From Candidatus Omnitrophota bacterium (GTDB lineage Bacteria; CAIJMQ01): a stretch of DNA of 64,000 nucleotides. The position numbers were made by a program, and so were the translations under genes. The notes beneath the pieces are model-generated. The model did no database searches and had not been told where the DNA came from. It saw only the letters and a list, made by a program, of their open reading frames with translations. Shown in pieces: positions 1 to 64,000 of the stretch. The stretch's first letter is position 1. Every line of letters starts with the position of its first letter. The DNA is taken from positions 62,001 to 126,000 of the forward strand of contig JAHJCU010000005.1 of NCBI GenBank assembly GCA_018812925.1, read 5' to 3'.

Positions 1-1
1 C

Positions 2-1135
2 TATCCTTTAATTCTTAAACTATTTTATAACCAACGGTTTGCTCTGGTTCTCAGTGTGGGGGTGGCGTATTTAGTCTCGGCTTTGGTGACGAAGAAAATA
101 GGGCGCGAAAAGTTGTATTTCAGCGATGTTATCGCCGCCGTTTTTATCATTACAGTTTCAATCCCTTTGAAATTTTTACAAACCTCAACTCTGCTTATAT
201 GGTTGATAGAAATTCCGTTTTTATTGTTTGTCGGGATACATTTCAAGGAAAAAATATTTCGCTATCTAAGTTATGTTTTATCTGTGTATATAGCTTTCTG
301 GTTAGTCTTTCTATCATGTTGCGGAAGAATGGCGAATGTGCAATTCTTGGGTTTTATTTGGACATGGTATGAATTTATGTTCCTTTGGGCAACTATTTCG
401 ATGGCGGCGTGTTTTTGTCTAATGCAACGTACAAAAATAAATTTAGAATTTGACAAAAACGAAGAAGGCATTGACCATATTTTTTCTACGGCTTCATTTA
501 TTTATCTTACATGTTTGCTTTTATCAATTATAAAACAACCGTGGATAGCTTTGATATTGTCTGTGGAAGGTCTTGTCTTATTAGGTATGAGTGTTATTTT
601 GCGTCTGAGACGTTTTAGAGTATATGTTTATTTAGTTTTATTGATTGCGGCTGGCGTCTTTATAATAGAAAATATTTGCACTCCTTCAAGTCTTTTAAAA
701 TGGGGTATCATCGGGGCTAATGTCCTGATGTTTTTTGCGATTTACTTTATTATGAAATATCTTAATAAAAGCAAGAGGATTATTTTGCTCTTTGAAAAGG
801 AAGAGCATCTTGTTTTCTGGGCGGGAATAATACTGTTGATATATGCAATCTTCCAATATTTTAATCTACAATGGATTTCACTGAGTTTGGGTATTGCAAG
901 TGTTTTAATAATATTAATAGGAATCCTTGACGAAAATAAAACAGAACGTCTGGGAGGATTATTGATGCTTGCTATAACCTTAAAAAGAGTCATTTTCGTC
1001 GACCTTGGAGGATTGGATGTCATATTTAAGATTATTACTTTTATTGTATTGGGTGTTTTGTTTGTGGGTATTTCTTTTCTCTATAACCGGTCTAGCATAG
1101 GTCAAGGAAAAGACAAAGGGATGTTTGCTCCATAA
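2..1135 (+). CDS. DUF2339-type multipass membrane protein (5' end outside window)
   Basis: The reading frame is open from the first full codon of the window, so the N-terminal part lies upstream; a GTG at 56 is probably internal. The visible part is a chain of about 10-12 hydrophobic helices separated by short charged turns. The C-terminal pattern, a conserved G-G-L-L-x-L-A-x-T-L-K-x-x-x-x-D stretch followed by a final helix and S-x-L-Y-x-R, matches the end of DUF2339 predicted membrane proteins. The family has no established function; an envelope role is only a guess. The gene ends 56 bp before radC. Confidence 0.6.
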   Translation, partial: YPLILKLFYNQRFALVLSVGVAYLVSALVTKKIGREKLYFSDVIAAVFIITVSIPLKFLQTSTLLIWLIEIPFLLFVGIHFKEKIFRYLSYVLSVYIAFWLVFLSCCGRMANVQFLGFIWTWYEFMFLWATISMAACFCLMQRTKINLEFDKNEEGIDHIFSTASFIYLTCLLLSIIKQPWIALILSVEGLVLLGMSVILRLRRFRVYVYLVLLIAAGVFIIENICTPSSLLKWGIIGANVLMFFAIYFIMKYLNKSKRIILLFEKEEHLVFWAGIILLIYAIFQYFNLQWISLSLGIASVLIILIGILDENKTERLGGLLMLAITLKRVIFVDLGGLDVIFKIITFIVLGVLFVGISFLYNRSSIGQGKDKGMFAP

Positions 1136-1191
1136 CTAAGGACAATTTTATTGAATATTTTAGACGAGAATTTTCTTTTTAATAATTAAAC

Positions 1192-1905
1192 ATGAAAAAA
1201 TCACAAAATCATAAAGAATATCTTATTTCCGGTATAAAATCCTGGCCTGAAGAAGACAGGCCTCGTGAAAGATTATTGAAAGAAGGCGAACATAAATTAT
1301 CCAATACGGAACTTTTGGCAATTTTATTAAGAACAGGGGTAAAGGGAGACAGCGCAATAGATTTGGCAAGAAAGATTTTGAAGAAATTCAAAACTTTCAG
1401 GAACATGTCTCATACCGATATGTCTGCGTGGAAAGAGTTTAAAGGAGTCGGGAAAGCAAAGATATCTCAAATAAGAGCGGCGATAGAAATTGGAAGAAGG
1501 TTTAGAGAAGACGAGGTAAAAGAAACCAGACCCAAAATAAGAACTTCCAAAGATGCGGCGCAGATTCTTATGCCGAGAATGAGGGATTTAAAGTATGAAA
1601 TTTTTAAAGTTCTGCTTCTTGATTCTCAAAATATGATAATAGACATAGCGGAAATCGAACAAGGGACCGTGAACGAAGCAAATCCTATAATAAGAGAGAT
1701 ACTGCATAGAGCTATCGAGAGTTTTGCTTCGTCAATTATATGTTTTCATAATCATCCATCCGGAGACCCAAACCCAAGTGCGGAAGACAAGAATTTTACC
1801 CGTCAGTTTATCCAGGCAAGCAACACCCTTAATATAAAAGCGGTTGACCATATAATAATTGGCGATGACAGGTATTTCAGCTTTGCGGATGAAAAATTAA
1901 TGTAA
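1192..1905 (+). CDS. radC: RadC family JAB/MPN-domain protein
   Basis: The 237-aa product has the full RadC layout: an N-terminal helix-hairpin-helix-like UPF0758 region with F-K-G-V-G-K-A-K at about residues 83-90, then a JAB domain with the metal-binding H186-x-H188-P-S-G-D-P-x-P-S-x-x-D199 motif. The length is normal. RadC proteins were once linked to DNA repair, but that role is disputed; they resemble JAMM metalloproteases or nucleases and are common on mobile DNA. All JAMM ligands are present here. No strong ribosome-binding site is visible; the ATG at 1192 gives the usual N-terminus. Confidence 0.93.
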   Translation: MKKSQNHKEYLISGIKSWPEEDRPRERLLKEGEHKLSNTELLAILLRTGVKGDSAIDLARKILKKFKTFRNMSHTDMSAWKEFKGVGKAKISQIRAAIEIGRRFREDEVKETRPKIRTSKDAAQILMPRMRDLKYEIFKVLLLDSQNMIIDIAEIEQGTVNEANPIIREILHRAIESFASSIICFHNHPSGDPNPSAEDKNFTRQFIQASNTLNIKAVDHIIIGDDRYFSFADEKLM

Positions 1906-1924
1906 TTTTGCGACGGTAAAACCT

Positions 1925-1965
1925 ATCAAATGTTTGATATCAAAAATTGTTGTTTGTGATATAAT
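1925..1965 (+). promoter_or_regulatory. Promoter with extended -10 and upstream palindrome
   Basis: TATAAT at 1960-1965 is preceded by TG at 1957-1958, giving an extended -10 that needs little -35 help. A TTGATA at 1934-1939 is 20 bp upstream, wider than usual. ATCAAA-TG-TTTGAT at 1925-1938 is a perfect two-arm palindrome overlapping that -35 and could be an operator. It would drive the lipoprotein gene at 2045. Confidence 0.55.
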
Positions 1966-2044
1966 CCCGAATATAGAATTTTAAAATATCGCTTCTAAAA
2001 CCAGTCCCTTTTATCTAAGGGGTAAATATGTAAAGGAGGTATTT

Positions 2045-2572
2045 ATGAAAATTGCAACTTTTATAGTGTTGTTGTTTTTGGTTTTGGTATTTTCGGGTTG
2101 CGCTACAATGAAAGCTCCTGTTAGCGAAAAAAATTTAAAAGGTGAAGTTGACCGATTGAGACAGGAAAATGAAACGCTTGCAATGCAAAGAGACGCTTAC
2201 AAGATGAGTGTTGAGCGATTATCTCAAGAAACCAAATCAAAATTAGACAGTTTACAGAATTCTCTTTCTCGAGAAAAGAACAGAACGATGGATTTGGAAA
2301 CTAAAATTACGGCTTTATCAAGCGAATTACAGTCTTTAAAAGGCATAGCTACAACCGAAGTAAAAACTGCATTAGTAACGGATGATTTTACAAAGAAAGT
2401 CCAATTAGCGCTTTACACCGCGGGTTTTGACCCGGGGAAAATTGATGGGAAAATGGGTCCGCAGACAATTCAATCTGTAAAGAATTTCCAAGAAGCAAAT
2501 GGACTTAAAGCTGATGGTGTTGTGGGCAAAGAAACATGGGACAACTTACAACAATATCTGGATATGAAATAA
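2045..2572 (+). CDS. Lipoprotein with coiled coil and peptidoglycan-binding domain
   Basis: A hydrophobic signal ends in a lipobox F-S-G-C with the lipidated Cys at residue 19. Residues about 30-105 are rich in E, K, R and Q with heptad spacing and should form a coiled coil. Residues about 112-170 form a PG_binding_1 domain (helical repeat with D-G-K-M-G-P-x-T and D-G-V-V-G-K-E-T-W signatures). The protein probably anchors in a membrane and reaches the peptidoglycan, as a structural tether or a cell-wall hydrolase cofactor; there is no catalytic domain. A strong AAAGGAGGT site lies at 2032-2040 and the gene has its own promoter upstream. Confidence 0.85.
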   Translation: MKIATFIVLLFLVLVFSGCATMKAPVSEKNLKGEVDRLRQENETLAMQRDAYKMSVERLSQETKSKLDSLQNSLSREKNRTMDLETKITALSSELQSLKGIATTEVKTALVTDDFTKKVQLALYTAGFDPGKIDGKMGPQTIQSVKNFQEANGLKADGVVGKETWDNLQQYLDMK

Positions 2573-2670
2573 CTTCAAAAGAATTAAGCGGTAAGTTGTG
2601 AGTAGGCAGATTTTTAAAAATCTTTTGAGTTTTTAAATTATCGTATAAAGTTTTTTCAGTTTGAGGTTTT

Positions 2671-3600
2671 GTGAATAAAAAAGACAAGAGATTGGGGTAT
2701 GAAAAACTTGTAGCTATCCTCGCCCCTGAAAAGAATTTTTTGGGTAAAGGATTTCAAGAGGATACCTATCATTATTTGGTATCTCTGTCGTGGTCTCTTT
2801 TTATTTTCTGGACTATTTTGTTCCTGTTACTTGTAACTCTTCTTTTCGGCTTGTTTTATTATTTCACCAATACTCTCAAATTGGGTTACTCAAATGTTTA
2901 TGGAACTTGGGTTAGTGTTTGGGATGCGTTATTTTTCAGCATAGCATCCATTACTACGCTTGGGTACGGCGATATAAGAGCAGTGGGGTTAGGTCGAGTT
3001 ATCGCGGGCTTGGAAGCTGTGGTCGGACTTATGTTTATGGGTGTTTTTACCGCTTTGACTTTTGCAAGATTGAGTCGCGCTCGCATTAGGATACATTTCA
3101 GCAAAAACATCGCCTTTGATGAACATGAAGGCGTTGCCTCACTTTTATTTCGCGTAACGAATTTAAGAGCAAATGATTTGGTGGGAGTTCATATTAATTT
3201 TTATTTTATGAAGATTATTCCCTTAAAAGACGGAACATTTACGAGACGTTGGTATCTTTTAGCATTGACTCCTCCGGACATGCCGGTTTTTTCTTTTACT
3301 TGGAAAGTTGCTCATCAGATAAAAAAAGACAGTTACTTTGATGGGAAGGATTGGGAAGAAATTACTAACAACGAGGGAATCTTTCTTGCTATATTAAAGG
3401 GATACGATATAGACCTAGCTACGGAATCTATGGTCTATAACGTTTGGGCGGCGGACAGCGTTATTAAAGGTAATCTTCCTGAGCTTTTGTCGAAAAGCAA
3501 AGAGGGAAGGCCCTTATCTATTTCTTTGGAAAAGCTTGACGAGATTATACAGAAAGAAATAAATGTGGATGTTCCGAAAGAAAAAAGTAATTCAGCTTAG
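2671..3600 (+). CDS. KirBac-type inward-rectifier potassium channel
   Basis: The 309-aa protein has two membrane helices (about 37-66 and 108-133) bracketing a pore loop with the K+ selectivity filter T-T-L-G-Y-G-D at 95-101, followed by a cytoplasmic beta-rich domain beginning R-I-R-I-H-F-S as in Kir/KirBac channels. Tetramers of this family conduct K+ across the inner membrane. The start is GTG without an obvious Shine-Dalgarno sequence. The 3' end lies 43 bp before the start chosen for the next gene, so the two may be cotranscribed. Confidence 0.9.
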   Translation: MNKKDKRLGYEKLVAILAPEKNFLGKGFQEDTYHYLVSLSWSLFIFWTILFLLLVTLLFGLFYYFTNTLKLGYSNVYGTWVSVWDALFFSIASITTLGYGDIRAVGLGRVIAGLEAVVGLMFMGVFTALTFARLSRARIRIHFSKNIAFDEHEGVASLLFRVTNLRANDLVGVHINFYFMKIIPLKDGTFTRRWYLLALTPPDMPVFSFTWKVAHQIKKDSYFDGKDWEEITNNEGIFLAILKGYDIDLATESMVYNVWAADSVIKGNLPELLSKSKEGRPLSISLEKLDEIIQKEINVDVPKEKSNSA

Positions 3601-3643
3601 CAGAAACGAGTCAGAAAATAATCATATTTTAAGTGAAGGAGTT

Positions 3644-4414
3644 ATGATTAAGAAATTTTTAATTTTTTTGTTAATCCAAGGTTTGGTTATAAGTTTCCCT
3701 TTTGGAAGTTCTAGCGCTCCTGTTCATGTCCCTGGCAGGCCTTTGCTTAGCGTGCAGATTGATTCAAAAAACCCTGCAAATATTACTTTTGAAGGGGATT
3801 TTGTTACGGATAGAGAATTGCAAAATGATGCTCAAATTACTCGGTCCAATTGGGCTACTTTGAAGGCTACAGGGATATTCATGAATGATAGGGTTCAACC
3901 GTATATTTTATTGGGCACTTTATTTGACGGAGAATTCAAACAAGAAGTTGATGGCGTAGATATTAAATATATAACAGAGGATGCGTTTACTTGGGGAGCA
4001 GGAACTACGATTTTGGTTCATAAAATAACGGATAGATTAGGATTGGGGCTGGATGTAAAATATCGCCAAACTAACCCGGATGTGGGCAAGGTTAAAATTG
4101 ATGGTGTTAGTTTTTCCCGAGATGATGCCAATGTATCTTTAGGTTGCAATTATCAGGAATGGCAAGCGGCTTTAGGTTTGAGTGGGCTGACAGAAAATTT
4201 CATAGGATATGGCGGAATAAAATATTCGGATGTAAAAACTTCACTAAAGACAAAAGCAGGCGGCATAGATACTGAAAAAATGTTAAATAGCGCAAATAAA
4301 GTCGGAATTTTTTTGGGTTGCGAATTTATATGTACCGAAAATGCAACAATTGGATTGGAGGGCAGATTCATAGACGAGCAAGCTTACACTTTTTTTATGA
4401 CAATTCATTTTTAG
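3644..4414 (+). CDS. Outer-membrane beta-barrel protein
   Basis: ATG 3644 is chosen because it follows a GAAGGA site and starts a normal signal peptide (M-I-K-K-F-L-I-F-L-L...), cleaved near S-S-S-A. An upstream in-frame ATG at 3563 would overlap the channel gene and bury the signal. The mature part alternates polar and hydrophobic residues with many Gly and Asp turns and ends in a C-terminal F, as in small outer-membrane barrels of the Opa/OmpW type. Its cargo or function cannot be read from the sequence. Confidence 0.7.
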   Translation: MIKKFLIFLLIQGLVISFPFGSSSAPVHVPGRPLLSVQIDSKNPANITFEGDFVTDRELQNDAQITRSNWATLKATGIFMNDRVQPYILLGTLFDGEFKQEVDGVDIKYITEDAFTWGAGTTILVHKITDRLGLGLDVKYRQTNPDVGKVKIDGVSFSRDDANVSLGCNYQEWQAALGLSGLTENFIGYGGIKYSDVKTSLKTKAGGIDTEKMLNSANKVGIFLGCEFICTENATIGLEGRFIDEQAYTFFMTIHF

Positions 4415-4474
4415 AGGTTTAAATATATTTTTCTATATAGTGCATATGGAAAGAATATAAATTATATTAAGGGC

Positions 4475-4503
4475 TTGACAAAATAAAATTATCTGTTTAG
4501 AAT
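4475..4503 (+). promoter_or_regulatory. Consensus sigma-70 type promoter for the csp leader
   Basis: TTGACA (4475-4480), exactly 17 bp, then TAGAAT (4498-4503). A transcript from about 4510 would carry a leader of roughly 300 nt before the cold-shock gene at 4818. The gap 4415-4817 holds this promoter, the hairpin at 4588-4630 and no convincing ORF. Confidence 0.7.
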
Positions 4504-4587
4504 CTCGCAATAATATTATAGGATATAGTTAAATTGGTATCAGTAAGAATTAGAAACAGAGGGGCAGAAGGCGGAAACGATTTCAAA

Positions 4588-4630
4588 ACCGTGAAGGGAG
4601 AAAGTTGGATTTCCCTCGCGGTATTTTTTT
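4588..4630 (+). terminator. Intrinsic-terminator-like hairpin in the csp leader
   Basis: ACCGTGAAGGGAG (4588-4600) pairs with TTCCCTCGCGGT (4611-4622) through 12 base pairs with one bulged A, loop AAAGTTGGAT, and is followed by a run of seven T. Lying about 80-120 nt after a consensus promoter, it could end a small RNA of about 120 nt or act as an attenuator controlling read-through into the cold-shock gene. GCGGA at 4571 and TCCGC at 4632 could form a competing outer pairing. Confidence 0.6.
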
Positions 4631-4817
4631 ATCCGCTTTTGTAAAATTTCTTGTCTAATTACGTGAATGAAAGCTTGAAATATCTGGGCTATGGACAGAT
4701 GTTACTTTATATATGAAAGGGCGAAGGGTATCTGAAGCTTTAATAGATTAGTAAATATTATGTGCCGCGGATTGTAGAGGCGGGGCTGTATATAGAAAAA
4801 AGGGAGGTGACAGAAAT

Positions 4818-5027
4818 ATGGCAGTAGGAACAGTAAAATGGTTCAACGAAAAGAAAGGGTATGGATTTATTACCCCTGAAGACGGAAGCGAAGATTGTTT
4901 TGTGCACTATAGCGCTATTCAAGGCGCCGGGTTCAAAACATTGCGGGAAGGAGACAAAGTTCAGTTTGAAGTCACAAAGGGCGAGAAAGGTCCGCAGGCT
5001 TCAAATGTAACTAGAGAATCAGATTAG
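4818..5027 (+). CDS. csp: Cold-shock domain protein (CspA family)
   Basis: This is a 69-aa single cold-shock domain of normal length, with RNP1 (K-G-Y-G-F-I) and RNP2 (D-C-F-V-H-Y) motifs on the OB fold. Such proteins bind single-stranded RNA and DNA, melt structure and help translation in the cold or generally. A strong GGGAGGTGA site lies at 4802-4810. The long structured leader is typical of temperature-regulated csp genes, though constitutive paralogues exist. Confidence 0.95.
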
Positions 5028-5191
5028 AAATGTAAAATGGCGCTCTCTTGGGATGAGCAATAACTCTAATTATGGGTATAGGGTTTCGGTTTTGGAATCA
5101 TACATTTATCTAAGAATAGTTTAGTTTTTTTAGATATCGTGTTCCAACGGGCTTTGGAAGAAAGCACCTTCTTAGTGAAAACCTCAGCGGT

Positions 5192-5328
5192 CCTGCCCGC
5201 TTCGATGCGAAGCAAGCAGACGGGTAATAAGAAATTCTTCAAACCTCTTGATGCTTTTATGCGCCCTGCCCGCTTTGAGCAAACCCTTGGCTTCGCCCAG
5301 AGGCGGGCAAGCGGGAGGTTTGACAGTT
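5192..5328. repeat. Composite GC-rich palindromic repeats between csp and tRNA-Ala
   Basis: The 330-bp gap 5028-5357 contains no gene. It holds two members of the CCTGCCCGC palindrome family (5192-5224, with inner GCTTCG/CGAAGC; and 5264-5317, CCTGCCCGCT ... AAGCGGG). TCAAACCTC at 5237 pairs with GAGGTTTGA at 5315. Apparent ORFs across this gap on both strands are by-products of the palindromes. Confidence 0.75.
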
Positions 5329-5349
5329 GTTTTGGCATTTAAGTAGAAT
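5320..5349 (+). promoter_or_regulatory. tRNA-Ala promoter
   Basis: TTGACA (5320-5325), 18 bp, TAGAAT (5344-5349), 9 bp before the tRNA. The -35 box is partly formed by the right arm of the adjacent palindromic repeat (GAGGTTTGA). Confidence 0.65.
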
Positions 5350-5357
5350 GTGCAATT

Positions 5358-5430
5358 GGGGCAGTAGCTCAGCTGGGAGAGCGCATCCTTCGCATGGATG
5401 AGGTCGCCGGTTCAATCCCGGTCTGCTCCA
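5358..5430 (+). tRNA. tRNA-Ala (anticodon CGC)
   Basis: Full cloverleaf: acceptor GGGGCAG pairs with CTGCTCC, D arm with AGCTCAGCTGGGAGAGC, anticodon loop TTCGCAT reading CGC, T arm GGTTCAATCCC. The discriminator is A and the 3' CCA is not fully encoded. Confidence 0.96.
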
Positions 5431-5476
5431 CCGTAACAAAAAAATATAATGGATAGTTTAGTTAATAAACGAGTCT

Positions 5477-6211
5477 GTGTTTGAAATTATTCGCAAGTTT
5501 TGCAGGTCTTATATCAATCTTATTTATCCGCTGAAGTGCGTTGTTTGCAATTCGCTTTTTTCTGCGGAAGAATCAAACAACGAATATATTTGCTCGGGTT
5601 GCTTTAAAAAAATAAAGTTTGTCATTACTTCTATATGCGAAAAATGCGGCAGGCCGTCCAATTCGGCTATTTGTTCCAAGTGCAATAGAAATTCTAAGAT
5701 TTTTTTTAACAAGGCTTTTCACGTTGCCATATATGACGGAGTATTCAAAGAACTTATTCATCTTTTTAAATACAGCAAAAATGATTATTTAGATAGATTT
5801 TTGGCGGGATTTTTTACGGAAATAATTTTCCAAAAACCGTTTTTAAAAGAATCTGATTTTATCGTTCCGGTTCCTTTGCATTGGCATGAGAAATTAAAAA
5901 GAGGTTATAATCAGACTGAACTTTTGGCTTGTGAAGTGAGTAAAAAAACAGGCATACCTGTTTTATCCAACAAATTGATAAAACACAAAAATATTTTTTC
6001 TCAAACCGCGCTTTTGGGCAGGGAGAGATTAAAAAATATAAAAGGAGCTTTTAAGGTTAAGAATCCTGGGATTTTAGAGAATAAGAAAATCCTTCTCATA
6101 GATGATGTTTTTACGACCGGCGCAACTGCAAACGAGTGCGCAAAAGAGCTTCGGAAAGCCAAAGTAAAACAAATAAACATAATAACGCTTGCCTGTAGTG
6201 GCGAGATTTGA
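5477..6211 (+). CDS. comF: ComF family phosphoribosyltransferase-like protein
   Basis: The 244-aa product opens with a zinc-ribbon region carrying paired C-x-x-C motifs (C-V-V-C, C-S-G-C, C-E-K-C, C-S-K-C). A type I phosphoribosyltransferase fold follows, with the PRPP loop hydrophobic-I-D-D-V-x-T-T-G-A-T near residue 205. ComF/GntX proteins contribute to DNA uptake by competence pili in several bacteria, which fits the pilus ATPases and pseudopilins elsewhere in the window. The start is GTG with no clear ribosome-binding site; the length agrees with the family. Confidence 0.88.
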   Translation: MFEIIRKFCRSYINLIYPLKCVVCNSLFSAEESNNEYICSGCFKKIKFVITSICEKCGRPSNSAICSKCNRNSKIFFNKAFHVAIYDGVFKELIHLFKYSKNDYLDRFLAGFFTEIIFQKPFLKESDFIVPVPLHWHEKLKRGYNQTELLACEVSKKTGIPVLSNKLIKHKNIFSQTALLGRERLKNIKGAFKVKNPGILENKKILLIDDVFTTGATANECAKELRKAKVKQINIITLACSGEI

Positions 6212-6283
6212 CATATAATCGACACAATACATATAATTCCCATTTATTGAAACTTAAAGTTGGATAATATGAATGGAGAAAAG

Positions 6284-6808
6284 ATGCTGACAGCAGTTAT
6301 AGAAAGAGACCTGATTATACCTGAACTTCAAGCCAAGGATAAGGAAGGCGTGATTAAAGAAATGGCTTCTAAATTCAAAAAAGCGGAAATAATTAAAAAT
6401 GAGGATGTATTTATAAAAGCCGTAAATACAAGAGAAGCATTAGAAAGTACGGCTATAGGAGGATTTATAGCTATACCGCATGCCCGTTCCGATACGGTAA
6501 TGGAACTGACTGTCGCTTTGGGGAAATCCTCTCAAGGAATTGAATTCAAATCTTTAGACAATAAACCAGTTCATCTGATATTTATGATAGCCTGTCCTCC
6601 CAGCGAAACTAAAACCTACCTTCAAGTTTTAGCATGCATTGCCAGACTTTGTAAAAATGAAAAGATTAGGAAGAGACTCATAAAAACCAAAGATATGGAT
6701 AAAATAATGTGTTTTCTTGAAGGGTTTAATATTGGCTTCGGCAAACCCGAGCCGGTAAAATTAAAAAACGATAAAACGAAATACACCGGAACCGATTCCA
6801 AGAAATGA
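6284..6808 (+). CDS. PTS fructose/nitrogen-type EIIA domain protein
   Basis: This is a PtsN/FruA-type EIIA domain, with the phospho-acceptor His in I-P-H-A-R and the family A-L-x-x-R-E-x-x-x-S/T-T-A-x-G-x-G block in slightly altered form. No EIIB or EIIC domain is attached, so a regulatory role is more likely than sugar uptake. ATG 6284 is preferred because GGAG stands 5 bp upstream; in-frame TTG 6260 and ATG 6269 are alternatives. A basic tail of about 25 residues follows the domain. Confidence 0.85.
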   Translation: MLTAVIERDLIIPELQAKDKEGVIKEMASKFKKAEIIKNEDVFIKAVNTREALESTAIGGFIAIPHARSDTVMELTVALGKSSQGIEFKSLDNKPVHLIFMIACPPSETKTYLQVLACIARLCKNEKIRKRLIKTKDMDKIMCFLEGFNIGFGKPEPVKLKNDKTKYTGTDSKK

Positions 6809-6815
6809 CAAGATG

Positions 6816-6864
6816 TGGACACGAAGCGTTTTTTTTAATACAATATATTTGGCTATGCGAATAT
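6816..6864 (+). promoter_or_regulatory. arsR promoter with ArsR-type operator
   Basis: TGGACA (6816-6821), 17 bp, TACAAT (6839-6844). An inverted repeat ATATTTG-N6-CGAATAT (6845-6864), with one mismatch, lies just downstream of the -10 and overlaps the expected transcription start. Its spacing and AT-rich arms resemble ArsR/SmtB operators, suggesting autorepression of the arsenic module. Confidence 0.6.
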
Positions 6865-6878
6865 AAGGAAGTAATAAA

Positions 6879-7229
6879 ATGCGACAATTAACAAAAGTTT
6901 TCAAAGCTTTATCTGACGAAACGAAATTAAGAATTCTAAAAATTCTTCAAGAGCGAAACGAAATCTGTGTCTGCGAAATAATGCAGGCGTTAAATATTTC
7001 TCAATCAAGAGCATCGCGAAACCTGGGAATTCTTAAAAATGCGGGTTTTATTACTGATAGACGCGACGGTTTATGGGTTTATTACTCCATAAACAAAGAG
7101 AAGGTGAACGAGTATCACATTGCTATAAATAAATTGATAAAAGATTGGTTAAATGATGAAAAAATTATTCAAAAAGATAGAGAGCGGCTTAAAAAATCTG
7201 TGAAATTAGGTAAAAAAGAAAGATATTAA
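6879..7229 (+). CDS. arsR: ArsR family metalloregulatory repressor
   Basis: The 116-aa winged-helix protein carries the As(III) site of classical ArsR in helix 3: I-C30-V-C32-E-I (compare E-L-C-V-C-D-L). The recognition helix is S-Q-S-R-A-S-R-N-L-G-I-L-K. The repressor should leave its operator when arsenite binds the cysteines. It stands at the head of a run of arsenic-related transport genes. A weak AAGGAAG site precedes the ATG. Confidence 0.92.
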   Translation: MRQLTKVFKALSDETKLRILKILQERNEICVCEIMQALNISQSRASRNLGILKNAGFITDRRDGLWVYYSINKEKVNEYHIAINKLIKDWLNDEKIIQKDRERLKKSVKLGKKERY

Positions 7230-7272
7230 TATTTAGCGACATTTATTAATTGGAAAAATTAGGATATTAGAT

Positions 7273-8442
7273 ATGAAAGAATGGAAGAAATTTCTGTATA
7301 TTGTTGCGATATTTTTAGGATTTTTCTATTTGCCTATAGAGAATTTGCGTTTTACCAGTGCAATTTTCGAAGCTCTTGCGCTTGTTAAATGGTATGCTCG
7401 ACAGCATGTGATTTTGTGTCTTGTCCCTGCATTCTTTATTGCCGGCGCCATCTCTGTTTTTGTAAGTCAAGCATCGGTAATGAAATATTTCGGCGCAAAG
7501 GCAAATAAAATCCTTTCGTATAGTATCGCTTCGGTTTCAGGGACAGTTCTTGCGGTATGTTCATGCACAGTTCTTCCTTTATTTTCCGGCATTTATAAAA
7601 GGGGAGCTGGATTGGGTCCCGCGATAGCTTTTCTTTACTCTGGACCTGCCGTAAATGTTTTAGCTATTATTCTTACCGCGAGAATTCTTGGTTGGCAGTT
7701 GGGTTTGGCAAGGGTGTTCGGCGCCGTAATTTTTAGCGTTATTATAGGTTTATTGATGCACTTGATTTTTTTGAAAGAAGAAAGGATGCGGTATTCAGCA
7801 GGCGATTTAAATTTAGGGGAAGCAAAAGAGCCCCGTTCTTTAGGGCAAACCATTCTCTATTTTGCCTCAATGGTTATATTTCTTGTGTTTGCCAATTGGG
7901 GAAAACCGATTGATGGCGGTCATAAGATATGGTTTTTAATTTATCAGTATAAATGGTGGATTGCTGTCTTTTCTATAATCAGTTTGTTCATAATTATTAT
8001 TAAATGGTTTAAAAAAGGTGAATTAAAAGAATGGACTTCTGCGACATGGACTTTTGCGTTACAGATTATGCCACTTTTACTGGGTGGTGTGCTTATTTCC
8101 GGCTTTCTGCTCGGGCGGGTAGGGCATGAAGGCATTATCCCTTCCCGTTTTATAGAATTACTGGTGGGCGGAAATTCTATAAGAGCAAACTTTTTCGCAT
8201 CAATTGTTGCCGCCTTCATGTATTTTGCCACACTTACGGAAGTTCCTATCCTTAGGGGTTTAATAGGAGCAGGGATGGGAAATGGACCCGCATTAGCGCT
8301 TCTTCTTGCAGGACCTGCGTTAAGTTTACCGAGCATGCTGGTTACAAGAAGTATTATTGGAACTAGAAAAACAGTTGTGTATATTTTTCTTGTTATAATT
8401 ATGGCAACATTAAGCGGAATAATATTCGGCTCTTTCTTTTAA
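7273..8442 (+). CDS. arsP: ArsP/UPF0718 family permease (organoarsenical efflux candidate)
   Basis: The 389-aa protein has about 8-10 membrane helices and the family signature A-V-C96-S-C98-T-V-L-P-L-F followed by G-A-G-L-G-P-A-I-A-F-L-x-S-G-P-A. A second, related S-G-P-A-like block (L-L-L-A-G-P-A-L-S-L-P) lies near the C-terminus, typical of the internal duplication. ArsP exports trivalent methyl- and aromatic arsenicals; other UPF0718 members have unknown substrates, so the substrate is inferred from the adjacent arsR and ArsEFG-like genes. Confidence 0.82.
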   Translation: MKEWKKFLYIVAIFLGFFYLPIENLRFTSAIFEALALVKWYARQHVILCLVPAFFIAGAISVFVSQASVMKYFGAKANKILSYSIASVSGTVLAVCSCTVLPLFSGIYKRGAGLGPAIAFLYSGPAVNVLAIILTARILGWQLGLARVFGAVIFSVIIGLLMHLIFLKEERMRYSAGDLNLGEAKEPRSLGQTILYFASMVIFLVFANWGKPIDGGHKIWFLIYQYKWWIAVFSIISLFIIIIKWFKKGELKEWTSATWTFALQIMPLLLGGVLISGFLLGRVGHEGIIPSRFIELLVGGNSIRANFFASIVAAFMYFATLTEVPILRGLIGAGMGNGPALALLLAGPALSLPSMLVTRSIIGTRKTVVYIFLVIIMATLSGIIFGSFF

Positions 8443-8502
8443 TCAGAACGCAGAAATCTCCGTCTTACGTTGTGGGAGTTTAGTATGGGGAAATTCATTT
8501 TT

Positions 8503-8532
8503 TTAACAGAGAATAGTTTTTAATACTATAAT
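8503..8532 (+). promoter_or_regulatory. Promoter upstream of the universal stress protein gene
   Basis: TTAACA (8503-8508), 18 bp, TATAAT (8527-8532), about 30 bp before the start codon. This would let the stress protein and following arsE/F/G-acr3 genes be transcribed independently of arsR. Confidence 0.6.
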
Positions 8533-8563
8533 TGTGAAAATAACTAAAAAGGAGGGATGCGTT

Positions 8564-9430
8564 ATGTTCTCAAAAGCATTAATCGCTACAGATCTTTCAC
8601 CTGTTTCTTTTGTTGTAGTAAAGCATCTTGGCGGGCTGAAAGCGCTTGGAACAAAGGATTGCTTGCTTTTGCAGTGTCTAGGATTAGGGGAACTTCCCGG
8701 CATTGCTTTCGGTACGATAAGGGATTTATTAATATCTAATCTTGCGGAACAGAAAAGAATTCTTGAGAAACAGGGATTTAGAGTAAATACTGAGGTTGTT
8801 ATGGGTAGCCCTCAGGTGGAAATTAACAAACTTGCTCACGAAAAAAAATATCCTTTGGTGGTAGTGGGCTCTCACGGTAATACACTTGCCTCAGAAATTC
8901 TTCTTGGCGGAGTGTCAAGCGCTGTGATTCATCACGCAATTAAACCGACCCTTTTGATTCGCATTAATATTGATAATAAGAAGAACTTTCATTTGGGTAA
9001 ATCCGATTTCCTGAATCATGTGCTTTTCCCGACGGATTTCTCGAAGAACGCAGACAATGCTTTTGCGTATTTGCAAAAAATGGTTGAAAGCGAAGCAAAA
9101 CGCGTAACGCTTTTACATGTTCAAAATAAAACCCGCATCACTCCTCATCTTGTCCATAGATTAGCGGAGTTTAATAAAATTGATATGGAGCGTCTTGAAA
9201 AAATGAAAGAAAAATTGACGAGTAAAAGCAAAGCATCCGTAAATATTCAAGTGGACAGCGGCTATCCGATGACGGAAATAATCCGACAATCAAAGAAAAA
9301 CAAAGCGTCTCTTATACTCATGGGCAGCCAAGGGCACGGATTTGTTAGTGAAATATTCTTGGGTAGTGTAAGTCATAACGTAGCCAGAAATTCAAAGGTG
9401 CCGGTTTTACTTATCCCGATGACCCGTTAA
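8564..9430 (+). CDS. Tandem universal stress protein (two Usp domains)
   Basis: Two UspA domains of about 140 residues each are joined in a 288-aa protein. Both keep the ATP-binding pattern G-x2-G-x9-G-S/G-S: G-S-H-G-N-T...L-G-G-V-S-S in the first and G-S-Q-G-H-G...L-G-S-V-S-H in the second. ATG 8564 is chosen because AAAGGAGGG (8548-8556) precedes it; an in-frame GTG at 8534 lies upstream of that site. The protein is cytoplasmic and probably an ATP-binding stress factor; its place inside the arsenic cluster suggests co-induction, which is inference. Confidence 0.9.
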   Translation: MFSKALIATDLSPVSFVVVKHLGGLKALGTKDCLLLQCLGLGELPGIAFGTIRDLLISNLAEQKRILEKQGFRVNTEVVMGSPQVEINKLAHEKKYPLVVVGSHGNTLASEILLGGVSSAVIHHAIKPTLLIRINIDNKKNFHLGKSDFLNHVLFPTDFSKNADNAFAYLQKMVESEAKRVTLLHVQNKTRITPHLVHRLAEFNKIDMERLEKMKEKLTSKSKASVNIQVDSGYPMTEIIRQSKKNKASLILMGSQGHGFVSEIFLGSVSHNVARNSKVPVLLIPMTR

Positions 9431-9449
9431 TCGAAACGCAGTTCCGATT

Positions 9450-9542
9450 ACCCCGTAGAGTATCGGAAAAATATCCCTGCCCGCTGAAACAGTTTGTTGG
9501 CAGGCGGGGAAGAAATTTTTCCAATGTCTTACGTTGCGGGGT
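9450..9542. repeat. Nested palindromic element between usp and arsE
   Basis: Stems nest inside one another: CCCCG (9451) with CGGGG (9537) outermost, GGAAAAAT (9465) with ATTTTTCC (9514), and the CCTGCCCGC ... GGCAGGCGGGG core (9476-9509). A short similar pair, AACGCAG ... CTTACGTTG, also occurs at 8447-8472 before the usp gene. No ORF of note. Confidence 0.65.
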
Positions 9543-9579
9543 TCATCAAAGGAACAAAATAAAAAAGAGGTTTCTCCCA

Positions 9580-9813
9580 ATGAAAATTGAAATTTTAGGG
9601 ACAGGATGTCCCAAGTGTAAAAAACTAACAGAACAAGTAGAAGAAGCAGTCAAGGAGCTTGGCATTTCTGCGGAAATTGTTAAAGTGACGGATATACAAG
9701 ACATTATAAATTATGGTGTTATGATGACGCCGGCTCTTGTTATTGACGGTGAGGTGAAGTCAGCTGGCAGCGTTCCGTCTCCTGAGGAAATAATAAAACT
9801 ATTAAAGGAGTGA
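9580..9813 (+). CDS. Small thioredoxin-fold redox protein (ArsE-like)
   Basis: The 77-aa thioredoxin-like protein has C10-P-K-C13, a cis-Pro in M-T-P-A-L-V-I-D-G and a final G-x-x-P-S-x-x-E-I motif, as in 'redox-active disulfide protein 2'/TM0996 proteins. In arsEFG clusters a protein of this type (ArsE) acts with ArsF in reduction linked to aromatic arsenical resistance. It is cytoplasmic, with no signal peptide. The next gene begins within or just after its stop codon, so they are translationally close. Confidence 0.8.
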   Translation: MKIEILGTGCPKCKKLTEQVEEAVKELGISAEIVKVTDIQDIINYGVMMTPALVIDGEVKSAGSVPSPEEIIKLLKE

Positions 9814-9815
9814 AT

Positions 9816-10250
9816 GTGAATAGATTATTTTTAACAGGATTATTTATTTTTGCTTTTGTTCTAAGTTTTTTAGATATGTCTTTTGCTGCAAATGAGGAGC
9901 AGGTTATTGCGTATTATTTCCATACAAATTTTCGCTGTGTTTCTTGTCACAAGATTGAGACGTATACAGAAGAATCAATAAAAAAATATTTCAGTAAACA
10001 AATAGAGTCTAATGAGCTTATTTATAAAGTGGTTAATGTCGAAGAAAAGGGAAATGAACATTTTATGCGGGATTATCAACTTTATACAAAATCAGTCGTT
10101 TTGTCTTTGGTGAAAGATGACAAAGAGATAAAATTTAAGAATTTAGATAAAGTGTGGAAACACCTGAATAATAAGGACGAGTTTTTTGAGTATATTAAAG
10201 AAGAAACACAAAAATTTCTTAACGAGATGAATTCAGAAGAAAAACAATGA
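9816..10250 (+). CDS. ArsF-like exported thioredoxin-fold protein
   Basis: GTG 9816 is preferred because AAAGGAG (9804-9810) ends 5 bp upstream; GTG 9810 is an in-frame alternative overlapping the previous stop. A cleavable signal (about residues 1-24, ending S-F-A-A) is followed by a domain with C41-V-S-C44 after Y-Y-F-H-T-N-F-R. This matches proteins named ArsF in arsEFG clusters (two conserved cysteines, about 140 aa). A role as periplasmic redox partner is inferred from family and context. Its 3' end overlaps arsG by 4 bp. Confidence 0.75.
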   Translation: MNRLFLTGLFIFAFVLSFLDMSFAANEEQVIAYYFHTNFRCVSCHKIETYTEESIKKYFSKQIESNELIYKVVNVEEKGNEHFMRDYQLYTKSVVLSLVKDDKEIKFKNLDKVWKHLNNKDEFFEYIKEETQKFLNEMNSEEKQ

Positions 10251-10936
10251 TTGCATTGCTTTCAGCATTATGGTTAGGCATTCTTACCTCAATAAGTCCT
10301 TGCCCTTTGGCGACAAATATTGCGGCTGTTTCGTTTCTTTCCAAAAAAATTAATCATCCACGCACGGTTTTGTGGTCCGGATTGGCATATACGTTGGGAA
10401 GGATGACGGCATATGCTGTACTTGGTGTAATTATTATTTCTTCTTTAGCCGGAGTTCCGGTTGTTGCTAATTTTTTGCAAAAGTATATGAATAAAATTTT
10501 AGGTCCTGTTCTTATTATTGTTGGGCTTTTCCTTTTAGATGTCCTGAAATTAGATTTTTTAAACTTTTCAATATCAAGTGAAAAACATAATAAGCTGGCA
10601 GAAATGGGTATCTTCGGTTCATTTACCCTGGGTGCTGTTTTTGCGCTTTCTTTCTGTCCTATATCAGCAGCGCTGTTTTTCGGAAGTTTAATTCCTCTGG
10701 CATTGAATAATAATTTTGGCATAACATTTCCTTTTGTATACGGTATTGGGACAGGATTACCTGTTGTTATTTTTGCAATAGGTATAACTTTTGGTGTTCA
10801 TTCAATAGCGCACTGGTTTAAGCAGGTAACTAAACTTGAAAATTATATGCGAAAAGTTACCGGAGTTATATTTATCCTAGTGGGAATTTATTTCCTTTGG
10901 TCTCATATTATAGTTAATTTTATGTTAAGAGGGTGA
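10247..10936 (+). CDS. ArsG-like / DsbD-CcdA family membrane protein
   Basis: The 229-aa protein has six membrane helices and the DsbD/CcdA pattern of one Cys in helix 1 (S-P-C19-P-L-A) and one in helix 4 (S-F-C137-P-I-S). In arsEFG operons such a protein, ArsG, is described as the efflux or transport partner for aromatic arsenicals. By homology to CcdA it could instead pass electrons to ArsF across the inner membrane. ATG overlaps the arsF stop (ATGA), which implies coupled translation. Confidence 0.78.
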   Translation: MIALLSALWLGILTSISPCPLATNIAAVSFLSKKINHPRTVLWSGLAYTLGRMTAYAVLGVIIISSLAGVPVVANFLQKYMNKILGPVLIIVGLFLLDVLKLDFLNFSISSEKHNKLAEMGIFGSFTLGAVFALSFCPISAALFFGSLIPLALNNNFGITFPFVYGIGTGLPVVIFAIGITFGVHSIAHWFKQVTKLENYMRKVTGVIFILVGIYFLWSHIIVNFMLRG

Positions 10937-10942
10937 CCAAAA

Positions 10943-12025
10943 ATGGAACGAGTTATTTATGAAAAAAAACTGAATATTTTCGAGAGATATCTTACTCTAT
11001 GGGTATTTATCTGTATCGGGATAGGTATATTTCTTGGTAAATTTGCGCCCGGAATTGCCAGGACATTAGAAGGCATTGCAATAGCCAATGTTTCTATTCC
11101 CATTGCGATATGTCTTTTTTTCATGATGTATCCAATTATGGTGAAAATAGATTTTGCGGAAGTAATCAAGGCAGGGAAAACGCCGAAACCGGTTTTGCTG
11201 ACTCTTTTTATTAACTGGATGATTAAACCTTTTACGATGTATTTTATAGCGACGTTTTTCTTGGGTTATTTATTTAAAAATATCCTGCCGGGAGTGGAAA
11301 TACTTAAAGATGGAAATACCGTTGAGCTATATCGTTCGTATATATCTGGTGCGATACTTTTAGGCATTGCCCCATGCACGGCTATGGTTTTGATGTGGAG
11401 TTACTTGGCAAAAGGCAATAGCGGGCTTACTTTGGTTATGGTTGCCGTTAATTCTTTAATGATGCTTTTTCTTTACGCCCCGTTGGGAGGATTTCTCCTT
11501 AGGATAAATCAAATGCCTATTCCTTGGATGACGATTGTTTTATCTGTGATATTTTATGTCGCTATACCGCTTGCTGCAGGTTATTTTTCCCGAAAATGGA
11601 TTATTAAATATAAAGGGAAAGAATGGTTTGAGAGAAAGTTTTTGCGGTTCTTAACTCCTGTTTCTATTGGAGCTTTGTTAGTAACGCTGGTTCTTTTGTT
11701 CTCTTTTAAGGGTGACGTTATTGTCGCTCAACCGCAAGTTATATTTTTGATTGCGATTCCGTTGTTTATCCAAACTTGTCTTATTTTTGCGCTGGGATAT
11801 ATATTGGCTAGGGTTTTAAAATTGAAATATAAAGACGCTGCTCCGGCTGCAATGATCGGGGCGAGCAATCATTTCGAAGTAGCGATTGCAACGGCTACAA
11901 TGCTTTTCGGTCTTTCTTCGGGCGCGGCATTGGCGACAGTAGTTGGTGTTTTAATCGAAGTCCCGGTAATGCTTATGCTTGTCTCAATATGCAAAAACAC
12001 CCGCCATTTCTTTTCTAATAAATAG
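10943..12025 (+). CDS. acr3: ACR3 family arsenite efflux transporter
   Basis: The 360-aa protein of about ten helices belongs to the ACR3/BART group. It has the essential Cys in G-I-A-P-C145-T-A-M-V-L-M-W and the family motif [13 protein letters not shown] near the end with the conserved Glu. ACR3 extrudes As(OH)3/arsenite using the proton gradient. It lies 6 bp after arsG. No arsenate reductase (arsC) is present in the window, so the cluster handles As(III) and organic arsenicals only unless arsC lies elsewhere. Confidence 0.93.
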
Positions 12026-12071
12026 TATAATATATCGGTTTTCATCCTAACATCTTTAAAATTTCAAAAAT

Positions 12072-13067
12072 ATGATTGTAGTAACCGGCGGGGCAGGATT
12101 TATCGGTAGCGCTATTGTATGGGCGCTTAATTTGAGAGGATACAATGAAATCCTGATTGTTGACTTACTTGATAAGAGTAAAAAATGGGAAAATCTTGCT
12201 TGCTTAAAATTTTCCGATTCTATTGACAAGGATGAATTTATTGAAAAATTATATCAAGGAAAATTCTGTGACAAGATAGATGCAGTCATCCATATGGGCG
12301 CTGAAAGTTCTACGACTGTATATGAAACTGATTATCTTATGAAGAACAACTATGAATATACAAAAAAATTGGCGATGTGGTGCATTAAAAATGACAAGAG
12401 ATTTGTGTATGCTTCATCTGCCGCCACATACGGAAATGGTGACGAAGGGTTTTGCGATGAACATTTGCAACTTGAAAAATTAAGGCCTCTAAATCCTTAT
12501 GCCGATTCAAAACATCTTTTTGATTTATGGGCATATAGGCAGGGTTTGTTGGAAAAAATAGCAGGATTAAAATTCTTCAATTGTTTTGGTCCCAACGAAT
12601 ATCATAAAGAAAGTATGAAAAGCATGGTGCTTCAGGCTTTTGAGCAGATTAAAAAAAACGGAAAAGTTAAACTTTTTAAATCGTTTAATACACAATACAA
12701 AGACGGAGAACAATTGCGCGATTTTATATATGTTAAAGATGCGGCGGATATGACGTTATTTATATTTGAAAATAAAAAAGTAAATGGTATTTTTAATATC
12801 GGCACGGGAAAAGCACAAAGCTTCAACGAACTTGTGAATTCAGTCTTTGGAGCCATGGGAAAAGACAGCAACATAGCATACATAGACATGCTGGAGTCAA
12901 TAAAAGATAAATACCAATATTTTACCCAAGCCGATATGGGGAAATTAAAGGATGCAGGATATATAAAGAAAACTCATACACTTAAAGAAGCAGTCTATGA
13001 TTATGTTAAGAATTATCTGTTAAAAGATAATTCTTATCTTAAAATAAACAACATTTCTTTTAGTTGA
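12072..13067 (+). CDS. hldD: ADP-L-glycero-D-manno-heptose 6-epimerase
   Basis: This short-chain epimerase of 331 aa has the NAD-binding G6-G-A-G-F-I-G, the S115-S-A-A-T-Y strand and the catalytic Y143-x-x-x-K147. Sequence blocks such as N-C-F-G-P-N-E-Y-H-K and R-D-F-I-Y-V-K-D are typical of HldD. It makes the L,D-heptose precursor for LPS inner core, implying a true outer membrane. A perfect 11-bp inverted repeat (AAGAATTATCT ... AGATAATTCTT, about 13009-13036) lies in the last codons without a T-run. The gene does not look part of the arsenic operon functionally. Confidence 0.93.
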   Translation: MIVVTGGAGFIGSAIVWALNLRGYNEILIVDLLDKSKKWENLACLKFSDSIDKDEFIEKLYQGKFCDKIDAVIHMGAESSTTVYETDYLMKNNYEYTKKLAMWCIKNDKRFVYASSAATYGNGDEGFCDEHLQLEKLRPLNPYADSKHLFDLWAYRQGLLEKIAGLKFFNCFGPNEYHKESMKSMVLQAFEQIKKNGKVKLFKSFNTQYKDGEQLRDFIYVKDAADMTLFIFENKKVNGIFNIGTGKAQSFNELVNSVFGAMGKDSNIAYIDMLESIKDKYQYFTQADMGKLKDAGYIKKTHTLKEAVYDYVKNYLLKDNSYLKINNISFS

Positions 13068-13076
13068 AACTAAGCC

Positions 13077-14678
13077 ATGAAACAGATGAAGTGGATTAAT
13101 AGTTTAGGAATATTTTTAGCAATTTTTTTTCTTACAGGATGCGGCGCCGCGCGCATAAGAACTTCCGCTGACCGTGAAGTTTATAAAATATTAGAAAAGA
13201 AAACAAAAGAAGTTACCTCCGAAAAAATCCCATGGGATATCCGGTTCCAATCAATACAAGAAACACCTTCCGAAGATACTCCTTTAACGCTTAAAGATGT
13301 TTTGATTATAGCTACAAAAAATAACCGAGATTATCAATCGGCAAAAGAAGACGTTTATCTGCAAACATTAGCTTTAATTTCCCAAAGATATAATTATAGC
13401 TTGCGGTATGGAATAGACGGGACAGTAACATGGGAAAAAGATAGTTTAGGGACAGAAAATGTAAATGCAGATTTAAATTTGAATCTTGTAAAATGGTTGG
13501 CTCAAGGGGCTCAAATAACATTTAACATTGCCCAGGAGTATCTCAAGTATCTAATCGGGGATACTGACGGAATTTTTCAGACAGTTGTCGGTTTGGATAT
13601 TCTGCAACCATTATTTAGAGGTGCCGGCAGGAGTGTTGCTCAAGCAGGTTTAATTCAGGCAGAAAGAGACGTAATATATCAAATAAGGTCTTTTTTAAGA
13701 TATCAGCGAGGTTTTTCTGTAACTGTTGCAGATAAATATTTCACTCTACTGGAAGTAGAGAATAATCTTGAAAACTATTCTAAGAATTATATTTATTTAA
13801 AACAGACGAGAGGAAGGATAGAGATGCTTTCTGAAGCCGGTAGAGCTACTCCTATTGAGGTGGATCAGACAAGGCAGGATGAATATAGAGCGTATCAAAG
13901 TTGGCTTTCTGCTAATAATAATTATCAGAAGTTATTAGACGAATTTAAAATATTTTTAGGTCTTTCTCCTGAAATAAAAATTTCTCTTGAAGCTGAGGGG
14001 TTGGAAACATTTTTAGAAGAGGGTATATCCGAAATTAAAGTTGAGCCGCAAGAATCTGTAAAATTAGCTCTTGAGAAAAGGCTTGATTTAATGACAGCAT
14101 ATGACCAATTGGAAGACAGCAAAAGAGATGTGCACGTTGCCTTAAATGCATTAAGAACAAGACTTGACTTAAATCTTGGCGTTGAAAGTAGAACTCCTAC
14201 AGGAGATAAACCCAGTTGGGAATTTGAGGAGCCAACTTATACCGCAGGATTTAATTTGGAACTTCCATTAAACAAAGTTCCTGAAAGAAATGCTTATATA
14301 CAAGCTTTAATTAGTTTTGAAAGAGAAAAAAGGAGTGTTACTCAAACAAGAGATGAGCTCAAACTTGATATCTTAAATCTCTGTCGAGATTTAGAAGAGT
14401 TATATCAGACATATATTATTCAAGACAAAAGCCTTAAACTTGCAAGTAAAAGAGTTGAAGGAACTGATTTGTTGCTTCAAGCAGGAAGAGCAACTACACG
14501 AGATTTGTTGGAAGCTCAAGAATCGTATCTTAACGCAAAGAATTCCTTATCAACGGCAATTGTAAACTATTTAGTTTCTTATCTGGAATTTTTAAGAGAT
14601 ACTGAAACTTTAGAAATTGATGAGGGTGGAGTATGGAAAGGAGACCTCTATGAAAAAATCAGTGGGGAAAGAGACTAA
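13077..14678 (+). CDS. TolC family outer-membrane efflux lipoprotein
   Basis: A lipobox L-T-G-C (Cys 22) is followed by about 510 residues of long amphipathic helices arranged as two repeats of the OEP domain, with patterns such as A-G-R-A-T-P-I-E-V and A-G-R-A-T-T-R-D-L-L-E-A-Q at matching places. Such trimers form the outer-membrane channel of tripartite pumps. It is first of four overlapping or abutting genes (channel, adaptor, ATPase, permease). No clear ribosome-binding site at ATG 13077; a second ATG lies at 13086. Confidence 0.88.
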   Translation: MKQMKWINSLGIFLAIFFLTGCGAARIRTSADREVYKILEKKTKEVTSEKIPWDIRFQSIQETPSEDTPLTLKDVLIIATKNNRDYQSAKEDVYLQTLALISQRYNYSLRYGIDGTVTWEKDSLGTENVNADLNLNLVKWLAQGAQITFNIAQEYLKYLIGDTDGIFQTVVGLDILQPLFRGAGRSVAQAGLIQAERDVIYQIRSFLRYQRGFSVTVADKYFTLLEVENNLENYSKNYIYLKQTRGRIEMLSEAGRATPIEVDQTRQDEYRAYQSWLSANNNYQKLLDEFKIFLGLSPEIKISLEAEGLETFLEEGISEIKVEPQESVKLALEKRLDLMTAYDQLEDSKRDVHVALNALRTRLDLNLGVESRTPTGDKPSWEFEEPTYTAGFNLELPLNKVPERNAYIQALISFEREKRSVTQTRDELKLDILNLCRDLEELYQTYIIQDKSLKLASKRVEGTDLLLQAGRATTRDLLEAQESYLNAKNSLSTAIVNYLVSYLEFLRDTETLEIDEGGVWKGDLYEKISGERD

Positions 14679-16392
14679 ATCTCATATCCGTTCGTTTATT
14701 AAGACAGCGCTACAGGGTAAAAATAAATTCTTCTTGGCGGGCGGAATTGTTTTTATATTTCTCTTGCTATTTCTTAACGGTTTTATTCACGGGAAAAAAA
14801 GGATAGAAGGACTAATTAGCTATGAAGTAAAAAGACAAGGTCTAGTTATATCTGTTGTAGAAGGAGGAAATCTCAAGGCACTGCGTTCTCAGAAAATTAT
14901 TAATGAAGTCCCTGGTCAGCGGAATATTCTAGAGGTAATTGACGAAGGAATACTAATCACTGAAAAGGATGTTCAGGACAGCAAAATCCTTATGAAACTT
15001 GATTCCAAGGATTTAGATGACCGCGCAGAGGAGTTAAGGATAACTGTAGAGAACAGTTTGTCGTCTTATACGCAGGCACAGCAAAATCTTGAAATACAGA
15101 AAAAACAGAATGACAGCGATATTATACAGGCAGAATTGAACGTCAAGTTTGCGAAGATAGATTTAGAAAAATATTTAGGAGAGAAATTAGCTGGTGAGCT
15201 TATTATAAATGAGAGTGAGAATATAAACTTTTCAAAGTTGATAGCAAATCCGCAGTTGGAAGGAGAGGCTCTTAATAAGAAAAGGGAACTTGAGAATAGT
15301 ATAGACCTTTCAAAAGAAGAAGTCGCTCGGGCGAAAGACAGAGTCCAGTGGAGCGAAAAATTATCCGAAAAAGAATATATAACAAAAAGTGAATTGGATG
15401 CAGACAGATTTTCTTTGCAACAACAAGAGGCCTCTTCAGAGAATTCTAAGTTAGGATATCAACTTTTCCTGGATTACGACTTTCCCAAACAAGTGGCGTT
15501 ACTTCTTTCTAATTATCAGGAATCTCTAAGAGAACTTGATAAAACAAAAGCCAAATGTGGATCTGAAATTATTAAAGCAGAATCATATGTTAGAAGTAGC
15601 GAAGCAGCTTATTTAGGAATTAAGAATAATCTTAGTGAAGCGGAACAAAATATTGTCAAATGCACAATCAGGGCAACACAACCAGGGCTCGTTGTCTATG
15701 CAACAAGCAGTAACCCTTGGCGTTCACAGAATCCAATTCAACCAGGTACTACCGTGTACGACAGGCAAGATTTATTGAATCTTCCAGATTTCAGCAGTAT
15801 GGGAGTTGAAGTAAAGATTCATGAATCTTCAATAGAAAAAATAAAGGTTGGGCAAAAAGTCCTTATAAAAGTAGATGCTTGTAGTGGGAACCAATTTACT
15901 GGAGAAGTGAAAAAAGTTGCACCTTTGCCAGACGCTACTTTCAAATGGATGAACCCTGATTTGAATGTTTATCTCGTTGAAATTTCGCTTGATAAAAATG
16001 GGCAGAATTTTGATTGCCTAAAACCGGGGCTGTCTGCAGAAGTAGAAATCATGATTGAGAAATTAGAAAATGTTTTGGTGGTTCCTTTAGCAGTCATATC
16101 ACAAAGAGAAGGAAAATCCACCTGTGCTGTTCTTAGAGGAAGTAGGATTGACATTAGAAAAATCGAACTTGGTAGTAGTAGTGAAGATATGGTAGAAGTA
16201 AAAAGTGGATTAAAAGAAAGGGAAATCGTAGTAATATTGTCCGGTGAAATGGGAGAACAAGTTAAAAAAACGCCCATGGCTGAAACAGGAAAATTTAAGA
16301 GCGAAGAGACAGAGAATATGCCGACAGAACAACCCCCAACGACGAATACAACAAGACCTGAAAATAGCGGAACAGGTAGACCTAATCGATAA
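14650..16392 (+). CDS. HlyD/MacA family periplasmic adaptor
   Basis: ATG 14650 is chosen because AAAGGAG (14637-14643) precedes it; it overlaps the channel gene by 29 bp. One membrane helix (about 28-46) is followed by a barrel-sandwich half, long coiled-coil arms (about 130-330), then the second half with P-G-L-V-V-Y and beta-barrel segments (V-E-V-K-I-H-E-S, D-A-C-S-G-N-x-F-T-G-E-V). The tail is low-complexity, rich in T, N, P and E. It should link the inner-membrane MacB-like permease to the TolC-like channel. At 580 aa it is longer than most MacA proteins because of the coiled coil. Confidence 0.87.
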   Translation: MKKSVGKETKSHIRSFIKTALQGKNKFFLAGGIVFIFLLLFLNGFIHGKKRIEGLISYEVKRQGLVISVVEGGNLKALRSQKIINEVPGQRNILEVIDEGILITEKDVQDSKILMKLDSKDLDDRAEELRITVENSLSSYTQAQQNLEIQKKQNDSDIIQAELNVKFAKIDLEKYLGEKLAGELIINESENINFSKLIANPQLEGEALNKKRELENSIDLSKEEVARAKDRVQWSEKLSEKEYITKSELDADRFSLQQQEASSENSKLGYQLFLDYDFPKQVALLLSNYQESLRELDKTKAKCGSEIIKAESYVRSSEAAYLGIKNNLSEAEQNIVKCTIRATQPGLVVYATSSNPWRSQNPIQPGTTVYDRQDLLNLPDFSSMGVEVKIHESSIEKIKVGQKVLIKVDACSGNQFTGEVKKVAPLPDATFKWMNPDLNVYLVEISLDKNGQNFDCLKPGLSAEVEIMIEKLENVLVVPLAVISQREGKSTCAVLRGSRIDIRKIELGSSSEDMVEVKSGLKEREIVVILSGEMGEQVKKTPMAETGKFKSEETENMPTEQPPTTNTTRPENSGTGRPNR

Positions 16393-16397
16393 AGACA

Positions 16398-17078
16398 ATG
16401 AAGAAGGAAATAATAAACCTTGTCGATATTTGGAAAGTTTACAGACTTGGACCAGTAGATGTTCCCGTGCTTAAAGGAATTAACCTCTCCATAGAAACAG
16501 GCGAACATTTATCAATTATGGGTCCCTCCGGAAGCGGCAAGACAACTATTTTGAATATTCTCGGATGTCTTGATAAACCCACAGAAGGACAATATCTTAT
16601 GGAAGAAAGAAAGATTTCCACTTTATCAGATGATGAACTCTCTGAAATTCGCAGTCGGAAAGTTGGTTTCGTTTTCCAGACATTCAACCTCATTCCTCAA
16701 TTAACCGTATTAGAAAATATAGGCATTCCACTTTTTTATCAGGGAGTTGATGAAATTACCATTAAAGAGAAAGCTTTTAAATTAGCAGATATTGTAGGTT
16801 TGGGAGAGCGTATTAAACATAGGCCTTCGGAACTTTCAGGAGGTGAGCGCCAAAGAGTTGCGATTGCCAGAGCTTTAATAAACCAACCCATTTTGATTTT
16901 AGCCGATGAACCGACGGGTAATCTCGACAGTGAAACCGGTAAGGAAATCATGGACCTGCTTATTCAGTTAAATAAAGAAGGCAAAACGCTCGTCGTAATA
17001 ACTCACGACCCGAAAATAGCAGGTTACTCTCAAAAAGTAGTGCGGCTATTTGATGGGGAAATCGTAGATGAAAATTAA
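16398..17078 (+). CDS. MacB/LolD-type ABC transporter ATPase
   Basis: The 226-aa ATPase has Walker A G-P-S-G-S-G-K-T-T (42-50), Q-loop F-V-F-Q-T-F-N-L-I-P, signature L-S-G-G-E-R-Q-R-V-A, Walker B I-L-I-L-A-D-E-P-T-G and the switch His in V-V-I-T-H-D. These features place it in the FtsE/LolD/MacB group, which powers mechanotransmission rather than uptake. It starts 5 bp after the adaptor gene and overlaps the permease by 11 bp. Confidence 0.95.
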   Translation: MKKEIINLVDIWKVYRLGPVDVPVLKGINLSIETGEHLSIMGPSGSGKTTILNILGCLDKPTEGQYLMEERKISTLSDDELSEIRSRKVGFVFQTFNLIPQLTVLENIGIPLFYQGVDEITIKEKAFKLADIVGLGERIKHRPSELSGGERQRVAIARALINQPILILADEPTGNLDSETGKEIMDLLIQLNKEGKTLVVITHDPKIAGYSQKVVRLFDGEIVDEN

Positions 17079-18339
17079 TATTCTTCATATTATAAGAATA
17101 GTAAAATTTGGGGGGAAGAATCTGTGGCTTCACAAACTTCGTTCTCTCCTTACTATGCTGGGAATTGTTTTTGGAGTTGCTTCTGTGATAGCAATGCTTG
17201 CAATTGGAGAAGGCGCAAGTTTTGAAGCAAGGGAAAAAATTAAAGAACTTGGAAGCAATAATATAATTATCCGAAGCGTAAAACCACCAAGCGAAGCTGC
17301 AACTCAAATGACTTCTTGGCTTGATGTTTACGGTCTTGCTCCTTCAGATTTCAGAAAGATTTCGTCAATTCCTTCTATTGAAAATATTGTCCCTACATGG
17401 GAAATTAAAGAAGAAATTTGGCGTCTCGCCAAGAATACTCCGGGAAGAGTTGTGGGTACAACTCCCGATTATGCGGAAACCACCAATATGAAAGTTGAAA
17501 ATGGTGGAAGATTCATTAATGAAGTCGATATGGATACGAGTAAATCGGTAGTTGTAATAGGTTATTCAATAAAGAATATCCTTTTCCTTGGAGTAAATCC
17601 TATTGGTGAGAAAATAAAAATAAAGAGTAATTATTTCACCGTTATCGGTGTGGTGAAGGCGAAAGTATTTTCAAAAGGGACAGGAAGTTTCGAAGCCGAA
17701 GATATTAACTTTGATGTTTATCTTCCCTTGAGTACAGCAAGAGCTTATTTTGGAGAATTCGACGTTAAAATGCGGACCAGACAGATGAGCTGGGTAAAGT
17801 TTCATCGCTTCATAGCGAAAGTTAAGGATACTAATAAAATCATGTCAACTTCAGCATTGATAAACCAGATTTTAGAATCAACTCACAAAAATCCGGATTA
17901 CGAAATCCTTGTCCCCTTAGAATTATTAAGACAGGCGGAACACACAAAAAGAATTTTTAGTATTGTTCTTGGTTCTATAGCAGCGATTTCATTACTTGTT
18001 GGCGGGATTGGAATTATGAATATTATGCTGGCAACGGTTACAGAACGAACCAGGGAAATTGGCATAAGAAGGGCGCTTGGAGCCAAAAGAAGAGATATTA
18101 TCTATCAATTTGTTACAGAAGCCGTAATCCTTTCGGCTACGGGAGGATTTATTGGTGTGGTTATCGGTGTTGTAATTCCAGCAATAGTTTCCAAATTCGC
18201 AGACATGGTAACAATAATTACTCTATGGTCGGTATTGTTAGCTTTCCTTATTTCGGTTGCGGTAGGACTTACTTTTGGTATATATCCCGCTAGAAAAGCT
18301 GCGCTCTTAGATCCAATTGAAGCGTTGAGATATGAATAG
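17068..18339 (+). CDS. MacB-like ABC transporter permease (FtsX domain)
   Basis: The 423-aa protein has an N-terminal helix (about 25-47, R-S-L-L-T-M-L-G-I-V-F-G-V), a large periplasmic MacB_PCD domain, then three helices of the FtsX domain with the typical V-T-E-R-T-R-E-I-G-I-R-R-A-L-G-A coupling motif and G-I-Y-P-A-R-K-A-A-x-L-D-P-I-E-A-L-R at the end. With the ATPase, adaptor and channel it forms a MacAB-TolC-like exporter of peptides, macrolides or lipids; the substrate is unknown. Confidence 0.94.
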   Translation: MKINILHIIRIVKFGGKNLWLHKLRSLLTMLGIVFGVASVIAMLAIGEGASFEAREKIKELGSNNIIIRSVKPPSEAATQMTSWLDVYGLAPSDFRKISSIPSIENIVPTWEIKEEIWRLAKNTPGRVVGTTPDYAETTNMKVENGGRFINEVDMDTSKSVVVIGYSIKNILFLGVNPIGEKIKIKSNYFTVIGVVKAKVFSKGTGSFEAEDINFDVYLPLSTARAYFGEFDVKMRTRQMSWVKFHRFIAKVKDTNKIMSTSALINQILESTHKNPDYEILVPLELLRQAEHTKRIFSIVLGSIAAISLLVGGIGIMNIMLATVTERTREIGIRRALGAKRRDIIYQFVTEAVILSATGGFIGVVIGVVIPAIVSKFADMVTIITLWSVLLAFLISVAVGLTFGIYPARKAALLDPIEALRYE

Positions 18340-18822
18340 CAAAATAAAAAATTTAAAACAAAAATTAAAATCAAAAATAAGAAAGTTAAGGAGATAAAGA
18401 CCTGCTCGTCCACTCACGCGTGGCAAAATCGTTCTTATTCTTGCCGGCGGCGGAGCTAAATCTTTATCCCAGATAGGCGTTTTAAAAGTCCTTGAAAGAG
18501 AAAAAATTCCTATCGATATGCTCGTGGGATGTAGTATGGGCGCAATTGTGGGAGCTCTTTTTTCCATAGGAGTTCCCGTGGGAAAAATAGAAAGTATAAT
18601 CCTGAATTTTTGCCAATTCAAACAGATAAAAGAAATAGAAAGAACATTTACCTCGGAAGCAGAAGGTATACAGAAAATTGGAGAATTTGTGAGGGATTTA
18701 AAAAGAAGTTATAGCCCAACTTCCTTTTCTAAAAAAAGCTCTTATTAAAAGCAACACTGAGAAAAAGAAACTTAGAAAATTAGTTTTGCCCCTTTTTTAT
18801 TGAAATAAGACTTACTGCGTAG
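18332..18822 (+). pseudogene. Decayed patatin-like phospholipase gene
   Basis: The frame starting at ATG 18332, overlapping the permease stop, is cut by TAA at 18395 and then reads an excellent patatin N-terminus: V-L-I-L-A-G-G-G-A-K oxyanion loop and G-C-S-M-G nucleophile elbow (about 18530). It ends at 18748. Moving one frame near 18722 gives further patatin-like residues to a TGA near 18822. The catalytic D-G-G part of the family is missing. The upstream nonsense codon, a likely frameshift and 3' truncation all point to a pseudogene. A translated fragment starting at ATG 18518 would lack the oxyanion loop. Confidence 0.75.
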
Positions 18823-18824
18823 AT

Positions 18825-19091
18825 TTATTTTTTGCAGGTAGAGCAGCCTTTTGGCTCGCAGGATGAAGAACAGGAAGAACTTTTTGGAGGGCTTTCAGTT
18901 TTATTTTCTTTCTTCTTATAATCCGTAGCGTAAAACCCGGAACCTTTGAATATCAGCCCCGCTCCCGCTCCTATCAATCTTTTTACTTTACCGTTGCATT
19001 TCGGACACTTCTTTAAAGATTCTGCTGTCATGCTGTGGAACGCTTCAAATTTGTGTCCGCATTTTTTACATTCGTAGTCGTAAGTAGGCAT
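18825..19091 (-). CDS. FmdB family zinc-ribbon regulatory protein
   Basis: The product starts M-P-T-Y-D-Y-E-C-K-K-C-G as nearly all FmdB proteins do, with zinc ligands C8, C11, C29 and C32, then G-S-G-F-Y-A-T-D-Y and a Cys/Ser-rich tail. The start at 19091 is supported by AGGAG just upstream on the minus strand; the longer frame to 19124 is not needed. The family is small and widely conserved, of unknown function, often called a putative regulator. Confidence 0.9.
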   Translation of the reverse strand: MPTYDYECKKCGHKFEAFHSMTAESLKKCPKCNGKVKRLIGAGAGLIFKGSGFYATDYKKKENKTESPPKSSSCSSSCEPKGCSTCKK

Positions 19092-19158
19092 TTTTTCTCC
19101 TAAAACAGCAGGGCAATATACCATTTCAACTTCATTTTAGTCAAATTCTGCCACGAAA

Positions 19159-19187
19159 TTGACTCATTTTAAAAAACCGCTTATAAT
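19159..19187 (+). promoter_or_regulatory. tRNA-Lys promoter
   Basis: TTGACT (19159-19164), 17 bp, TATAAT (19182-19187), 12 bp before the tRNA. Confidence 0.75.
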
Positions 19188-19199
19188 GCCAAGTCATTC

Positions 19200-19273
19200 G
19201 GGCCATTAGCTCAATTTGGCAGAGCAGTGGACTCTTAATCCATTTGTTGCAGGTTCAAGTCCTGCATGGCCCA
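19200..19273 (+). tRNA. tRNA-Lys (anticodon CTT)
   Basis: Acceptor GGGCCAT pairs fully with ATGGCCC, anticodon loop CTCTTAA reads CTT, T arm CAGGTTCAAGTCCTG. Discriminator A, 3' CCA not encoded. It forms the left border of the AbrB-PIN-GHKL island. Confidence 0.96.
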
Positions 19274-19488
19274 CTAAACTAAGAAAATGATACTTGATGC
19301 TAGATTCTTGATACTAGTGGAAACAAGTAATCAGACTAAAACCCAATAAAAGCGGAGAAAAACTAATTCTATAAAGATTAAAAGTATCTAGACAAAACAA
19401 GTTTTGTAGTTACCCAACACCTATTTCAGAGAGAAATCCTACCAATTTATTTGTGCATAAATATTTTTAAAGTAAGACAAAAAAGCAC

Positions 19489-19517
19489 TTGACATACTTT
19501 TTATAGTATAGTATACT
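19489..19517 (+). promoter_or_regulatory. Toxin-antitoxin promoter with overlapping operator
   Basis: TTGACA (19489-19494), 17 bp, TATACT (19512-19517). AGTATA-G-TATACT (19505-19517) is a perfect palindrome covering the -10 box, as expected for an antitoxin that represses its own operon. The 215 bp between the tRNA and this promoter show no gene. Confidence 0.72.
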
Positions 19518-19541
19518 TTCTATCAAAAGGAGGAAATTTAG

Positions 19542-19778
19542 ATGACCACAACAGTTGTAACCACAAAAGGGCAGATAGTAATACCTTCAAAAATTCGCAA
19601 TCGGCTAAAAATAAAAAGAGGGACAAAACTTTATATAGAAGAAAACGGCACGGAACTAATTCTTAAACCTGTCACGCCCGAATACTTCGGAAGAATAGCC
19701 GGAGTTTTATCTACTAAGGGTAAATTGTCAAAAGCGTTATTGGAAGGACGCTCAAAAGACAAAGGAAGAGAGGGCTAA
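19542..19778 (+). CDS. vapB: AbrB/SpoVT-type antitoxin (VapB-like)
   Basis: The 78-aa protein opens with the swapped-hairpin DNA-binding fold: V-V-T-T-K-G-Q-I-V-I-P-S-K-I-R and then G-T-K-L-Y-I-E-E. Its basic C-terminal tail should bind the PIN toxin encoded 3 bp downstream. A strong AAAGGAGG site precedes the ATG, and the promoter palindrome is a natural self-operator. Confidence 0.9.
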   Translation: MTTTVVTTKGQIVIPSKIRNRLKIKRGTKLYIEENGTELILKPVTPEYFGRIAGVLSTKGKLSKALLEGRSKDKGREG

Positions 19779-19781
19779 ACT

Positions 19782-20180
19782 ATGACGAGCATTCTTGATT
19801 CTCACGGACTTTTAGCATTCTTGGAAAAAGAACCCGGATTCGAAAAAGTGGAATCTCTTTTTGTAAATGCGGTTGCAAAAGACAAAGACCTGCTGATGAC
19901 TTCGGTAAATTGGGGAGAAGTTTATTATATAGTTCTCCGTGAATGCGGAGCAGAAAAAGCGCAGGAAATAGAAAGAGTAATAAAAACCCTGCCTATAGAA
20001 ATTATTGATGTTGACATAACCCTTGCCAAACAAGCCGCTTATTTCAAAGCCACAAAGAAGCTCTCCTATGCGGATTGTTTCGCCGCCGCTTTAGCAAAAC
20101 AACATAAAGGAGAAGTCGTAACGGGTGATAAAGAATTTAAAGCAGTAGAGGATGAGGTAAGAATTGCATGGATAATTTAA
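19782..20180 (+). CDS. vapC: PIN-domain ribonuclease toxin (VapC-like)
   Basis: The 132-aa PIN domain keeps the four acidic metal ligands: D6 (I-L-D-S-H), E46 (N-W-G-E-V-Y-Y), D98 (S-Y-A-D-C-F-A-A-A) and D116 (T-G-D-K-E-F). VapC toxins cleave tRNA or rRNA when antitoxin is lost. It overlaps the following GHKL ATPase gene by 13 bp, which is unusual for a two-gene TA pair and suggests a three-gene unit. Confidence 0.92.
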   Translation: MTSILDSHGLLAFLEKEPGFEKVESLFVNAVAKDKDLLMTSVNWGEVYYIVLRECGAEKAQEIERVIKTLPIEIIDVDITLAKQAAYFKATKKLSYADCFAAALAKQHKGEVVTGDKEFKAVEDEVRIAWII

Positions 20181-22522
20181 ATTTATTATTAAAATTAGTA
20201 AAAGCACAAGATGAGGAAGAAGTTGGCAATATAATTACTTGCCATCCTGTATTGTCAAAAGAGGAGAATTGGAAACCACTTGCTGGGGAGCGCTCAAATA
20301 TCGGTTTTGCTCATGCTCAACAAGCAAGTCCGATTCCCGCTTTAATAGAAAAACCAGTCAACTCGATAGATGCTCTTTTAACAAAGGAATGTATTCTAAG
20401 GGATATCGATCCTGAAGAACAGAAAGCCCCCTCTAGTATTCAAGAAGCTGCTGAAAAATTTTTCGGTATAGAAAGAGGGGATTTTACTGAAATTACAGAC
20501 AAGCGATTACGTGAGGTTGCAGAAAATATTCAGATAATCGCTGACGGCACCAGACGAAACCCAAATATAATAATTTATGATAATGGAGAAGGACAGCATC
20601 CATCTAATTTTGAAAAAACTTTTCTGTATCGTTCAAGAGAGAACAAAATCAAAATAAAATTTGTTCAAGGGAAATTTAATATGGGCGGGACTGGAGCATT
20701 ACGTTTCTGCGGAGCAAATAAATATCAACTTATATTATCACGCAGACATACTTCGTTATTAAATGAAAATCTAGGCCTTTATGGATTTACTTTAGTAAGA
20801 TTTCATAGAGTAACTACTGTGGGTGAATATAAAAGCCAGTGGTATGAATATTGTGTCGATAAAACTGGGGATGTCTTTTCTTTTTCATCTGAAGAACTAA
20901 ATTTGGGTCTATTCAGAAGGAAATTCCAATATGGGACTTACATAAAACTTTTCAATTACGATTTACCAGATCGTTCCGATATAAGATTGGGACTATGGAG
21001 AGCATTCAATCGCTACTTATATTATCCAGCTTTACCGATTCTTTTATATGAAAAGAGAGATTATAAAGGAGGACATGGGGACCCAACAAAACTGATGCTT
21101 GGAAATAAAATGAGAATTATGAAAGACGGAAGGGAGCAAAAAGAGACATCCTTCCCTTTAGAGATAAATTTTAAGAATTTTAAGTTCCATGGAGAGGTTA
21201 CAGTTTTTAAAGATGAGGTTGATAAGAATGAATTCGTAGAAAAACTTGCTGTGATATTTACAATAAATGGACAAGTACATGATTATTTGGGTAGTTCTTT
21301 TATTGCTTCCAAGAACGGCGCTAATTTACCATATTTAAGTAACTCCCTTTTAGTTAATATCGATTGCAGTAATATATCGCCATATATTCGCGATGAGTTA
21401 TTTATGTCTTCTCGAGATAGAAGGGCTGAAACAGAGACGAAACGCGAATTAGACTATGAGATAGCAAGGGAATTAAGAGACCTCGATATTTTACGGCAAC
21501 TTAATGAGAAAAGAAGAGATGAAAAAATTTTCAAAAATCCTAAAGACGAGGACTTTCTAAAAAGAGTAATGAGCAGGTTAATTAGTAAGAATGAAGAAAT
21601 TAGTAAACTGTTAGGACTTAATGGAGACATTGCTAGTAATATTATAAAGAAAACGCTACAAAAGAGAATTGAGAAGCAAGGCGAAATATTTAAACCAAAA
21701 CGTTATCCTTCTTTTGTAAGATTTAAAAAGATAGCCCCCGGTAATATTAAAATGCTACCTCAAAATGGCGAGTGCAAATTGTTCTTAGAAACAGACGTAG
21801 AGAACGAATACCTTATAAGACCACGAGACAAAGGAGACTTTAAAATTACCTTTGAAAAACCCCATTTAGGTGTTGGAGGAGAAGGAAGAGAAAAAGGTTC
21901 AGAAGAAGAAGTTTTTGATGTCAATATTGTTGGACCTACTCAAGGAGAAATAAAACTAAGAATAAAAACAAAAAAAGAGTTACCAGTAGGCACAACTGTT
22001 AATATGAAAATAGAATTGTCTTCACCCGATGGACCTCATGTGTTAACAGCTTTTATTAAAATTGATAATCCAATCAAAGAAGCACATGAAAAAGAAATTG
22101 AAATTAGAAAAACTTATCAATTGCCAGAAATTATAGATGTATATCGAGAGAAAAAACAAGATATTGATACTCCAATTTGGAATAGTAATGATTATAATTG
22201 GACTGGAGAAGACATATGTAAAATTTGGCAATCAAGTGGAGAAAATAGTCTTGTTGACGCAGTAGCAATAAATATGGATGCTAATTCCCTTCATGACTAT
22301 ATAAGAAAAAGAAAATTAACGGACAAACAAATAGAGAGCACTTCAAGATTATATCGGGTAGGGATTTATTTAATCTCTTTAATAACATACTTCCAACTTT
22401 CTCAACGAGAAGGTATTGAAGACAAAGAAGAATTGGCTTCTTATCTGATGAAGGGTGTAGGTAAGATTATAATTCATGTCATAATTAATGACGAAATAAT
22501 TAAAGAGATAGATAAGGAATAA
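20168..22522 (+). CDS. Large GHKL-fold (HSP90-like) ATPase of unknown function
   Basis: This 784-aa protein has no family I can name. The N-terminal fifth is a GHKL ATPase: N-box E61-x-x-x-N65-S-I-D68-A, G1 box D138-N-G-E-G142, and G2-like lid G168-K-F-N-M-G-G-T-G-A. A transducer-like region follows, then a charged helical stretch (about 410-500, R-D-R-R-A-E-T-E-T-K-R-E), a beta-rich segment (about 510-640) and a helical C-terminus. There is no His-kinase phosphorylation site and no MutL endonuclease motif. It starts inside the vapC 3' end, so translation is probably coupled. Its position with a toxin-antitoxin pair between two tRNAs suggests a defence or island-maintenance role, which is inference. 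Confidence 0.7.
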   Translation: MDNLNLLLKLVKAQDEEEVGNIITCHPVLSKEENWKPLAGERSNIGFAHAQQASPIPALIEKPVNSIDALLTKECILRDIDPEEQKAPSSIQEAAEKFFGIERGDFTEITDKRLREVAENIQIIADGTRRNPNIIIYDNGEGQHPSNFEKTFLYRSRENKIKIKFVQGKFNMGGTGALRFCGANKYQLILSRRHTSLLNENLGLYGFTLVRFHRVTTVGEYKSQWYEYCVDKTGDVFSFSSEELNLGLFRRKFQYGTYIKLFNYDLPDRSDIRLGLWRAFNRYLYYPALPILLYEKRDYKGGHGDPTKLMLGNKMRIMKDGREQKETSFPLEINFKNFKFHGEVTVFKDEVDKNEFVEKLAVIFTINGQVHDYLGSSFIASKNGANLPYLSNSLLVNIDCSNISPYIRDELFMSSRDRRAETETKRELDYEIARELRDLDILRQLNEKRRDEKIFKNPKDEDFLKRVMSRLISKNEEISKLLGLNGDIASNIIKKTLQKRIEKQGEIFKPKRYPSFVRFKKIAPGNIKMLPQNGECKLFLETDVENEYLIRPRDKGDFKITFEKPHLGVGGEGREKGSEEEVFDVNIVGPTQGEIKLRIKTKKELPVGTTVNMKIELSSPDGPHVLTAFIKIDNPIKEAHEKEIEIRKTYQLPEIIDVYREKKQDIDTPIWNSNDYNWTGEDICKIWQSSGENSLVDAVAINMDANSLHDYIRKRKLTDKQIESTSRLYRVGIYLISLITYFQLSQREGIEDKEELASYLMKGVGKIIIHVIINDEIIKEIDKE

Positions 22523-22543
22523 AAGGAGTTGTATCTTGTATTG

Positions 22544-22883
22544 AGCAGGGCAGGCTGATACTTCCTTTTTGCAACTTTCAAGTCTGGTATTTGGGGAAGA
22601 CAGATAACTGAAGGTTTGTCAGAAAGGAGGTGAAAGCCATGGTTAATTGTAAGAACGATGCTCCTGGAATGAGGGGGTATCGTTCTAGGAACCAAAATGG
22701 CCTACTGCGTGACAAACGTGATGATACTCATATGGGCACCATTGAAGCGCAGTATGGTCATGATTTCGGGGTTCGTTCTGATATGCTTTTGGGAAATTAC
22801 CTAAAGCAAAGAAGAATTGCTTCTCTGAATGATTTAGTTAATGGTAAATAACCATAACTAAAGGTGTATCAGACTGCCCTGCT
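22544..22883. repeat. 18-bp inverted repeat boxing the 70-aa gene
   Basis: AGCAGGGCAGGCTGATAC at 22544-22561 and GTATCAGACTGCCCTGCT at 22866-22883 are inverted copies with one mismatch. Between them lie a 77-bp leader, a strong ribosome-binding site and the 70-aa gene. No transposase or target duplication is seen. The arms could be ends of a small mobile cassette or could pair in the mRNA to bring both ends together. Confidence 0.75.
22639..22851 (+). CDS. Small basic conserved-looking protein (70 aa), function unknown
   Basis: ATG 22639 follows a near-perfect AAAGGAGGTG (22623-22632), strong support for translation. The product is Arg/Asp-rich with a patterned core R-D-K-R-D-D-T-H-M-G-T-I-E and Y-G-x-D-F-G-V-R-S-D-M-L-L-G-N-Y-L-K, ending S-L-N-D-L-V. 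It has no signal peptide or membrane helix. The pattern looks conserved, like small proteins of unknown function I have seen elsewhere, but I cannot name a family. It sits 116 bp after the GHKL gene, between the arms of an 18-bp inverted repeat. Confidence 0.7.
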   Translation: MVNCKNDAPGMRGYRSRNQNGLLRDKRDDTHMGTIEAQYGHDFGVRSDMLLGNYLKQRRIASLNDLVNGK

Positions 22884-22961
22884 GTACAAAACAGCGACTA
22901 ATCACACAAAAATGTATTTATAAAATAGCGCTCTCTTCCCCTTTTTACATTCTCTATTATG

Positions 22962-22970
22962 TGGTAAAAT
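22962..22970 (+). promoter_or_regulatory. tRNA-Leu promoter (extended -10)
   Basis: TG-G-TAAAAT at 22962-22970 forms an extended -10 nine bp before the tRNA; TTTACA at 22944-22949 is a short-spaced (15 bp) possible -35. Confidence 0.5.
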
Positions 22971-22979
22971 TTAACACTT

Positions 22980-23063
22980 GCCGAGGTGGCGGAACTGGTA
23001 GACGCGCATGGTTGAGGGCCATGTCCCTTTATTGGGATGGGGGTTCAAGTCCCCCCTTCGGCA
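22980..23063 (+). tRNA. tRNA-Leu (anticodon GAG)
   Basis: Class II tRNA with a long variable arm (TGTCCCTTTATTGGGATG). Acceptor GCCGAGG pairs with CTTCGGC, anticodon loop TTGAGGG reads GAG, T arm GGGGTTCAAGTCCCC. Discriminator A, CCA not encoded. Right border of the island. Confidence 0.95.
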
Positions 23064-23074
23064 CTAATTTTTTT

Positions 23075-23216
23075 GTCATTGCGAGCGACTGAAAAGAGCG
23101 CGGCGATCTCATGAGATTGCTTCACTTCGTTCGTCTCTAGAAATCTGCCCTCTGCAATTTGAAAAATTGCGAGGACTAAGTCCCTGAAATTCCTGCGAAT
23201 TTCTCAGGGCAATGAC
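23075..23216. repeat. Composite palindromic element with GTCATTGC/GCAATGAC ends
   Basis: Terminal inverted repeats GTCATTGC (23075) and GCAATGAC (23209-23216) enclose GATCTCATGAGATT, a GAACGAAGTG-type arm and a three-hairpin cloverleaf module at 23147-23210 (arms CAATTT/AAATTG, GGACT/AGTCC, GAAATTC/GAATTTC inside GCCCT/AGGGC). It is related to the copy at 48197-48359. An ATG at 23212 is part of the repeat end, not the queA start. Confidence 0.8.
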
Positions 23217-23250
23217 ATTTCTCCGTAATCAATCTTTTATACAAAAAATA

Positions 23251-24306
23251 ATGAAACTTTCCGATTTTAATTACGAACTTCCAAAAGAATTTATTGCGCA
23301 AGAACCTGTAACGCCAAGAGACAGTTCCAAGTTAATGGTTGTTGACAGAAAAAACAAAACCATCCAGCATAAAGTCTTTAGTGATATAGGTGATTTTCTT
23401 AATAAAGGCGACCTCTTAGTAATAAACGATGCGAAAGTATTTCCTGCTCGATTGTTAGGTAAAAAAGAATCTACCGGAGGCAAAGTAAATGTCCTGCTTA
23501 TTGAAAAAGAAGAAGGCAAGAGGTGGAAGTGTCTTGTTCAAGGTTCCGGCAGGATAAAAATAGGACTACGGATGGTATTTGGAGACGGAAAGTTGAAAGG
23601 TGAAATAGAGAATTATAACAGGGGAATATATACTGTAAACTTTGCCCTGAACCAGAACGAGTTCGATTCAGGGTCTAAATATGAAGATAATTTCAGACAG
23701 ATTTTAGGAGAGATAGGAGAAGCACCCATACCCCCGTATATTACAAAGAGAACTGATACTTCGGAAGAGAGATATCAGACTGTTTATGCAAAAAAAGATG
23801 GAGCTATCGCGGCGCCTACAGCAGGTTTTCATTTTACGAAAGAATTACTTGAAAGGCTGAAAGCCAAAGGAATATCAATTGCGACGATAACACTCATAGT
23901 AGGCAGAGGTACTTTTAATCCCATAAAAACAGAAATCTTAGAAGAACATGTAATGGACGAGGAATATTTCGAGTTAAGAAACGAGGAGATAGAGAAAATA
24001 AACAAACAAATTGAAAGAAAAGGCAGGATAATTGCTGTGGGGACTACAAGTGTAAGAACTCTCGAAAGCGCATTTAAGAATGGCAAAATAAGCAAAAATA
24101 TGGGAAAAACTTCGCTCTTTATTTATCCGGGTTATAAATTCGAAACCATAGATACACTTATTACTAATTTCCATCTTCCCAAATCAACTTTACTATTGTT
24201 AACTTGCGCTTTTGGCGGAAGAGAACTGATATTAAGAGCTTATCAAGAAGCTATCAAAAAAAATTATCGTTTTTATAGTTTTGGAGATGCAATGCTTATA
24301 TTATAA
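23251..24306 (+). CDS. queA: S-adenosylmethionine:tRNA ribosyltransferase-isomerase
   Basis: QueA adds the epoxycyclopentanediol part of queuosine to tRNA, using SAM. The 351-aa product begins M-K-L-S-D-F-N-Y-E-L-P at 23251; an earlier in-frame ATG (23212) would translate repeat sequence and is rejected. Family blocks are intact: R-D-S-S-K-L-M-V, F-P-A-R-L-L-G, E-A-P-I-P-P-Y-I, A-A-P-T-A-G-F-H-F and V-G-T-T-S-V-R-T-L-E-S. It appears to be a single-gene unit. Confidence 0.96.
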   Translation: MKLSDFNYELPKEFIAQEPVTPRDSSKLMVVDRKNKTIQHKVFSDIGDFLNKGDLLVINDAKVFPARLLGKKESTGGKVNVLLIEKEEGKRWKCLVQGSGRIKIGLRMVFGDGKLKGEIENYNRGIYTVNFALNQNEFDSGSKYEDNFRQILGEIGEAPIPPYITKRTDTSEERYQTVYAKKDGAIAAPTAGFHFTKELLERLKAKGISIATITLIVGRGTFNPIKTEILEEHVMDEEYFELRNEEIEKINKQIERKGRIIAVGTTSVRTLESAFKNGKISKNMGKTSLFIYPGYKFETIDTLITNFHLPKSTLLLLTCAFGGRELILRAYQEAIKKNYRFYSFGDAMLIL

Positions 24307-24307
24307 A

Positions 24308-24434
24308 AATTCGAATTTCGAATATCGAAGCACGAAACAAGCGCGAATGACAGAAATTCAAATAACCAAAACAATAAGTTTAGAAAATTAGGACATTAGA
24401 ATTTTGAATTTGTTTCGGATTTCGTGCTTAAGAT
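24308..24434. repeat. Long AT-rich inverted repeat (GAAGCACGAAA family), copy 1
   Basis: GAAGCACGAAAC (24327) faces GTTTCG ... TTTCGTGCTT (24411-24430), and the middle shares long stretches with the copy at 29563-29701: AATGACxxAAAxTCAAAT, TAAGTTT and GGACATTAGxATTTTGAAT. The element occupies most of the queA-fhs gap. Confidence 0.75.
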
Positions 24435-24524
24435 TTAGGATTTGCTTTAACGGGTCAGATTGACGAGGAGCACGTATTTTAGTAAATTACTAACTTACAA
24501 AAACAAAATCAGGAGATTTAACAA

Positions 24525-26222
24525 ATGTTATCTGATTTGGATATTGCTCAACAAGCAAAAATGCAGCCTATTAGCGAGATTGCCGACAAGTTAGGAGTGC
24601 AACAAGACGAGTTAGAATCTCACGGCAATTATATGGCGAAAATAGACCTTAATATACTCAAGCGATTAGAAGATAAACCTAATGGTAAATTTATAACTGT
24701 TACAGCTATAACCCCTACACCTTTAGGAGAAGGTAAAACAGTTACTAATCTGGGCTTAGGGATGGCTCTTTCTAAAATTGGCAAGAAAACCTGCAATGTT
24801 ATTCGCGAGCCTTCAAAAGGTCCGACTTTTGGGATAAAAGGCGGTGCCTGCGGAGGAGGATATTCGCAAGTTGTCCCAATGGAGAATATAAATCTTCATT
24901 TTACAGGAGACATTCATGCAGTAGATACGGCTCATAATCTATTAAACGCCGCACTTGATTCCCATCTTGCCCATGGCAACAAGCTCAATATTGATACTAA
25001 TTTCATAACAATAAACAGATGTGTCGATGTAAGTGACAGGGCTTTAAGAGATATAGTAATTGGTTTGGGAGGAACAGCTAACGGTTATCCGCGTCAGGCA
25101 GGTTATGATATTACCGTAGCAACGGAAACCGCAGCCATACATTCCCTAACTAATTCATTAAAGGATTTGAGGCAAAGATTGGGAAGAATGGTGGTGGGAT
25201 ATACTTATGATGGAAAACCCGTAACCGCGGAAGACTTAAAAGTAGCCGGCGCAATGACTGTGTTGATGAAAGACGCTATAAAACCAAACTTGGTGCAGAC
25301 GCTTGAAAATACTCCCGCCATAGTTCACGGATTCCCTTTTGCCAATGTAGCTCACGGTAATAATTCCGTTATAGCTAATCTTGCAGCGCTTAAGTTGGCT
25401 GATTATGTTGTTACTGAAAGCGGGTTTGGCGCTGACTGCGGAGCGGAAAAATTAATTGATGTAGTTTGCAGGCAGGCAAATTTGAAACTTGACTGTGTGG
25501 TAATTACTTTGTCCATAAGAGCTTTGAAGATGCACGGCGGTGCTTTTGAATTAAAGCCGGGACAGAAATTAAACAGAGAACTCGTAGCAAAAGATAATAT
25601 GCCTGCCTTGGAAAAGGGCTGCGAGAATTTAAAAGTGCATATAGAAAATATGCGTAGTTTCGGTATACCTGTTGTAGTTACTATCAACAAATTTACAGAC
25701 GATAAACCTCAGGAAACGGATTTTGTTAAGAAGTATGCTGTTGATAACGGCGCAAGTTTCGCTGTTCCTATAGACCCGTGGGCTAAAGGAGGGGAAGGAT
25801 GCTTAGAGGCGGCAGAAGCTATAGTCAAAGCCTGCAGTATGCCTAACAATTTCCATTTCCTTTATCCAGATGATTTATCAATAGAGGAAAAGATAGAAAC
25901 TATTGCCAAGAAAATATACCGCGCGGATGGCGTCGATTATTCTCCGCAAGCAAAAAAGAGAATAAAACTTTATACAAAATTAGGTTACAGCAAGTTACCG
26001 ATAAATATGGCTAAGACACATCTTTCTATTTCGCATGACCCTAATTTAAAAGGCGCGCCTAAAGATTTCCGTGTGCCGGTAAGAGATATAAGAGCTTCGA
26101 TAGGAGCGGGTTTTCTATATCCGTTACTTGGCCAGATGCGGACAATGCCGGGACTTCCTTCTCGCGCTGCGTATATGGATGTGGATATCGACAGTGAAGG
26201 AAAAACATTAGGACTGTTCTAA
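24525..26222 (+). CDS. fhs: Formate--tetrahydrofolate ligase
   Basis: Fhs makes 10-formyl-THF from formate, THF and ATP, feeding the methyl branch of the Wood-Ljungdahl pathway or C1 biosynthesis. The 565-aa product has the P-loop T-P-T-P-L-G-E-G-K-T (64-73), R-E-P-S-K-G-P-T-F-G-I-K-G-G-A and F-A-N-V-A-H-G-N-N-S blocks, and the normal C-terminal G-x-x-x-P-L-x-G-x-x-x-T-M-P-G-L-P. A site AGGAG precedes the ATG. No other Wood-Ljungdahl gene is adjacent. Confidence 0.97.
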   Translation: MLSDLDIAQQAKMQPISEIADKLGVQQDELESHGNYMAKIDLNILKRLEDKPNGKFITVTAITPTPLGEGKTVTNLGLGMALSKIGKKTCNVIREPSKGPTFGIKGGACGGGYSQVVPMENINLHFTGDIHAVDTAHNLLNAALDSHLAHGNKLNIDTNFITINRCVDVSDRALRDIVIGLGGTANGYPRQAGYDITVATETAAIHSLTNSLKDLRQRLGRMVVGYTYDGKPVTAEDLKVAGAMTVLMKDAIKPNLVQTLENTPAIVHGFPFANVAHGNNSVIANLAALKLADYVVTESGFGADCGAEKLIDVVCRQANLKLDCVVITLSIRALKMHGGAFELKPGQKLNRELVAKDNMPALEKGCENLKVHIENMRSFGIPVVVTINKFTDDKPQETDFVKKYAVDNGASFAVPIDPWAKGGEGCLEAAEAIVKACSMPNNFHFLYPDDLSIEEKIETIAKKIYRADGVDYSPQAKKRIKLYTKLGYSKLPINMAKTHLSISHDPNLKGAPKDFRVPVRDIRASIGAGFLYPLLGQMRTMPGLPSRAAYMDVDIDSEGKTLGLF

Positions 26223-26248
26223 GAAAGTAAGAAGTTCAATGAAGAAGA

Positions 26249-26347
26249 CTTTAGACATTAGACTTTGGACTCTGGATTTAAAAATCTTTTTTTGGGTAGT
26301 CTTAAGTCTAAGGTCTTTGGTCTATAGTCTATTCGCCAAAGGCGAAT
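26249..26347. repeat. GTCTA/TAGAC inverted repeat and hairpin before alaS
   Basis: AGACTTTAGACATTAGACTTTGGACT (from 26249) faces a run of AGTCTTAAGTCTAAGGTCTTTGGTCTATAGTCT words (to 26330). A perfect hairpin ATTCGCC-AAA-GGCGAAT (26331-26347) then stands 10 bp before the alaS ATG and could sit over the initiation region. Confidence 0.65.
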
Positions 26348-26356
26348 ATTAAAATT

Positions 26357-28990
26357 ATGAAATCAAGCGAAATTAGAACGGAATTTCTTAGATTTTTTGA
26401 AAAGAAAGGGCATATTATTAAACCTCCTTCTTCTTTAGTACCGCAAGATGACCCTACGCTGTTATTTACCGGCGCGGGAATGAATCAATTCAAAAAAGAA
26501 TTTTTAGGGGTAGGTGATAAGAAATTAAAAAGGGTTACGACTTGCCAAAAATGTTTCAGAACTTCGGATATAGAGATTATAGGCAAAAGCCCCTTGCATC
26601 ATACATTTTTTGAAATGCTTGGCAATTTTTCCTTCGGTGATTATTTTAAGGAAGAAGCGATCCAGTGGGCTTGGCAGTTTGTAACAGAAACCTTTAAGCT
26701 GTCGGAAGAAAGCATCTGGATTTCTGTCTACGAAGATGATGAAGAGGCTTACAGAATATGGAGCAAAGAAATAGGTGTTAAAAAAGAACGGATAGTGCCT
26801 TTGGGGAAAAACACCAACTGGTGGGATGCAGGAGAAACGGGTCCTTGCGGTCCATGTTCAGAAATAATTATTGACAGAGGGAAAGCGTTCGGGTGTGGTA
26901 AAAAAAGTTGCGATATAAACTGTGATTGTGGACGCCATCTTGAACTCTGGAATCTTGTATTTACCCAATTCAATAGAAAAGCAGACGGAAGTTTGGAACC
27001 ATTGCCACAAAAAAATATCGATACGGGAATGGGGTTGGAAAGAGCATCGGCTATTATGCAAAAAATGGAAGATAATTTTTTAACCGATGTTTTTTCTCCT
27101 CTTGTTCAGTCTATATGCGAAAAATCGAAAACAAAATACAATAAAGAAAACGTAAGACCCATAAGGATTATTTCGGATCATATAAGAGCGATTGTCTTTT
27201 TGATTTCCGACGGGGTTTTCCCGTCCAACGACGGAAAAGGTTATGTGCTAAGAAGACTTATCAGAAATGCCGCAAGGCAGGGAGAAAAAATAAAGCTCAA
27301 ACTTCCTTTCCTATATGAATTCATTCCTACCGTAATAAAAACAACGGCAGAGGCATATCCTGATTTAAAAGACAGGAAGGAGCATGTCGCCAAAGTTTTA
27401 AAAAGCGAGGAAGATTCCTATAAACGCACTCTTAGGGAAGGTTCTAAAATTTTGGGAGAAATTTTTCAAAAACATAAAGAGAAAAAACAAAAGGGCATAT
27501 CAGGAAAAGAATTATTTAAACTTTATGATACATACGGTTTGCCTTCGGATTTAGTTGAAGAAATTGCACGCGAGGAAGGTTTTGAAGTAGATAAAAAGGG
27601 ATTTCAGAAGGAAATGGACTCTCAAAAAATAAAGGGACGGCTTGCATGGACAGGAGACACGAAAACTTCCGACAAAGCAACGCTATATGAACACCTGTCG
27701 GAAAAATTCGGCTCTACAAAATTCGTAGGTTACGAAAAATTACAATGCGATACTGAAATTCTTTCTATTGTTCAAGACAGTATTGATTATAAGGGAAAAA
27801 TCGGTAATGCAGAAGTGGGATTAATTGTCGCTACGACTCCTTTTTATGCGGAAATGGGTGGACAGGTTTTTGATATGGGCAGTTTTCAGACGAAAAAAGC
27901 AAAGGGAAGCATAGACAATGTGTATTATGGCAAAGAAGGATTAATAGTCCATAGCGCGAAAATAGAAGAAGGAGAGATAGAAAAAGGAGAAAAAATACAT
28001 TTAACGGTAAACAAACAAAGAAGACAAAATATCGCCTGCCATCATACCGCAACGCATTTACTTCAATATGCTCTGCGAACCGTATTGGGAAGTCACATTC
28101 AGCAGTCAGGTTCGCTTGTTGAGGAAAATTACTTAAGGTTTGACTTTTCACATTTTTCCCAGATTACAAAAGAGGAACTTGCAAGAATAGAAGAAATTGT
28201 TAACGAAAAAATAAGAGAAATTATACCTGTAAAAATAGAAAATTTATCGCTTGTAGAAGCCAAAAAGAAAGGCGCTTTAAGTTTCTTCGGTGAAAAATAC
28301 GGCGAGCTTGTACGGGTGGTTTCGGTTGGTGATACAAGCAAGGAATTCTGCGGAGGAATTCACGTAAATAATACCGGCCAAATAGGCATGTTCCACATAT
28401 TAAGTGAAAGTTCCATAGGCAAAGGATTAAGAAGAATTGAAGCTGTTGCCGGACAGCCGGCATATGTATCAATCAGAAATAAACTGCATTCTGTTGAAAA
28501 AATATCTTATCTTTTAAAAACTTCCCCGGAAATTATAGAAAAAAGAGTTCAAGAATTGCTTGACCAGCAAAAACTTCTTTCAAAACAGATAGAGGTATTA
28601 TCGGAACAAACTTTACTTGAAAAGATAAACAATGCGTCGGATAAAGCTAAAACTATAAACGGAATAAGCGTTGTTAATTTAAGAATAGATGGAGTAAGAG
28701 CAGATGCTTTAAGAAGAGCCGTTGATATCTTGAAAGACAAAATAAAAAACTCCGCTGTTGTTGTTTTTGGGTCAGTAAAAGATAAAAATGTAATATTTGT
28801 CGGGGGTATTACTACTGACTTGGTGGAAAAAGGGTTTAACGCAGGAACAATAATAAGCGAAATTTCCAAGATTGCGGGCGGAAGCGGCGGAGGTAGAACC
28901 GAGATGGCAACAGGCGGAGGCAAAGATATAAGTAAATTGGATAAGGCCCTGCAGGAAGTCGAGAATATCATAAAGAAATTCAAAGTTTAA
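26357..28990 (+). CDS. alaS: Alanyl-tRNA synthetase
   Basis: Full-length 877-aa class II synthetase. The catalytic domain begins E-I-R-x-x-F-L-x-F-F-x-x-x-G-H with motif 2 around T-C-Q-K-C-F-R-T-S-D-I. The editing domain has the zinc site H-H-T-A-T-H-L-L and C-G-G-I-H, and the C-Ala domain ends in a Gly-rich G-G-S-G-G-G-R-x-x-x-A-T-G-G-G. An extra C-G-K-K-S-C-D-I-N-C-D-C cluster occurs near residue 178, as in several AlaRS lineages. There is no clear ribosome-binding site; a hairpin lies just upstream. Confidence 0.98.
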   Translation: MKSSEIRTEFLRFFEKKGHIIKPPSSLVPQDDPTLLFTGAGMNQFKKEFLGVGDKKLKRVTTCQKCFRTSDIEIIGKSPLHHTFFEMLGNFSFGDYFKEEAIQWAWQFVTETFKLSEESIWISVYEDDEEAYRIWSKEIGVKKERIVPLGKNTNWWDAGETGPCGPCSEIIIDRGKAFGCGKKSCDINCDCGRHLELWNLVFTQFNRKADGSLEPLPQKNIDTGMGLERASAIMQKMEDNFLTDVFSPLVQSICEKSKTKYNKENVRPIRIISDHIRAIVFLISDGVFPSNDGKGYVLRRLIRNAARQGEKIKLKLPFLYEFIPTVIKTTAEAYPDLKDRKEHVAKVLKSEEDSYKRTLREGSKILGEIFQKHKEKKQKGISGKELFKLYDTYGLPSDLVEEIAREEGFEVDKKGFQKEMDSQKIKGRLAWTGDTKTSDKATLYEHLSEKFGSTKFVGYEKLQCDTEILSIVQDSIDYKGKIGNAEVGLIVATTPFYAEMGGQVFDMGSFQTKKAKGSIDNVYYGKEGLIVHSAKIEEGEIEKGEKIHLTVNKQRRQNIACHHTATHLLQYALRTVLGSHIQQSGSLVEENYLRFDFSHFSQITKEELARIEEIVNEKIREIIPVKIENLSLVEAKKKGALSFFGEKYGELVRVVSVGDTSKEFCGGIHVNNTGQIGMFHILSESSIGKGLRRIEAVAGQPAYVSIRNKLHSVEKISYLLKTSPEIIEKRVQELLDQQKLLSKQIEVLSEQTLLEKINNASDKAKTINGISVVNLRIDGVRADALRRAVDILKDKIKNSAVVVFGSVKDKNVIFVGGITTDLVEKGFNAGTIISEISKIAGGSGGGRTEMATGGGKDISKLDKALQEVENIIKKFKV

Positions 28991-29022
28991 GATTCTCAAT
29001 TCCTTAATAATACAATAATAAC

Positions 29023-29493
29023 ATGCTAATCGTTGACGGATATAATGTGCTTATGCAAATGGGGTTAAGAGACAAGACTTTAGAAGTAAGAAGAGACCAT
29101 TTCATTAGAATATTAAACATTAGGAACAAGATGTTCGGTGGGATAACGGTAGTCTTTGACGGGAAAGAAGAAATTGAAGGGTCTTACATAAAAGCAAGAA
29201 CACCCGTAAAAGTTATTTATACCAGAGGTGAATCTGCAGACGACTGTATCAAATCAATGATAGAAAAATCCCAGAATCCACAGGCAATAACAATAGCAAC
29301 GGATGACAGGGAAATCAAAGATTTTGCAAAAATGCATTTTTGTAAACTTATATCTTCGCTTGACTTAATAAGCAAAGTTTCCCCCGTTAAAAAAGAACTT
29401 CCTGAAGAACCCGAAGAAAACAAAGACGATTTTGTGAATAGCGTCAAAGCAAGGGCAATTACCGACGAACTGAAAAAAAAGTGGCAAATGTAA
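29023..29493 (+). CDS. NYN/PIN-like (YacP-type) RNase domain protein
   Basis: The 156-aa protein starts M-L-I-V-D5-G-Y-N-V-L, followed by V-V-F-D-G-K-E-E and S-A-D-D-C-I and T-D-D-R-E, the acidic pattern of NYN domain nucleases such as YacP/Rae1. Rae1 cleaves mRNA on the ribosome in Bacillus; the same role here is not shown. It follows alaS by 32 bp and may be cotranscribed. The Pro/Glu-rich tail (E-L-P-E-E-P-E-E-N) is probably flexible. Confidence 0.8.
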   Translation: MLIVDGYNVLMQMGLRDKTLEVRRDHFIRILNIRNKMFGGITVVFDGKEEIEGSYIKARTPVKVIYTRGESADDCIKSMIEKSQNPQAITIATDDREIKDFAKMHFCKLISSLDLISKVSPVKKELPEEPEENKDDFVNSVKARAITDELKKKWQM

Positions 29494-29562
29494 ATTCCAA
29501 ATCACAAATAAATTATTTTAAAATAGGGATAGGTGACGGTTAGGGTTTACGTAAAGCTTTTT

Positions 29563-29701
29563 AAATTCGAAGCACGAAATTCAAAATACGAAACAATATC
29601 GAATGACTAAAACTCAAATGACAAAAACATTAAGTTTGGGAAATTTGGACATTAGGATTTTGAATTTGTTTCGTGCTTCGATATTAGGATTTCGGATTTT
29701 A
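29563..29701. repeat. Long AT-rich inverted repeat (GAAGCACGAAA family), copy 2
   Basis: AAATTCGAAGCACGAAAT (29563) faces TTTCGTGCTTCGA (about 29669) with CGGATTTTATAA beyond it. The middle matches copy 1 at 24308-24434. It lies between convergent genes, so may also serve as a terminator. Confidence 0.75.
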
Positions 29702-29707
29702 TAATAT

Positions 29708-30418
29708 TTATCTATATTTAAATTCTACATACCTTATAAAACGGAATAATCCGTGCGTATCTTTAATCCCTATTCTATTAAGCGCGTAAAGGTTGTCGTT
29801 CTGCTTTACTATGCCTCTTTTTGTAGTTAAAGCGCATTTATAGCCGACTTCTTTTAGAATCTGTTGCACCCCAGAATTGAAGTGTCCGTATGGATAACAT
29901 AAAAAATCCGCTTTCTTACCCAGTTGTTTTTCGATTATCTCTCTTGAAATAACGAGTTCTTTTTTTATCTTTTCTTTATCCAGTTTAGGTAGGGATGGAT
30001 GTGTATGAGTATGCGGCTGAAAATCTATACCGTAATTCGCCATTTCTTTTATCTTATCCCACGAGAGTAGCGGCTCTTTTATAGTTTCCTCACTATTTAT
30101 CCACCCGGACAAACCACCGATATCTTTTGTTATCAGAAAAATAGTCGCGCTAAATCTGAACTCTTTTAGAATAGGGAATGCGTAAGTATAATTGTCCTCA
30201 TATCCGTCATCAAATGTGAGAATAATAGATTTTGAGGGAAGTTTTTTTGTACCGTCAAGCCAATTGAGCAATTCATATAAGCTGATGGTCTTATAACCGC
30301 GCCACTTAAGATACCTCATCTGACGGCGAAAATTATATGGTGTAACATATAGGGCTGATACTTTTGCCTTAGGATTTGGCTGGCTAATTTTGTGATAGAA
30401 CAGAATCGGGACTTTCAT
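29708..30418 (-). CDS. Polysaccharide deacetylase family protein
   Basis: The 236-aa NodB-homology protein has the first motif T-F-D70-D71-G-Y and the metal-binding H-x-x-x-H in Q-P-H-T-H-T-H-P-S-L. Family 4 carbohydrate esterases remove acetyl groups from peptidoglycan or exopolysaccharide. There is no signal peptide, so the substrate may be a cytoplasmic precursor or export may be non-classical. Its start overlaps the histidine-kinase gene by 35 bp; L-F-Y-H-K-I-S at the N-terminus is typical of the family. Confidence 0.9.
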   Translation of the reverse strand: MKVPILFYHKISQPNPKAKVSALYVTPYNFRRQMRYLKWRGYKTISLYELLNWLDGTKKLPSKSIILTFDDGYEDNYTYAFPILKEFRFSATIFLITKDIGGLSGWINSEETIKEPLLSWDKIKEMANYGIDFQPHTHTHPSLPKLDKEKIKKELVISREIIEKQLGKKADFLCYPYGHFNSGVQQILKEVGYKCALTTKRGIVKQNDNLYALNRIGIKDTHGLFRFIRYVEFKYR

Positions 30419-31625
30419 TTTTTATTTTTTTATGCGTAATATTGTGAGAACCTGCCAAATTTTCAAAGAGAGGAAGTCTTCCAAAACGCGCAGGAAGGGG
30501 GACATTATCTCTTTTCAAAGGAAGGATTACGGTAATTTCGGTACCTTCATCTAATTTACTTTTGAATTTTATATCTCCGCCGTGAGCTTTGATTATGCGA
30601 TATGTTATCATCAGACCCAACCCCGAACCTTCCGTTTTTGTCGTGAAATACGGTTCGAATATTCTATAAAGATTATTTTCAGCAATACCGATCCCCTCAT
30701 CTTTGATTACTACTTCAATTATGTCGCCTCTTAAAAAAGTGGATATATAAATATTTCCGCCTTTAGGCATTGCTTCTAAGGAATTTTTAAAGATGTTCAG
30801 TAACGCTTGTTTTATCTGAATACGGTCAAGAAGAAAGGAAGGAATATATGGAGAAAAGCTTTCTTTTATTTTTATATTATTTTTTTTAAACTCGGGTGAA
30901 AAGAAAGTGACAAGCTCTTTTATTATACTTTCTATTGCTACTTCTTCCAATTTGAGAAGTGAAGGGCGAGATGCTTCAAGAAATTGTTCGACTATTTTAT
31001 CCAGTCGGTCTATTTCTTCTCTTATAGTTTCCACAAAACCGACAAGTTTTTCCTGGGAATTAGCAGATAATTTTTTGATTTCCTTCTTTAAAAGTTCAAG
31101 ATGAATCTGAAGAGAATTTAAAGGGTTGCCGACTTCGTGTGCAACACCAGCTGCAAGTTGTGATAAAGTCGCAAACCTTTCTCCGCTTGCCCTTTCTTCT
31201 TGAGTTTTTCTTTCTTGAGTAATGTCATCTATTATTATAATCCCTCCCAAGGGTTTCCCTTTTTTCGATAAAAGGGCTAATTTGCTCATTTTAAGCAAAC
31301 GGTGGCGGGGTTCTGAGACCTCTACTATTTCGTCTTTGAATTCCTTTTTGCTTTCCAATATCAAATGCGCTAAACGTTTGTCATAGAACGAAAAAGAACC
31401 AAACAAGTCGTTTATATCAATAGACATTATCTCGTTAAGACGTTTATTTATATATACAGCGTTATTGTCAAAATCTAAAACGAGTATTCCTTCTGTAAGA
31501 GAATTGAAAATATTTTCTAAAAGACCTCTTTCCCAAAGAAGTTCGCCTATATACTGGCGAATTTCCCCTTTGTCTATATTCTCTATCTTGTCTATTAATT
31601 TTTCCCAAAATCTTTCCAGAATCAT
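30384..31625 (-). CDS. Soluble PAS-domain sensor histidine kinase (NtrB-like)
   Basis: The order is a short helical N-terminus, a PAS domain (about 35-140, N-S-L-T-E-G-I-L-V-L-D), HisKA with A-A-G-V-A-H163-E-V-G-N-P-L-N-S-L, and HATPase with N-box N-I-F-K-N-S-L-E-A-M, G1 D-E-G-I-G-I-A and G2 G-S-G-L-G-L. No membrane helix is visible, so it should sense a cytoplasmic signal. The last ~30 residues (after L-P-L-K-R-D-N-V) are atypical and may come from repeat DNA. No response regulator gene is adjacent. Confidence 0.92.
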   Translation of the reverse strand: MILERFWEKLIDKIENIDKGEIRQYIGELLWERGLLENIFNSLTEGILVLDFDNNAVYINKRLNEIMSIDINDLFGSFSFYDKRLAHLILESKKEFKDEIVEVSEPRHRLLKMSKLALLSKKGKPLGGIIIIDDITQERKTQEERASGERFATLSQLAAGVAHEVGNPLNSLQIHLELLKKEIKKLSANSQEKLVGFVETIREEIDRLDKIVEQFLEASRPSLLKLEEVAIESIIKELVTFFSPEFKKNNIKIKESFSPYIPSFLLDRIQIKQALLNIFKNSLEAMPKGGNIYISTFLRGDIIEVVIKDEGIGIAENNLYRIFEPYFTTKTEGSGLGLMITYRIIKAHGGDIKFKSKLDEGTEITVILPLKRDNVPLPARFGRLPLFENLAGSHNITHKKIKNESPDSVLSQN

Positions 31626-31642
31626 ATTTTTTAAAAACTCAC

Positions 31643-31740
31643 GAAATACATAGAAATATGTTGAAATACAGTGGAAATAATATTGTCATTTTAAAAATCT
31701 AAATTTTTAACAACGTATCTCTATGTATTTCTATTCTATT
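31643..31740. repeat. AAATACATAGAAATA palindromic repeat, copy 1
   Basis: AAATACATAGA (31644-31654) pairs perfectly with TCTATGTATTT (31720-31730), and GGAAATA (31673) with TATTTCC (31738). The same words recur at 36532-36632. Located between the kinase gene and the DUF3108 gene. Confidence 0.7.
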
Positions 31741-31757
31741 TCCATGTATATTCACAT

Positions 31758-32516
31758 TCATTCAAGTAATTCTTCTCTGTTATCCAACAAAACTGTTATG
31801 GGACCTACTGCAGTGTTGGCTTTCATCAAAATGGGTAATTTTCTCTCATCATCGGTCAACCATATTTTAATGTCACTTATTTTGGTCGAGGAAATACCCA
31901 ATGTAACATCTTGTGTCGCAACATCAATCACAATAGTATCGAAAGTCTTGCCGTAAATTTTCAAAGGTTCTTTTGAAACTGCCTGCACTTTTATGGGATA
32001 GATTTTCTTTTGAACTAACACAGGCACAATAACGCTCTCACTCACTTCCCATTTTTTCAAACGAATTAAGAATAAAGCCGAGAGAGGATTTTGTAAGCCG
32101 GGTTCTTTTGCTAAAAGTTCCACAAAATCCGTTTTCTCTTCGTATTTATAATTTTTCTCCTGCTGTTTTACTTCCCACCATATCGGCAAGATTTCTTTCG
32201 AGTCTAGAATTGCAAGCGTGGAATATTCATTCCTAATTCTAAAAAATATATCCGCTAAACCTACAGTTTTTAATTGGGACTGAAAAAAATAAGATTTTTG
32301 TTCCAAATCCGGTAAAGGAATTTTTTCGAAATCTATTGTTGATTTGCCGCCTATTATGCCATTCCATCTAAGGGAAAATTCCAATTTTTCAGTGTCTTTT
32401 GAAAAAATCTCTTCCCCGCCTGATGCGAAGCTGGCAGGGGATTTTAGTTCAAAGTTCCCATAAAGAAAAAAGAGCATGCAGACAATAAGGGCAAAAAATA
32501 TTTTCTTTTTTTTCAT
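31758..32516 (-). CDS. DUF3108 domain exported protein
   Basis: The start at 32516 follows AAAGGAGA on the minus strand; the frame extends to 32552 but the upstream part is not needed. A signal peptide (M-K-K-K-K-I-F-F-A-L-I-V...) leads into a DUF3108 domain with F-S-L-R-W-N-G-I-I-G-G, Y-x-F-x-S-x-L-K-T, and a final I-K-I-W-L-T-D-D-x-R-K-L-P. The family is periplasmic and uncharacterised. Residues just after the signal (S-P-A-S-F-A-S-G-G) are encoded by a copy of the GC-rich palindrome, so that segment is an insertion. Confidence 0.82.
   Translation of the reverse strand: MKKKKIFFALIVCMLFFLYGNFELKSPASFASGGEEIFSKDTEKLEFSLRWNGIIGGKSTIDFEKIPLPDLEQKSYFFQSQLKTVGLADIFFRIRNEYSTLAILDSKEILPIWWEVKQQEKNYKYEEKTDFVELLAKEPGLQNPLSALFLIRLKKWEVSESVIVPVLVQKKIYPIKVQAVSKEPLKIYGKTFDTIVIDVATQDVTLGISSTKISDIKIWLTDDERKLPILMKANTAVGPITVLLDNREELLE
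32414..32440. repeat. GC-rich palindrome inside the DUF3108 gene
   Basis: CCCCGCC ... GGCAGGGG with the TGCGAAGC core; member of the CCTGCCCGC family, read in frame just after the signal peptide. Confidence 0.7.
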
Positions 32517-32611
32517 ATGTTTATATCTCCTTTCTTGTTGTAGTTTTCCCATCTGTCGCTTGCTTTTCCTTTTTAAAGTAATTTAAGAGAAGGTTGATAT
32601 CAAGCAACGGG

Positions 32612-34216
32612 TTATTTCTCATATTTAACTTTTTCTTTTTGTAAGATAATATGTTTTTGCCAAATTTTATCATTTCTTTTTGGGTAGTCCAACCTATAAT
32701 GACCGCCGCGGGATTCCTTCCTTATAAGAGCGGATTTTACTATCAAAGAAGATACTGTAAGCATGTTTTGAAGTTCCCACCCTTTTGGGGAAGAAAATTC
32801 TTTTGCAAGAACATAATCCATCCAAAATTTTATTTTATCTTTTACTTCCTTTAGCTTGTCTTCTTTTCTTTCAATTCCTACATCTCTGGTCATATAACTC
32901 CTTAAAGAATTTTTAATATCTTCCAGGTCAAGATTGAATGGCAACTGAGAAGGATGGTTCTTGATATAGATTGATTCTTTAATTTTTCTTTTCTTCCCAA
33001 GAGTTTGTCCTGCTTCTTTGCCCGTCCTATAACCAAAAACTAATCCTTCTAATAATGAATTTGAAGCCAGGCGATTTGCTCCGTGAACGCCGGAAGAAGC
33101 AACTTCTCCGCATGCAAAGAGATTGTTTATAGATGTCCTGCCTTTTAAATCTACTTTTACGCCTCCAATGGTATAGTGAGCAGAGGGGCGAACAGGAACA
33201 AGATTTTTACCTACGTTTAATCCTACTTTTTCGCATATGTTTACCAAGTTGGGAAATCTTTTTCTCACCTTGTGATAAGGGATACTTTTGACATCAAGAT
33301 ATACATTTGGTGAATCCGTTAATTTCATTTCCTTTATAATTGCTCTGGATACAATATCTCGGGGAGCCAAATCGCCGGAAGGATGATATTTAAGCATAAA
33401 TTTTTTCCCGTATTTATTTCTTAAAACGCCGCCTTCGCCTCTAACAGATTCGGAAATCAACAATCTTGAAGTCCCTGCAACATATAAAGCAGTAGGATGG
33501 AATTGGATAAATTCCATGTCTTGCAATTGTCCTCCTGCTCTATAAACCATAGCAATACCATCGCCTGTAGCAACGGCATGATTTGTAGTTTCCCTGTAAA
33601 CTTGACATACGCCGCCTGTGGTAAGGATTACTTTATCTGCCAAAACAGAAAATAACCCTTCTTTAGCGGTAAACATGTACGCCCCCAAACAATGATTATC
33701 TTTGACAATCAAATCAATGCAAAAAGTATTTTCCAAAACTTTAATATTTTTTAAATTATGGACACAGGAAATAAGAGTCTTTTCTATTTCTCTTCCTGTT
33801 GCATCGCCCTGAGCATGAATTATTCTTTTTAAACTATGACCGCCTTCTTGAGTAAAAAGAATTTTTCCGTTTTTATTATCAAAATTGGCGCCGCCGTCTA
33901 TTAATTCTTTTACTCTTTTGGGACCTTCTTTTACCAAAACTTCCACAGCTTTTCTTTTACATAATCCGTTACCAACGTTTAATGTGTCTTCTATATGTTT
34001 TGCGTATGTATCGCTCTCTGAAAGCACAACGGCAACTCCTCCCTGAGCTTCACTAGTATTGCAGTCGGGAAGTTTCTTCTTGGTTGCTATAACTACTTTT
34101 CCGTATTTGGATGCAACAAGTGCCGACTCAAGGCCGGCAACGCCGCTACCTATTATGAGAATATCGGTAGTGATATGATATGTTTTTAATTTTTCGGGAT
34201 TCATTAGAGATTCCAA
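32612..34216 (-). CDS. nadB: L-aspartate oxidase
   Basis: NadB oxidises aspartate to iminoaspartate, the first step of NAD synthesis. The product has the FAD motif I-I-G-S-G-V-A-G-L-E, the flavoprotein blocks S-E-A-Q-G-G-V-A and H-A-x-G-D-A-T-G, the active-site R-G-E-G-G-V-L-R and Y-T-I-G-G-V-K-V-D, and the succinate-dehydrogenase-like C-terminus. The start is either TTG 34216, which has GAGG five bp upstream, or ATG 34204. nadA and nadC are not in the window. Confidence 0.94.
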   Translation of the reverse strand: MESLMNPEKLKTYHITTDILIIGSGVAGLESALVASKYGKVVIATKKKLPDCNTSEAQGGVAVVLSESDTYAKHIEDTLNVGNGLCKRKAVEVLVKEGPKRVKELIDGGANFDNKNGKILFTQEGGHSLKRIIHAQGDATGREIEKTLISCVHNLKNIKVLENTFCIDLIVKDNHCLGAYMFTAKEGLFSVLADKVILTTGGVCQVYRETTNHAVATGDGIAMVYRAGGQLQDMEFIQFHPTALYVAGTSRLLISESVRGEGGVLRNKYGKKFMLKYHPSGDLAPRDIVSRAIIKEMKLTDSPNVYLDVKSIPYHKVRKRFPNLVNICEKVGLNVGKNLVPVRPSAHYTIGGVKVDLKGRTSINNLFACGEVASSGVHGANRLASNSLLEGLVFGYRTGKEAGQTLGKKRKIKESIYIKNHPSQLPFNLDLEDIKNSLRSYMTRDVGIERKEDKLKEVKDKIKFWMDYVLAKEFSSPKGWELQNMLTVSSLIVKSALIRKESRGGHYRLDYPKRNDKIWQKHIILQKEKVKYEK

Positions 34217-34247
34217 TTTAACCTCATTTCATTCGGTTAGACTTAAG

Positions 34248-34283
34248 AAGACAGAAATCAGATGTCAGACTTTTGTTTTCTGC
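34248..34283. repeat. CAGA/TCTG word repeat between pckA and nadB
   Basis: AGACAGAAATCAGATGTCAG followed by TTTTGTTTTCTGCC; the same words form the repeat at 41361-41440 and flank the palindrome in gatA. Confidence 0.5.
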
Positions 34284-34301
34284 CCTCCACATACTTTATA
34301 A

Positions 34302-35936
34302 CTAGATAATGGCTTTTTTAATACAAGAAGGGAGCTTTGGGAAACCTTTTAGATATTTTTGCCTTTCTAAACGCAGCGCTGAGACAGCTTTTTTAATATC
34401 ATCTGCGCCGTAGAAATTTTCAAGTTCATATTTATCTAAATTGACATTTTCTATCACCTTGGGCACAAGAATTTGCCAATATCGGCTTTTCACCCATTTA
34501 ATATCTCCTTTAAAGATAGCTTTTCCTACACGGGAAAGATCCTGGTTTTCTATTTTTTTGGGCCTTGATTTTCTCTTCTTTTTGACTTCTTTACTAAACG
34601 ATTCTCCAACGCTACCTGTATTGATTAAATAAGTTTCAACCTTTTGTTTGTTATTTTCTGCAAAACTTAAAAATCCTTCCGCTTCTTCTTCGGCGTTTCC
34701 TATCAAATAGGGATTGCTTGCCGGGTTTCTAATAATCTTGCCGTCGTAAACGGATTCACCCAACATAAAAAGAGCGGATGCTTGTTCGAGTTCGAGTTTG
34801 CAAATCGGCGGAACAACTGTATTGAATTTTGTCATAATAAATATTTTCAACCCGTCCAGTTTTTCTATTGAAGACAAATTAAAATTTTCTTCGCTCAAAG
34901 ATTTTTTTTCGGATAAAGAAGCAGGATTTGACCGCCCTACATCTTGTATTTGAATTAATGCTTGACCATTATCCGTAACAGTGCTGTCCTGAAAATCTAA
35001 TCTGCCTTGATGGTCAATAATGACATTTTCAAAATTTGTTTTTCTGTTAAGCGCAGCTCTGTAAAGAAGAGGATTTAAATGAGATTCCAATCCTTGAGCT
35101 TTTACCAAAAAAGTTTTTTCAGCGCCAAGAACCTGATTGTGTTTTCTTATAAATAAGATTCCATCTTGCAATGGTCTTGCATCTTCGCCTTTGGCGTTTA
35201 AAGAAAAATTGTCGTTCAAATAAGCTGTTTTACCGGTTTGAGACGGACCAACAAAAATCACCGCATAATTTTTGAACTTTTTTTCTTTGCTATAGTAATG
35301 CGTAACGAGTTTACTTGCGCCATAAAGAACCTGAAGCCCGTTTGCTTTGGCAAACCATGTAGCCATCCGCAAAAAGCTAGTTCTTATCTCGTCAAAATAA
35401 TCACTCCCAAGCACATATGTTACGCCCATTTCCGGAAAAACGATTGTTTGTCTCTGAGGCCATTCTGGAATGCAGATAAGGTGAAGTTTTAACGCCCGTT
35501 TTTTTTGCGGATTGAATAAAGACTGGCTCCACAAAAAAGGCAATTTTACGCTTTCTTTTTTGTGAAGCGATGTGAATAATGTACAGTGCAAATTAAAATC
35601 TTCGTTATTGCATATTTTCTTTTCGACACATGTAAAAGGCACTTTCTTTGCGTAATGGTGAATTTTTGCCAGAGTTGAGGGAAGTTCTCGAAGAATACGG
35701 ATCTGGGAAGGATTTAGATTTTTCTGCGCAACATCCTTACCTCCGACATAAACGGTTAACGGTAAAGAGGAGCATTGCGTATTTGAGGTGAAAGCCAAAC
35801 TGCCATGTTGAGTTCTAATCCCATAGTTGGCTGCAAACTCTTCCAACTCATAGTCATCTACATGCCTTAAGTTGGGCTGATAATAAAAATCTTTTATTTC
35901 ATTTGCTACGATATGTAGAATCTTTTCTACTTCCAT
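34302..35936 (-). CDS. pckA: Divergent ATP-type phosphoenolpyruvate carboxykinase homologue
   Basis: The 544-aa protein aligns in outline with PEPCK (ATP): a Y-V-G-G-K-D-V N-terminal block, Y-V-L-G-S-D-Y-F-D-E-I-R, the kinase P-loop G230-P-S-Q-T-G-K-T237 (normally G-L-S-G-T-G-K-T), D-F-x-D-S-T-V-T-D-N and a final Y-L-I-N-T-G-S-V-G. Several canonical residues differ: the usual D-D metal pair region reads G-E-D-A-R-P-L-Q-D-G, and the G-G-C-Y-A-K and T-F-S-x-C-F-G blocks are not recognisable. It may be a functional divergent PEPCK for gluconeogenesis or a relative with another phosphotransfer role. Confidence 0.72.
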   Translation of the reverse strand: MEVEKILHIVANEIKDFYYQPNLRHVDDYELEEFAANYGIRTQHGSLAFTSNTQCSSLPLTVYVGGKDVAQKNLNPSQIRILRELPSTLAKIHHYAKKVPFTCVEKKICNNEDFNLHCTLFTSLHKKESVKLPFLWSQSLFNPQKKRALKLHLICIPEWPQRQTIVFPEMGVTYVLGSDYFDEIRTSFLRMATWFAKANGLQVLYGASKLVTHYYSKEKKFKNYAVIFVGPSQTGKTAYLNDNFSLNAKGEDARPLQDGILFIRKHNQVLGAEKTFLVKAQGLESHLNPLLYRAALNRKTNFENVIIDHQGRLDFQDSTVTDNGQALIQIQDVGRSNPASLSEKKSLSEENFNLSSIEKLDGLKIFIMTKFNTVVPPICKLELEQASALFMLGESVYDGKIIRNPASNPYLIGNAEEEAEGFLSFAENNKQKVETYLINTGSVGESFSKEVKKKRKSRPKKIENQDLSRVGKAIFKGDIKWVKSRYWQILVPKVIENVNLDKYELENFYGADDIKKAVSALRLERQKYLKGFPKLPSCIKKAII

Positions 35937-35975
35937 CGAATTGGACTATAGTGTATCATTCTTAAGCGTCGATTG

Positions 35976-36107
35976 TCAACCCCGTTAGAGATAAGAAATG
36001 CCTTTAGGCGTTTCTATATCTACGAGATTTCCTGCCTTAATTATATTACTTTTATAGCTCTACATTAACTAAGTTTTTGACAGATTAACATCTCTAACGG
36101 GGGTTGA
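35976..36107. repeat. CCCCGTTAGAG nested palindromic element, intergenic copy
   Basis: Outer arms TCAACCCCGTTAGAGAT (35976) and ATCTCTAACGGGGGTTGA (36090-36107) pair over 17 bp with one extra G. An inner hairpin GAAATGCC-TTTA-GGCGTTTC lies near the left arm. The outer arm is shared with the element inside lipB (38853-38923). Confidence 0.82.
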
Positions 36108-36132
36108 ATTATTCGTTATTTTAGGTTAAAAT
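36104..36132 (+). promoter_or_regulatory. rsfS-argS promoter using the repeat edge
   Basis: TTGAAT (36104-36109), 17 bp, TAAAAT (36127-36132). The first four bases of the -35 box are the last bases of the palindromic element. Confidence 0.5.
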
Positions 36133-36190
36133 TCTATCCAAATAAACAAAATAAGCGCAAAAATTTCCTAAAACAAGAGGTGGGAAGATC

Positions 36191-36532
36191 ATTAATTTCA
36201 AGAAAATTGCTCTTATAGGAGCTTTAGCGGCAGAGGAAAAAAAAGCAGAAGATATAGTTATCCTAAACTTGCAACCCCTTACTGTTCTAACCGATTATTT
36301 CGTAATTCTTTCCTGCGAAAGTCAGGTCCAAATTAAAACTGTTGCCGGTGCAATAACCGACAAGCTGTCCCAAAAAGGTATCAAAGCAAACCATATTGAA
36401 GGTACGCCTGAAAGCAAATGGATACTTTTGGATTACAACGGAGTAATTATACACATCTTTCATAGAGAATTAAGGAATTACTATCAGTTGGAAAAAGTGT
36501 GGGGTGATGCAAAGAACATAAACTATAAATGA
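36191..36532 (+). CDS. rsfS: Ribosomal silencing factor RsfS (probable AUU start)
   Basis: RsfS binds L14 and blocks subunit joining when nutrients fail. The conserved domain reads I-A-L-I-G-A-L-A-A-E-E-K-K-A-E-D-I-V-I-L then L-T-D-Y-F-V-I and ends F-H-R-E-L-R-x-Y-Y-x-L-E-K-V-W-G-D-A. No ATG, GTG or TTG lies in frame before this domain: the frame is open back to a TAA at 36152 and the first standard start (TTG 36269) would delete a third of the fold. AGAGGTGG at 36176-36183 points to ATT 36191 as start (M-N-F-K-K-I-A), giving 113 aa, the usual length. Confidence 0.85.
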   Translation: MNFKKIALIGALAAEEKKAEDIVILNLQPLTVLTDYFVILSCESQVQIKTVAGAITDKLSQKGIKANHIEGTPESKWILLDYNGVIIHIFHRELRNYYQLEKVWGDAKNINYK

Positions 36533-36632
36533 AATACATAGAAATATGCCCGCTTGCTTGCGAAGCGGGCAGGATAGATATACATAGAAATACATGGCAT
36601 ACAGACAATTTATTTCTATTTATGTTTGATAT
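36532..36632. repeat. AAATACATAGAAATA repeat with nested GC palindrome, copy 2
   Basis: GAAATACATAGAAATA (36531) and ATACATAGAAATACATGG (36582) face TATTTCTATTTATGTTT (36612). A perfect GC palindrome TGCCCGCTT-GCTTGCG-AAGCGGGCA (36547-36571) is nested in the left part. Confidence 0.75.
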
Positions 36633-36638
36633 TTAATT

Positions 36639-38288
36639 ATGAATCCTCGAGAAGAAATAATAAAACAGTTAAAGAAAATCACAAATCTAAAAGAAATCAA
36701 TTTAGAAATTCCTCCCGAAGGTTTGGGGGATTACGCTTTTCCTTGTTTTGTTTTGGCTAAAACCTTTAAAAAAAGCCCTATTCAGATCGCTCAAGATTTA
36801 GCAGGTAAAATCAAACCTACCAAACTTATCGAAAAAGCGGAAGCCAAGGGTCCATATCTGAACTTTTTCGTCAATAAAACAATTATCGCAGAAGATATCC
36901 TGAGGAAAATCATAAAAGAGAAAAATAAATTCGGTTCAAGAAAGCATAAGAAAGAGAAGATACTCGTTGAGCATACAAGCATAAATCCAAATGCTTCACC
37001 TCATATAGGAAGAGCGCGAAACGCTTTGCTTGGTGATTTTATCGTGCGTCTTTTAAGATTTCAAGGGTATGATATCGAAACACATTATTTTGTAAACGAT
37101 ATCGGTAAACAAATAGCAATGCTTGTTTTGGGCGCGGAAGACAAACAAAAAATAACGTTTAATGATTTATTAAATCTCTATATCAAAATAAACGAAAAAA
37201 TTGAAAAAACTCCGGAATTGGAACAAAAGGTCTTTGAATTATTAAAGAAACTTGAAGAAGGTGATGAGAAAACAAAGAAACGATTTAGAGATATTGTAGA
37301 TATTTGTGTTAAAGGCCAGGTAAAGATTTTTCGGGAACTGGATATCAAGTATGATAAATTTGATTACGAGTCAGACTATCTTTGGACAAAAAAAACAGTT
37401 CAAGTTTTAAAAGAATTAGAAAAAACGGGAAAACTGTTTATGGACGAGGAAGAAAGATATGTGCTTGACCAGAAAGATTCCAACCTTCCTATGGAAAGTC
37501 CTTTCTTAGTCCTAACCAGAGCGGATAAAACAAGCTTATATCCATTAAGAGACCTTGCGTACCATATTGATAAGAAAAAATCCAAAAGCATTATTGTTCT
37601 TGGAGAAGACCAGAAGCTTTATTTCCAACAGCTAAAGGCGGCTTTAACATTGCTGGGGAAACCTTCTCCTCAACCTGTTTTTTATTCTTTTGTCCTCTTG
37701 GAAACCGGGAAAATGTCAACAAGAAAAGGCAACCTTGTTTTGTTGGAAGATTTTATGAAAGAGGCATTGCAAAAAGCAAGGGAAGAAATAAAGCAGCGAC
37801 ATAACAACATTGACGATAAAGACGCAAAAAAAATCGCTTACGGAGCAATAAAGTATTCAATCTTAAAAGTTACTCCGGAGAGAAATGTAACTTTCAGCTG
37901 GAAAGCGTTACAGTTTGAAGGAGATACGGGCCCATATATTCAATATGCCTGCGCGAGAATAAATTCAATCTTGAGAAAATACGAGAAAGAAATAGACGAA
38001 AAAATTGATTTTTCTTTATTAAAAACAGATGAAGAAAACAATTTAATAAAACTGTTATCTAATTTTAGTGAGATAATAAAAGAATCGCAGAGAACGCTCA
38101 AACCAACAATAATCATAAATTATATCTACAATTTGGCACAGGGCTTTTCCAATTTTTATATAAAGTGTCCGATATTAAAGGCTGATGAAGGGCTCCAAAA
38201 AGCCCGTATGCTATTGGCAAGTTGTGTTAAACAGGTTTTGGAGAATGGATTAAGCATTTTGGGTATAGAAACGCTTGAGAAGATGTGA
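36639..38288 (+). CDS. argS: Arginyl-tRNA synthetase
   Basis: Class I synthetase of 549 aa: N-terminal Add-1-like domain, HIGH motif in N-P-N-A-S-P-H-I-G-R-A-R-N, then K-M-S-T-R-K-G in the KMSKS position and a DALR anticodon-binding domain with Q-Y-A-C-A-R-I-N-S-I. The length is normal. It follows rsfS by 106 bp of repeat sequence. Confidence 0.97.
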   Translation: MNPREEIIKQLKKITNLKEINLEIPPEGLGDYAFPCFVLAKTFKKSPIQIAQDLAGKIKPTKLIEKAEAKGPYLNFFVNKTIIAEDILRKIIKEKNKFGSRKHKKEKILVEHTSINPNASPHIGRARNALLGDFIVRLLRFQGYDIETHYFVNDIGKQIAMLVLGAEDKQKITFNDLLNLYIKINEKIEKTPELEQKVFELLKKLEEGDEKTKKRFRDIVDICVKGQVKIFRELDIKYDKFDYESDYLWTKKTVQVLKELEKTGKLFMDEEERYVLDQKDSNLPMESPFLVLTRADKTSLYPLRDLAYHIDKKKSKSIIVLGEDQKLYFQQLKAALTLLGKPSPQPVFYSFVLLETGKMSTRKGNLVLLEDFMKEALQKAREEIKQRHNNIDDKDAKKIAYGAIKYSILKVTPERNVTFSWKALQFEGDTGPYIQYACARINSILRKYEKEIDEKIDFSLLKTDEENNLIKLLSNFSEIIKESQRTLKPTIIINYIYNLAQGFSNFYIKCPILKADEGLQKARMLLASCVKQVLENGLSILGIETLEKM

Positions 38289-38289
38289 A

Positions 38290-38386
38290 GCTCCACGACT
38301 CCAATCCATGCTTTATGCTATAAGATTTCGTGGAGCGGAACCCCGCATCGTTTCGAACCATTATTGGTTCGGAACTGGTGTGCGGG
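38290..38386. repeat. Nested palindromic element between argS and lipB
   Basis: Two adjoining structures: GCTCCACGA (38290-38298) with TCGTGGAGC (38328-38336), and CCCGCA (38342) with TGCGGG (38381-38386) enclosing a GAACCA-TTAT-TGGTTC hairpin. Architecture resembles the other multi-hairpin elements, but the sequence is distinct. Confidence 0.65.
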
Positions 38387-38439
38387 TAGATTCAAATAAT
38401 AATTGTATCTATAAGTCTTCTTGGTTTTAAGATGGAAAT

Positions 38440-39171
38440 ATGAATAAAACCCTCAATATTCTGTCCCTCGGATTAAAAGATTATCAAGAAACATACAAAA
38501 TCCAAAAAGAGCTTGTCAAACAAAGGGCTGCAGGACAAATCCCAGATACGCTGCTCTTGGTAGAACATACGCCCGTTTTTACAATCGGCAGAAATGGTGG
38601 TAGGGAAAATATATTGGTCTCCTCTATAAAACTAGAAAAAGAAGGGATAAATGTCCATGAAACTGATAGAGGCGGAGACATTACTTATCACGGTCCGGGT
38701 CAAATAGTGGGATATCCGATAATCGATTTGAAAAACTACGGGAAAGATATTCATCTTTATTTGCGAATGCTTGAAGAAGTGATTATAAAATTACTGGAAA
38801 AATTTAATATAAAAGCCAAAAGAATAAAAGGGATGACAGGTGTCTGGGTTCGCCCCGTTAGAGATAGGTCGCCATTTGGCGACCGTACGGAAGTGCCAGA
38901 GGCACTTCTTAGCTCTAATGGGGTTGATGACAAGAAGATTGCTTCAATCGGCATAGGAGTAAGCAGGTGGGTTACTTATCACGGATTTGCACTCAATATA
39001 GACCCGAATATAAAACACTTTGCTATGATTAATCCCTGCGGGCTTGGTAAATCCGTTACTTGCATGAAAGAACAATTAAACGACAGATGTCCTGAAAGAA
39101 AGAAAATAGAGAGTAAATTATTTGAAAGTTTTTCGGAAGTTTTTTCCAAAAGAAATCTTAGTATAGTATAA
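38440..39171 (+). CDS. lipB: Octanoyltransferase LipB carrying an in-frame element insertion
   Basis: LipB moves octanoate from ACP to lipoyl domains. Conserved parts are all present: V-E-H-T-P-V-F-T-I-G-R, R-G-G-D-I-T-Y-H-G-P-G-Q, the Lys in D-K-K-I-A-S-I-G and the acyl-accepting Cys in S-V-T-C-M-K. The product is 243 aa against about 215 usual. The excess is a ~27-residue block between G-V-W-V and D-K-K-I-A-S-I-G, encoded by a nested palindrome (38853-38923). The insertion lies in a surface turn before the substrate-binding strand, so activity may survive. Confidence 0.94.
   Translation: MNKTLNILSLGLKDYQETYKIQKELVKQRAAGQIPDTLLLVEHTPVFTIGRNGGRENILVSSIKLEKEGINVHETDRGGDITYHGPGQIVGYPIIDLKNYGKDIHLYLRMLEEVIIKLLEKFNIKAKRIKGMTGVWVRPVRDRSPFGDRTEVPEALLSSNGVDDKKIASIGIGVSRWVTYHGFALNIDPNIKHFAMINPCGLGKSVTCMKEQLNDRCPERKKIESKLFESFSEVFSKRNLSIV
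38853..38923. repeat. CCCCGTTAGAG nested palindromic element inside lipB
   Basis: Outer arms CCCCGTTAGAG (38853-38863) and CTCTAATGGGG (38913-38923), one mismatch, enclose two perfect hairpins: GGTCGCC-ATTT-GGCGACC (38867-38884) and GAAGTGCC-AGA-GGCACTTC (38890-38908). The whole 71 bp is translated in frame within lipB. The outer arm matches the intergenic element at 35976-36107. Confidence 0.9.
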
Positions 39172-39180
39172 TTAAACATT

Positions 39181-40281
39181 ATGAACGAGAAAAAAATAGA
39201 CTTAGATGATTTTCTTGGCATAATGCTCAAAGAAAATGCTTCCGACCTTTATTTCAAAGTCGGAAGCGTACCCTACATAAGAACAGGTAAAGGCGTTCAG
39301 CCAATTTCAGTTCAAAATATTTCTTCTGCGGATATGGAATTAATATCCCGGAGGATAATGAATGATGGGCATAAAGAAGCTTTTAACAAACACAAAGAAT
39401 TGGATTTGGCTTATAGTTCTCCAAAATGGGGACGCTTCAGAGTCAATATGTTTTTGCAACGGGGAGAGATTGGGATAGTTTTGAGAGAAGTTAAGAGAAA
39501 AATATCTACATTCCAAGAGCTTAATCTGCCAAGTGAAGTGCTGAAAAAACTTTCTTTGGAGCCAAGAGGTTTGGTGTTGATTACAGGACCCGCAGGATGC
39601 GGGAAATCCACAACACTTGCTTCAATTATAGAGTTTATAAATCAGAACAAGGAATCACATATAGTTACAATAGAAGACCCTATAGAATTTTTGCACGAAG
39701 ACAAGAAATCACTCATAAATCAGCGGGAAATAGGAACAGACACTAATTCGTTTGCGATGGCTTTAAAACACGTTATAAGACAAAGCCCCGATGTTATACT
39801 TATCGGCGAGACGAGAGACACTCCAACAGCGGAGGCGGCAATAATGGCAGCAGAAACGGGACATTTGGTTTTTTCAACTTTGCATACTATTGATGCGCCG
39901 TCGACTCTAGAAAGAATTTTGAATTTTTTCCCTCCACATATACAGCCGCAAATGAGAGTTCAACTTGCTTATGTATTAAAAGGAGTCATTTCTCTAAGAC
40001 TATTGACTACTTTAAAAGGCGAAAGAATTCCGGCAGTTTCGGTTATGATTCCGACCCCGACAATCCAAAAATTGATATTAGAAAACAGACTTTTAGAAAT
40101 ACGGGAAGTGATGGAACAAGGAGAACTTTTCGGAATGCAAACTTTCACTCAGGCGCTTTTAAAACTTTATAAAGAAAGACAAATTTCACACGAATATGCA
40201 ATGCAAATGAGTGATGCTCCAACCGAATTTGCCCTTAAAACTAAAGGTATTTTTAGAGGAACTAAAGAAGAAATACTGTAA
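39181..40281 (+). CDS. PilT/PilU-type pilus retraction ATPase (first paralogue)
   Basis: The 366-aa secretion ATPase has an N-terminal PAS-like domain (A-S-D-L-Y-F-K-V-G-S), Walker A G-P-A-G-C-G-K-S-T-T, Asp box I-E-D-P-I-E-F-L-H, Walker B D-V-I-L-I-G-E-T-R-D and His box H-L-V-F-S-T-L-H-T. In place of the usual R-D Walker B form it reads E-T-R-D, and it is more PilU-like than the next gene. It probably disassembles type IV pili for twitching or DNA uptake. The two paralogues are 20 bp apart. Confidence 0.9.
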   Translation: MNEKKIDLDDFLGIMLKENASDLYFKVGSVPYIRTGKGVQPISVQNISSADMELISRRIMNDGHKEAFNKHKELDLAYSSPKWGRFRVNMFLQRGEIGIVLREVKRKISTFQELNLPSEVLKKLSLEPRGLVLITGPAGCGKSTTLASIIEFINQNKESHIVTIEDPIEFLHEDKKSLINQREIGTDTNSFAMALKHVIRQSPDVILIGETRDTPTAEAAIMAAETGHLVFSTLHTIDAPSTLERILNFFPPHIQPQMRVQLAYVLKGVISLRLLTTLKGERIPAVSVMIPTPTIQKLILENRLLEIREVMEQGELFGMQTFTQALLKLYKERQISHEYAMQMSDAPTEFALKTKGIFRGTKEEIL

Positions 40282-40301
40282 AAAAGAGAAGGAGAAATCA
40301 A

Positions 40302-41351
40302 ATGGACATATCGGAACTTTTAAAAGAAGCCGTCCAAAGAACCGCTTCGGATTTGCATATTATCGCCAACGCTCCGCCCGTTTTTAGAATAAACGGTGAA
40401 CTTATTTTATCGCAAGATTATCCGATTTTGAAATCCGAAGATACCAAAAAACTTATCTACGGGTTCCTTTCTGATTCACAAAAAGTCGTATTTGAAGAGA
40501 AGAAAGAATTAGATTTTTCAATAAACATTCCAAAAGTTACACGATTCAGAGTAAATGTCCATATGCAAAGAGGAAATGTGGAAGCCGCTTTAAGAATAGT
40601 GCCTTTGGCCATTCCTGTAATAGAAGAACTTAATTTACCTGAAATTGTAAAAACATTAATTAATAAACCCAATGGCATAATTATAGTCACGGGGCCTACG
40701 GGTATGGGGAAAACCACAACTTTGGCAGCTTTAGTCGATAGGATAAACGAAGAAAATAAATATCTTATCATAACCGTAGAAGACCCTATAGAATATATCC
40801 ACACAAACAAGCAGGGGGTAATCAAACAAAGAGAGGTTGGTTCCGATACCTTGAGTTTTGCGAATGCTTTGAAATATACGCTTCGCCAAGACCCCGATGT
40901 GATAAGTGTCGGCGAGATGCGGGATTTAGAAACGATATCCACGGCGCTGACTGCGGCGGAAACAGGACATTTGGTTTTGACAACGCTTCATACACCTGAT
41001 GCTTCGCAAACTATAGATCGTATAATCGATGTATTTCCTCCTTATCAACAACAGCAGATAAAAATACAGCTCTCGGGATGTCTTCAAGCAATAATATCTC
41101 AGGTATTGCTTCCCCGTGCGGACAAAGAAGGCAGAATTCTTGCAACAGAAATACTCGTTGCCACATCGGCAATACGCGCATTGATACGGGAACAAAGAAC
41201 CGAACAGATTCCTTCAAGCATTCAAACCGGCGCGCAATTTGGGATGCAAAGCATGGATAAATCATTAAAAGAACTTTATCAAAAAGGGTTGATTACTTAT
41301 GAAATAGCATTATCTCATGCCAAAAACCCTTTGGATTTTAAAAAAATGTGA
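40302..41351 (+). CDS. pilT: Twitching motility ATPase PilT (second paralogue)
   Basis: The 349-aa hexameric ATPase has A-S-D-L-H-I-I-A-N-A-P-P at the N-terminus, Walker A G-P-T-G-M-G-K-T-T-T, V-E-D-P-I-E-Y-I-H, D-V-I-S-V-G-E-M-R-D and H-L-V-L-T-T-L-H-T-P-D-A, all close to classical PilT. It is preceded by AGAAGGAG. With ComF and the pseudopilins in the window, it indicates a type IV pilus or competence system whose core genes are elsewhere. Confidence 0.93.
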   Translation: MDISELLKEAVQRTASDLHIIANAPPVFRINGELILSQDYPILKSEDTKKLIYGFLSDSQKVVFEEKKELDFSINIPKVTRFRVNVHMQRGNVEAALRIVPLAIPVIEELNLPEIVKTLINKPNGIIIVTGPTGMGKTTTLAALVDRINEENKYLIITVEDPIEYIHTNKQGVIKQREVGSDTLSFANALKYTLRQDPDVISVGEMRDLETISTALTAAETGHLVLTTLHTPDASQTIDRIIDVFPPYQQQQIKIQLSGCLQAIISQVLLPRADKEGRILATEILVATSAIRALIREQRTEQIPSSIQTGAQFGMQSMDKSLKELYQKGLITYEIALSHAKNPLDFKKM

Positions 41352-41360
41352 TAGATAAAC

Positions 41361-41440
41361 AGATGACAGAAAACAGACGACAGAAGGCAGAAAAAATTCA
41401 ACTATTATCTGATTTCTGTACTCTGACATCTGACTTCTGA
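41361..41440. repeat. CAGATGACAGA word repeat before the aminotransferase
   Basis: CAGATGACAGAAAACAGACG at 41360 and further CAGAAGGCAGAA words face TCTGATTTCTGTACTCTGAC and CATCTGACTTCTGA (to 41440), forming a long imperfect inverted repeat of 7-9 bp words. Confidence 0.6.
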
Positions 41441-41448
41441 ATTTAAAC

Positions 41449-42621
41449 ATGATTGAATCTAAAAGAATTTCAAAACTGCCTACTTATATATTTGCAAGAT
41501 TAAATAAACTTAAGAGTGAGGCAAGAAAAGAAGGTAAAGATATTATCGATTTAGGTATGGGTAATCCCGACCAGCCACCTTCTCCCAAAATAATTGCCAA
41601 ACTAATCGAGACGGCTCAAAAAAGCAAAGTCCATGGTTATTCTACATCAAAAGGTATTCCCCATTTAAGGGAAGCTATTACAAAAAGATATGAAGAAAAA
41701 TACGGTGTAAAATTAAACCCTGAAACAGAAGCTGTTGTTTGCATAGGGGTAAAAGAAGGATTTTCTCATCTTGCGTTAGCTATATTAGATGAGGGTGACA
41801 CTGTAATAGTCCCTACGCCTACCTATCCTTCCCATATTTATCATATTGCTATTGCCGGGGGCAATCTTGTAACAACGCCACTGTTAGATGAGAATTCTTT
41901 TATCCCCGAATTAGAGCGTACTGTCAAAAAAAGAGCCCCGAAAGCAAAAGTTTTAGTTATATCTTTTCCTCATAATCCAACGACAAGAACTGCTTCGATA
42001 GAATTTTTCGAAGAGATAGTCAAATTTGCAAAAAAACATAAATTGATCGTAATACACGATTTTGCTTATGCAGATATATGTTTTGACGGTTATAAAGCTC
42101 CTTCATTTATGCAGGCAAAAGACGCGAAAAAAATAGGAGTGGAATTCTATTCTATTTCCAAGACATACAACATGGCTGGATGGAGAGTAGGATTTTTGGT
42201 TGGCAATAAAGATATTGTTGGCGCTCTTATAAAAATTAAAAGTTATTATGATTATGGAATATTTACTCCGATTCAGGTTGCCACTATTCAGGCATTAAAT
42301 GGTCCGCAGGATTATGTGGAAAAAACTTTAGAGAATTATAAAATAAGAAGAGACGTCTTAGTTAACGGCTTTAATAATATGGGTTGGCATGTAGAATTAC
42401 CCGAAGCAACAATGTATGTGTGGGCTCCGCTTCCCGAAAAATTCAAAAAAGAAGGTTCTTTGAATTTTTCAATTCGCCTTTTAAAAGAAGCCGATGTAGT
42501 ATGTTCTCCGGGTATCGGATTCGGCGATAACGGCGAAGGATTCGTAAGATTCGCGCTGGTAGAAAACGAACACAGAATAAAACAGGCAGTAAGAGGAATA
42601 AAGAAAGTGATACAAAAATAA
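41449..42621 (+). CDS. Class I/II aminotransferase (AlaC/LL-DAP aminotransferase-like)
   Basis: This fold-type I PLP enzyme of 390 aa has the substrate loop I-D-L-G-M-G-N-P-D, the cofactor strand P-H-N-P-T-T, Asp in H-D-F-A-Y-A-D and the Schiff-base Lys in S-I-S-K-T-Y-N-M-A-G-W-R. The overall pattern is that of AlaC alanine transaminases and related LL-diaminopimelate aminotransferases. The two cannot be separated by eye; diaminopimelate or alanine synthesis is therefore open. gatC follows after 46 bp. Confidence 0.88.
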   Translation: MIESKRISKLPTYIFARLNKLKSEARKEGKDIIDLGMGNPDQPPSPKIIAKLIETAQKSKVHGYSTSKGIPHLREAITKRYEEKYGVKLNPETEAVVCIGVKEGFSHLALAILDEGDTVIVPTPTYPSHIYHIAIAGGNLVTTPLLDENSFIPELERTVKKRAPKAKVLVISFPHNPTTRTASIEFFEEIVKFAKKHKLIVIHDFAYADICFDGYKAPSFMQAKDAKKIGVEFYSISKTYNMAGWRVGFLVGNKDIVGALIKIKSYYDYGIFTPIQVATIQALNGPQDYVEKTLENYKIRRDVLVNGFNNMGWHVELPEATMYVWAPLPEKFKKEGSLNFSIRLLKEADVVCSPGIGFGDNGEGFVRFALVENEHRIKQAVRGIKKVIQK

Positions 42622-42667
42622 TATTCAAGATTAAAAATTTAACATTCCAGCTTCTCTAAATCAGAAC

Positions 42668-42961
42668 ATGAAAAATATTATAAGTAAAAAAGATGTAGAG
42701 TATGTAGCGAAACTATCTCGGCTCAAATTGAGAGAAGACGAGATACCAAAATTTACACATCAGTTAAACACTATACTTGAATACATAAAAAAATTAAACG
42801 AAGTTGATACATCTAAAACGGAACCGACTTTGCAGGTTGTACCCCTTGTGAATGTTAGAAGAAAAGATGTTCAAGTGCTGTCTTCCACGGTAGAAGACGT
42901 GCTCAAAAACGCGCCTGATAAAGAAAGAGGATATTTTAAAGTACCGCCAATCATAGAATAA
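42668..42961 (+). CDS. gatC: Asp-tRNA(Asn)/Glu-tRNA(Gln) amidotransferase subunit C
   Basis: The 97-aa helical subunit has the family pattern V-x-Y-V-A-K-L-S-R-L-K-L, the L-N-T-I-L-E-Y-I-K-K-L-N-E-V-D-T block and the D-A-P-D/N-A-P-D-K-E-x-G-Y-F-K-V-P-P-I-I-E end. It wraps around GatA and stabilises GatCAB. gatA starts 6 bp after the stop. Confidence 0.95.
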   Translation: MKNIISKKDVEYVAKLSRLKLREDEIPKFTHQLNTILEYIKKLNEVDTSKTEPTLQVVPLVNVRRKDVQVLSSTVEDVLKNAPDKERGYFKVPPIIE

Positions 42962-42967
42962 CGATAT

Positions 42968-44479
42968 ATGGAATTATACAAACTAACTGCTCACGAGCTT
43001 AATAATTTGCTTGTAGAGAAAAAAGCTTCTTCCTTTGAGATTACCACGAGTATTTATGAACGCATAGAAAAATTAAACAAAAAAATAAATTCCTATATTA
43101 CACTTACTAAAGAATTAGCTCTACAAAAAGCCGAAAAAGTAGACAAAAAAATCAGTAAGGGTGAGAAAATAAGCTCTATCTCCGGTATTCCCATCGCAAT
43201 AAAAGATGTTATCTCGACAAGAGATATCAGAACTACCTGTGGTTCAAAAATACTTTCGAATTATATCCCTATCTATGACGCAACAGTGATAGAAAAATTC
43301 AAAAAAGAGGATGTCATAATTTTGGGTAAAACGAATATGGACGAATTCGCTATGGGTTCTTCAACCGAAAATTCTGCATACGGGGTCTGCAGGAATCCTT
43401 GGAATACTTCTACTATACCGGGCGGTTCTTCAGGCGGTTCGGCGGCTTGCGTGGCGGCCGATTTTGCAATTATGTCATTGGGGTCGGATACAGGCGGTTC
43501 TATTCGTCAGCCTGCAAGTATGTGCGGGGTTGTTGGATTAAAACCCACTTATGGCAGAGTGTCGCGATATGGACTTGTGGCATTCGCGTCTTCCCTAGAC
43601 CAGATTGGCACATTTACGAAAGATATAGAGGACTGTGCAATTCTTCTGAATATGATAGCAGGACATGACCCGATGGATTCAACTTCTGTTGTAAAAGAAG
43701 TCCCAAATTATACTCAGTACCTAAAAAATGACGCCCAAAAAGTAAAGGTCGGAATTCCTAAGGAATATTTTGTCAAAGGGACGGATAAAGAAGTTGAGAA
43801 AGCGATTTTAAACAGTATAGAAACTTTTAAAAAACTGGGAGCCGAAATCGTTGAGGTTTCATTGCCTCATACAGAATACGCAGTTGCTGCATATTATATT
43901 ATTGCGCCCGCAGAAGCCAGTTCCAACCTTGCCCGATATGACGGAGTGCACTATGGGTTCAGGACAGAAAACAGAGGACACCTGCCCGCTTCGCAGCAGG
44001 CGGGGAAAACAGAGGACAGAAAAATTAGCAGTATTGTCGATATGTATGAGAAGACGCGTGATGAAGGTTTCGGCGAAGAGGTAAAAAGAAGAATAATGCT
44101 CGGAACATACGCTTTATCTTCAGGTTATTATGAAGCTTATTACCTAAAAGCATTAAAAGTGAGAACACTGATAAAAAACGATTTTGATAAGGCATTTAAA
44201 AAATGTGATGTAATTGTTACGCCAGTTTCTCCGACACCTGCATTTAAAATAGGAGAAAAAATTTCCGACCCGTTGCAGATGTATCTTTCGGATATATTTA
44301 CAATTCCCGTAAACTTAGCCGGACTTCCCGCTATTTCTATCCCTTGCGGATTTTCTAAAGGCGGATTGCCGATAGGTCTTCAAATTATAGGTAAACCTTT
44401 TGATGAAGGACAAATTTTACGGACTGCTTATACATTTGAGCAGAATACGGAATACCATAATAAGAAACCGAAAATATAA
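42968..44479 (+). CDS. gatA: GatA amidase subunit, with a palindrome insertion
   Basis: GatA releases ammonia from glutamine for transamidation of Glu-tRNA(Gln) or Asp-tRNA(Asn). The amidase-signature triad is present: Lys in A-I-K-D-V, Ser in [11 protein letters not shown] and Ser in P-G-G-S-S-G-G-S. The conserved region G-V-x-Y-G-x-R ... D-M-Y-x-K-T-R-x-E-G-F-G is split by extra residues ([12 protein letters not shown]...). These come from the GC-rich palindrome at 43981-44005 and its flanking direct repeats. The 503-aa length exceeds the usual ~485. Confidence 0.96.
43961..44023. repeat. GC-rich palindrome with 14-bp direct repeats inside gatA
   Basis: The palindrome CCTGCCCGCTTCG ... GCAGGCGGGG (43981-44005) is flanked by direct repeats GAAAACAGAGGACA at 43967-43980 and 44005-44018. 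The flanks belong to the CAGA word family found at 41361 and 34248. Confidence 0.85.
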
Positions 44480-44483
44480 TAAT

Positions 44484-44602
44484 AATTCAAGATTCCAGAT
44501 TTAAGATTCCCCTAGAAATTGCGAAGCAATTTCAGGGACTGAGTCCCGGAAATCCTCCGGATTTCTCGGGGCAAAATTCGCAAGAATCTTTAATCTTGAA
44601 TT
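44484..44602. repeat. Cloverleaf element between gatA and gatB
   Basis: Outermost arms AATTCAAGATT (44484-44494) and AATCTTGAATT (44592-44602) enclose a 63-bp cloverleaf (44509-44571). CCCC/GGGG forms its base and the three hairpins are GAAATTGC-GAA-GCAATTTC, GGGACT-G-AGTCCC and GAAATCC-TCC-GGATTTC. A TTG at 44596 is inside the element, so gatB should start downstream. Confidence 0.85.
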
Positions 44603-44622
44603 TTCAATCTTTAATGGAGATT

Positions 44623-46074
44623 ATGACATACGAACCTGTAATCGGTCTTGAAATACACGCTGAACTTGCTACCGAAACGAAACTATTTTGCGGATGCTCA
44701 ACAAAATTTGGTTCTCCGCCGAACTCGCAAGTTTGCCCCGTGTGTATGGGGCTTCCAGGTGTGCTTCCCGTAGTAAACGAAAAAGCGGTTGAATATATGA
44801 TTAGGACTGCTTTAGCGCTCAATTGTATAATAACACACCTAACAAAATTCGACAGGAAGAATTATTATTATCCCGACCTTCCCAAAAATTATCAGATTTC
44901 ACAACAATATCTGCCTTTTGCCAAAGACGGATTTCTTGAAATTAAACTTGGCGATAAAATTAAACGAATCGGCGTGGACAATATTCATCTTGAAGAAGAT
45001 GCGGGTAAGAATATCCATCTTGAAAATGGGCAAGCATCTTTGGTGGACTTAAACCGCACGGGTATACCTTTAATAGAAATCGTAACGAAACCGGATATGA
45101 GGAGCCTGGAAGAAGTTGAAGTGTTTATGAATAACTTAAGAGACATATTACTTTATATCGGGATTTCTGACTGTAAAATGGAAGAGGGTTCTTTAAGATT
45201 TGAAGCAAATATATCAGTAAGAGAAAAAGGCGAAGATATTTTGTCGCCAAGAGTTGAAATAAAAAATCTGAATTCTTTCAAAATTGTTCTTGCGGCTATC
45301 AAATACGAAGTAGAAAGACAAAAAGAAACACTTGAAAAAGGGGAAAAGGTTTCTCAAGAAACCAGATTATGGGATGAAGAAGGGCAAAAAACACACCCGA
45401 TGCGCAGTAAAGAAGAAGCGCACGATTACCGATATTTCCCCGAACCGGACCTTCCCCCGCTTTTTATTTCGGATGAAGAAATAGAAAGAATAAAAAAGGA
45501 ACTGCCTGAACTTCCAAATGCGCGCAAAGAAAGATTCGCAGTTGAATATGGCTTGACAGAATACGATTCAAACATACTCATATCAAACAAAGAAACGGCA
45601 GACTTTTTCGAAGAATGCTTAAAAGAATTCAATCAGTCCCGCTCCGACAACATCGGAGCAAAGGAAATTGCCAACTGGCTTATAGGACCTGTTGCGGGAT
45701 ATTTAAACGAGCATAACATTACTATTACTGAAAGCAAACTCACTTCTGAACATCTCATTTCACTGCTTACACTTGTTAAAGAAGGGAAAATCAACCAAAA
45801 TACTGCCAAAAATATACTCACGAAGATTTTTGAAAAAGGCAAACATCCGCAGGAGATAGTTAAAGAGAACGGTCTTGCTCAAGTAACAGACGAGGAAGAG
45901 CTCTCCCAAGCAGTAGATAAAGTCCTTAAAGAAAACCAACAAGTAATAGACGATTTCAAGAAGGGTAAAACAAATGCATTCGGTTTCTTAGTCGGGCAGG
46001 TAATGAAATCAACCAAAGGCAAAGCAAATCCAAAAATAGTTAATGAATTACTTAACCAAAAACTGAAGAAGTAA
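44623..46074 (+). CDS. gatB: Asp-tRNA(Asn)/Glu-tRNA(Gln) amidotransferase subunit B
   Basis: GatB binds the misacylated tRNA and activates its carboxylate. The product starts M-T-Y-E-P-V-I-G-L-E-I-H-A-E-L; ATG 44614 is an alternative nine bp earlier. Family blocks C-P-V-C-M-G-L-P-G, K-N-Y-Y-Y-P-D-L-P-K-N-Y-Q-I-S and R-S-K-E-E-A-H-D-Y-R-Y-F-P-E-P-D-L are intact, and a YqeY-like tail domain ends the protein. gatC, gatA and gatB form one operon, implying indirect charging of Gln and/or Asn tRNA. Confidence 0.97.
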   Translation: MTYEPVIGLEIHAELATETKLFCGCSTKFGSPPNSQVCPVCMGLPGVLPVVNEKAVEYMIRTALALNCIITHLTKFDRKNYYYPDLPKNYQISQQYLPFAKDGFLEIKLGDKIKRIGVDNIHLEEDAGKNIHLENGQASLVDLNRTGIPLIEIVTKPDMRSLEEVEVFMNNLRDILLYIGISDCKMEEGSLRFEANISVREKGEDILSPRVEIKNLNSFKIVLAAIKYEVERQKETLEKGEKVSQETRLWDEEGQKTHPMRSKEEAHDYRYFPEPDLPPLFISDEEIERIKKELPELPNARKERFAVEYGLTEYDSNILISNKETADFFEECLKEFNQSRSDNIGAKEIANWLIGPVAGYLNEHNITITESKLTSEHLISLLTLVKEGKINQNTAKNILTKIFEKGKHPQEIVKENGLAQVTDEEELSQAVDKVLKENQQVIDDFKKGKTNAFGFLVGQVMKSTKGKANPKIVNELLNQKLKK

Positions 46075-46305
46075 TAAATCCTGAAATGATTAATAACTAA
46101 ACACCAATTATTAGGAACGGTAACTGTAACACCCGCCTGTTTGCGAAGCGGGCAGAAAGCTCGTGTCGGTAAATTTCGTAATTCGTAACCCTTACCAACT
46201 AACGATATTCAATTATCTTGGTTATTGATTTGTACAGGGTCTTGACAAAGAGGGAATGATATGATAAAAACAATTTGATTTCTAAAAAAGAAAAGGAGGT
46301 TAAAT
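46075..46305. other. Intergenic stretch: palindrome, word repeats, possible promoter
   Basis: Contains a GC-rich palindrome CCCGCCTG...GCGGGCAG (46132-46154), GGTAAxTTxCGTAATTCGTAAC words related to 47100-47200, and TTGACA at 46242-46247 with only a poor -10 (TAAAAA after 17 bp). A good AAAGGAGG site precedes the first pseudopilin gene. No ORF of interest. Confidence 0.5.
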
Positions 46306-47031
46306 ATGAATTTGTTGAATAAAAAGTTTGCTGGCTTTACATTGATAGAATTGTTGGTTGTTATTGCGATTATCGGAATCTTGGCTGCATTGATACTGCC
46401 GGCATTGAATAGAGCAAGAGAGAATGCCAGACACGCTGTCTGCTCAAGCAATCTAAAGCAGATTGGTCTTGGAATGCACCTGTTTGCGGGTGACCATAAT
46501 GAGAGTTTTCCGATGGGTGACGTGACTGGTGCTTCTACTACTGTTTTCACCAGTGCCACAACAAAGGGTAGTTTTGCGCGCTTATGGCCTGATTATATTA
46601 AGCCTTTTAGGACATATATCTGCCCGAGTAATATTTTAGCTCAACCAGCTACTATTGTTGGTAATGCGACTACAGGATTTCTAAATACAAGTGCTGCAAC
46701 CTGCCACTATGCTTATAATATCGGGTTTAATGAATCAGTCCGGTCCGATACTGTCCTGGCTATGGACCAGACATACAACGATGGTAATGCTATAAATACA
46801 TCACCCTATTGGATTACCACTCCGGTGGTTGGAGTAAACCTTACGACTACAAAGGGAGCTGGCTCCCAATTTCTTAACCATACTACCGATGGTGTCAATG
46901 TGCTGTTTGTCGCTGGTCATGTAAAGTGGATTAAACCTGTAAAATCAGGCATTAATAAGGTGCTTTCTACAACTGATCTACCCGGATTGAGTGGCACCTC
47001 AAATGACACCTTAAATCCTGATAATGATTGA
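46306..47031 (+). CDS. H-X9-DG type pseudopilin (DUF1559-like), first copy
   Basis: A short basic leader ends at the prepilin cleavage site [20 protein letters not shown], with the key Glu at +5. [12 protein letters not shown] and, near the C-terminus, [15 protein letters not shown] follow, the H-X9-DG signature slightly altered (A-G-H-V for D-G-H-V). Such pseudopilins are abundant in Planctomycetes, Lentisphaerae and related candidate phyla. They are exported by type II secretion or type IV pilus machinery; individual roles are unknown. Confidence 0.9.
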
Positions 47032-47099
47032 TGATATTTAATGAATAAAATGGATAACTTTTTTCGTGTTGGAGGTCTGACTTCTTATAAACACGGTAA

Positions 47100-47205
47100 A
47101 GGTAATGAAGCCCGTATCGGTTAATTTACGTAACTCGTAATTGGTAATTAGTAATTTTTAAAATTACGGATTACGATTTACAGATTACCGATTACAAAAA
47201 AATGG
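47100..47205. repeat. TAATTACG/GGATTAC word repeats between pseudopilin genes
   Basis: TCGTAATTGGTAATTAGTAA (47136) and neighbouring words face AAAATTACGGATTACGATTT and ACAGATTACCGATTAC (to 47195), giving an imperfect long inverted repeat. The remainder of the 224-bp gap has only the ribosome-binding site AAAGGAG before 47256. Confidence 0.55.
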
Positions 47206-47255
47206 GCATCGTAACCCTAACCAGGATAACGTTTCTTAAAGAAAGGAGATGAAAA

Positions 47256-48125
47256 ATGATGATGAGTAGATTAAAGGTTAAAGATACAAGATTCCGCAAT
47301 CTGCAATCTGAAGTCGGTTTTACCCTCATCGAGCTTTTGGTTGTGATAGCGATTATCGGGATTCTTGCCGCACTCATACTTCCGGCATTGATCCGAGCAA
47401 GAGAATTGGCCCAAAGGGTTTCCTGCGTTAGTAACCTAAAAGATATCGGTCTTGCGATGAATTTATACGCCATGGATAATCAGGAACACTTTCCGCATCG
47501 CCTATATATGGACGTAGTCTACCTTGGAAGCTTTTCTATGGCACAGTTATATCCTGATTATGAAAGCGATTGGGCCATCTTCGTTTGCCCTTCTTCCGAT
47601 CAAGTAATAAATCCAGTAGTAGGAACTGTTGAGGAGCAAAGATACGAATTTTTCTCCAGTAATTCGCCTTCTAACCCTAATAAGTTACCACATTGCTCCT
47701 ATGCTGTGCAGGCTCATCCTGAAATCCTCACTGAGCCACTCACACAAATGCATTTTAATTTGACAGAAGGAAGGTCTGTTGTATGGTTTATTGACAGAGC
47801 TCAACCAAATGGTTATGGTATAAGCCCAATAAACAATCACTTTGGTCACAATTTGGTAACTGTTGGCACAACAAATTACATTGTGCTGGGTTACAATGTG
47901 AAGCCTGCTCCCAATAATCAGTTCGCCAGCCCTACCCACGGAGCTGAAGGAACGAATATCTTGTTTTCAGATGGCGGTGCAGGATGGGTTAAAACTAAGC
48001 CCATTATGGTTGGTGCTGTCCAGCGCTGGGGTATATCTAATAATGATGTCTCTACTTTAGCCCAGTATTGGAAGGCAGGTTGGGAAAATCTCTTTTTCCA
48101 ATATGTCTGTCAGCCCAATGGATAA
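47256..48125 (+). CDS. H-X9-DG type pseudopilin (DUF1559-like), second copy
   Basis: The same hydrophobic segment as the first pseudopilin ([25 protein letters not shown]) is preceded by an unusually long leader of about 20 residues, part of which (I/F-R-N-L-Q-S-E) is coded by CAATCTG word repeats like those in gaps. The C-terminal motif is [14 protein letters not shown]. The two genes probably arose by duplication; beyond the N-terminal helix they diverge strongly. A strong AAAGGAG precedes the ATG run. Confidence 0.88.
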
Positions 48126-48139
48126 TTAGAAAAGAAAGG

Positions 48140-48182
48140 TAGGGAAAATGGGACGGTTCTTTTAAAATAGAGTTGTCCCCTT
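48140..48182. terminator. Weak hairpin after the second pseudopilin gene
   Basis: GGGAC (48150) can pair with GTCCC (48175) ahead of CTTTTCT. The words GGGACGGTTCTTTT and GTTGTCCCCTTTT resemble short REP-like palindromes seen near REP-tyrosine transposases elsewhere. Terminator function is tentative. Confidence 0.4.
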
Positions 48183-48196
48183 TTCTATTAGTTCTT

Positions 48197-48359
48197 GTCA
48201 TTGAGAGAGAGCGAAAGCAACCGAAGTAATCTAAAAAGCGAGATTGCCTGCCCGCAAAGATTTGGCAGGCGGGCTTTGCCTTTGGCTCGCCCCTAGGAAT
48301 CTGGAAGATTTCAGGGACTTTAGTCCTGGAAATTCGTACGAATTTCTCAGGGCAATGAC
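48197..48359. repeat. Composite palindromic element with GTCATTG/CAATGAC ends, copy 2
   Basis: Ends GTCATTG (48197) and CAATGAC (48353-48359) are as in the 23075 element. Inside lie a GC-rich palindrome GCCTGCC ... GGCAGGC (48246-48270) and a cloverleaf (48289-48353) with hairpins GAATCT/AGATTT, GGACT/AGTCC and GAAATTC/GAATTTC on a GCCCC/GGGC base. The rest of the 438-bp gap 48126-48563 holds only the REP-like hairpin and the tRNA promoter. Confidence 0.85.
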
Positions 48360-48518
48360 ACTTATTTTATTTGTATTAAACATTGGACATTTCATTAAGA
48401 ACTAGAAATTGGTAATTAGAAATTTAAGTAGAGCAGAACCAAAAGTTCATAAATAGGCAACTACAAAGCAAGACAGTTTAGAGAGAGCCGCTTTTCTTTT
48501 CATATTACATTTCCGCAA

Positions 48519-48548
48519 TTGTAAATCCTATTAAAATTGTTATATAAT
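48519..48548 (+). promoter_or_regulatory. Promoter for tRNA-Leu, tRNA-Val and perhaps thrS
   Basis: TTGTAA (48519-48524), 18 bp, TATAAT (48543-48548), 15 bp before the first tRNA. Confidence 0.65.
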
Positions 48549-48563
48549 TCAATTTCTAAAGCC

Positions 48564-48649
48564 GCCGGGATGGCGGAATTGGTAGACGCCTGGGATTTAA
48601 AATCCCATGGACCTTAAAGTCCGTGCCGGTTCAAGTCCGGCTTCCGGCA
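48564..48649 (+). tRNA. tRNA-Leu (anticodon TAA)
   Basis: Class II cloverleaf: acceptor GCCGGGA pairs with TTCCGGC, anticodon loop TTTAAAA reads TAA, long variable arm TGGACCTTAAAGTCCG, T arm CCGGTTCAAGTCCGG. Discriminator A, CCA not encoded. Confidence 0.96.
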
Positions 48650-48735
48650 CTGTATGATTTTGGATTTCAGAATTCGGATTGCGGATTACAAATTTTCTAT
48701 TCCGAAATCTGAAATCATAAATCCGCAATGGAATG

Positions 48736-48809
48736 GGGCGATTAGCTCAGTTGGTTAGAGTGCCACGTTGACATCGTGGAGGTCAGAGGTTCAAATCCTC
48801 TATCGCCCA
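48736..48809 (+). tRNA. tRNA-Val (anticodon GAC)
   Basis: Acceptor GGGCGAT pairs fully with ATCGCCC, anticodon loop TTGACAT reads GAC, T arm GAGGTTCAAATCCTC. Discriminator A. The 86 bp before it hold an inverted repeat of TTTCAGAATTCGGATT words. Confidence 0.96.
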
Positions 48810-48833
48810 CTAACTAAAAAGGATAAAAGAATT

Positions 48834-48864
48834 AGCCAATACGATAGAAATAGTGATATTGGCT
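48834..48864 (+). promoter_or_regulatory. Hairpin in the thrS leader
   Basis: AGCCAATA (48834-48841) pairs perfectly with TATTGGCT (48857-48864), 15-nt loop, ending 2 nt before the weak AGG site of thrS. It could modulate initiation, as leader hairpins do for other thrS genes, but no tRNA-Thr anticodon mimic or T-box is evident. Confidence 0.4.
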
Positions 48865-48875
48865 GTTAGGTATTT

Positions 48876-50615
48876 ATGAAACAGAAGCCACAAGATTCCT
48901 CACTTGAAACATATAGGCATAGTACTTCTCATATTCTTGCCTATGCTGTAAAAGAACTCTATCCTGGGGTAAAATTAGGCATAGGTCCTGCTATTGAAGA
49001 TGGTTTTTATTACGATTTCGACCTTTCCCACAGGTTTGTTCCCGAAGACCTCGCCAATATTGAAAAGAAAATGCAGGAGATTATAAATTGTGCTTATGAA
49101 TTTGTAAGAGAAGAATATTCCAAAGAAGAAGCCATTGAAATCTTTAAAGCGAAAGGTGAGAAATATAAAGTAGAGCTTTTACAAGAAATAAAAGATAAGC
49201 AAGTTTTCTTCTTTACCTCAGGCGATTTTGTTGACCTATGCAGAGGACCGCACGTTGAATCAACAGGTAAGATTAAATCTTTCAAGTTACTTCGAATCTC
49301 GGGGGCTTACTGGAGAGGCAGCGAAAAAAATCCTATGCTTCAGAGGATATACGGCACGGCATTTTACAAAGATAATGAATTAAAAGATTATTTGAATAAA
49401 TTGGAGGAAGCTAAGAAGCGAGACCACAGAAAAATCGGCAAAGAATTAGACCTGTTTTCTATTCAAGAGGAATCTGGTTTAGGGCTGGTTTTGTGGCATC
49501 CCAAAGGCGCTGTTATAAGAAGAACTATAGAAGATTTCTGGTACAAAGAACACGAGAAACGCGGTTATGACATTGTATATACTCCGCATATTTTAAAGAG
49601 TAAATTATGGCAGAAGAGCGGACATACCGAATTTTACAAAGAGAATATGTTTCCCACGTTGAAGTTTGAAGATAGCGAAGAAGAATATACGCTTAAACCG
49701 ATGAATTGCCCTGGGCATATTCTCATATATAAATCTTCCAAAAGAAGCTATCGTGAGTTACCGATAAGGTATGCAGAACTTGGAACAGTTTACAGATACG
49801 AAAAAAGCGGCGTGTTGCACGGATTGTTGAGGGTGAGAGGTTTTACTCAGGATGACGCCCATATTTTTTGCACGCTGGAACAGTTAAAAGATGAAATATC
49901 AGGCGTCGTTGATTTTGTTCAGTTTATGCTGAAAAGTTTTGGACTAGATTATTTCGCATTTCTTGCAACCCGTCCTGAAAAATTTTCAGGAAGCTCTCAA
50001 GATTGGGACAAAGCGGAGAATACTCTAAAAGAAGTTCTGGAAGAGAAAAAGATTGATTATGAAGTGGATGAAGGCGCTGCGGTATTTTACGGTCCCAAGA
50101 TAGATGTAAAGATAAAAGACGCTTTAGGGCATTTTGAACAAGGTCCTACTATTCAATTTGATTTTAATCTACCGAAGAAGTTTGATGTCACTTATGTTGG
50201 AGAAGATGGACAGGAACATAATGTTGTGATGGTCCACAGAGTTGTTTTGGGTAGTATGGAGCGTTTTTTTGGAACTTTGATTGAATACTACGGCGGGGCA
50301 TTCCCTATATGGCTGTCACCTGTCCAGGTTAAAGTTCTTCCCATATCTGAAGATATTCTGCCTTATGCTAAGGAAGTATATTCCCAGATTAAATCAGCCG
50401 GGATAAGAGTTGAAGTTGATTCAAAAAATGCGACCTTAGGTTATAAAATCAGGGAAGCTGAAAAGGAGAAAACCCCATACATAGTAGTGTTGGGTAAAAA
50501 CGAAGAAAAGGAGAAAACGCTTTCCGTAAGGAAAAGAAAAGAAGGGGACAAGGGGAAAATCAATATAGAACAGTTTATTAATAATATTAAAAAAGAAATA
50601 GAAGATTATACATAA
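48876..50615 (+). CDS. thrS: Threonyl-tRNA synthetase lacking the TGS domain
   Basis: The 579-aa protein begins directly with the second N-terminal (editing) domain: H6-type motif R-H-S-T-S-H-I-L-A-Y-A-V and C-R-G-P-H-V. The class II core follows, with M-N-C-P-G-H (zinc Cys), R-Y-A-E-L-G-T-V-Y-R-Y-E, motif 3 H-R-V-V-L-G-S-M-E-R-F, and the anticodon domain. About 60 residues (TGS) found in E. coli ThrRS are absent. No in-frame coding sequence exists upstream before the tRNA. TGS-less ThrRS occurs in several bacterial groups. Confidence 0.96.
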   Translation: MKQKPQDSSLETYRHSTSHILAYAVKELYPGVKLGIGPAIEDGFYYDFDLSHRFVPEDLANIEKKMQEIINCAYEFVREEYSKEEAIEIFKAKGEKYKVELLQEIKDKQVFFFTSGDFVDLCRGPHVESTGKIKSFKLLRISGAYWRGSEKNPMLQRIYGTAFYKDNELKDYLNKLEEAKKRDHRKIGKELDLFSIQEESGLGLVLWHPKGAVIRRTIEDFWYKEHEKRGYDIVYTPHILKSKLWQKSGHTEFYKENMFPTLKFEDSEEEYTLKPMNCPGHILIYKSSKRSYRELPIRYAELGTVYRYEKSGVLHGLLRVRGFTQDDAHIFCTLEQLKDEISGVVDFVQFMLKSFGLDYFAFLATRPEKFSGSSQDWDKAENTLKEVLEEKKIDYEVDEGAAVFYGPKIDVKIKDALGHFEQGPTIQFDFNLPKKFDVTYVGEDGQEHNVVMVHRVVLGSMERFFGTLIEYYGGAFPIWLSPVQVKVLPISEDILPYAKEVYSQIKSAGIRVEVDSKNATLGYKIREAEKEKTPYIVVLGKNEEKEKTLSVRKRKEGDKGKINIEQFINNIKKEIEDYT

Positions 50616-50647
50616 CTAATAATGTTATATTAAAAAAGGAGTGAAAA

Positions 50648-52768
50648 ATGAGTGTAGTTGTAGAAACAAAAATCGGAGAAAAGAATCTTATTATTGAAAC
50701 GGGGAAATTAGCCAAGCAGGCAGACGGCGCTGTAGTTGTCAGTTATGGCGACACTGTAGTTCTTACCACCGTTGTAGCGCGTGAACTGCAGGATATACCT
50801 CCATACTTTCCTTTATTTGTCGATTATAGAGAAATGACATATGCTTCGGGTAAAATACCCGGCGGGTTTTTCAAAAGAGAAGGCAGGCCTTCAGAAAAAG
50901 AAATCGTGACATCAAGAATGATAGACCGTCCCCTAAGACCTCTTTTTGCTGACGGTTATCTGGAAGAGATTCAGATCGTTTCTAATGCTCTTTCTGCGGA
51001 CGGAGAAATTGACCCTGATATACTAGGAATTATTGGTGCTTCAGCGGCCCTGGCAATTTCCGACATACCCTTTCCTGCTCCTGTAGGGGCGGTTAGGATA
51101 GGTAAAATCGGAGATAAATTTATTGTTAATCCTACCTATAAACAAGTGGATGAAGGTGGATTAGATTTAGTAGTTTGCGGTTGGGGTGATGGCGTGTCTA
51201 TGGTGGAAGGCGATGCAAAAGAGATATCCGAAGAGGTTATTCTTGAAGCGTTGAAGTTGGGACAGGAAGTTTGCGGAGAAATTTCATCTCTTATCCAACA
51301 GTTGGTTAAAAAAGTAGGAGTTTCTAAAAAAGAAATTAAAGTTGTTTCTATTCCCGAAGAACTGGAAAAAGAAATAGAAGATTTTGCTTCAAAAAGAATT
51401 GATGAAACAAAAAAGATTGAAGTTAAGAAAAAAAGAGTAATGCAGGCGAAGCTGTTGAAAAAAGAATGCGTAGAAAAATTTGGCGAGACGTATTCCGAAA
51501 AAATTGTGGAAATGGCTTTGGGAAAATTAGAGCAGAAGAAATTCAGAGAGAAAATAATTAATGAAGCTGTAAGGTCAGACGGCAGAAAGAGAGATGAAGT
51601 AAGACCCATAACATGTGAAGTTGGTATATTGCCAAGAACGCACGGCTCGGCTGTTTTTACCCGAGGCGAAACGCAGAGTTTGGTAACTGCAACGCTGGGG
51701 ACTTCGGAAGATGAGAAAAGAATGGATGAACTAAGAGGTGAATCTAAGAAGACATTTATGCTTCATTATAATTTTCCGCCGTTTTCGGTTGGAGAAGTCA
51801 AACCCATGAGGGGTCCATCCAGAAGAGACATAGGTCATGGCAATTTAGCCGAAAGAGCTTTGAAACCTATGATGCCGGATTGGGAAGACTTTCCTTACAC
51901 CATAAGATTGGTATCCGATATACTTGAGTCCAATGGCTCTTCTTCTATGGCTAGCGTATGCGGAGCGTCGCTTTCCTGTTTTGACGCGGGTATTCCTCTT
52001 AAAAAAGCGGTGGCAGGTGTGGCATTAGGCGTTATAAAAGAAGGTAAGAAATATGTTCTTCTTTCAGACATTGCAGGAGCCGAAGATAAATACGGCGATA
52101 TGGACTTAAAAATAGCCGGAACCAATGAAGGAGTTACCGCTATTCAAATGGACGTTAAAATAAAAGGTATAGAATTCGATATTTTGAAAGAAGCATTTTT
52201 GCAGTCCAAGCAAGCCCGAAAACACATATTAGACATAATGAATAAGACAATTAGCTCTGCTCGTGAATCGGTTTCTGTCTATGCTCCGCTTATAACCATT
52301 ATCGATATTAATCCTGAAAAAATCGGGGCTTTTATTGGTCCAGGTGGTAAGAATATACGCAAGATTATTGCGGAAACAGGAGCAAAAATAGATATTGATG
52401 ATGAGAAAAATAAAGTGATTGTAGCCGGAGTAGATCAGGAAAGCACAAAGAAAGCTGTAGCATATGTTGAGGCATATACGCATGAAGTCAAGGCAGGAGA
52501 GATATATGACGCAACAGTGACTAAGGTTATGCAATTCGGTGCTTTTGTTGAAATTCTTCCCGGACAAGAAGGTCTTGTCCATGTTTCTGAATTGGATTCA
52601 AATTTTGTTAAAAACGTTGAAGATGCAGTCAAGGAAGGCGATAAATTCAAGGTGAAAGTTTTAAAAATAGATGAGAAAGGGAGAATAAATCTTTCTCGAA
52701 AAGCAATGCAGGGGAAGGAAACGAAGGACGAGAAAAACAAAAAACGAAAAAAGCGTCCATCGTCCTAG
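50648..52768 (+). CDS. pnp: Polyribonucleotide nucleotidyltransferase (PNPase)
   Basis: Full-length 706 aa: two RNase PH domains (G-K-L-A-K-Q-A-D-G-A-V-V; R-S-D-G-R-K-R-D-E-V-R-P-I), the phosphate-binding S-N-G-S-S-S-M-A-S-V-C-G loop, KH domain G-A-F-I-G-P-G-G-K-N-I-R, S1 domain M-Q-F-G-A-F-V-E-I-L-P-G-Q-E-G-L-V-H-V-S, then a basic Lys/Arg tail. It degrades mRNA 3' to 5' using phosphate. AAAGGAG precedes ATG. rpsO, the usual partner, is not adjacent. Confidence 0.98.
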   Translation: MSVVVETKIGEKNLIIETGKLAKQADGAVVVSYGDTVVLTTVVARELQDIPPYFPLFVDYREMTYASGKIPGGFFKREGRPSEKEIVTSRMIDRPLRPLFADGYLEEIQIVSNALSADGEIDPDILGIIGASAALAISDIPFPAPVGAVRIGKIGDKFIVNPTYKQVDEGGLDLVVCGWGDGVSMVEGDAKEISEEVILEALKLGQEVCGEISSLIQQLVKKVGVSKKEIKVVSIPEELEKEIEDFASKRIDETKKIEVKKKRVMQAKLLKKECVEKFGETYSEKIVEMALGKLEQKKFREKIINEAVRSDGRKRDEVRPITCEVGILPRTHGSAVFTRGETQSLVTATLGTSEDEKRMDELRGESKKTFMLHYNFPPFSVGEVKPMRGPSRRDIGHGNLAERALKPMMPDWEDFPYTIRLVSDILESNGSSSMASVCGASLSCFDAGIPLKKAVAGVALGVIKEGKKYVLLSDIAGAEDKYGDMDLKIAGTNEGVTAIQMDVKIKGIEFDILKEAFLQSKQARKHILDIMNKTISSARESVSVYAPLITIIDINPEKIGAFIGPGGKNIRKIIAETGAKIDIDDEKNKVIVAGVDQESTKKAVAYVEAYTHEVKAGEIYDATVTKVMQFGAFVEILPGQEGLVHVSELDSNFVKNVEDAVKEGDKFKVKVLKIDEKGRINLSRKAMQGKETKDEKNKKRKKRPSS

Positions 52769-52807
52769 CGAAGCGGTCGTCTGTCGTGTGTCATTTCACT
52801 TTTTACT

Positions 52808-53245
52808 ATGATGGAACTGAAAATAGAGAGAACAGAAGAAGCTAAAAGGATTAATCTTCCTTTGCCGTTATATCAGCACGAAGGCGATGCCGGGTTTGAT
52901 TTAAGGTCGGCAAAACAGTGTGTAATCCAAAAAGGGACAAGACAAACAATTCCCACCGGTATAAAAATAGCAATTCCCTCGGGCTATTTTGGTCTTGTAA
53001 AAGACCGCAGCGGTTTAGCTTCCAAACACGGAATTCATACGCTTGCGGGAGTCATTGATTCCGGCTATCGGGGCGAAGTTGCGGTTGTTCTCCACAATTT
53101 CGCAGAAGAAGATTTTACTATTGATGTGGGAATGAGAATTGCTCAGCTTTTAATTGTCCCGGTTGTTTGTGTGAAAATAAAGGAAACTTCTCTTGACGAA
53201 ACTTCCCGAGGTGCAGACGGCTGGGGAAGCACAGGACATAAATAA
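52808..53245 (+). CDS. dut: dUTP diphosphatase
   Basis: Trimeric dUTPase of 145 aa with all five motifs: G-D-A-G-F-D-L-R-S, D-R-S-G-L-A-S-K-H-G-I, G-V-I-D-S-G-Y-R-G-E-V, R-I-A-Q-L-L-I and the C-terminal R-G-A-D-G-W-G-S-T-G-H. It removes dUTP and supplies dUMP for thymidylate. pyrK, another pyrimidine gene, begins 39 bp later. Confidence 0.97.
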   Translation: MMELKIERTEEAKRINLPLPLYQHEGDAGFDLRSAKQCVIQKGTRQTIPTGIKIAIPSGYFGLVKDRSGLASKHGIHTLAGVIDSGYRGEVAVVLHNFAEEDFTIDVGMRIAQLLIVPVVCVKIKETSLDETSRGADGWGSTGHK

Positions 53246-53284
53246 AAGTTTAACAGTTATTCATGTTAAAATTGCGAATAGAAT

Positions 53285-54217
53285 ATGTTCCATAAGCAAA
53301 TTGTAATAATTGACAATAAGGAAATTGCCGCCGGTTATTTTGTTATGGAACTTATATCTTCCCAAATAGCCCAAAATTCATTCCCCGGACAATTCCTCCA
53401 TATAAAATGTTCTTCCGATTCCCAACCCTTACTACGCAGGCCTTTAAGTATACACAGAGTAATAGACAAAAAAACAATAGAAATCTTATACAAAGTGGTA
53501 GGCAAGGGCACTCATTATCTTTCCGAAAGAAAAAAGGGGGGGGAAATAGATTGTTTGGGTCCCTTGGGAAACGGATTTGAACTACCGAAAACCGAAAACC
53601 CCCTTAGAAATTCTATGGAATTTCAAGGACCAAAGTCCCGGAAATCTTTCAGATTTCTCGGGGGGAAACCGAAAACCGAAATTTTACTTGTTGCTGGCGG
53701 AATAGGGATAGCGCCTTTATTTTTTCTTATAGAAAGGATAACGAAAACCGATAACCTCCTTAGAAATTCTATGGAATTTCAAGGACCAAAGTCCCGGAAA
53801 TCTTTCAGATTTCTCGGGGGGAAACCGATAACTGTATTTATTGGAGCAAAGACAAAAGATGAAATTTTATGCGCTAACGAACTTAAAAGTTTGGGAGTAG
53901 AATTACACATCGCCACTGAAGACGGTAGTATGGGATACAAAGGATTAGTAAGCGACCTCTTGAAAAATAATCTGTCATCTGTCATCTGTCATCTGTCATC
54001 TGTTGTTTACGCCTGCGGACCGAAAGCAATGTTGAAAGAAATCGCTCTTATATCTAAAAAACACCAAATTCCCTGTCAGGTATCTTTCGAACAATTTATG
54101 GGATGTGGGATAGGTATATGCAATGCTTGTGTTATTAAAACCAAACATGGATATAGGCGGGTTTGTAAAGACGGTCCCGTCTTTAAGTCGGAAGAAATTG
54201 ATTGGAATAAAATATAA
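53285..54217 (+). CDS. pyrK: PyrK electron-transfer subunit of dihydroorotate dehydrogenase, with element insertions
   Basis: PyrK passes electrons from PyrD to NAD using FAD and a 2Fe-2S cluster. FAD motif R-P-L-S-I-H, the NAD site V-A-G-G-I-G-I-A-P-L and the cluster ligands in C-G-I-G-I-C-N-A-C ... C-K-D-G-P-V-F are intact. The product is 310 aa, about 60 more than usual. The excess is two copies of a block R-N-S-M-E-F-Q-G-P-K-S-R-K-S-F-R-F-L, encoded by cloverleaf elements, plus S-V-I-C-H-L-S from a 7-bp tandem. Removing them restores an ordinary PyrK. A G8 tract at 53536-53543 is a slippage-prone site. Confidence 0.93.
   Translation: MFHKQIVIIDNKEIAAGYFVMELISSQIAQNSFPGQFLHIKCSSDSQPLLRRPLSIHRVIDKKTIEILYKVVGKGTHYLSERKKGGEIDCLGPLGNGFELPKTENPLRNSMEFQGPKSRKSFRFLGGKPKTEILLVAGGIGIAPLFFLIERITKTDNLLRNSMEFQGPKSRKSFRFLGGKPITVFIGAKTKDEILCANELKSLGVELHIATEDGSMGYKGLVSDLLKNNLSSVICHLSSVVYACGPKAMLKEIALISKKHQIPCQVSFEQFMGCGIGICNACVIKTKHGYRRVCKDGPVFKSEEIDWNKI
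53589..53676. repeat. 66-bp cloverleaf element in pyrK, copy A, with direct repeats
   Basis: Element 53600-53665 is flanked by AAACCGAAAAC (53589-53599 and 53666-53676). The base CCCC/GGGG carries three hairpins: GAAATTC-TAT-GGAATTTC, GGAC-CAAA-GTCC and GAAATCT-TTC-AGATTTC. Because the target is a CCGAAAA tandem, the flanks can also be aligned with an 84-bp, in-frame period. Confidence 0.92.
53745..53832. repeat. 66-bp cloverleaf element in pyrK, copy B, with direct repeats
   Basis: Element 53756-53821 differs from copy A at one base (CTCC for CCCC). It is flanked by AAACCGATAAC at 53745-53755 and 53822-53832, a different word from that of copy A, as expected for target-site duplications of two insertion events. 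One extra A before the left copy keeps the reading frame. Confidence 0.92.
53972..54003 (+). repeat. CTGTCAT tandem repeat in pyrK
   Basis: Four complete 7-bp units CTGTCAT plus CTGT. Three extra units equal 21 bp, adding seven residues (S-V-I-C-H-L-S) in frame before V-V-Y-A-C-G-P. Confidence 0.85.
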
Positions 54218-54279
54218 CGAGATTTCGGATTGCAGAGTGCGGATTGCGGAATGAAAAAAGTCCGAAAGAAAATATCAAA

Positions 54280-55200
54280 ATGAAAAATAAACAAAATCTT
54301 TCAGTTAAACTCGGGAATATAAAACTTCAAAATCCTGTTATCTTAGCTTCGGGAACCTGTGGATTTGGTGAAGAGATATCGGAGTTTCTAGATTTAGGAA
54401 AAATCGGAGCGTTAATTACCAAGACAATCACGCTCAAACCTAAGGAAGGCAATCCTCCACCCAGAATTGCAGAAATCGAAGGCGGTATTATAAATTCAAT
54501 CGGACTGGAAAATCCTGGAGTAGAAGTATTCATAAAAGAAAAACTGCCATTTTTGAAAAAAATAAAGATTCCATTTTTTGTAAGCATATCAGGCGAAACA
54601 GACGAAGAATTTGTAGAACTTGCAAGAATTTTAGACGGGCAAAAGCAAATAAGCGCAATAGAGCTTAATCTATCTTGCCCGAATTTGAAAAGAGGTAGGA
54701 ATCTATTCGGGCAAGATCCAAAAATAACTTATAACATTATCAAAAAAGTTAAAAAAATAACATCTATACCGATTATTGCCAAACTTACTCCGCAGGTAAA
54801 AAACATAACTGAAATAGCACTTGCCTGCCAAAAAGCGGACTGCGATATCATATCTTTAATAAACACAATTCCTGCAATGGTAATAGATTTAGCAACAGGA
54901 AAACCCTTCTTAGGCGGGATTACGGGTGGACTTTCAGGCCCCGCAATAAAACCTATCGCATTAAAAATGGTTTATGATGTAGCAAAAACGGTAGATATTC
55001 CGATAATCGGATGCGGCGGAATAACAAGCGGCAAAGATGCGATTGAATTCATGCTCGCAGGCGCGTCAGCCGTATCTATCGGCACCGCAAGCTTAGTGTC
55101 TCCTGATTCTTCAATAGAAATAATAAAAGAAATAGAAGACTATCTCGTCCGGCACAAAATTGATTCTTTAAAAGAACTTGTGGGCAGCATTCACAAGTAA
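54280..55200 (+). CDS. pyrD: Dihydroorotate dehydrogenase B, catalytic subunit
   Basis: The FMN TIM-barrel of 306 aa oxidises dihydroorotate to orotate. It has N-P-V-I-L-A-S-G-T-C-G-F, the K-T-I-T-L-K-P substrate Lys, the class 1B pattern N-L-S-C-P-N, and the phosphate sites G-G-I-T-S-G and G-T-A. ATG 54280 is chosen; the longer frame from TTG 54244 reads repeat-like GGATTGCGGA sequence. It pairs with PyrK just upstream, confirming type 1B (NAD-linked). Confidence 0.96.
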   Translation: MKNKQNLSVKLGNIKLQNPVILASGTCGFGEEISEFLDLGKIGALITKTITLKPKEGNPPPRIAEIEGGIINSIGLENPGVEVFIKEKLPFLKKIKIPFFVSISGETDEEFVELARILDGQKQISAIELNLSCPNLKRGRNLFGQDPKITYNIIKKVKKITSIPIIAKLTPQVKNITEIALACQKADCDIISLINTIPAMVIDLATGKPFLGGITGGLSGPAIKPIALKMVYDVAKTVDIPIIGCGGITSGKDAIEFMLAGASAVSIGTASLVSPDSSIEIIKEIEDYLVRHKIDSLKELVGSIHK

Positions 55201-55239
55201 GCCTCCCAAAATTTTCTCCGTTTCTTTCCCCCTAACCCC

Positions 55240-55282
55240 TTGACTAACAATATTTAGTAGTGTATTATTACATTAGTACACT
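55240..55282 (+). promoter_or_regulatory. Promoter and YtrA/GntR-type operator
   Basis: TTGACT (55240-55245), 17 bp, TATTAT (55263-55268). The inverted repeat AGTGTA (55259-55264) / TACACT (55277-55282) straddles the -10 and start site, fitting autorepression by the GntR-family product. Confidence 0.68.
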
Positions 55283-55298
55283 GATGGAGAGATAAGCA

Positions 55299-55694
55299 AT
55301 GTATATCAAAATAAATTCTGAAAGCGGAGTGCCTTTATATCTGCAGATTACCAAGCAAGTGAGATACCTCGTGGCATGCGGCGCTTTAAAATCAGGCGAT
55401 AAATTGCCTACGGTTAGAGAGTTAGCTATTCAACTGCGAATAAATCCTAATACGGTTGCAAAAGCATACCGCGAGTTGCAGCACGAAAAAATAATCGACA
55501 GCAAATGGGGAGAAGGTAATTTTATCTCGGAAGAAGTAAAAAAGGTAACCGAATCTCAGAAGGGAAAAATCATCTCCGAAATTCTGGATAACGCAATCCG
55601 GCAAGCAGTGGATATCGGTCTTTCAAAAGAAGAACTAACCAAACTTTTTTCTCAACAACTTAAAATAACAAAACCGAAAGGAGCGGAAAAATGA
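55299..55694 (+). CDS. GntR family regulator, YtrA subfamily
   Basis: The 131-aa protein consists of a winged-helix domain (P-L-Y-L-Q-I-T-K-Q-V-R, L-P-T-V-R-E-L-A-I-Q-L-R-I-N-P-N-T-V-A-K-A-Y-R-E-L) and a short helical dimerisation tail, the YtrA arrangement. Such regulators control adjacent ABC transporter genes. It overlaps the permease gene by 4 bp (ATGA), and a promoter-operator lies directly upstream. Confidence 0.94.
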   Translation: MYIKINSESGVPLYLQITKQVRYLVACGALKSGDKLPTVRELAIQLRINPNTVAKAYRELQHEKIIDSKWGEGNFISEEVKKVTESQKGKIISEILDNAIRQAVDIGLSKEELTKLFSQQLKITKPKGAEK

Positions 55695-57871
55695 AAGCTC
55701 TAATCTGGAAAGAATGGCGGGAACAGCGGATTTTTCTACTTATGGCTGTAGGACTTCTTTTGTGTATTGCTATTATAAATATTGTATATCTTAATATTCC
55801 TTCTCAAGTTGCTACACAATCTTTACATGAAGAACTTTTGCGTAGATTAGACAATATTAATTATTCTAATCTTTTTTTAGGCTGGGTAATTCTGCCAGCG
55901 CTTTTTGCTTTTATTTTAGGAGCAGTCTCCTTTGTAAAAGAATTTTCAAACAACACGCAGGATTTTCTAATTCAAAAACCGATTACTACGGCAAAAATAT
56001 TCTGGGTAAAATTCTTCTTTGGTATTTTTCTTCTTTTATTTATTATTCAACTATGCCATATAGTTCTATGTGTCCCTTATTCTTCTTTCAAGATGCAAAT
56101 GTCACTTCCTGATTTTCAATATCCTACTCCCCTCATTATGTTTTATTTACTATCTCTTTTAATATACTCTTCTACATTCTTTTCTTCTCTGTTATTAAAA
56201 AAAGAATTACCTGCAATACTTTTATCGCCACTTATAATAGTGTTTGGGCTATTATGTTTATTACCCCTTTATCTAATTTCATTTATTATTCTACCTTCGG
56301 AACAATTGCAATTTCTATTCTCAGGAATAGGGGACGACATTACGTTTTATTATTTCCCGACTGCCATTTTGTTAACAAGTTTTGCGCTATTTGGCTCTCT
56401 GCTATGGCAGAAGGCAATTTCGAAAGGAATTAAAGCAACTAAGATATTTTTTACCGTTACAGGAATAATTTTCGGAATTTATTTTGTGACGTATACGATT
56501 TTAAATATTTCTGCGGGATTGGAATTATCCAAAACACTTAAGCAAGTAAAAGCACAGGGGATAAAAATGACACTGGAAGACATAATCCCGCCGCCTGTTC
56601 CTGATGAAGAAAACGCCGCTTTGGTTTATCAAAAAGCTTTTGATTTAGTGGAAGAATTAAATAAGGAATATAAGGATAAATGGGAATACTTGCCTTGGGT
56701 TTATAATACTAGATATTCTTTTGATAGGGAAGGAATCTATTATTATAACAATGATGGTAAATTGGAAGAGTTAACTCCAGAACAAAAGAAAGCTTTTAGT
56801 CAATTGTTATTTGAAGATACCGATTCTATTAACATTTTTTCTTTAATAGAAAAATCTGTTGATTTTCCTGCCTGCCGTTTTGATATAAAGTATGAAGACG
56901 GCCCGGCAATGTTATTACCTCATATCCAGAAGATGCGGCAATTGTCAAGATTTGTAGCGTTTCGCACATATCTATTAACCGATGAAAAGAAATACCAAGA
57001 AGCTTTCAATTCGGCTTTTGTCGGGCTTAAATTAGGAGAATCCCTAAAAGATGAACCTTTTCTTACACATCAACTTGTTAGAATAGCTTTGAATGGAATT
57101 GCTGCAGCATCCTTTCAGCCAATTATCAGCATCTCCCCCGAAGAGATTTCGATTAAAGATTATCAGAATTTAATTGCGGAAATAGACAAAAAAGAAAATA
57201 AATTAACAAAAGGATTGGAAGCAGAATTGGCATTTATAAATACCTTTATATTTAAAAAACTACTAACAGGTAATCTAGAAGAATTATATGAGGGGGGTAT
57301 TTTTGGAGAACCGGGGTCAACAACATCAAAGTTGTTCTTAATATTCTATAGTTATCTTGGAAGGCCCCTGCTAAAGCAGGATTGTGCTTTCTATGTACAT
57401 TATTTAATTGAATCAATGAGTTTATCTCGTCTACCTTATTACCAAACGAAAGATAGACTTTTAGAATGGGATAAGAAATTTTGGAGAGATAGATGGCAAT
57501 ATAAATATTCAATCAGCGCAATGGTTATGCCTGCATTGAATCGCTGTCAACTTAACCAAGCTCGGGATAATGCCCAGCTTGACGGGTTAAAAATTGCTCT
57601 AGCTTTAAAAATTTATAAGAAAAAGAATGGTTCTTATCCTAATAACCTTACGGCTATTGTTCCAGATATTATTTCAGAATTACCACTTGACCCATTTACT
57701 GGTGAAAACTTTATCTACAGAAAAGAAGGGGAAGGTTTTATTGTATATAGTGTTGGAGAAAATGAGACGGATAATAACGGCGTATACGAGCCAAAATATC
57801 GGCTACAACGTCGGCTACCGTTCTTAAAGGGAGAAGAATATGATGATATTGTCTGGAAGTGCAAAGAATGA
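55691..57871 (+). CDS. ABC-2 type permease fused to a long extracytoplasmic domain
   Basis: The first ~280 residues form six membrane helices with ABC-2 features (A-L-I-W-K-E-W-R-E-Q-R, E-F-S-N-N-T-Q-D-F-L-I-Q-K-P-I). The remaining ~440 residues, after a linker E-D-I-I-P-P-P-V-P-D-E-E-N-A-A, are soluble and helical. They end in a segment like the C-terminal region of type II secretion G-like proteins (A-L-K-I-Y-K-K-K-N-G-S-Y-P, P-L-D-P-F-T-G-E-N-F, V-Y-S-V-G-E-N). The fusion probably places a large sensor or substrate domain outside the inner membrane. I do not know this architecture. Confidence 0.75.
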   Translation: MKALIWKEWREQRIFLLMAVGLLLCIAIINIVYLNIPSQVATQSLHEELLRRLDNINYSNLFLGWVILPALFAFILGAVSFVKEFSNNTQDFLIQKPITTAKIFWVKFFFGIFLLLFIIQLCHIVLCVPYSSFKMQMSLPDFQYPTPLIMFYLLSLLIYSSTFFSSLLLKKELPAILLSPLIIVFGLLCLLPLYLISFIILPSEQLQFLFSGIGDDITFYYFPTAILLTSFALFGSLLWQKAISKGIKATKIFFTVTGIIFGIYFVTYTILNISAGLELSKTLKQVKAQGIKMTLEDIIPPPVPDEENAALVYQKAFDLVEELNKEYKDKWEYLPWVYNTRYSFDREGIYYYNNDGKLEELTPEQKKAFSQLLFEDTDSINIFSLIEKSVDFPACRFDIKYEDGPAMLLPHIQKMRQLSRFVAFRTYLLTDEKKYQEAFNSAFVGLKLGESLKDEPFLTHQLVRIALNGIAAASFQPIISISPEEISIKDYQNLIAEIDKKENKLTKGLEAELAFINTFIFKKLLTGNLEELYEGGIFGEPGSTTSKLFLIFYSYLGRPLLKQDCAFYVHYLIESMSLSRLPYYQTKDRLLEWDKKFWRDRWQYKYSISAMVMPALNRCQLNQARDNAQLDGLKIALALKIYKKKNGSYPNNLTAIVPDIISELPLDPFTGENFIYRKEGEGFIVYSVGENETDNNGVYEPKYRLQRRLPFLKGEEYDDIVWKCKE

Positions 57872-57888
57872 TTGCCAGGAGGTGAAAA

Positions 57889-58782
57889 ATGACAGAATTT
57901 GCGATTGAGACAAAAAATCTAACGAAAAAATATACTCTCCACAAAGAAGCAGTTAAGAATATTTCTTTAAAAGTCCCCAAGGGTTCCGTGTATGTATTTT
58001 TAGGAAGGAACGGCGCCGGGAAAACTACTACTATCAGAATGCTTTTGGGATTACTGCAAAAAACATCTGGCGAAATTGAAGTGTTAGGATATGACCCCGA
58101 TAAGGAACCAGTTGCTATTAAGAGAAAAGTTGGCTACGTTGCGGATAACCAAAAGATGTATGATTGGATGAGTATCGGGGAAATTATTAACTTCACTCGT
58201 TCTTTTTATCCTGATTGGGATGACGAACTTGAGAGAAACCTTCTTGAGCAATTTGAATTATATCCAAAGATGAAATTAAAAGACCTTTCAAGAGGGATGT
58301 ACAGCAAAGTTGCGCTTCTGCTTGCTCTTTCACATCAACCGGAACTTTTAATTCTTGATGACCCAACATCAGGTTTAGACCCGGTTGTAAGAAGACAATT
58401 CCTGCAGGGAATAATTGAAGTAATACATCAGCAGGAACGCACCGTATTTTTCTCCACGCATATCGTTACCGAAGTAGAACAAGTTGCCGATTGGGTGGGA
58501 ATTATTAACGATGGGGAACTTATTCTTTCTCAACCTATGGAAGAATTGAAGAATTCGGTTAAGAAGATTCGACTTATATTTGAAGATAAAGTACCGAAAT
58601 CTGTCGTATTTCCCAACATCTTAAAGAAAGAAACAAGCGGGCACGAAATGATTTTTACAGTCAAGGATTTTGGTCCTGAAACGCTAAAGTCATTTACGAA
58701 ATTTAATCCCAAAAACACTGAAGTTCTTGATTTAAACTTAGAAGAAATTTTTATTGCATTGGTCGGGAAGAACAAAAATTAA
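57889..58782 (+). CDS. ABC transporter ATPase (YtrB/CcmA-like)
   Basis: The 297-aa ATPase has Walker A G-R-N-G-A-G-K-T-T-T, signature L-S-R-G-M-Y-S-K-V-A, Walker B L-L-I-L-D-D-P-T-S-G-L-D-P (D-D in place of D-E) and switch F-S-T-H. A C-terminal domain of about 80 residues follows. Walker B with Asp in place of the catalytic Glu occurs in this YtrB-like group, where hydrolysis may be slow. AGGAGGTG precedes the ATG. It completes the GntR-permease-ATPase operon, which resembles envelope-stress ABC systems. Confidence 0.92.
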   Translation: MTEFAIETKNLTKKYTLHKEAVKNISLKVPKGSVYVFLGRNGAGKTTTIRMLLGLLQKTSGEIEVLGYDPDKEPVAIKRKVGYVADNQKMYDWMSIGEIINFTRSFYPDWDDELERNLLEQFELYPKMKLKDLSRGMYSKVALLLALSHQPELLILDDPTSGLDPVVRRQFLQGIIEVIHQQERTVFFSTHIVTEVEQVADWVGIINDGELILSQPMEELKNSVKKIRLIFEDKVPKSVVFPNILKKETSGHEMIFTVKDFGPETLKSFTKFNPKNTEVLDLNLEEIFIALVGKNKN

Positions 58783-58803
58783 TTTCCTGTCTTTTTCTAT
58801 CTA

Positions 58804-59331
58804 TTATCTGCTTTCTGTCTTCCCCGCCTGCCAGTCTTTGGCGGGCAGGTGTTCTCTGTCGACAAGGCTTACAATAGAAATGCAGGCAATACCTTCGCCG
58901 TTACCTAAAGCGCCTAAGCCTTCGGGCGAAGTGGCTTTTATGTTGATTTTGTTTCCGGGAATTTTAATGATTGAGTTGAGGCTTTCTTTTATTTGTTCTC
59001 TGTAAGGGGAGACTTTGGGCTCTTGAACTATAATTGTCACATCTAAATTATTCACCGCAAGATTTTTCTTTTTCATTATTTCCAATACTTTCTCCAACAG
59101 TTTTAAAGAAAAGATATCTTTATATTCGGGGTCAGTGTCGGGAAAGTGTTCTCCTATATCTTTCTCGCCCATAGCGCCTAAAATGGCATCGCAGATGCAG
59201 TGAGTAACCACATCGGCGTCGGAATGCCCCAACAATCCTTTTGAATTCGGTATTTGAATACCGCCGAGGATAAGTTTGCGTCCTTTTTGCAACTTATGAA
59301 TATCGTAACCTAGCCCTATTAACATAGTCAT
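58804..59331 (-). CDS. ispF: 2-C-methyl-D-erythritol 2,4-cyclodiphosphate synthase
   Basis: IspF of the MEP isoprenoid pathway: metal ligands in G-Y-D-I-H and the H-S-D-A-D-V-V-T-H block, D-I-G-E-H-F-P-D-T-D-P, and the final E-G-L-G-A-L-G-N-G-E-G-I-A. Start taken at 59331 (M-T-M-L-I-G-L-G-Y-D); 59325 is equally possible. The last ~17 residues (H-L-P-A-K-D-W-Q-A-G-K-T-E-S-R) are beyond the family end and are coded by the GC-rich palindrome and its flank. Confidence 0.95.
   Translation of the reverse strand: MTMLIGLGYDIHKLQKGRKLILGGIQIPNSKGLLGHSDADVVTHCICDAILGAMGEKDIGEHFPDTDPEYKDIFSLKLLEKVLEIMKKKNLAVNNLDVTIIVQEPKVSPYREQIKESLNSIIKIPGNKINIKATSPEGLGALGNGEGIACISIVSLVDREHLPAKDWQAGKTESR
58822..58849. 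repeat. GC-rich palindrome at the 3' end of ispF
   Basis: CCCCGCCTGCC ... GGCGGGCAGG, flanked by GACAG-type words on both sides. On the minus strand it supplies the last codons of ispF. Confidence 0.8.
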
Positions 59332-59349
59332 AATAAAATTAAATATCAA

Positions 59350-59517
59350 AAATCAAATATTAAATATACATATAGAAATTTAAAAAGATAAAGCAAGCCA
59401 AATAAAATTTTATTAGTTGTCTTTTTTAATATTAAGCATCCCGTATCAAGAATCTTGTTTTTTATTTTGAATTTTAATATGTCATTTTGCATTTTACATT
59501 TTGATTTTTGCATTTGT
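59350..59517. other. AT-rich gap with inverted repeat, ispF-ispD
   Basis: CAAAAATCAAA (59347) pairs perfectly with TTTGATTTTTG (59499). Words such as CATTTTGCATTTTACATTTT recur within it. No ORF. Confidence 0.5.
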
Positions 59518-60324
59518 TCACCAGTTCCCTATTTCAAAGATAGCTTCGGCAAGAATTAAATCTTCCGGAGTTGTTATTTTTACATTGAAGGAGCTTCCTT
59601 CCACTATTTTTACAGGATGAGGCAGTCTTTCAACAACGCCCGCATCGTCCGTGGCTTGGAACCCCTCTTCTGCTGCCTTTTTATATGCTTTCATTATCAA
59701 AGAATATCGAAAAATCTGAGGTGTTTGCACAAGCCATAACCCTTTTCGGTCCTGTGTAGATTTAACCTCGTTTTTTTCGTTTACATTTTTCAATGTATCT
59801 CTAACGGGTATAGCGCATATAACCGCACCGAATTTTCCTATATGTTTGATTATATTATTAAAGACAGAAGCCGTTATAAAGGGCCTAACTCCGTCATGGA
59901 TTGCAACTATTTGTGTTTTTTTATCCAAACTTTGCAGTCCGTTTACAACCGATTCGCTGCGTGTTTCGCCTCCGGCTATTATTTTCTCTACTTTTTTTAT
60001 ATTGAACTTATCAATTATTTTCTCCTTGCACCAGTCAATTCTGTCTTCACTAACTACTAAAGTTATGGAATCAACTGCTGGAATTTTGGATAAATTGATT
60101 AATGTGTGAGCCAAAATTGGCTTGCCTTCTAGGGGCAAATATTGCTTGGGCAGGGAATGGTTCATTCTTGTGCCTTTTCCGGCTGCCGCGATAATCACCG
60201 AGATTTTGTCTTTATCCCGTAAGAATTTCTCGTTTGATGACGGCGGGGAACTCATAACTTCCGAATCTTTTAACTTTTTCACCCCTCTGTTATTGGAGGG
60301 AAAATTCCAACGGGATTTATCCAT
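59518..60324 (-). CDS. ispD: 2-C-methyl-D-erythritol 4-phosphate cytidylyltransferase
   Basis: IspD makes CDP-ME in the MEP pathway. The nucleotide-binding motif I-I-A-A-A-G-K-G-T-R-M, P-K-Q-Y-L-P-L, H-D-G-V-R-P-F and T-D-D-A-G-V-V-E are present. The N-terminus is about 40 residues longer than usual. ATG 60324 overlaps the upstream atpD stop (ATGGATAA), which supports it, but 60255 is an internal alternative. ispF lies downstream on the same strand. Confidence 0.94.
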   Translation of the reverse strand: MDKSRWNFPSNNRGVKKLKDSEVMSSPPSSNEKFLRDKDKISVIIAAAGKGTRMNHSLPKQYLPLEGKPILAHTLINLSKIPAVDSITLVVSEDRIDWCKEKIIDKFNIKKVEKIIAGGETRSESVVNGLQSLDKKTQIVAIHDGVRPFITASVFNNIIKHIGKFGAVICAIPVRDTLKNVNEKNEVKSTQDRKGLWLVQTPQIFRYSLIMKAYKKAAEEGFQATDDAGVVERLPHPVKIVEGSSFNVKITTPEDLILAEAIFEIGNW

Positions 60325-60949
60325 TTTCCATTCTTTCCTTTACTTTCATAAGACGAATAAAATTTTCTCTTTCTATTTCGGATAACCTGAAAGAAATATA
60401 AGAAATAGTTTCTTTTATATCGGGTATCATTTTATATTCCAAAGCGTTAACTTTCCTTCGCGTTTTTTTTATTTCTTCACCGATTAATAGAATCGCCTTT
60501 TCTACTGAAGCCAATTCCAGCATTTTAGGAGTTATGTCCTCTAAGATTCTCAAACACGAATCAAGTTCTCCCGTAGTGTTGCTTACACCGTATTGCATTA
60601 AATTCAATTTAGAGTGAGCCCCTTTTTTGATACGCAAAAAAGGCAGTCGCAGATTAAATATCGCTTGTTCTTCTTTTTCAATTTCTAAAATATCGGTGCG
60701 ATTAATTAGAGCTTCACCTATATCGTTTAATTGGACTTGTCCTCTTGCCAATATATAGAAAGAGAGTAGCTTAAGCCAATTTTCTTCAACTTCATCTCTT
60801 AATGTATCTCCATTTTTTGCAAAACTCAAGAATTTGCCGACAAGTTCATCTAATTTATCTCTAAGAAGTTTGCAACCGCGTCGAGCCAAATCCAATCTTT
60901 TGCGCAGCAGCAAAAGCTCCATTCTTGTGGCGGAAACATTAAGTTTCAT
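60317..60949 (-). CDS. atpD: V-type ATP synthase subunit D
   Basis: The start at 60949 gives the typical N-terminus M-K-L-N-V-S-A-T-R-M-E-L-L-L-L-R-K-R-L. Two long helices, K-R-L-D-L-A-R-R-G-C-K-L-L-R-D-K near the start and R-R-K-V-N-A-L-E-Y near the end, form the central-stalk coiled coil of V/A-type ATPases. No other V-ATPase subunit is encoded in the window, so the rest is elsewhere. The frame extends upstream to 61006, but that part reads repeat words. Its end overlaps the ispD start by 8 bp. Confidence 0.88.
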   Translation of the reverse strand: MKLNVSATRMELLLLRKRLDLARRGCKLLRDKLDELVGKFLSFAKNGDTLRDEVEENWLKLLSFYILARGQVQLNDIGEALINRTDILEIEKEEQAIFNLRLPFLRIKKGAHSKLNLMQYGVSNTTGELDSCLRILEDITPKMLELASVEKAILLIGEEIKKTRRKVNALEYKMIPDIKETISYISFRLSEIERENFIRLMKVKERMENG

Positions 60950-61015
60950 ATTTTTATTTGAGATTCCAGATTTAAAATTAAAAATTCGAGAATCTTTAAT
61001 CTTCAATATAGTATT

Positions 61016-62341
61016 TTATTTTTCAAAAACATTAACAAAAAATCCCGTAGGAACTTTTGGATAAAAATATGTGGCTTTACCGGGCATCCTTTCTTGCCGA
61101 TTTGCTACGAGTTTTACTTCTTCCACCTTTGTAGGATTTAGGAGAAATGCTATCTGATAAGTGCCGTTTTTAACTAAATCTATGGCCTTATATCTATCAA
61201 CTTCATAGGCAAGACGCAAAGTATCTTGAAGTTCCTTTTCTTCATATCCCAAGATGTGGGAAAATATTAAAGAATGTAATACTGACACGTCTAAATGCTT
61301 CCACGCAGGAGAATGCTGCTGCATTTTGCCTAATAGTTTCTTTTCATTTTTGGATACGAAGAGCAATGTTTTGATTGCGCCGTTATCGTTATGTACTACG
61401 CCGAAAGCGTGTCGGCTATGCCCTTCTTCTCGGATAAGTTTAAAGCTTTTATCTATATCGTTTAGGGGAAGTTCTTTTATAAAGAAAAAGTCACAAGCTT
61501 TATTGTTAAGTTTTTTCCAATCATCTAGGCTAAAATCTTTTAATAGTCGATGGGCAGGAAAAATCTTTAAACTATCATCCTCCATAGGAGAAATATAGGC
61601 CAAAATCCATCTATTGTAATCCTTCTTATTTTCTTTCCAAAATTTCAGAGCCGTTTCATATCTATGGTGACCGTCTGCGATGTATAATGTTTTTTGCTTT
61701 ATTATTTCCTTAATTTTATCATTGGTTTGAAGATTGGAAATTCTCCATAGGGTATGTTTTTTGCCCAAAGGATGAGGGAATCCTTTGGGAATATATTTAG
61801 AGTTTTTTCTTTCCAACGGAACAAAATCGGCAAAAGTAGACTCTTCTTTGTTTTGTTCAAGCGATTTCATTACTTCATTGTTTTCATCCGAATAGATTAA
61901 GAATATCGGCGAAAGGTTGGTGCGTGTGGCGTTTAAAAGCTTGAATCTATCTTCTTTTGGAGAAGAAAGTGTATTTTCATGCGGCAGAATTTTCCCGTCC
62001 GCGAAATCCTCAAGTCGTACAAGAGCAAAAAATCCTTTTCTTAATAAATTCTCATTATTAGCCAGAAAATGCTGGTGATACAGGTAGAAAGAAGATTTAT
62101 CTCCTTTCATAAAAATCCCATCTCTTAACCATTCATTTAGCATAGAAGCAGAGTGTTGGTATTTATCCTGATTTGTGGTTTCTTTTGGAAGAATGAGGTT
62201 GATAATATTATGCTTTCTTGCATAATATTCCTCTCTTTCCTCAATAGGAATAACATCGTACGGAGGCGCAATAACTTGCGAAAGACTTTTTATCTTATTG
62301 GGATTATAAAAATATCCGTTAAAAGGTTTTATTTCAGCCAT
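61016..62341 (-). CDS. DUF1015 family protein
   Basis: The 441-aa protein matches DUF1015/UCP033563: I-K-P-F-N-G-Y at the start, A-P-P-Y-D-V-I, N-I-I-N-L-I-L-P, the I-A-D-G-H-H-R-Y-E-T-A motif, and P-A-H-R-L near the middle. The A-D-G-H-H-R motif is a plausible catalytic or ligand-binding site. Function is unknown; the family is often near serine or one-carbon metabolism genes, and here it stands next to serS. It is cytoplasmic. Confidence 0.9.
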   Translation of the reverse strand: MAEIKPFNGYFYNPNKIKSLSQVIAPPYDVIPIEEREEYYARKHNIINLILPKETTNQDKYQHSASMLNEWLRDGIFMKGDKSSFYLYHQHFLANNENLLRKGFFALVRLEDFADGKILPHENTLSSPKEDRFKLLNATRTNLSPIFLIYSDENNEVMKSLEQNKEESTFADFVPLERKNSKYIPKGFPHPLGKKHTLWRISNLQTNDKIKEIIKQKTLYIADGHHRYETALKFWKENKKDYNRWILAYISPMEDDSLKIFPAHRLLKDFSLDDWKKLNNKACDFFFIKELPLNDIDKSFKLIREEGHSRHAFGVVHNDNGAIKTLLFVSKNEKKLLGKMQQHSPAWKHLDVSVLHSLIFSHILGYEEKELQDTLRLAYEVDRYKAIDLVKNGTYQIAFLLNPTKVEEVKLVANRQERMPGKATYFYPKVPTGFFVNVFEK

Positions 62342-62367
62342 TTTTAAAAGTGATAAATCTGAAAAGG

Positions 62368-63645
62368 TTATGTTTTTTCAATTTTCGTTTTTCCGTTCAT
62401 ATAAGGACGCAGGACTTCAGGAATAAGAATTGAGCCGTCCTCTTGCTGGTAGTTTTCTAATATTGCGATAACTGTTCTTGCCAAGGCCACGCCTGAGCCG
62501 TTTAATGTATGTAAATATATCGGCTTTCCGCCGCCTTTAGGTTTATACTTTGCGCTTATTCTCTGCGCCTGAAAATTCGTGCAGTTTGAGCATGAAGATA
62601 CTTCTAAATATCTTTCTAATCCGCTTGCCCAAAGTTCGATATCGTAACATTTTGAGGCGGAAAATCCCATGTCGCCGGTGCAGAGTAAAATTATGCGATA
62701 AGGCAATTTTAATTTTTGAAGAATATCCTCGGCGTTTTTCAACATTGATTCAAGTTCGTCAAAAGAATTTTCCGGTTTTACAAATTTTACCATCTCTACT
62801 TTATCGAATTGATGAACCCTGATAAGTCCTTTCGTGTCCTTACCGTAAGAACCCGCTTCTCTCCTGAAACAGGGAGTGTAGCCGGTATAATATATCGGCA
62901 AATCTTCTTCTGGGAATGTCTCGCCCGCATGCAGATTAGTTAATGGAACTTCTGCCGTGGGAATGAGAAAATAATCCTCTTTCTCAATATGATACATATC
63001 TTCTTCCAATTTCGGCAGTTGTCCCGTGCCTGTCATGGTAGCGCGGTTAGCCAGAAACGGCGGCGATATTTCGGTATATTTATGTTCTTTTGTATGAACA
63101 TCCAGCATAAAGTTGATTAAAGCTCGTTCCAATAAAGCACCCATACCTTTGTATAAAGGGAAATTGCTGCCGACAATTTTCAGAGCTCTCTCAAAATCGA
63201 TAATATCCAAATCTTTTGCCAACTGCAGATGGTCTTTGGGCGAAAAATTAAACTTAGGAATTGTTCCCCACTGGCGAATCACTTTGTTGTCTTTAGCGTC
63301 TTTGCCGACTGGAACCGAAGAATGAGGGATATTAGGAATAGTTAGTAAAACGGGATTAACCTTATCTTCTATCTCTTTGACTTGTTTATCAAGTCCTTTT
63401 ATTTGTTCCGAGACATCTCTCATCTCATCTTTTAATTTTTCGGCGTCTTTGCCCTCTTTAATCAACTTGCCGATATCATCCGATTGAGTATTTCGTTGAT
63501 GTTTAAGAGTTTCTACTTCGCTAAGCAGTTTTCTTCTTTCTTCGTCGGATTTAAGCAATTCATCTATATTTACTTTCATGCCTCTATCCCTCATCGCTTT
63601 TTTTACTACTTCAGCGTTACTTCTTATATATTCCAGTTTTAACAT
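62368..63645 (-). CDS. serS: Seryl-tRNA synthetase
   Basis: The 425-aa class II synthetase has an N-terminal antiparallel coiled coil (about 30-110) for the tRNA-Ser variable arm. Motif 2 follows in [21 protein letters not shown], with motif 3 in [10 protein letters not shown]. The length is normal. It lies 31 bp downstream of the rtcB stop on the same strand. Confidence 0.97.
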
Positions 63646-63676
63646 AATTTACCTCATCGGCACTTTTTAAAAAAGT

Positions 63677-64000
63677 TCAGCCCTTTATCACACCCAAAGG
63701 TTTCATTTTTGCTACTTTTTGCGATATCCCTGCCTTATGAACTATATCCACAACCATATTTATATCTTTATACGCTTCAGACATTTCTTCTGCAAGTGTG
63801 TTTTTGTTCCTAGCCCTTACTGTAATGCCTTTTTCTTCCATTTCCCTAAAAATCGACCTGCCTTCGGCAATCTTTATAGCCTTATGCCTGCTCATAGTTC
63901 TTCCAGCTCCGTGACAAGTACTGCCCCATGTTTCTTCAAAGGCTTTTTGTGTACCGGCAAGTAAATAAGACGCTCTTCCCATATCACCCGGAATTATAAC
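63677..64000 (-). CDS. rtcB: RtcB RNA ligase (C-terminal part; 5' end outside window)
   Basis: The frame is open to the window edge. It begins I-I-P-G-D-M-G-R-A-S-Y-L-L and contains the GMP-accepting His region G-S-T-C-H-G-A-G-R-x-M-S-R, E-E-M-S-E-A-Y-K-D-I and the invariant end V-A-K-M-K-P-L-G-V-I-K-G. RtcB joins 2',3'-cyclic phosphate and 5'-OH RNA ends using GTP and Mn(II), usually for RNA repair. About 108 C-terminal residues are visible. Confidence 0.95.
   Translation of the reverse strand, partial: VIIPGDMGRASYLLAGTQKAFEETWGSTCHGAGRTMSRHKAIKIAEGRSIFREMEEKGITVRARNKNTLAEEMSEAYKDINMVVDIVHKAGISQKVAKMKPLGVIKG

Follow-up and report, generated by a model that had tools for sequence, protein, structure and literature searches.

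Paired twin-hairpin repeats in frame in pyrK: a small palindromic element, probably mobile, dispersed within one family of Candidatus Omnitrophota

How can a gene for a conserved enzyme accommodate two nearly identical palindromic inserts and still be read in one frame, and by what route might such inserts have arrived? The question is raised by the gene pyrK, encoding the electron-transfer subunit of dihydroorotate dehydrogenase, at positions 53285-54217 of the plus strand in a 64-kb stretch of DNA from a Candidatus Omnitrophota bacterium (hereafter the window). The assignment as PyrK is supported by the Pfam domains DHODB Fe-S (2.8e-16) and NAD_binding_1 (2.9e-8), and the open frame of 310 amino acids runs through two 66-mers on the same strand, at 53600-53665 (copy 1, with a conserved core of 63 bp at about 53601-53663) and at 53756-53821 (copy 2). 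As a preliminary description of this DNA had stated, the two differ at a single base, leave the frame open, and are flanked by direct repeats of 11 bp, AAACCGAAAAC at 53589-53599 and 53666-53676 for copy 1, and AAACCGATAAC at 53745-53755 and 53822-53832 for copy 2.

Comparison with related genomes shows that both sites can be empty. PyrK of two congeners (genomes G001 and G002) and of a member of a sister genus in the same family (G003) lacks both inserts. The sequence at site 1 reads PKTDNQKHKTEIIL in G003 and PEDQRPKTKDQRLI in G001, in each case 21 residues shorter than in the source genome (G000), and at site 2, where the empty site of G002 holds GCGAAAACCGATAGG, the protein of that congener is also shorter by 21 residues. 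The net gain, exactly 63 bp or 21 codons at site 1 relative to G003 and G001 and at site 2 relative to G002, accounts for the intact frame of pyrK; it is smaller than the 26-28 residues per copy first estimated. The segment of protein that separates the copies, VAGGIGIAPLFFL, occurs once and is orthologous, which argues for two separate insertions, as originally proposed, and against a segmental duplication.

The direct repeats invite a familiar explanation, namely that a transposase inserted an element resembling a MITE or a Rickettsia palindromic element (RPE) and in doing so duplicated 11 bp of the target site. Such an event would have added 77 bp (66 + 11) and shifted the frame, as against the 63 bp observed. 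The repeats belong to longer tracts on the plus strand, with (accgaaa)n heptamers at 53584-53599, a segment that contains the 11-bp repeat, and at 53666-53682 around copy 1, and with heptamer-type flanks at 53743-53755 and 53822-53832 around copy 2. Since the empty site 1 of G003 already holds a heptamer tract, ccgaaaaccgataaccaaaaacataaaacagaaat, the 11-bp repeat is pre-existing tandem sequence. The empty pyrK sites of the relatives are diverged, and exact junction bases come only from an anti-sigma-like gene and from nested copies, both discussed below.

At the protein level, the pyrK inserts are predicted to encode peptides of the PLRNSMEFQGPK type. In an AlphaFold model of PyrK (shallow alignment, mean pLDDT 66.7), the inserts, comprising residues 104-127 and 162-178, are predicted as loops with pLDDT below 50; the N-terminal two thirds are otherwise folded, and the C-terminal Fe-S part is also of low confidence. 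A third variable site of the gene, at 53970-54003 on the plus strand, is free of the element and consists of tandem heptamers, (ATCTGTC)x4.9, read in frame as SSVICHLSSVV. Similar heptamers are found in G002 and partly in G001.

The 66-mer is one member of a large family. A BLAST search of the whole genome, as proposed in the preliminary description, gave 29 matches to the 66-mer in G000 (best E 7e-29, far above chance). Covariance-model searches yielded at least 112 matches in G000, 118 in G001, 57 in G002 and 18 in G003; most copies scored on both strands, and after correction the copy numbers are at least about 56, 59, 29 and 9, respectively. Among 60 related genomes, the element was detected only in the congeners G001 and G002 and in the confamilial G003, with zero covariance-model matches in three other genomes of the same phylum. 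An exact 22-mer of the element had no match in viral contigs, and tRNAs were the only Rfam matches in the 64-kb window. Copies are mostly intergenic, and three further copies in the window, at 23147-23210 (minus strand), 44508-44572 (plus strand, within attcaag-type heptamers) and 48289-48353 (minus strand), lie outside any open frame. From these comparisons the element is evidently dispersed within one bacterial family. Its occurrence in four separately binned genomes also speaks against an assembly artefact, and the 63-bp length and maintained frame fit translation, whereas an intron-like insert spliced from the mRNA would need no frame conservation; an artefact or a spliced insert is accordingly the least credible of the explanations considered here. 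G001, with its empty pyrK sites, carries two copies that are 100% identical at non-orthologous places, so that recent movement of the element is likely. It is thus probable that the two 66-mers entered pyrK recently, as copies of a non-autonomous mobile element about 63 bp long.

An alignment of 31 copies was used to score alternative folds. The cloverleaf of the preliminary description is fair for a single copy, but conservation across copies points to a different structure, two hairpins facing each other in inverted orientation with one bulged base each, of the pattern CCYY-A-GAAAT..ATTTC-RRGG / AC..GT / CCYR-GAAAT..ATTTC-T-YGGG. This twin-hairpin fold pairs 98.9% of alignment cells, with compensatory changes at 12 pairs, and by this covariation it is evidently under selection. 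The cloverleaf pairs 92.8% of cells; its hairpins 1 and 3 covary, whereas its base stem and central hairpin display zero compensatory pairs in the 31 copies, and it was rejected as the conserved fold. Coding potential shows no such constraint, with 2.31 open frames per copy compared to 2.79 in shuffled sequences; without enrichment of open frames, coding by the element is incidental.

A conserved fold could also be expected of immobile, inherited structures such as terminators or attenuators, maintained by selection and copied, flanks included, through duplication or conversion. The conservation of the fold on both strands, the mostly intergenic location of copies, and some positions apparently common to congeners are in keeping with this explanation. 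It is nevertheless very improbable, given that identical copies occupy unrelated sites in two species, that some sites are found exactly empty, and that copies reside inside coding genes and inside one another.

Two genes besides pyrK were found to be occupied, so that the catalogue of about 47 copies includes insertions in 3 genes; their names are putative and derive from reading of the sequences. In hypF, a copy in opposite orientation (L110, G000:C10:140614-140678) is inserted in frame. The hypF orthologues of genomes G002 to G005 lack the insert, and those of G004 and G005 are shorter by exactly 63 bp in the segment compared. The anti-sigma-like gene (G000:C3, at about 8880-8950) carries an in-frame nested pair (L011, L152) of 132 bp, for which G001 provides an exact empty site, TGTAAAAACAAATGC|GCAGTTCC, with no duplication. 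The element core measures 61-66 bp, with 63 bp the commonest length (52 of 95 copies), making in-frame survival of genic copies likely. Judging from these comparisons, insertions are evidently tolerated where the PyrK, HypF and anti-sigma-like proteins have variable loops. Elements are also located just upstream of the start regions of pilin-like (GFTLIELS) and PhoU-like genes (L030 and L033 in G001, L122 in G000), and these copies may affect expression.

Clues on the mode of entry were sought in 97 copies with 30-bp flanks, 95 of which served for core-length and junction statistics. The flanks match themselves at a lag of 7 bases with a frequency of 0.41, compared to 0.30 in shuffled flanks. 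When the core is excised exactly, the heptamer phase continues across the junction, with matches of 0.50, 0.44 and 0.39 at lags of 7, 14 and 21, and mostly 0.2-0.34 at other lags. Among possible duplication lengths of 3 to 12 bp, only 7 bp stands clearly above re-paired flanks (0.50 versus 0.355); this value equals the heptamer similarity inside the flanks (0.48), a 7-bp duplication within heptamer tracts being indistinguishable from continuity of the array. No excess was apparent for an 11-bp duplication over the 95 junctions (0.262 versus 0.249 for re-paired flanks), and together with the pre-existing tract and the net gain of 63 bp this removes the basis for the target-site duplications initially suggested. 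Hairpins form a second type of target. After excision, 19 of the 97 junctions are loop positions of a hairpin whose perfect stem measures 7 bp or more, where 1.6 were expected, and at least 10 of the 97 copies sit in the loop of another copy. Removing such a nested copy exactly leaves a sequence that is present intact at another locus (for example L116 to L095, L046 to L125, L043 to L036, L093 to L095 and L136 to L012), with zero duplications in these examples. No base is fixed at the point of insertion in the junctions examined. Complementarity of the flanks tested position by position gave mostly no signal because loops differ in size, and the stem-with-loop test is the right form. A sizeable share of junctions belongs clearly neither to hairpins nor to heptamers, and orthologous intergenic sites of G000 and G001 are too diverged for alignment.

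These junctions indicate that the element enters without target-site duplication, with an evident preference for hairpin loops of 3-5 nt, those of its own kind included, or for 7-bp arrays. A classical MITE with target-site duplication was rejected on the exact anti-sigma site, the nested copies and the junction statistics alike, and an RPE-like element inserted in that manner is about as improbable as immobile inherited structures. Other repeats are associated with the element as well. Another family of dispersed palindromes, CCCCCTTGATTTC...GAAATCAAGGGGG with its variants, frequently bears the element in its loop (L017, L008, L015, L013, L049, L045, L044 and L038), and in the dispersed repeat TCGCTCGCAATGAC it lies between GCTC and GCAATGAC, with GC on both sides (L011, L007, L042 and L032).

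What might move such an element was addressed by domain searches. In agreement with the earlier statement that no transposase is visible, G000 lacks Y1_Tnp, IS110 and reverse transcriptase (RT) domains, and its only two tyrosine recombinases are of XerC/XerD size. IS110 and RT domains are also absent from G001, G002 and G004, and Y1_Tnp from G003. Y1_Tnp genes do occur in the congeners, four in G001 (C32, C59, C34 and C39), in open frames of 224-326 amino acids, and two in G002 (C1 and C5); no element was found within 1.5 kb of any of them. As mobilisers, the Y1, IS110, RT and tyrosine recombinase candidates are hence absent, unlinked or only XerC/D-like.

Each half of the element resembles a REP hairpin, and the whole resembles a REPIN, an inverted REP doublet whose mobility is thought to depend on the RAYT protein (PMC3116915). 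The main rival to the reading preferred here follows from this likeness. The inverted doublet would be excised and inserted as single-stranded DNA by RAYT, a Y1 HUH transposase acting in trans, that has been lost from G000 or left unassembled. Two inverted bulged hairpins, dispersed and nested copies, lack of duplication and the open Y1_Tnp frames of G001 are all consistent with this possibility. However, Y1_Tnp is missing both from G000, whose assembly is 92% complete, and from G003, in spite of their copy numbers, the Y1 genes of the congeners stand apart from the element, the alignment of 31 copies contains no GTAG or CGTC tag, and the insertion point lacks a fixed base. Mobilisation by RAYT is therefore possible but rather doubtful. 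To a similar degree, we hold it possible, if somewhat unlikely, that the element multiplies without any dedicated transposase, ordinary replication and repair enzymes joining folded strands of DNA or RNA into hairpin tips and heptamer tracts, with the 63-bp length sparing genes.

The explanation that we favour, and consider probable, is a selfish element akin to both REPINs and the SDR elements of cyanobacteria, inserted by a route that is probably single-stranded. The unit, a non-autonomous element about 63 bp long, consists of two facing, REP-like bulged hairpins and would move as a folded single strand, either DNA or RNA copied back. From the choice of targets and the absence of duplication, we infer that this strand would be joined, as DNA is replicated, to single-stranded stretches at the tips of hairpins or in slippery heptamer tracts, some enzyme presumably catalysing the joining in trans. 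With 63 bp as its commonest length, an insertion in a gene often adds exactly 21 codons and keeps the frame; the element would be selfish DNA and the encoded peptides tolerated by-products.

SDR elements of Nostoc and its relatives, reportedly 21-27 nt long, are said to show compensatory changes, to be embedded in 7-bp tandem repeats, to be nested in themselves and to be confined to one lineage. To our knowledge, SDRs have no known mobiliser. SDR5 is described as inserting precisely within the palindrome HIP1 (PMC4390886). By these descriptions, the SDR family of Nostoc appears closest in behaviour to the present element, which shares with it small size, a compensated fold, embedding in heptamers, nesting, precise insertion in palindromes and restriction to a single lineage, and differs in its core of 61-66 bp, its two hairpins, its unrelated lineage and its in-frame copies in conserved genes. 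With REPINs and REPs it shares a dispersed, non-autonomous unit of two inverted bulged hairpins (PMC3116915, PMC3733652), but GTAG/CGTC tags and RAYTs, which are REP features (PMC3733652), are respectively missing and unlinked, and the targets are hairpin loops and heptamers. RPEs measure 105-146 bp and are frequently genic (PMC2229807, PMC10969869). The likeness to RPEs drawn in the preliminary description is valid as regards the outcome, in that short palindromes in the DNA are translated as in-frame parts of conserved proteins (pyrK twice, hypF and the anti-sigma gene); it does not extend to size, coding bias or genic frequency. By the description of RPEs, the element thus appears RPE-like in consequence. 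Double-hairpin and repetitive hairpin elements of organelles also proliferate by means of an unknown mobiliser and include an in-frame insert in the nad5 gene of a sponge (PMC2800124); they are mitochondrial, a sequence relation is not expected, and the likeness is one of description. As the element departs from SDRs, REPINs and RPEs in a defining property of each, we file it as a new variant among small mobile palindromic repeats.

To the study of how the smallest bacterial repeats move, four genomes with about 150 related copies contribute exact junctions. The rules that they suggest can be tested, with hairpin tips and 7-bp arrays as targets that are entered without duplication, and covarying twin hairpins as the structure. 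With PyrK and HypF, the element also provides an example beyond Rickettsia of conserved enzymes extended by peptides from palindromic DNA, and its length of 21 codons suggests a simple reason why such peptide-adding insertions occur.
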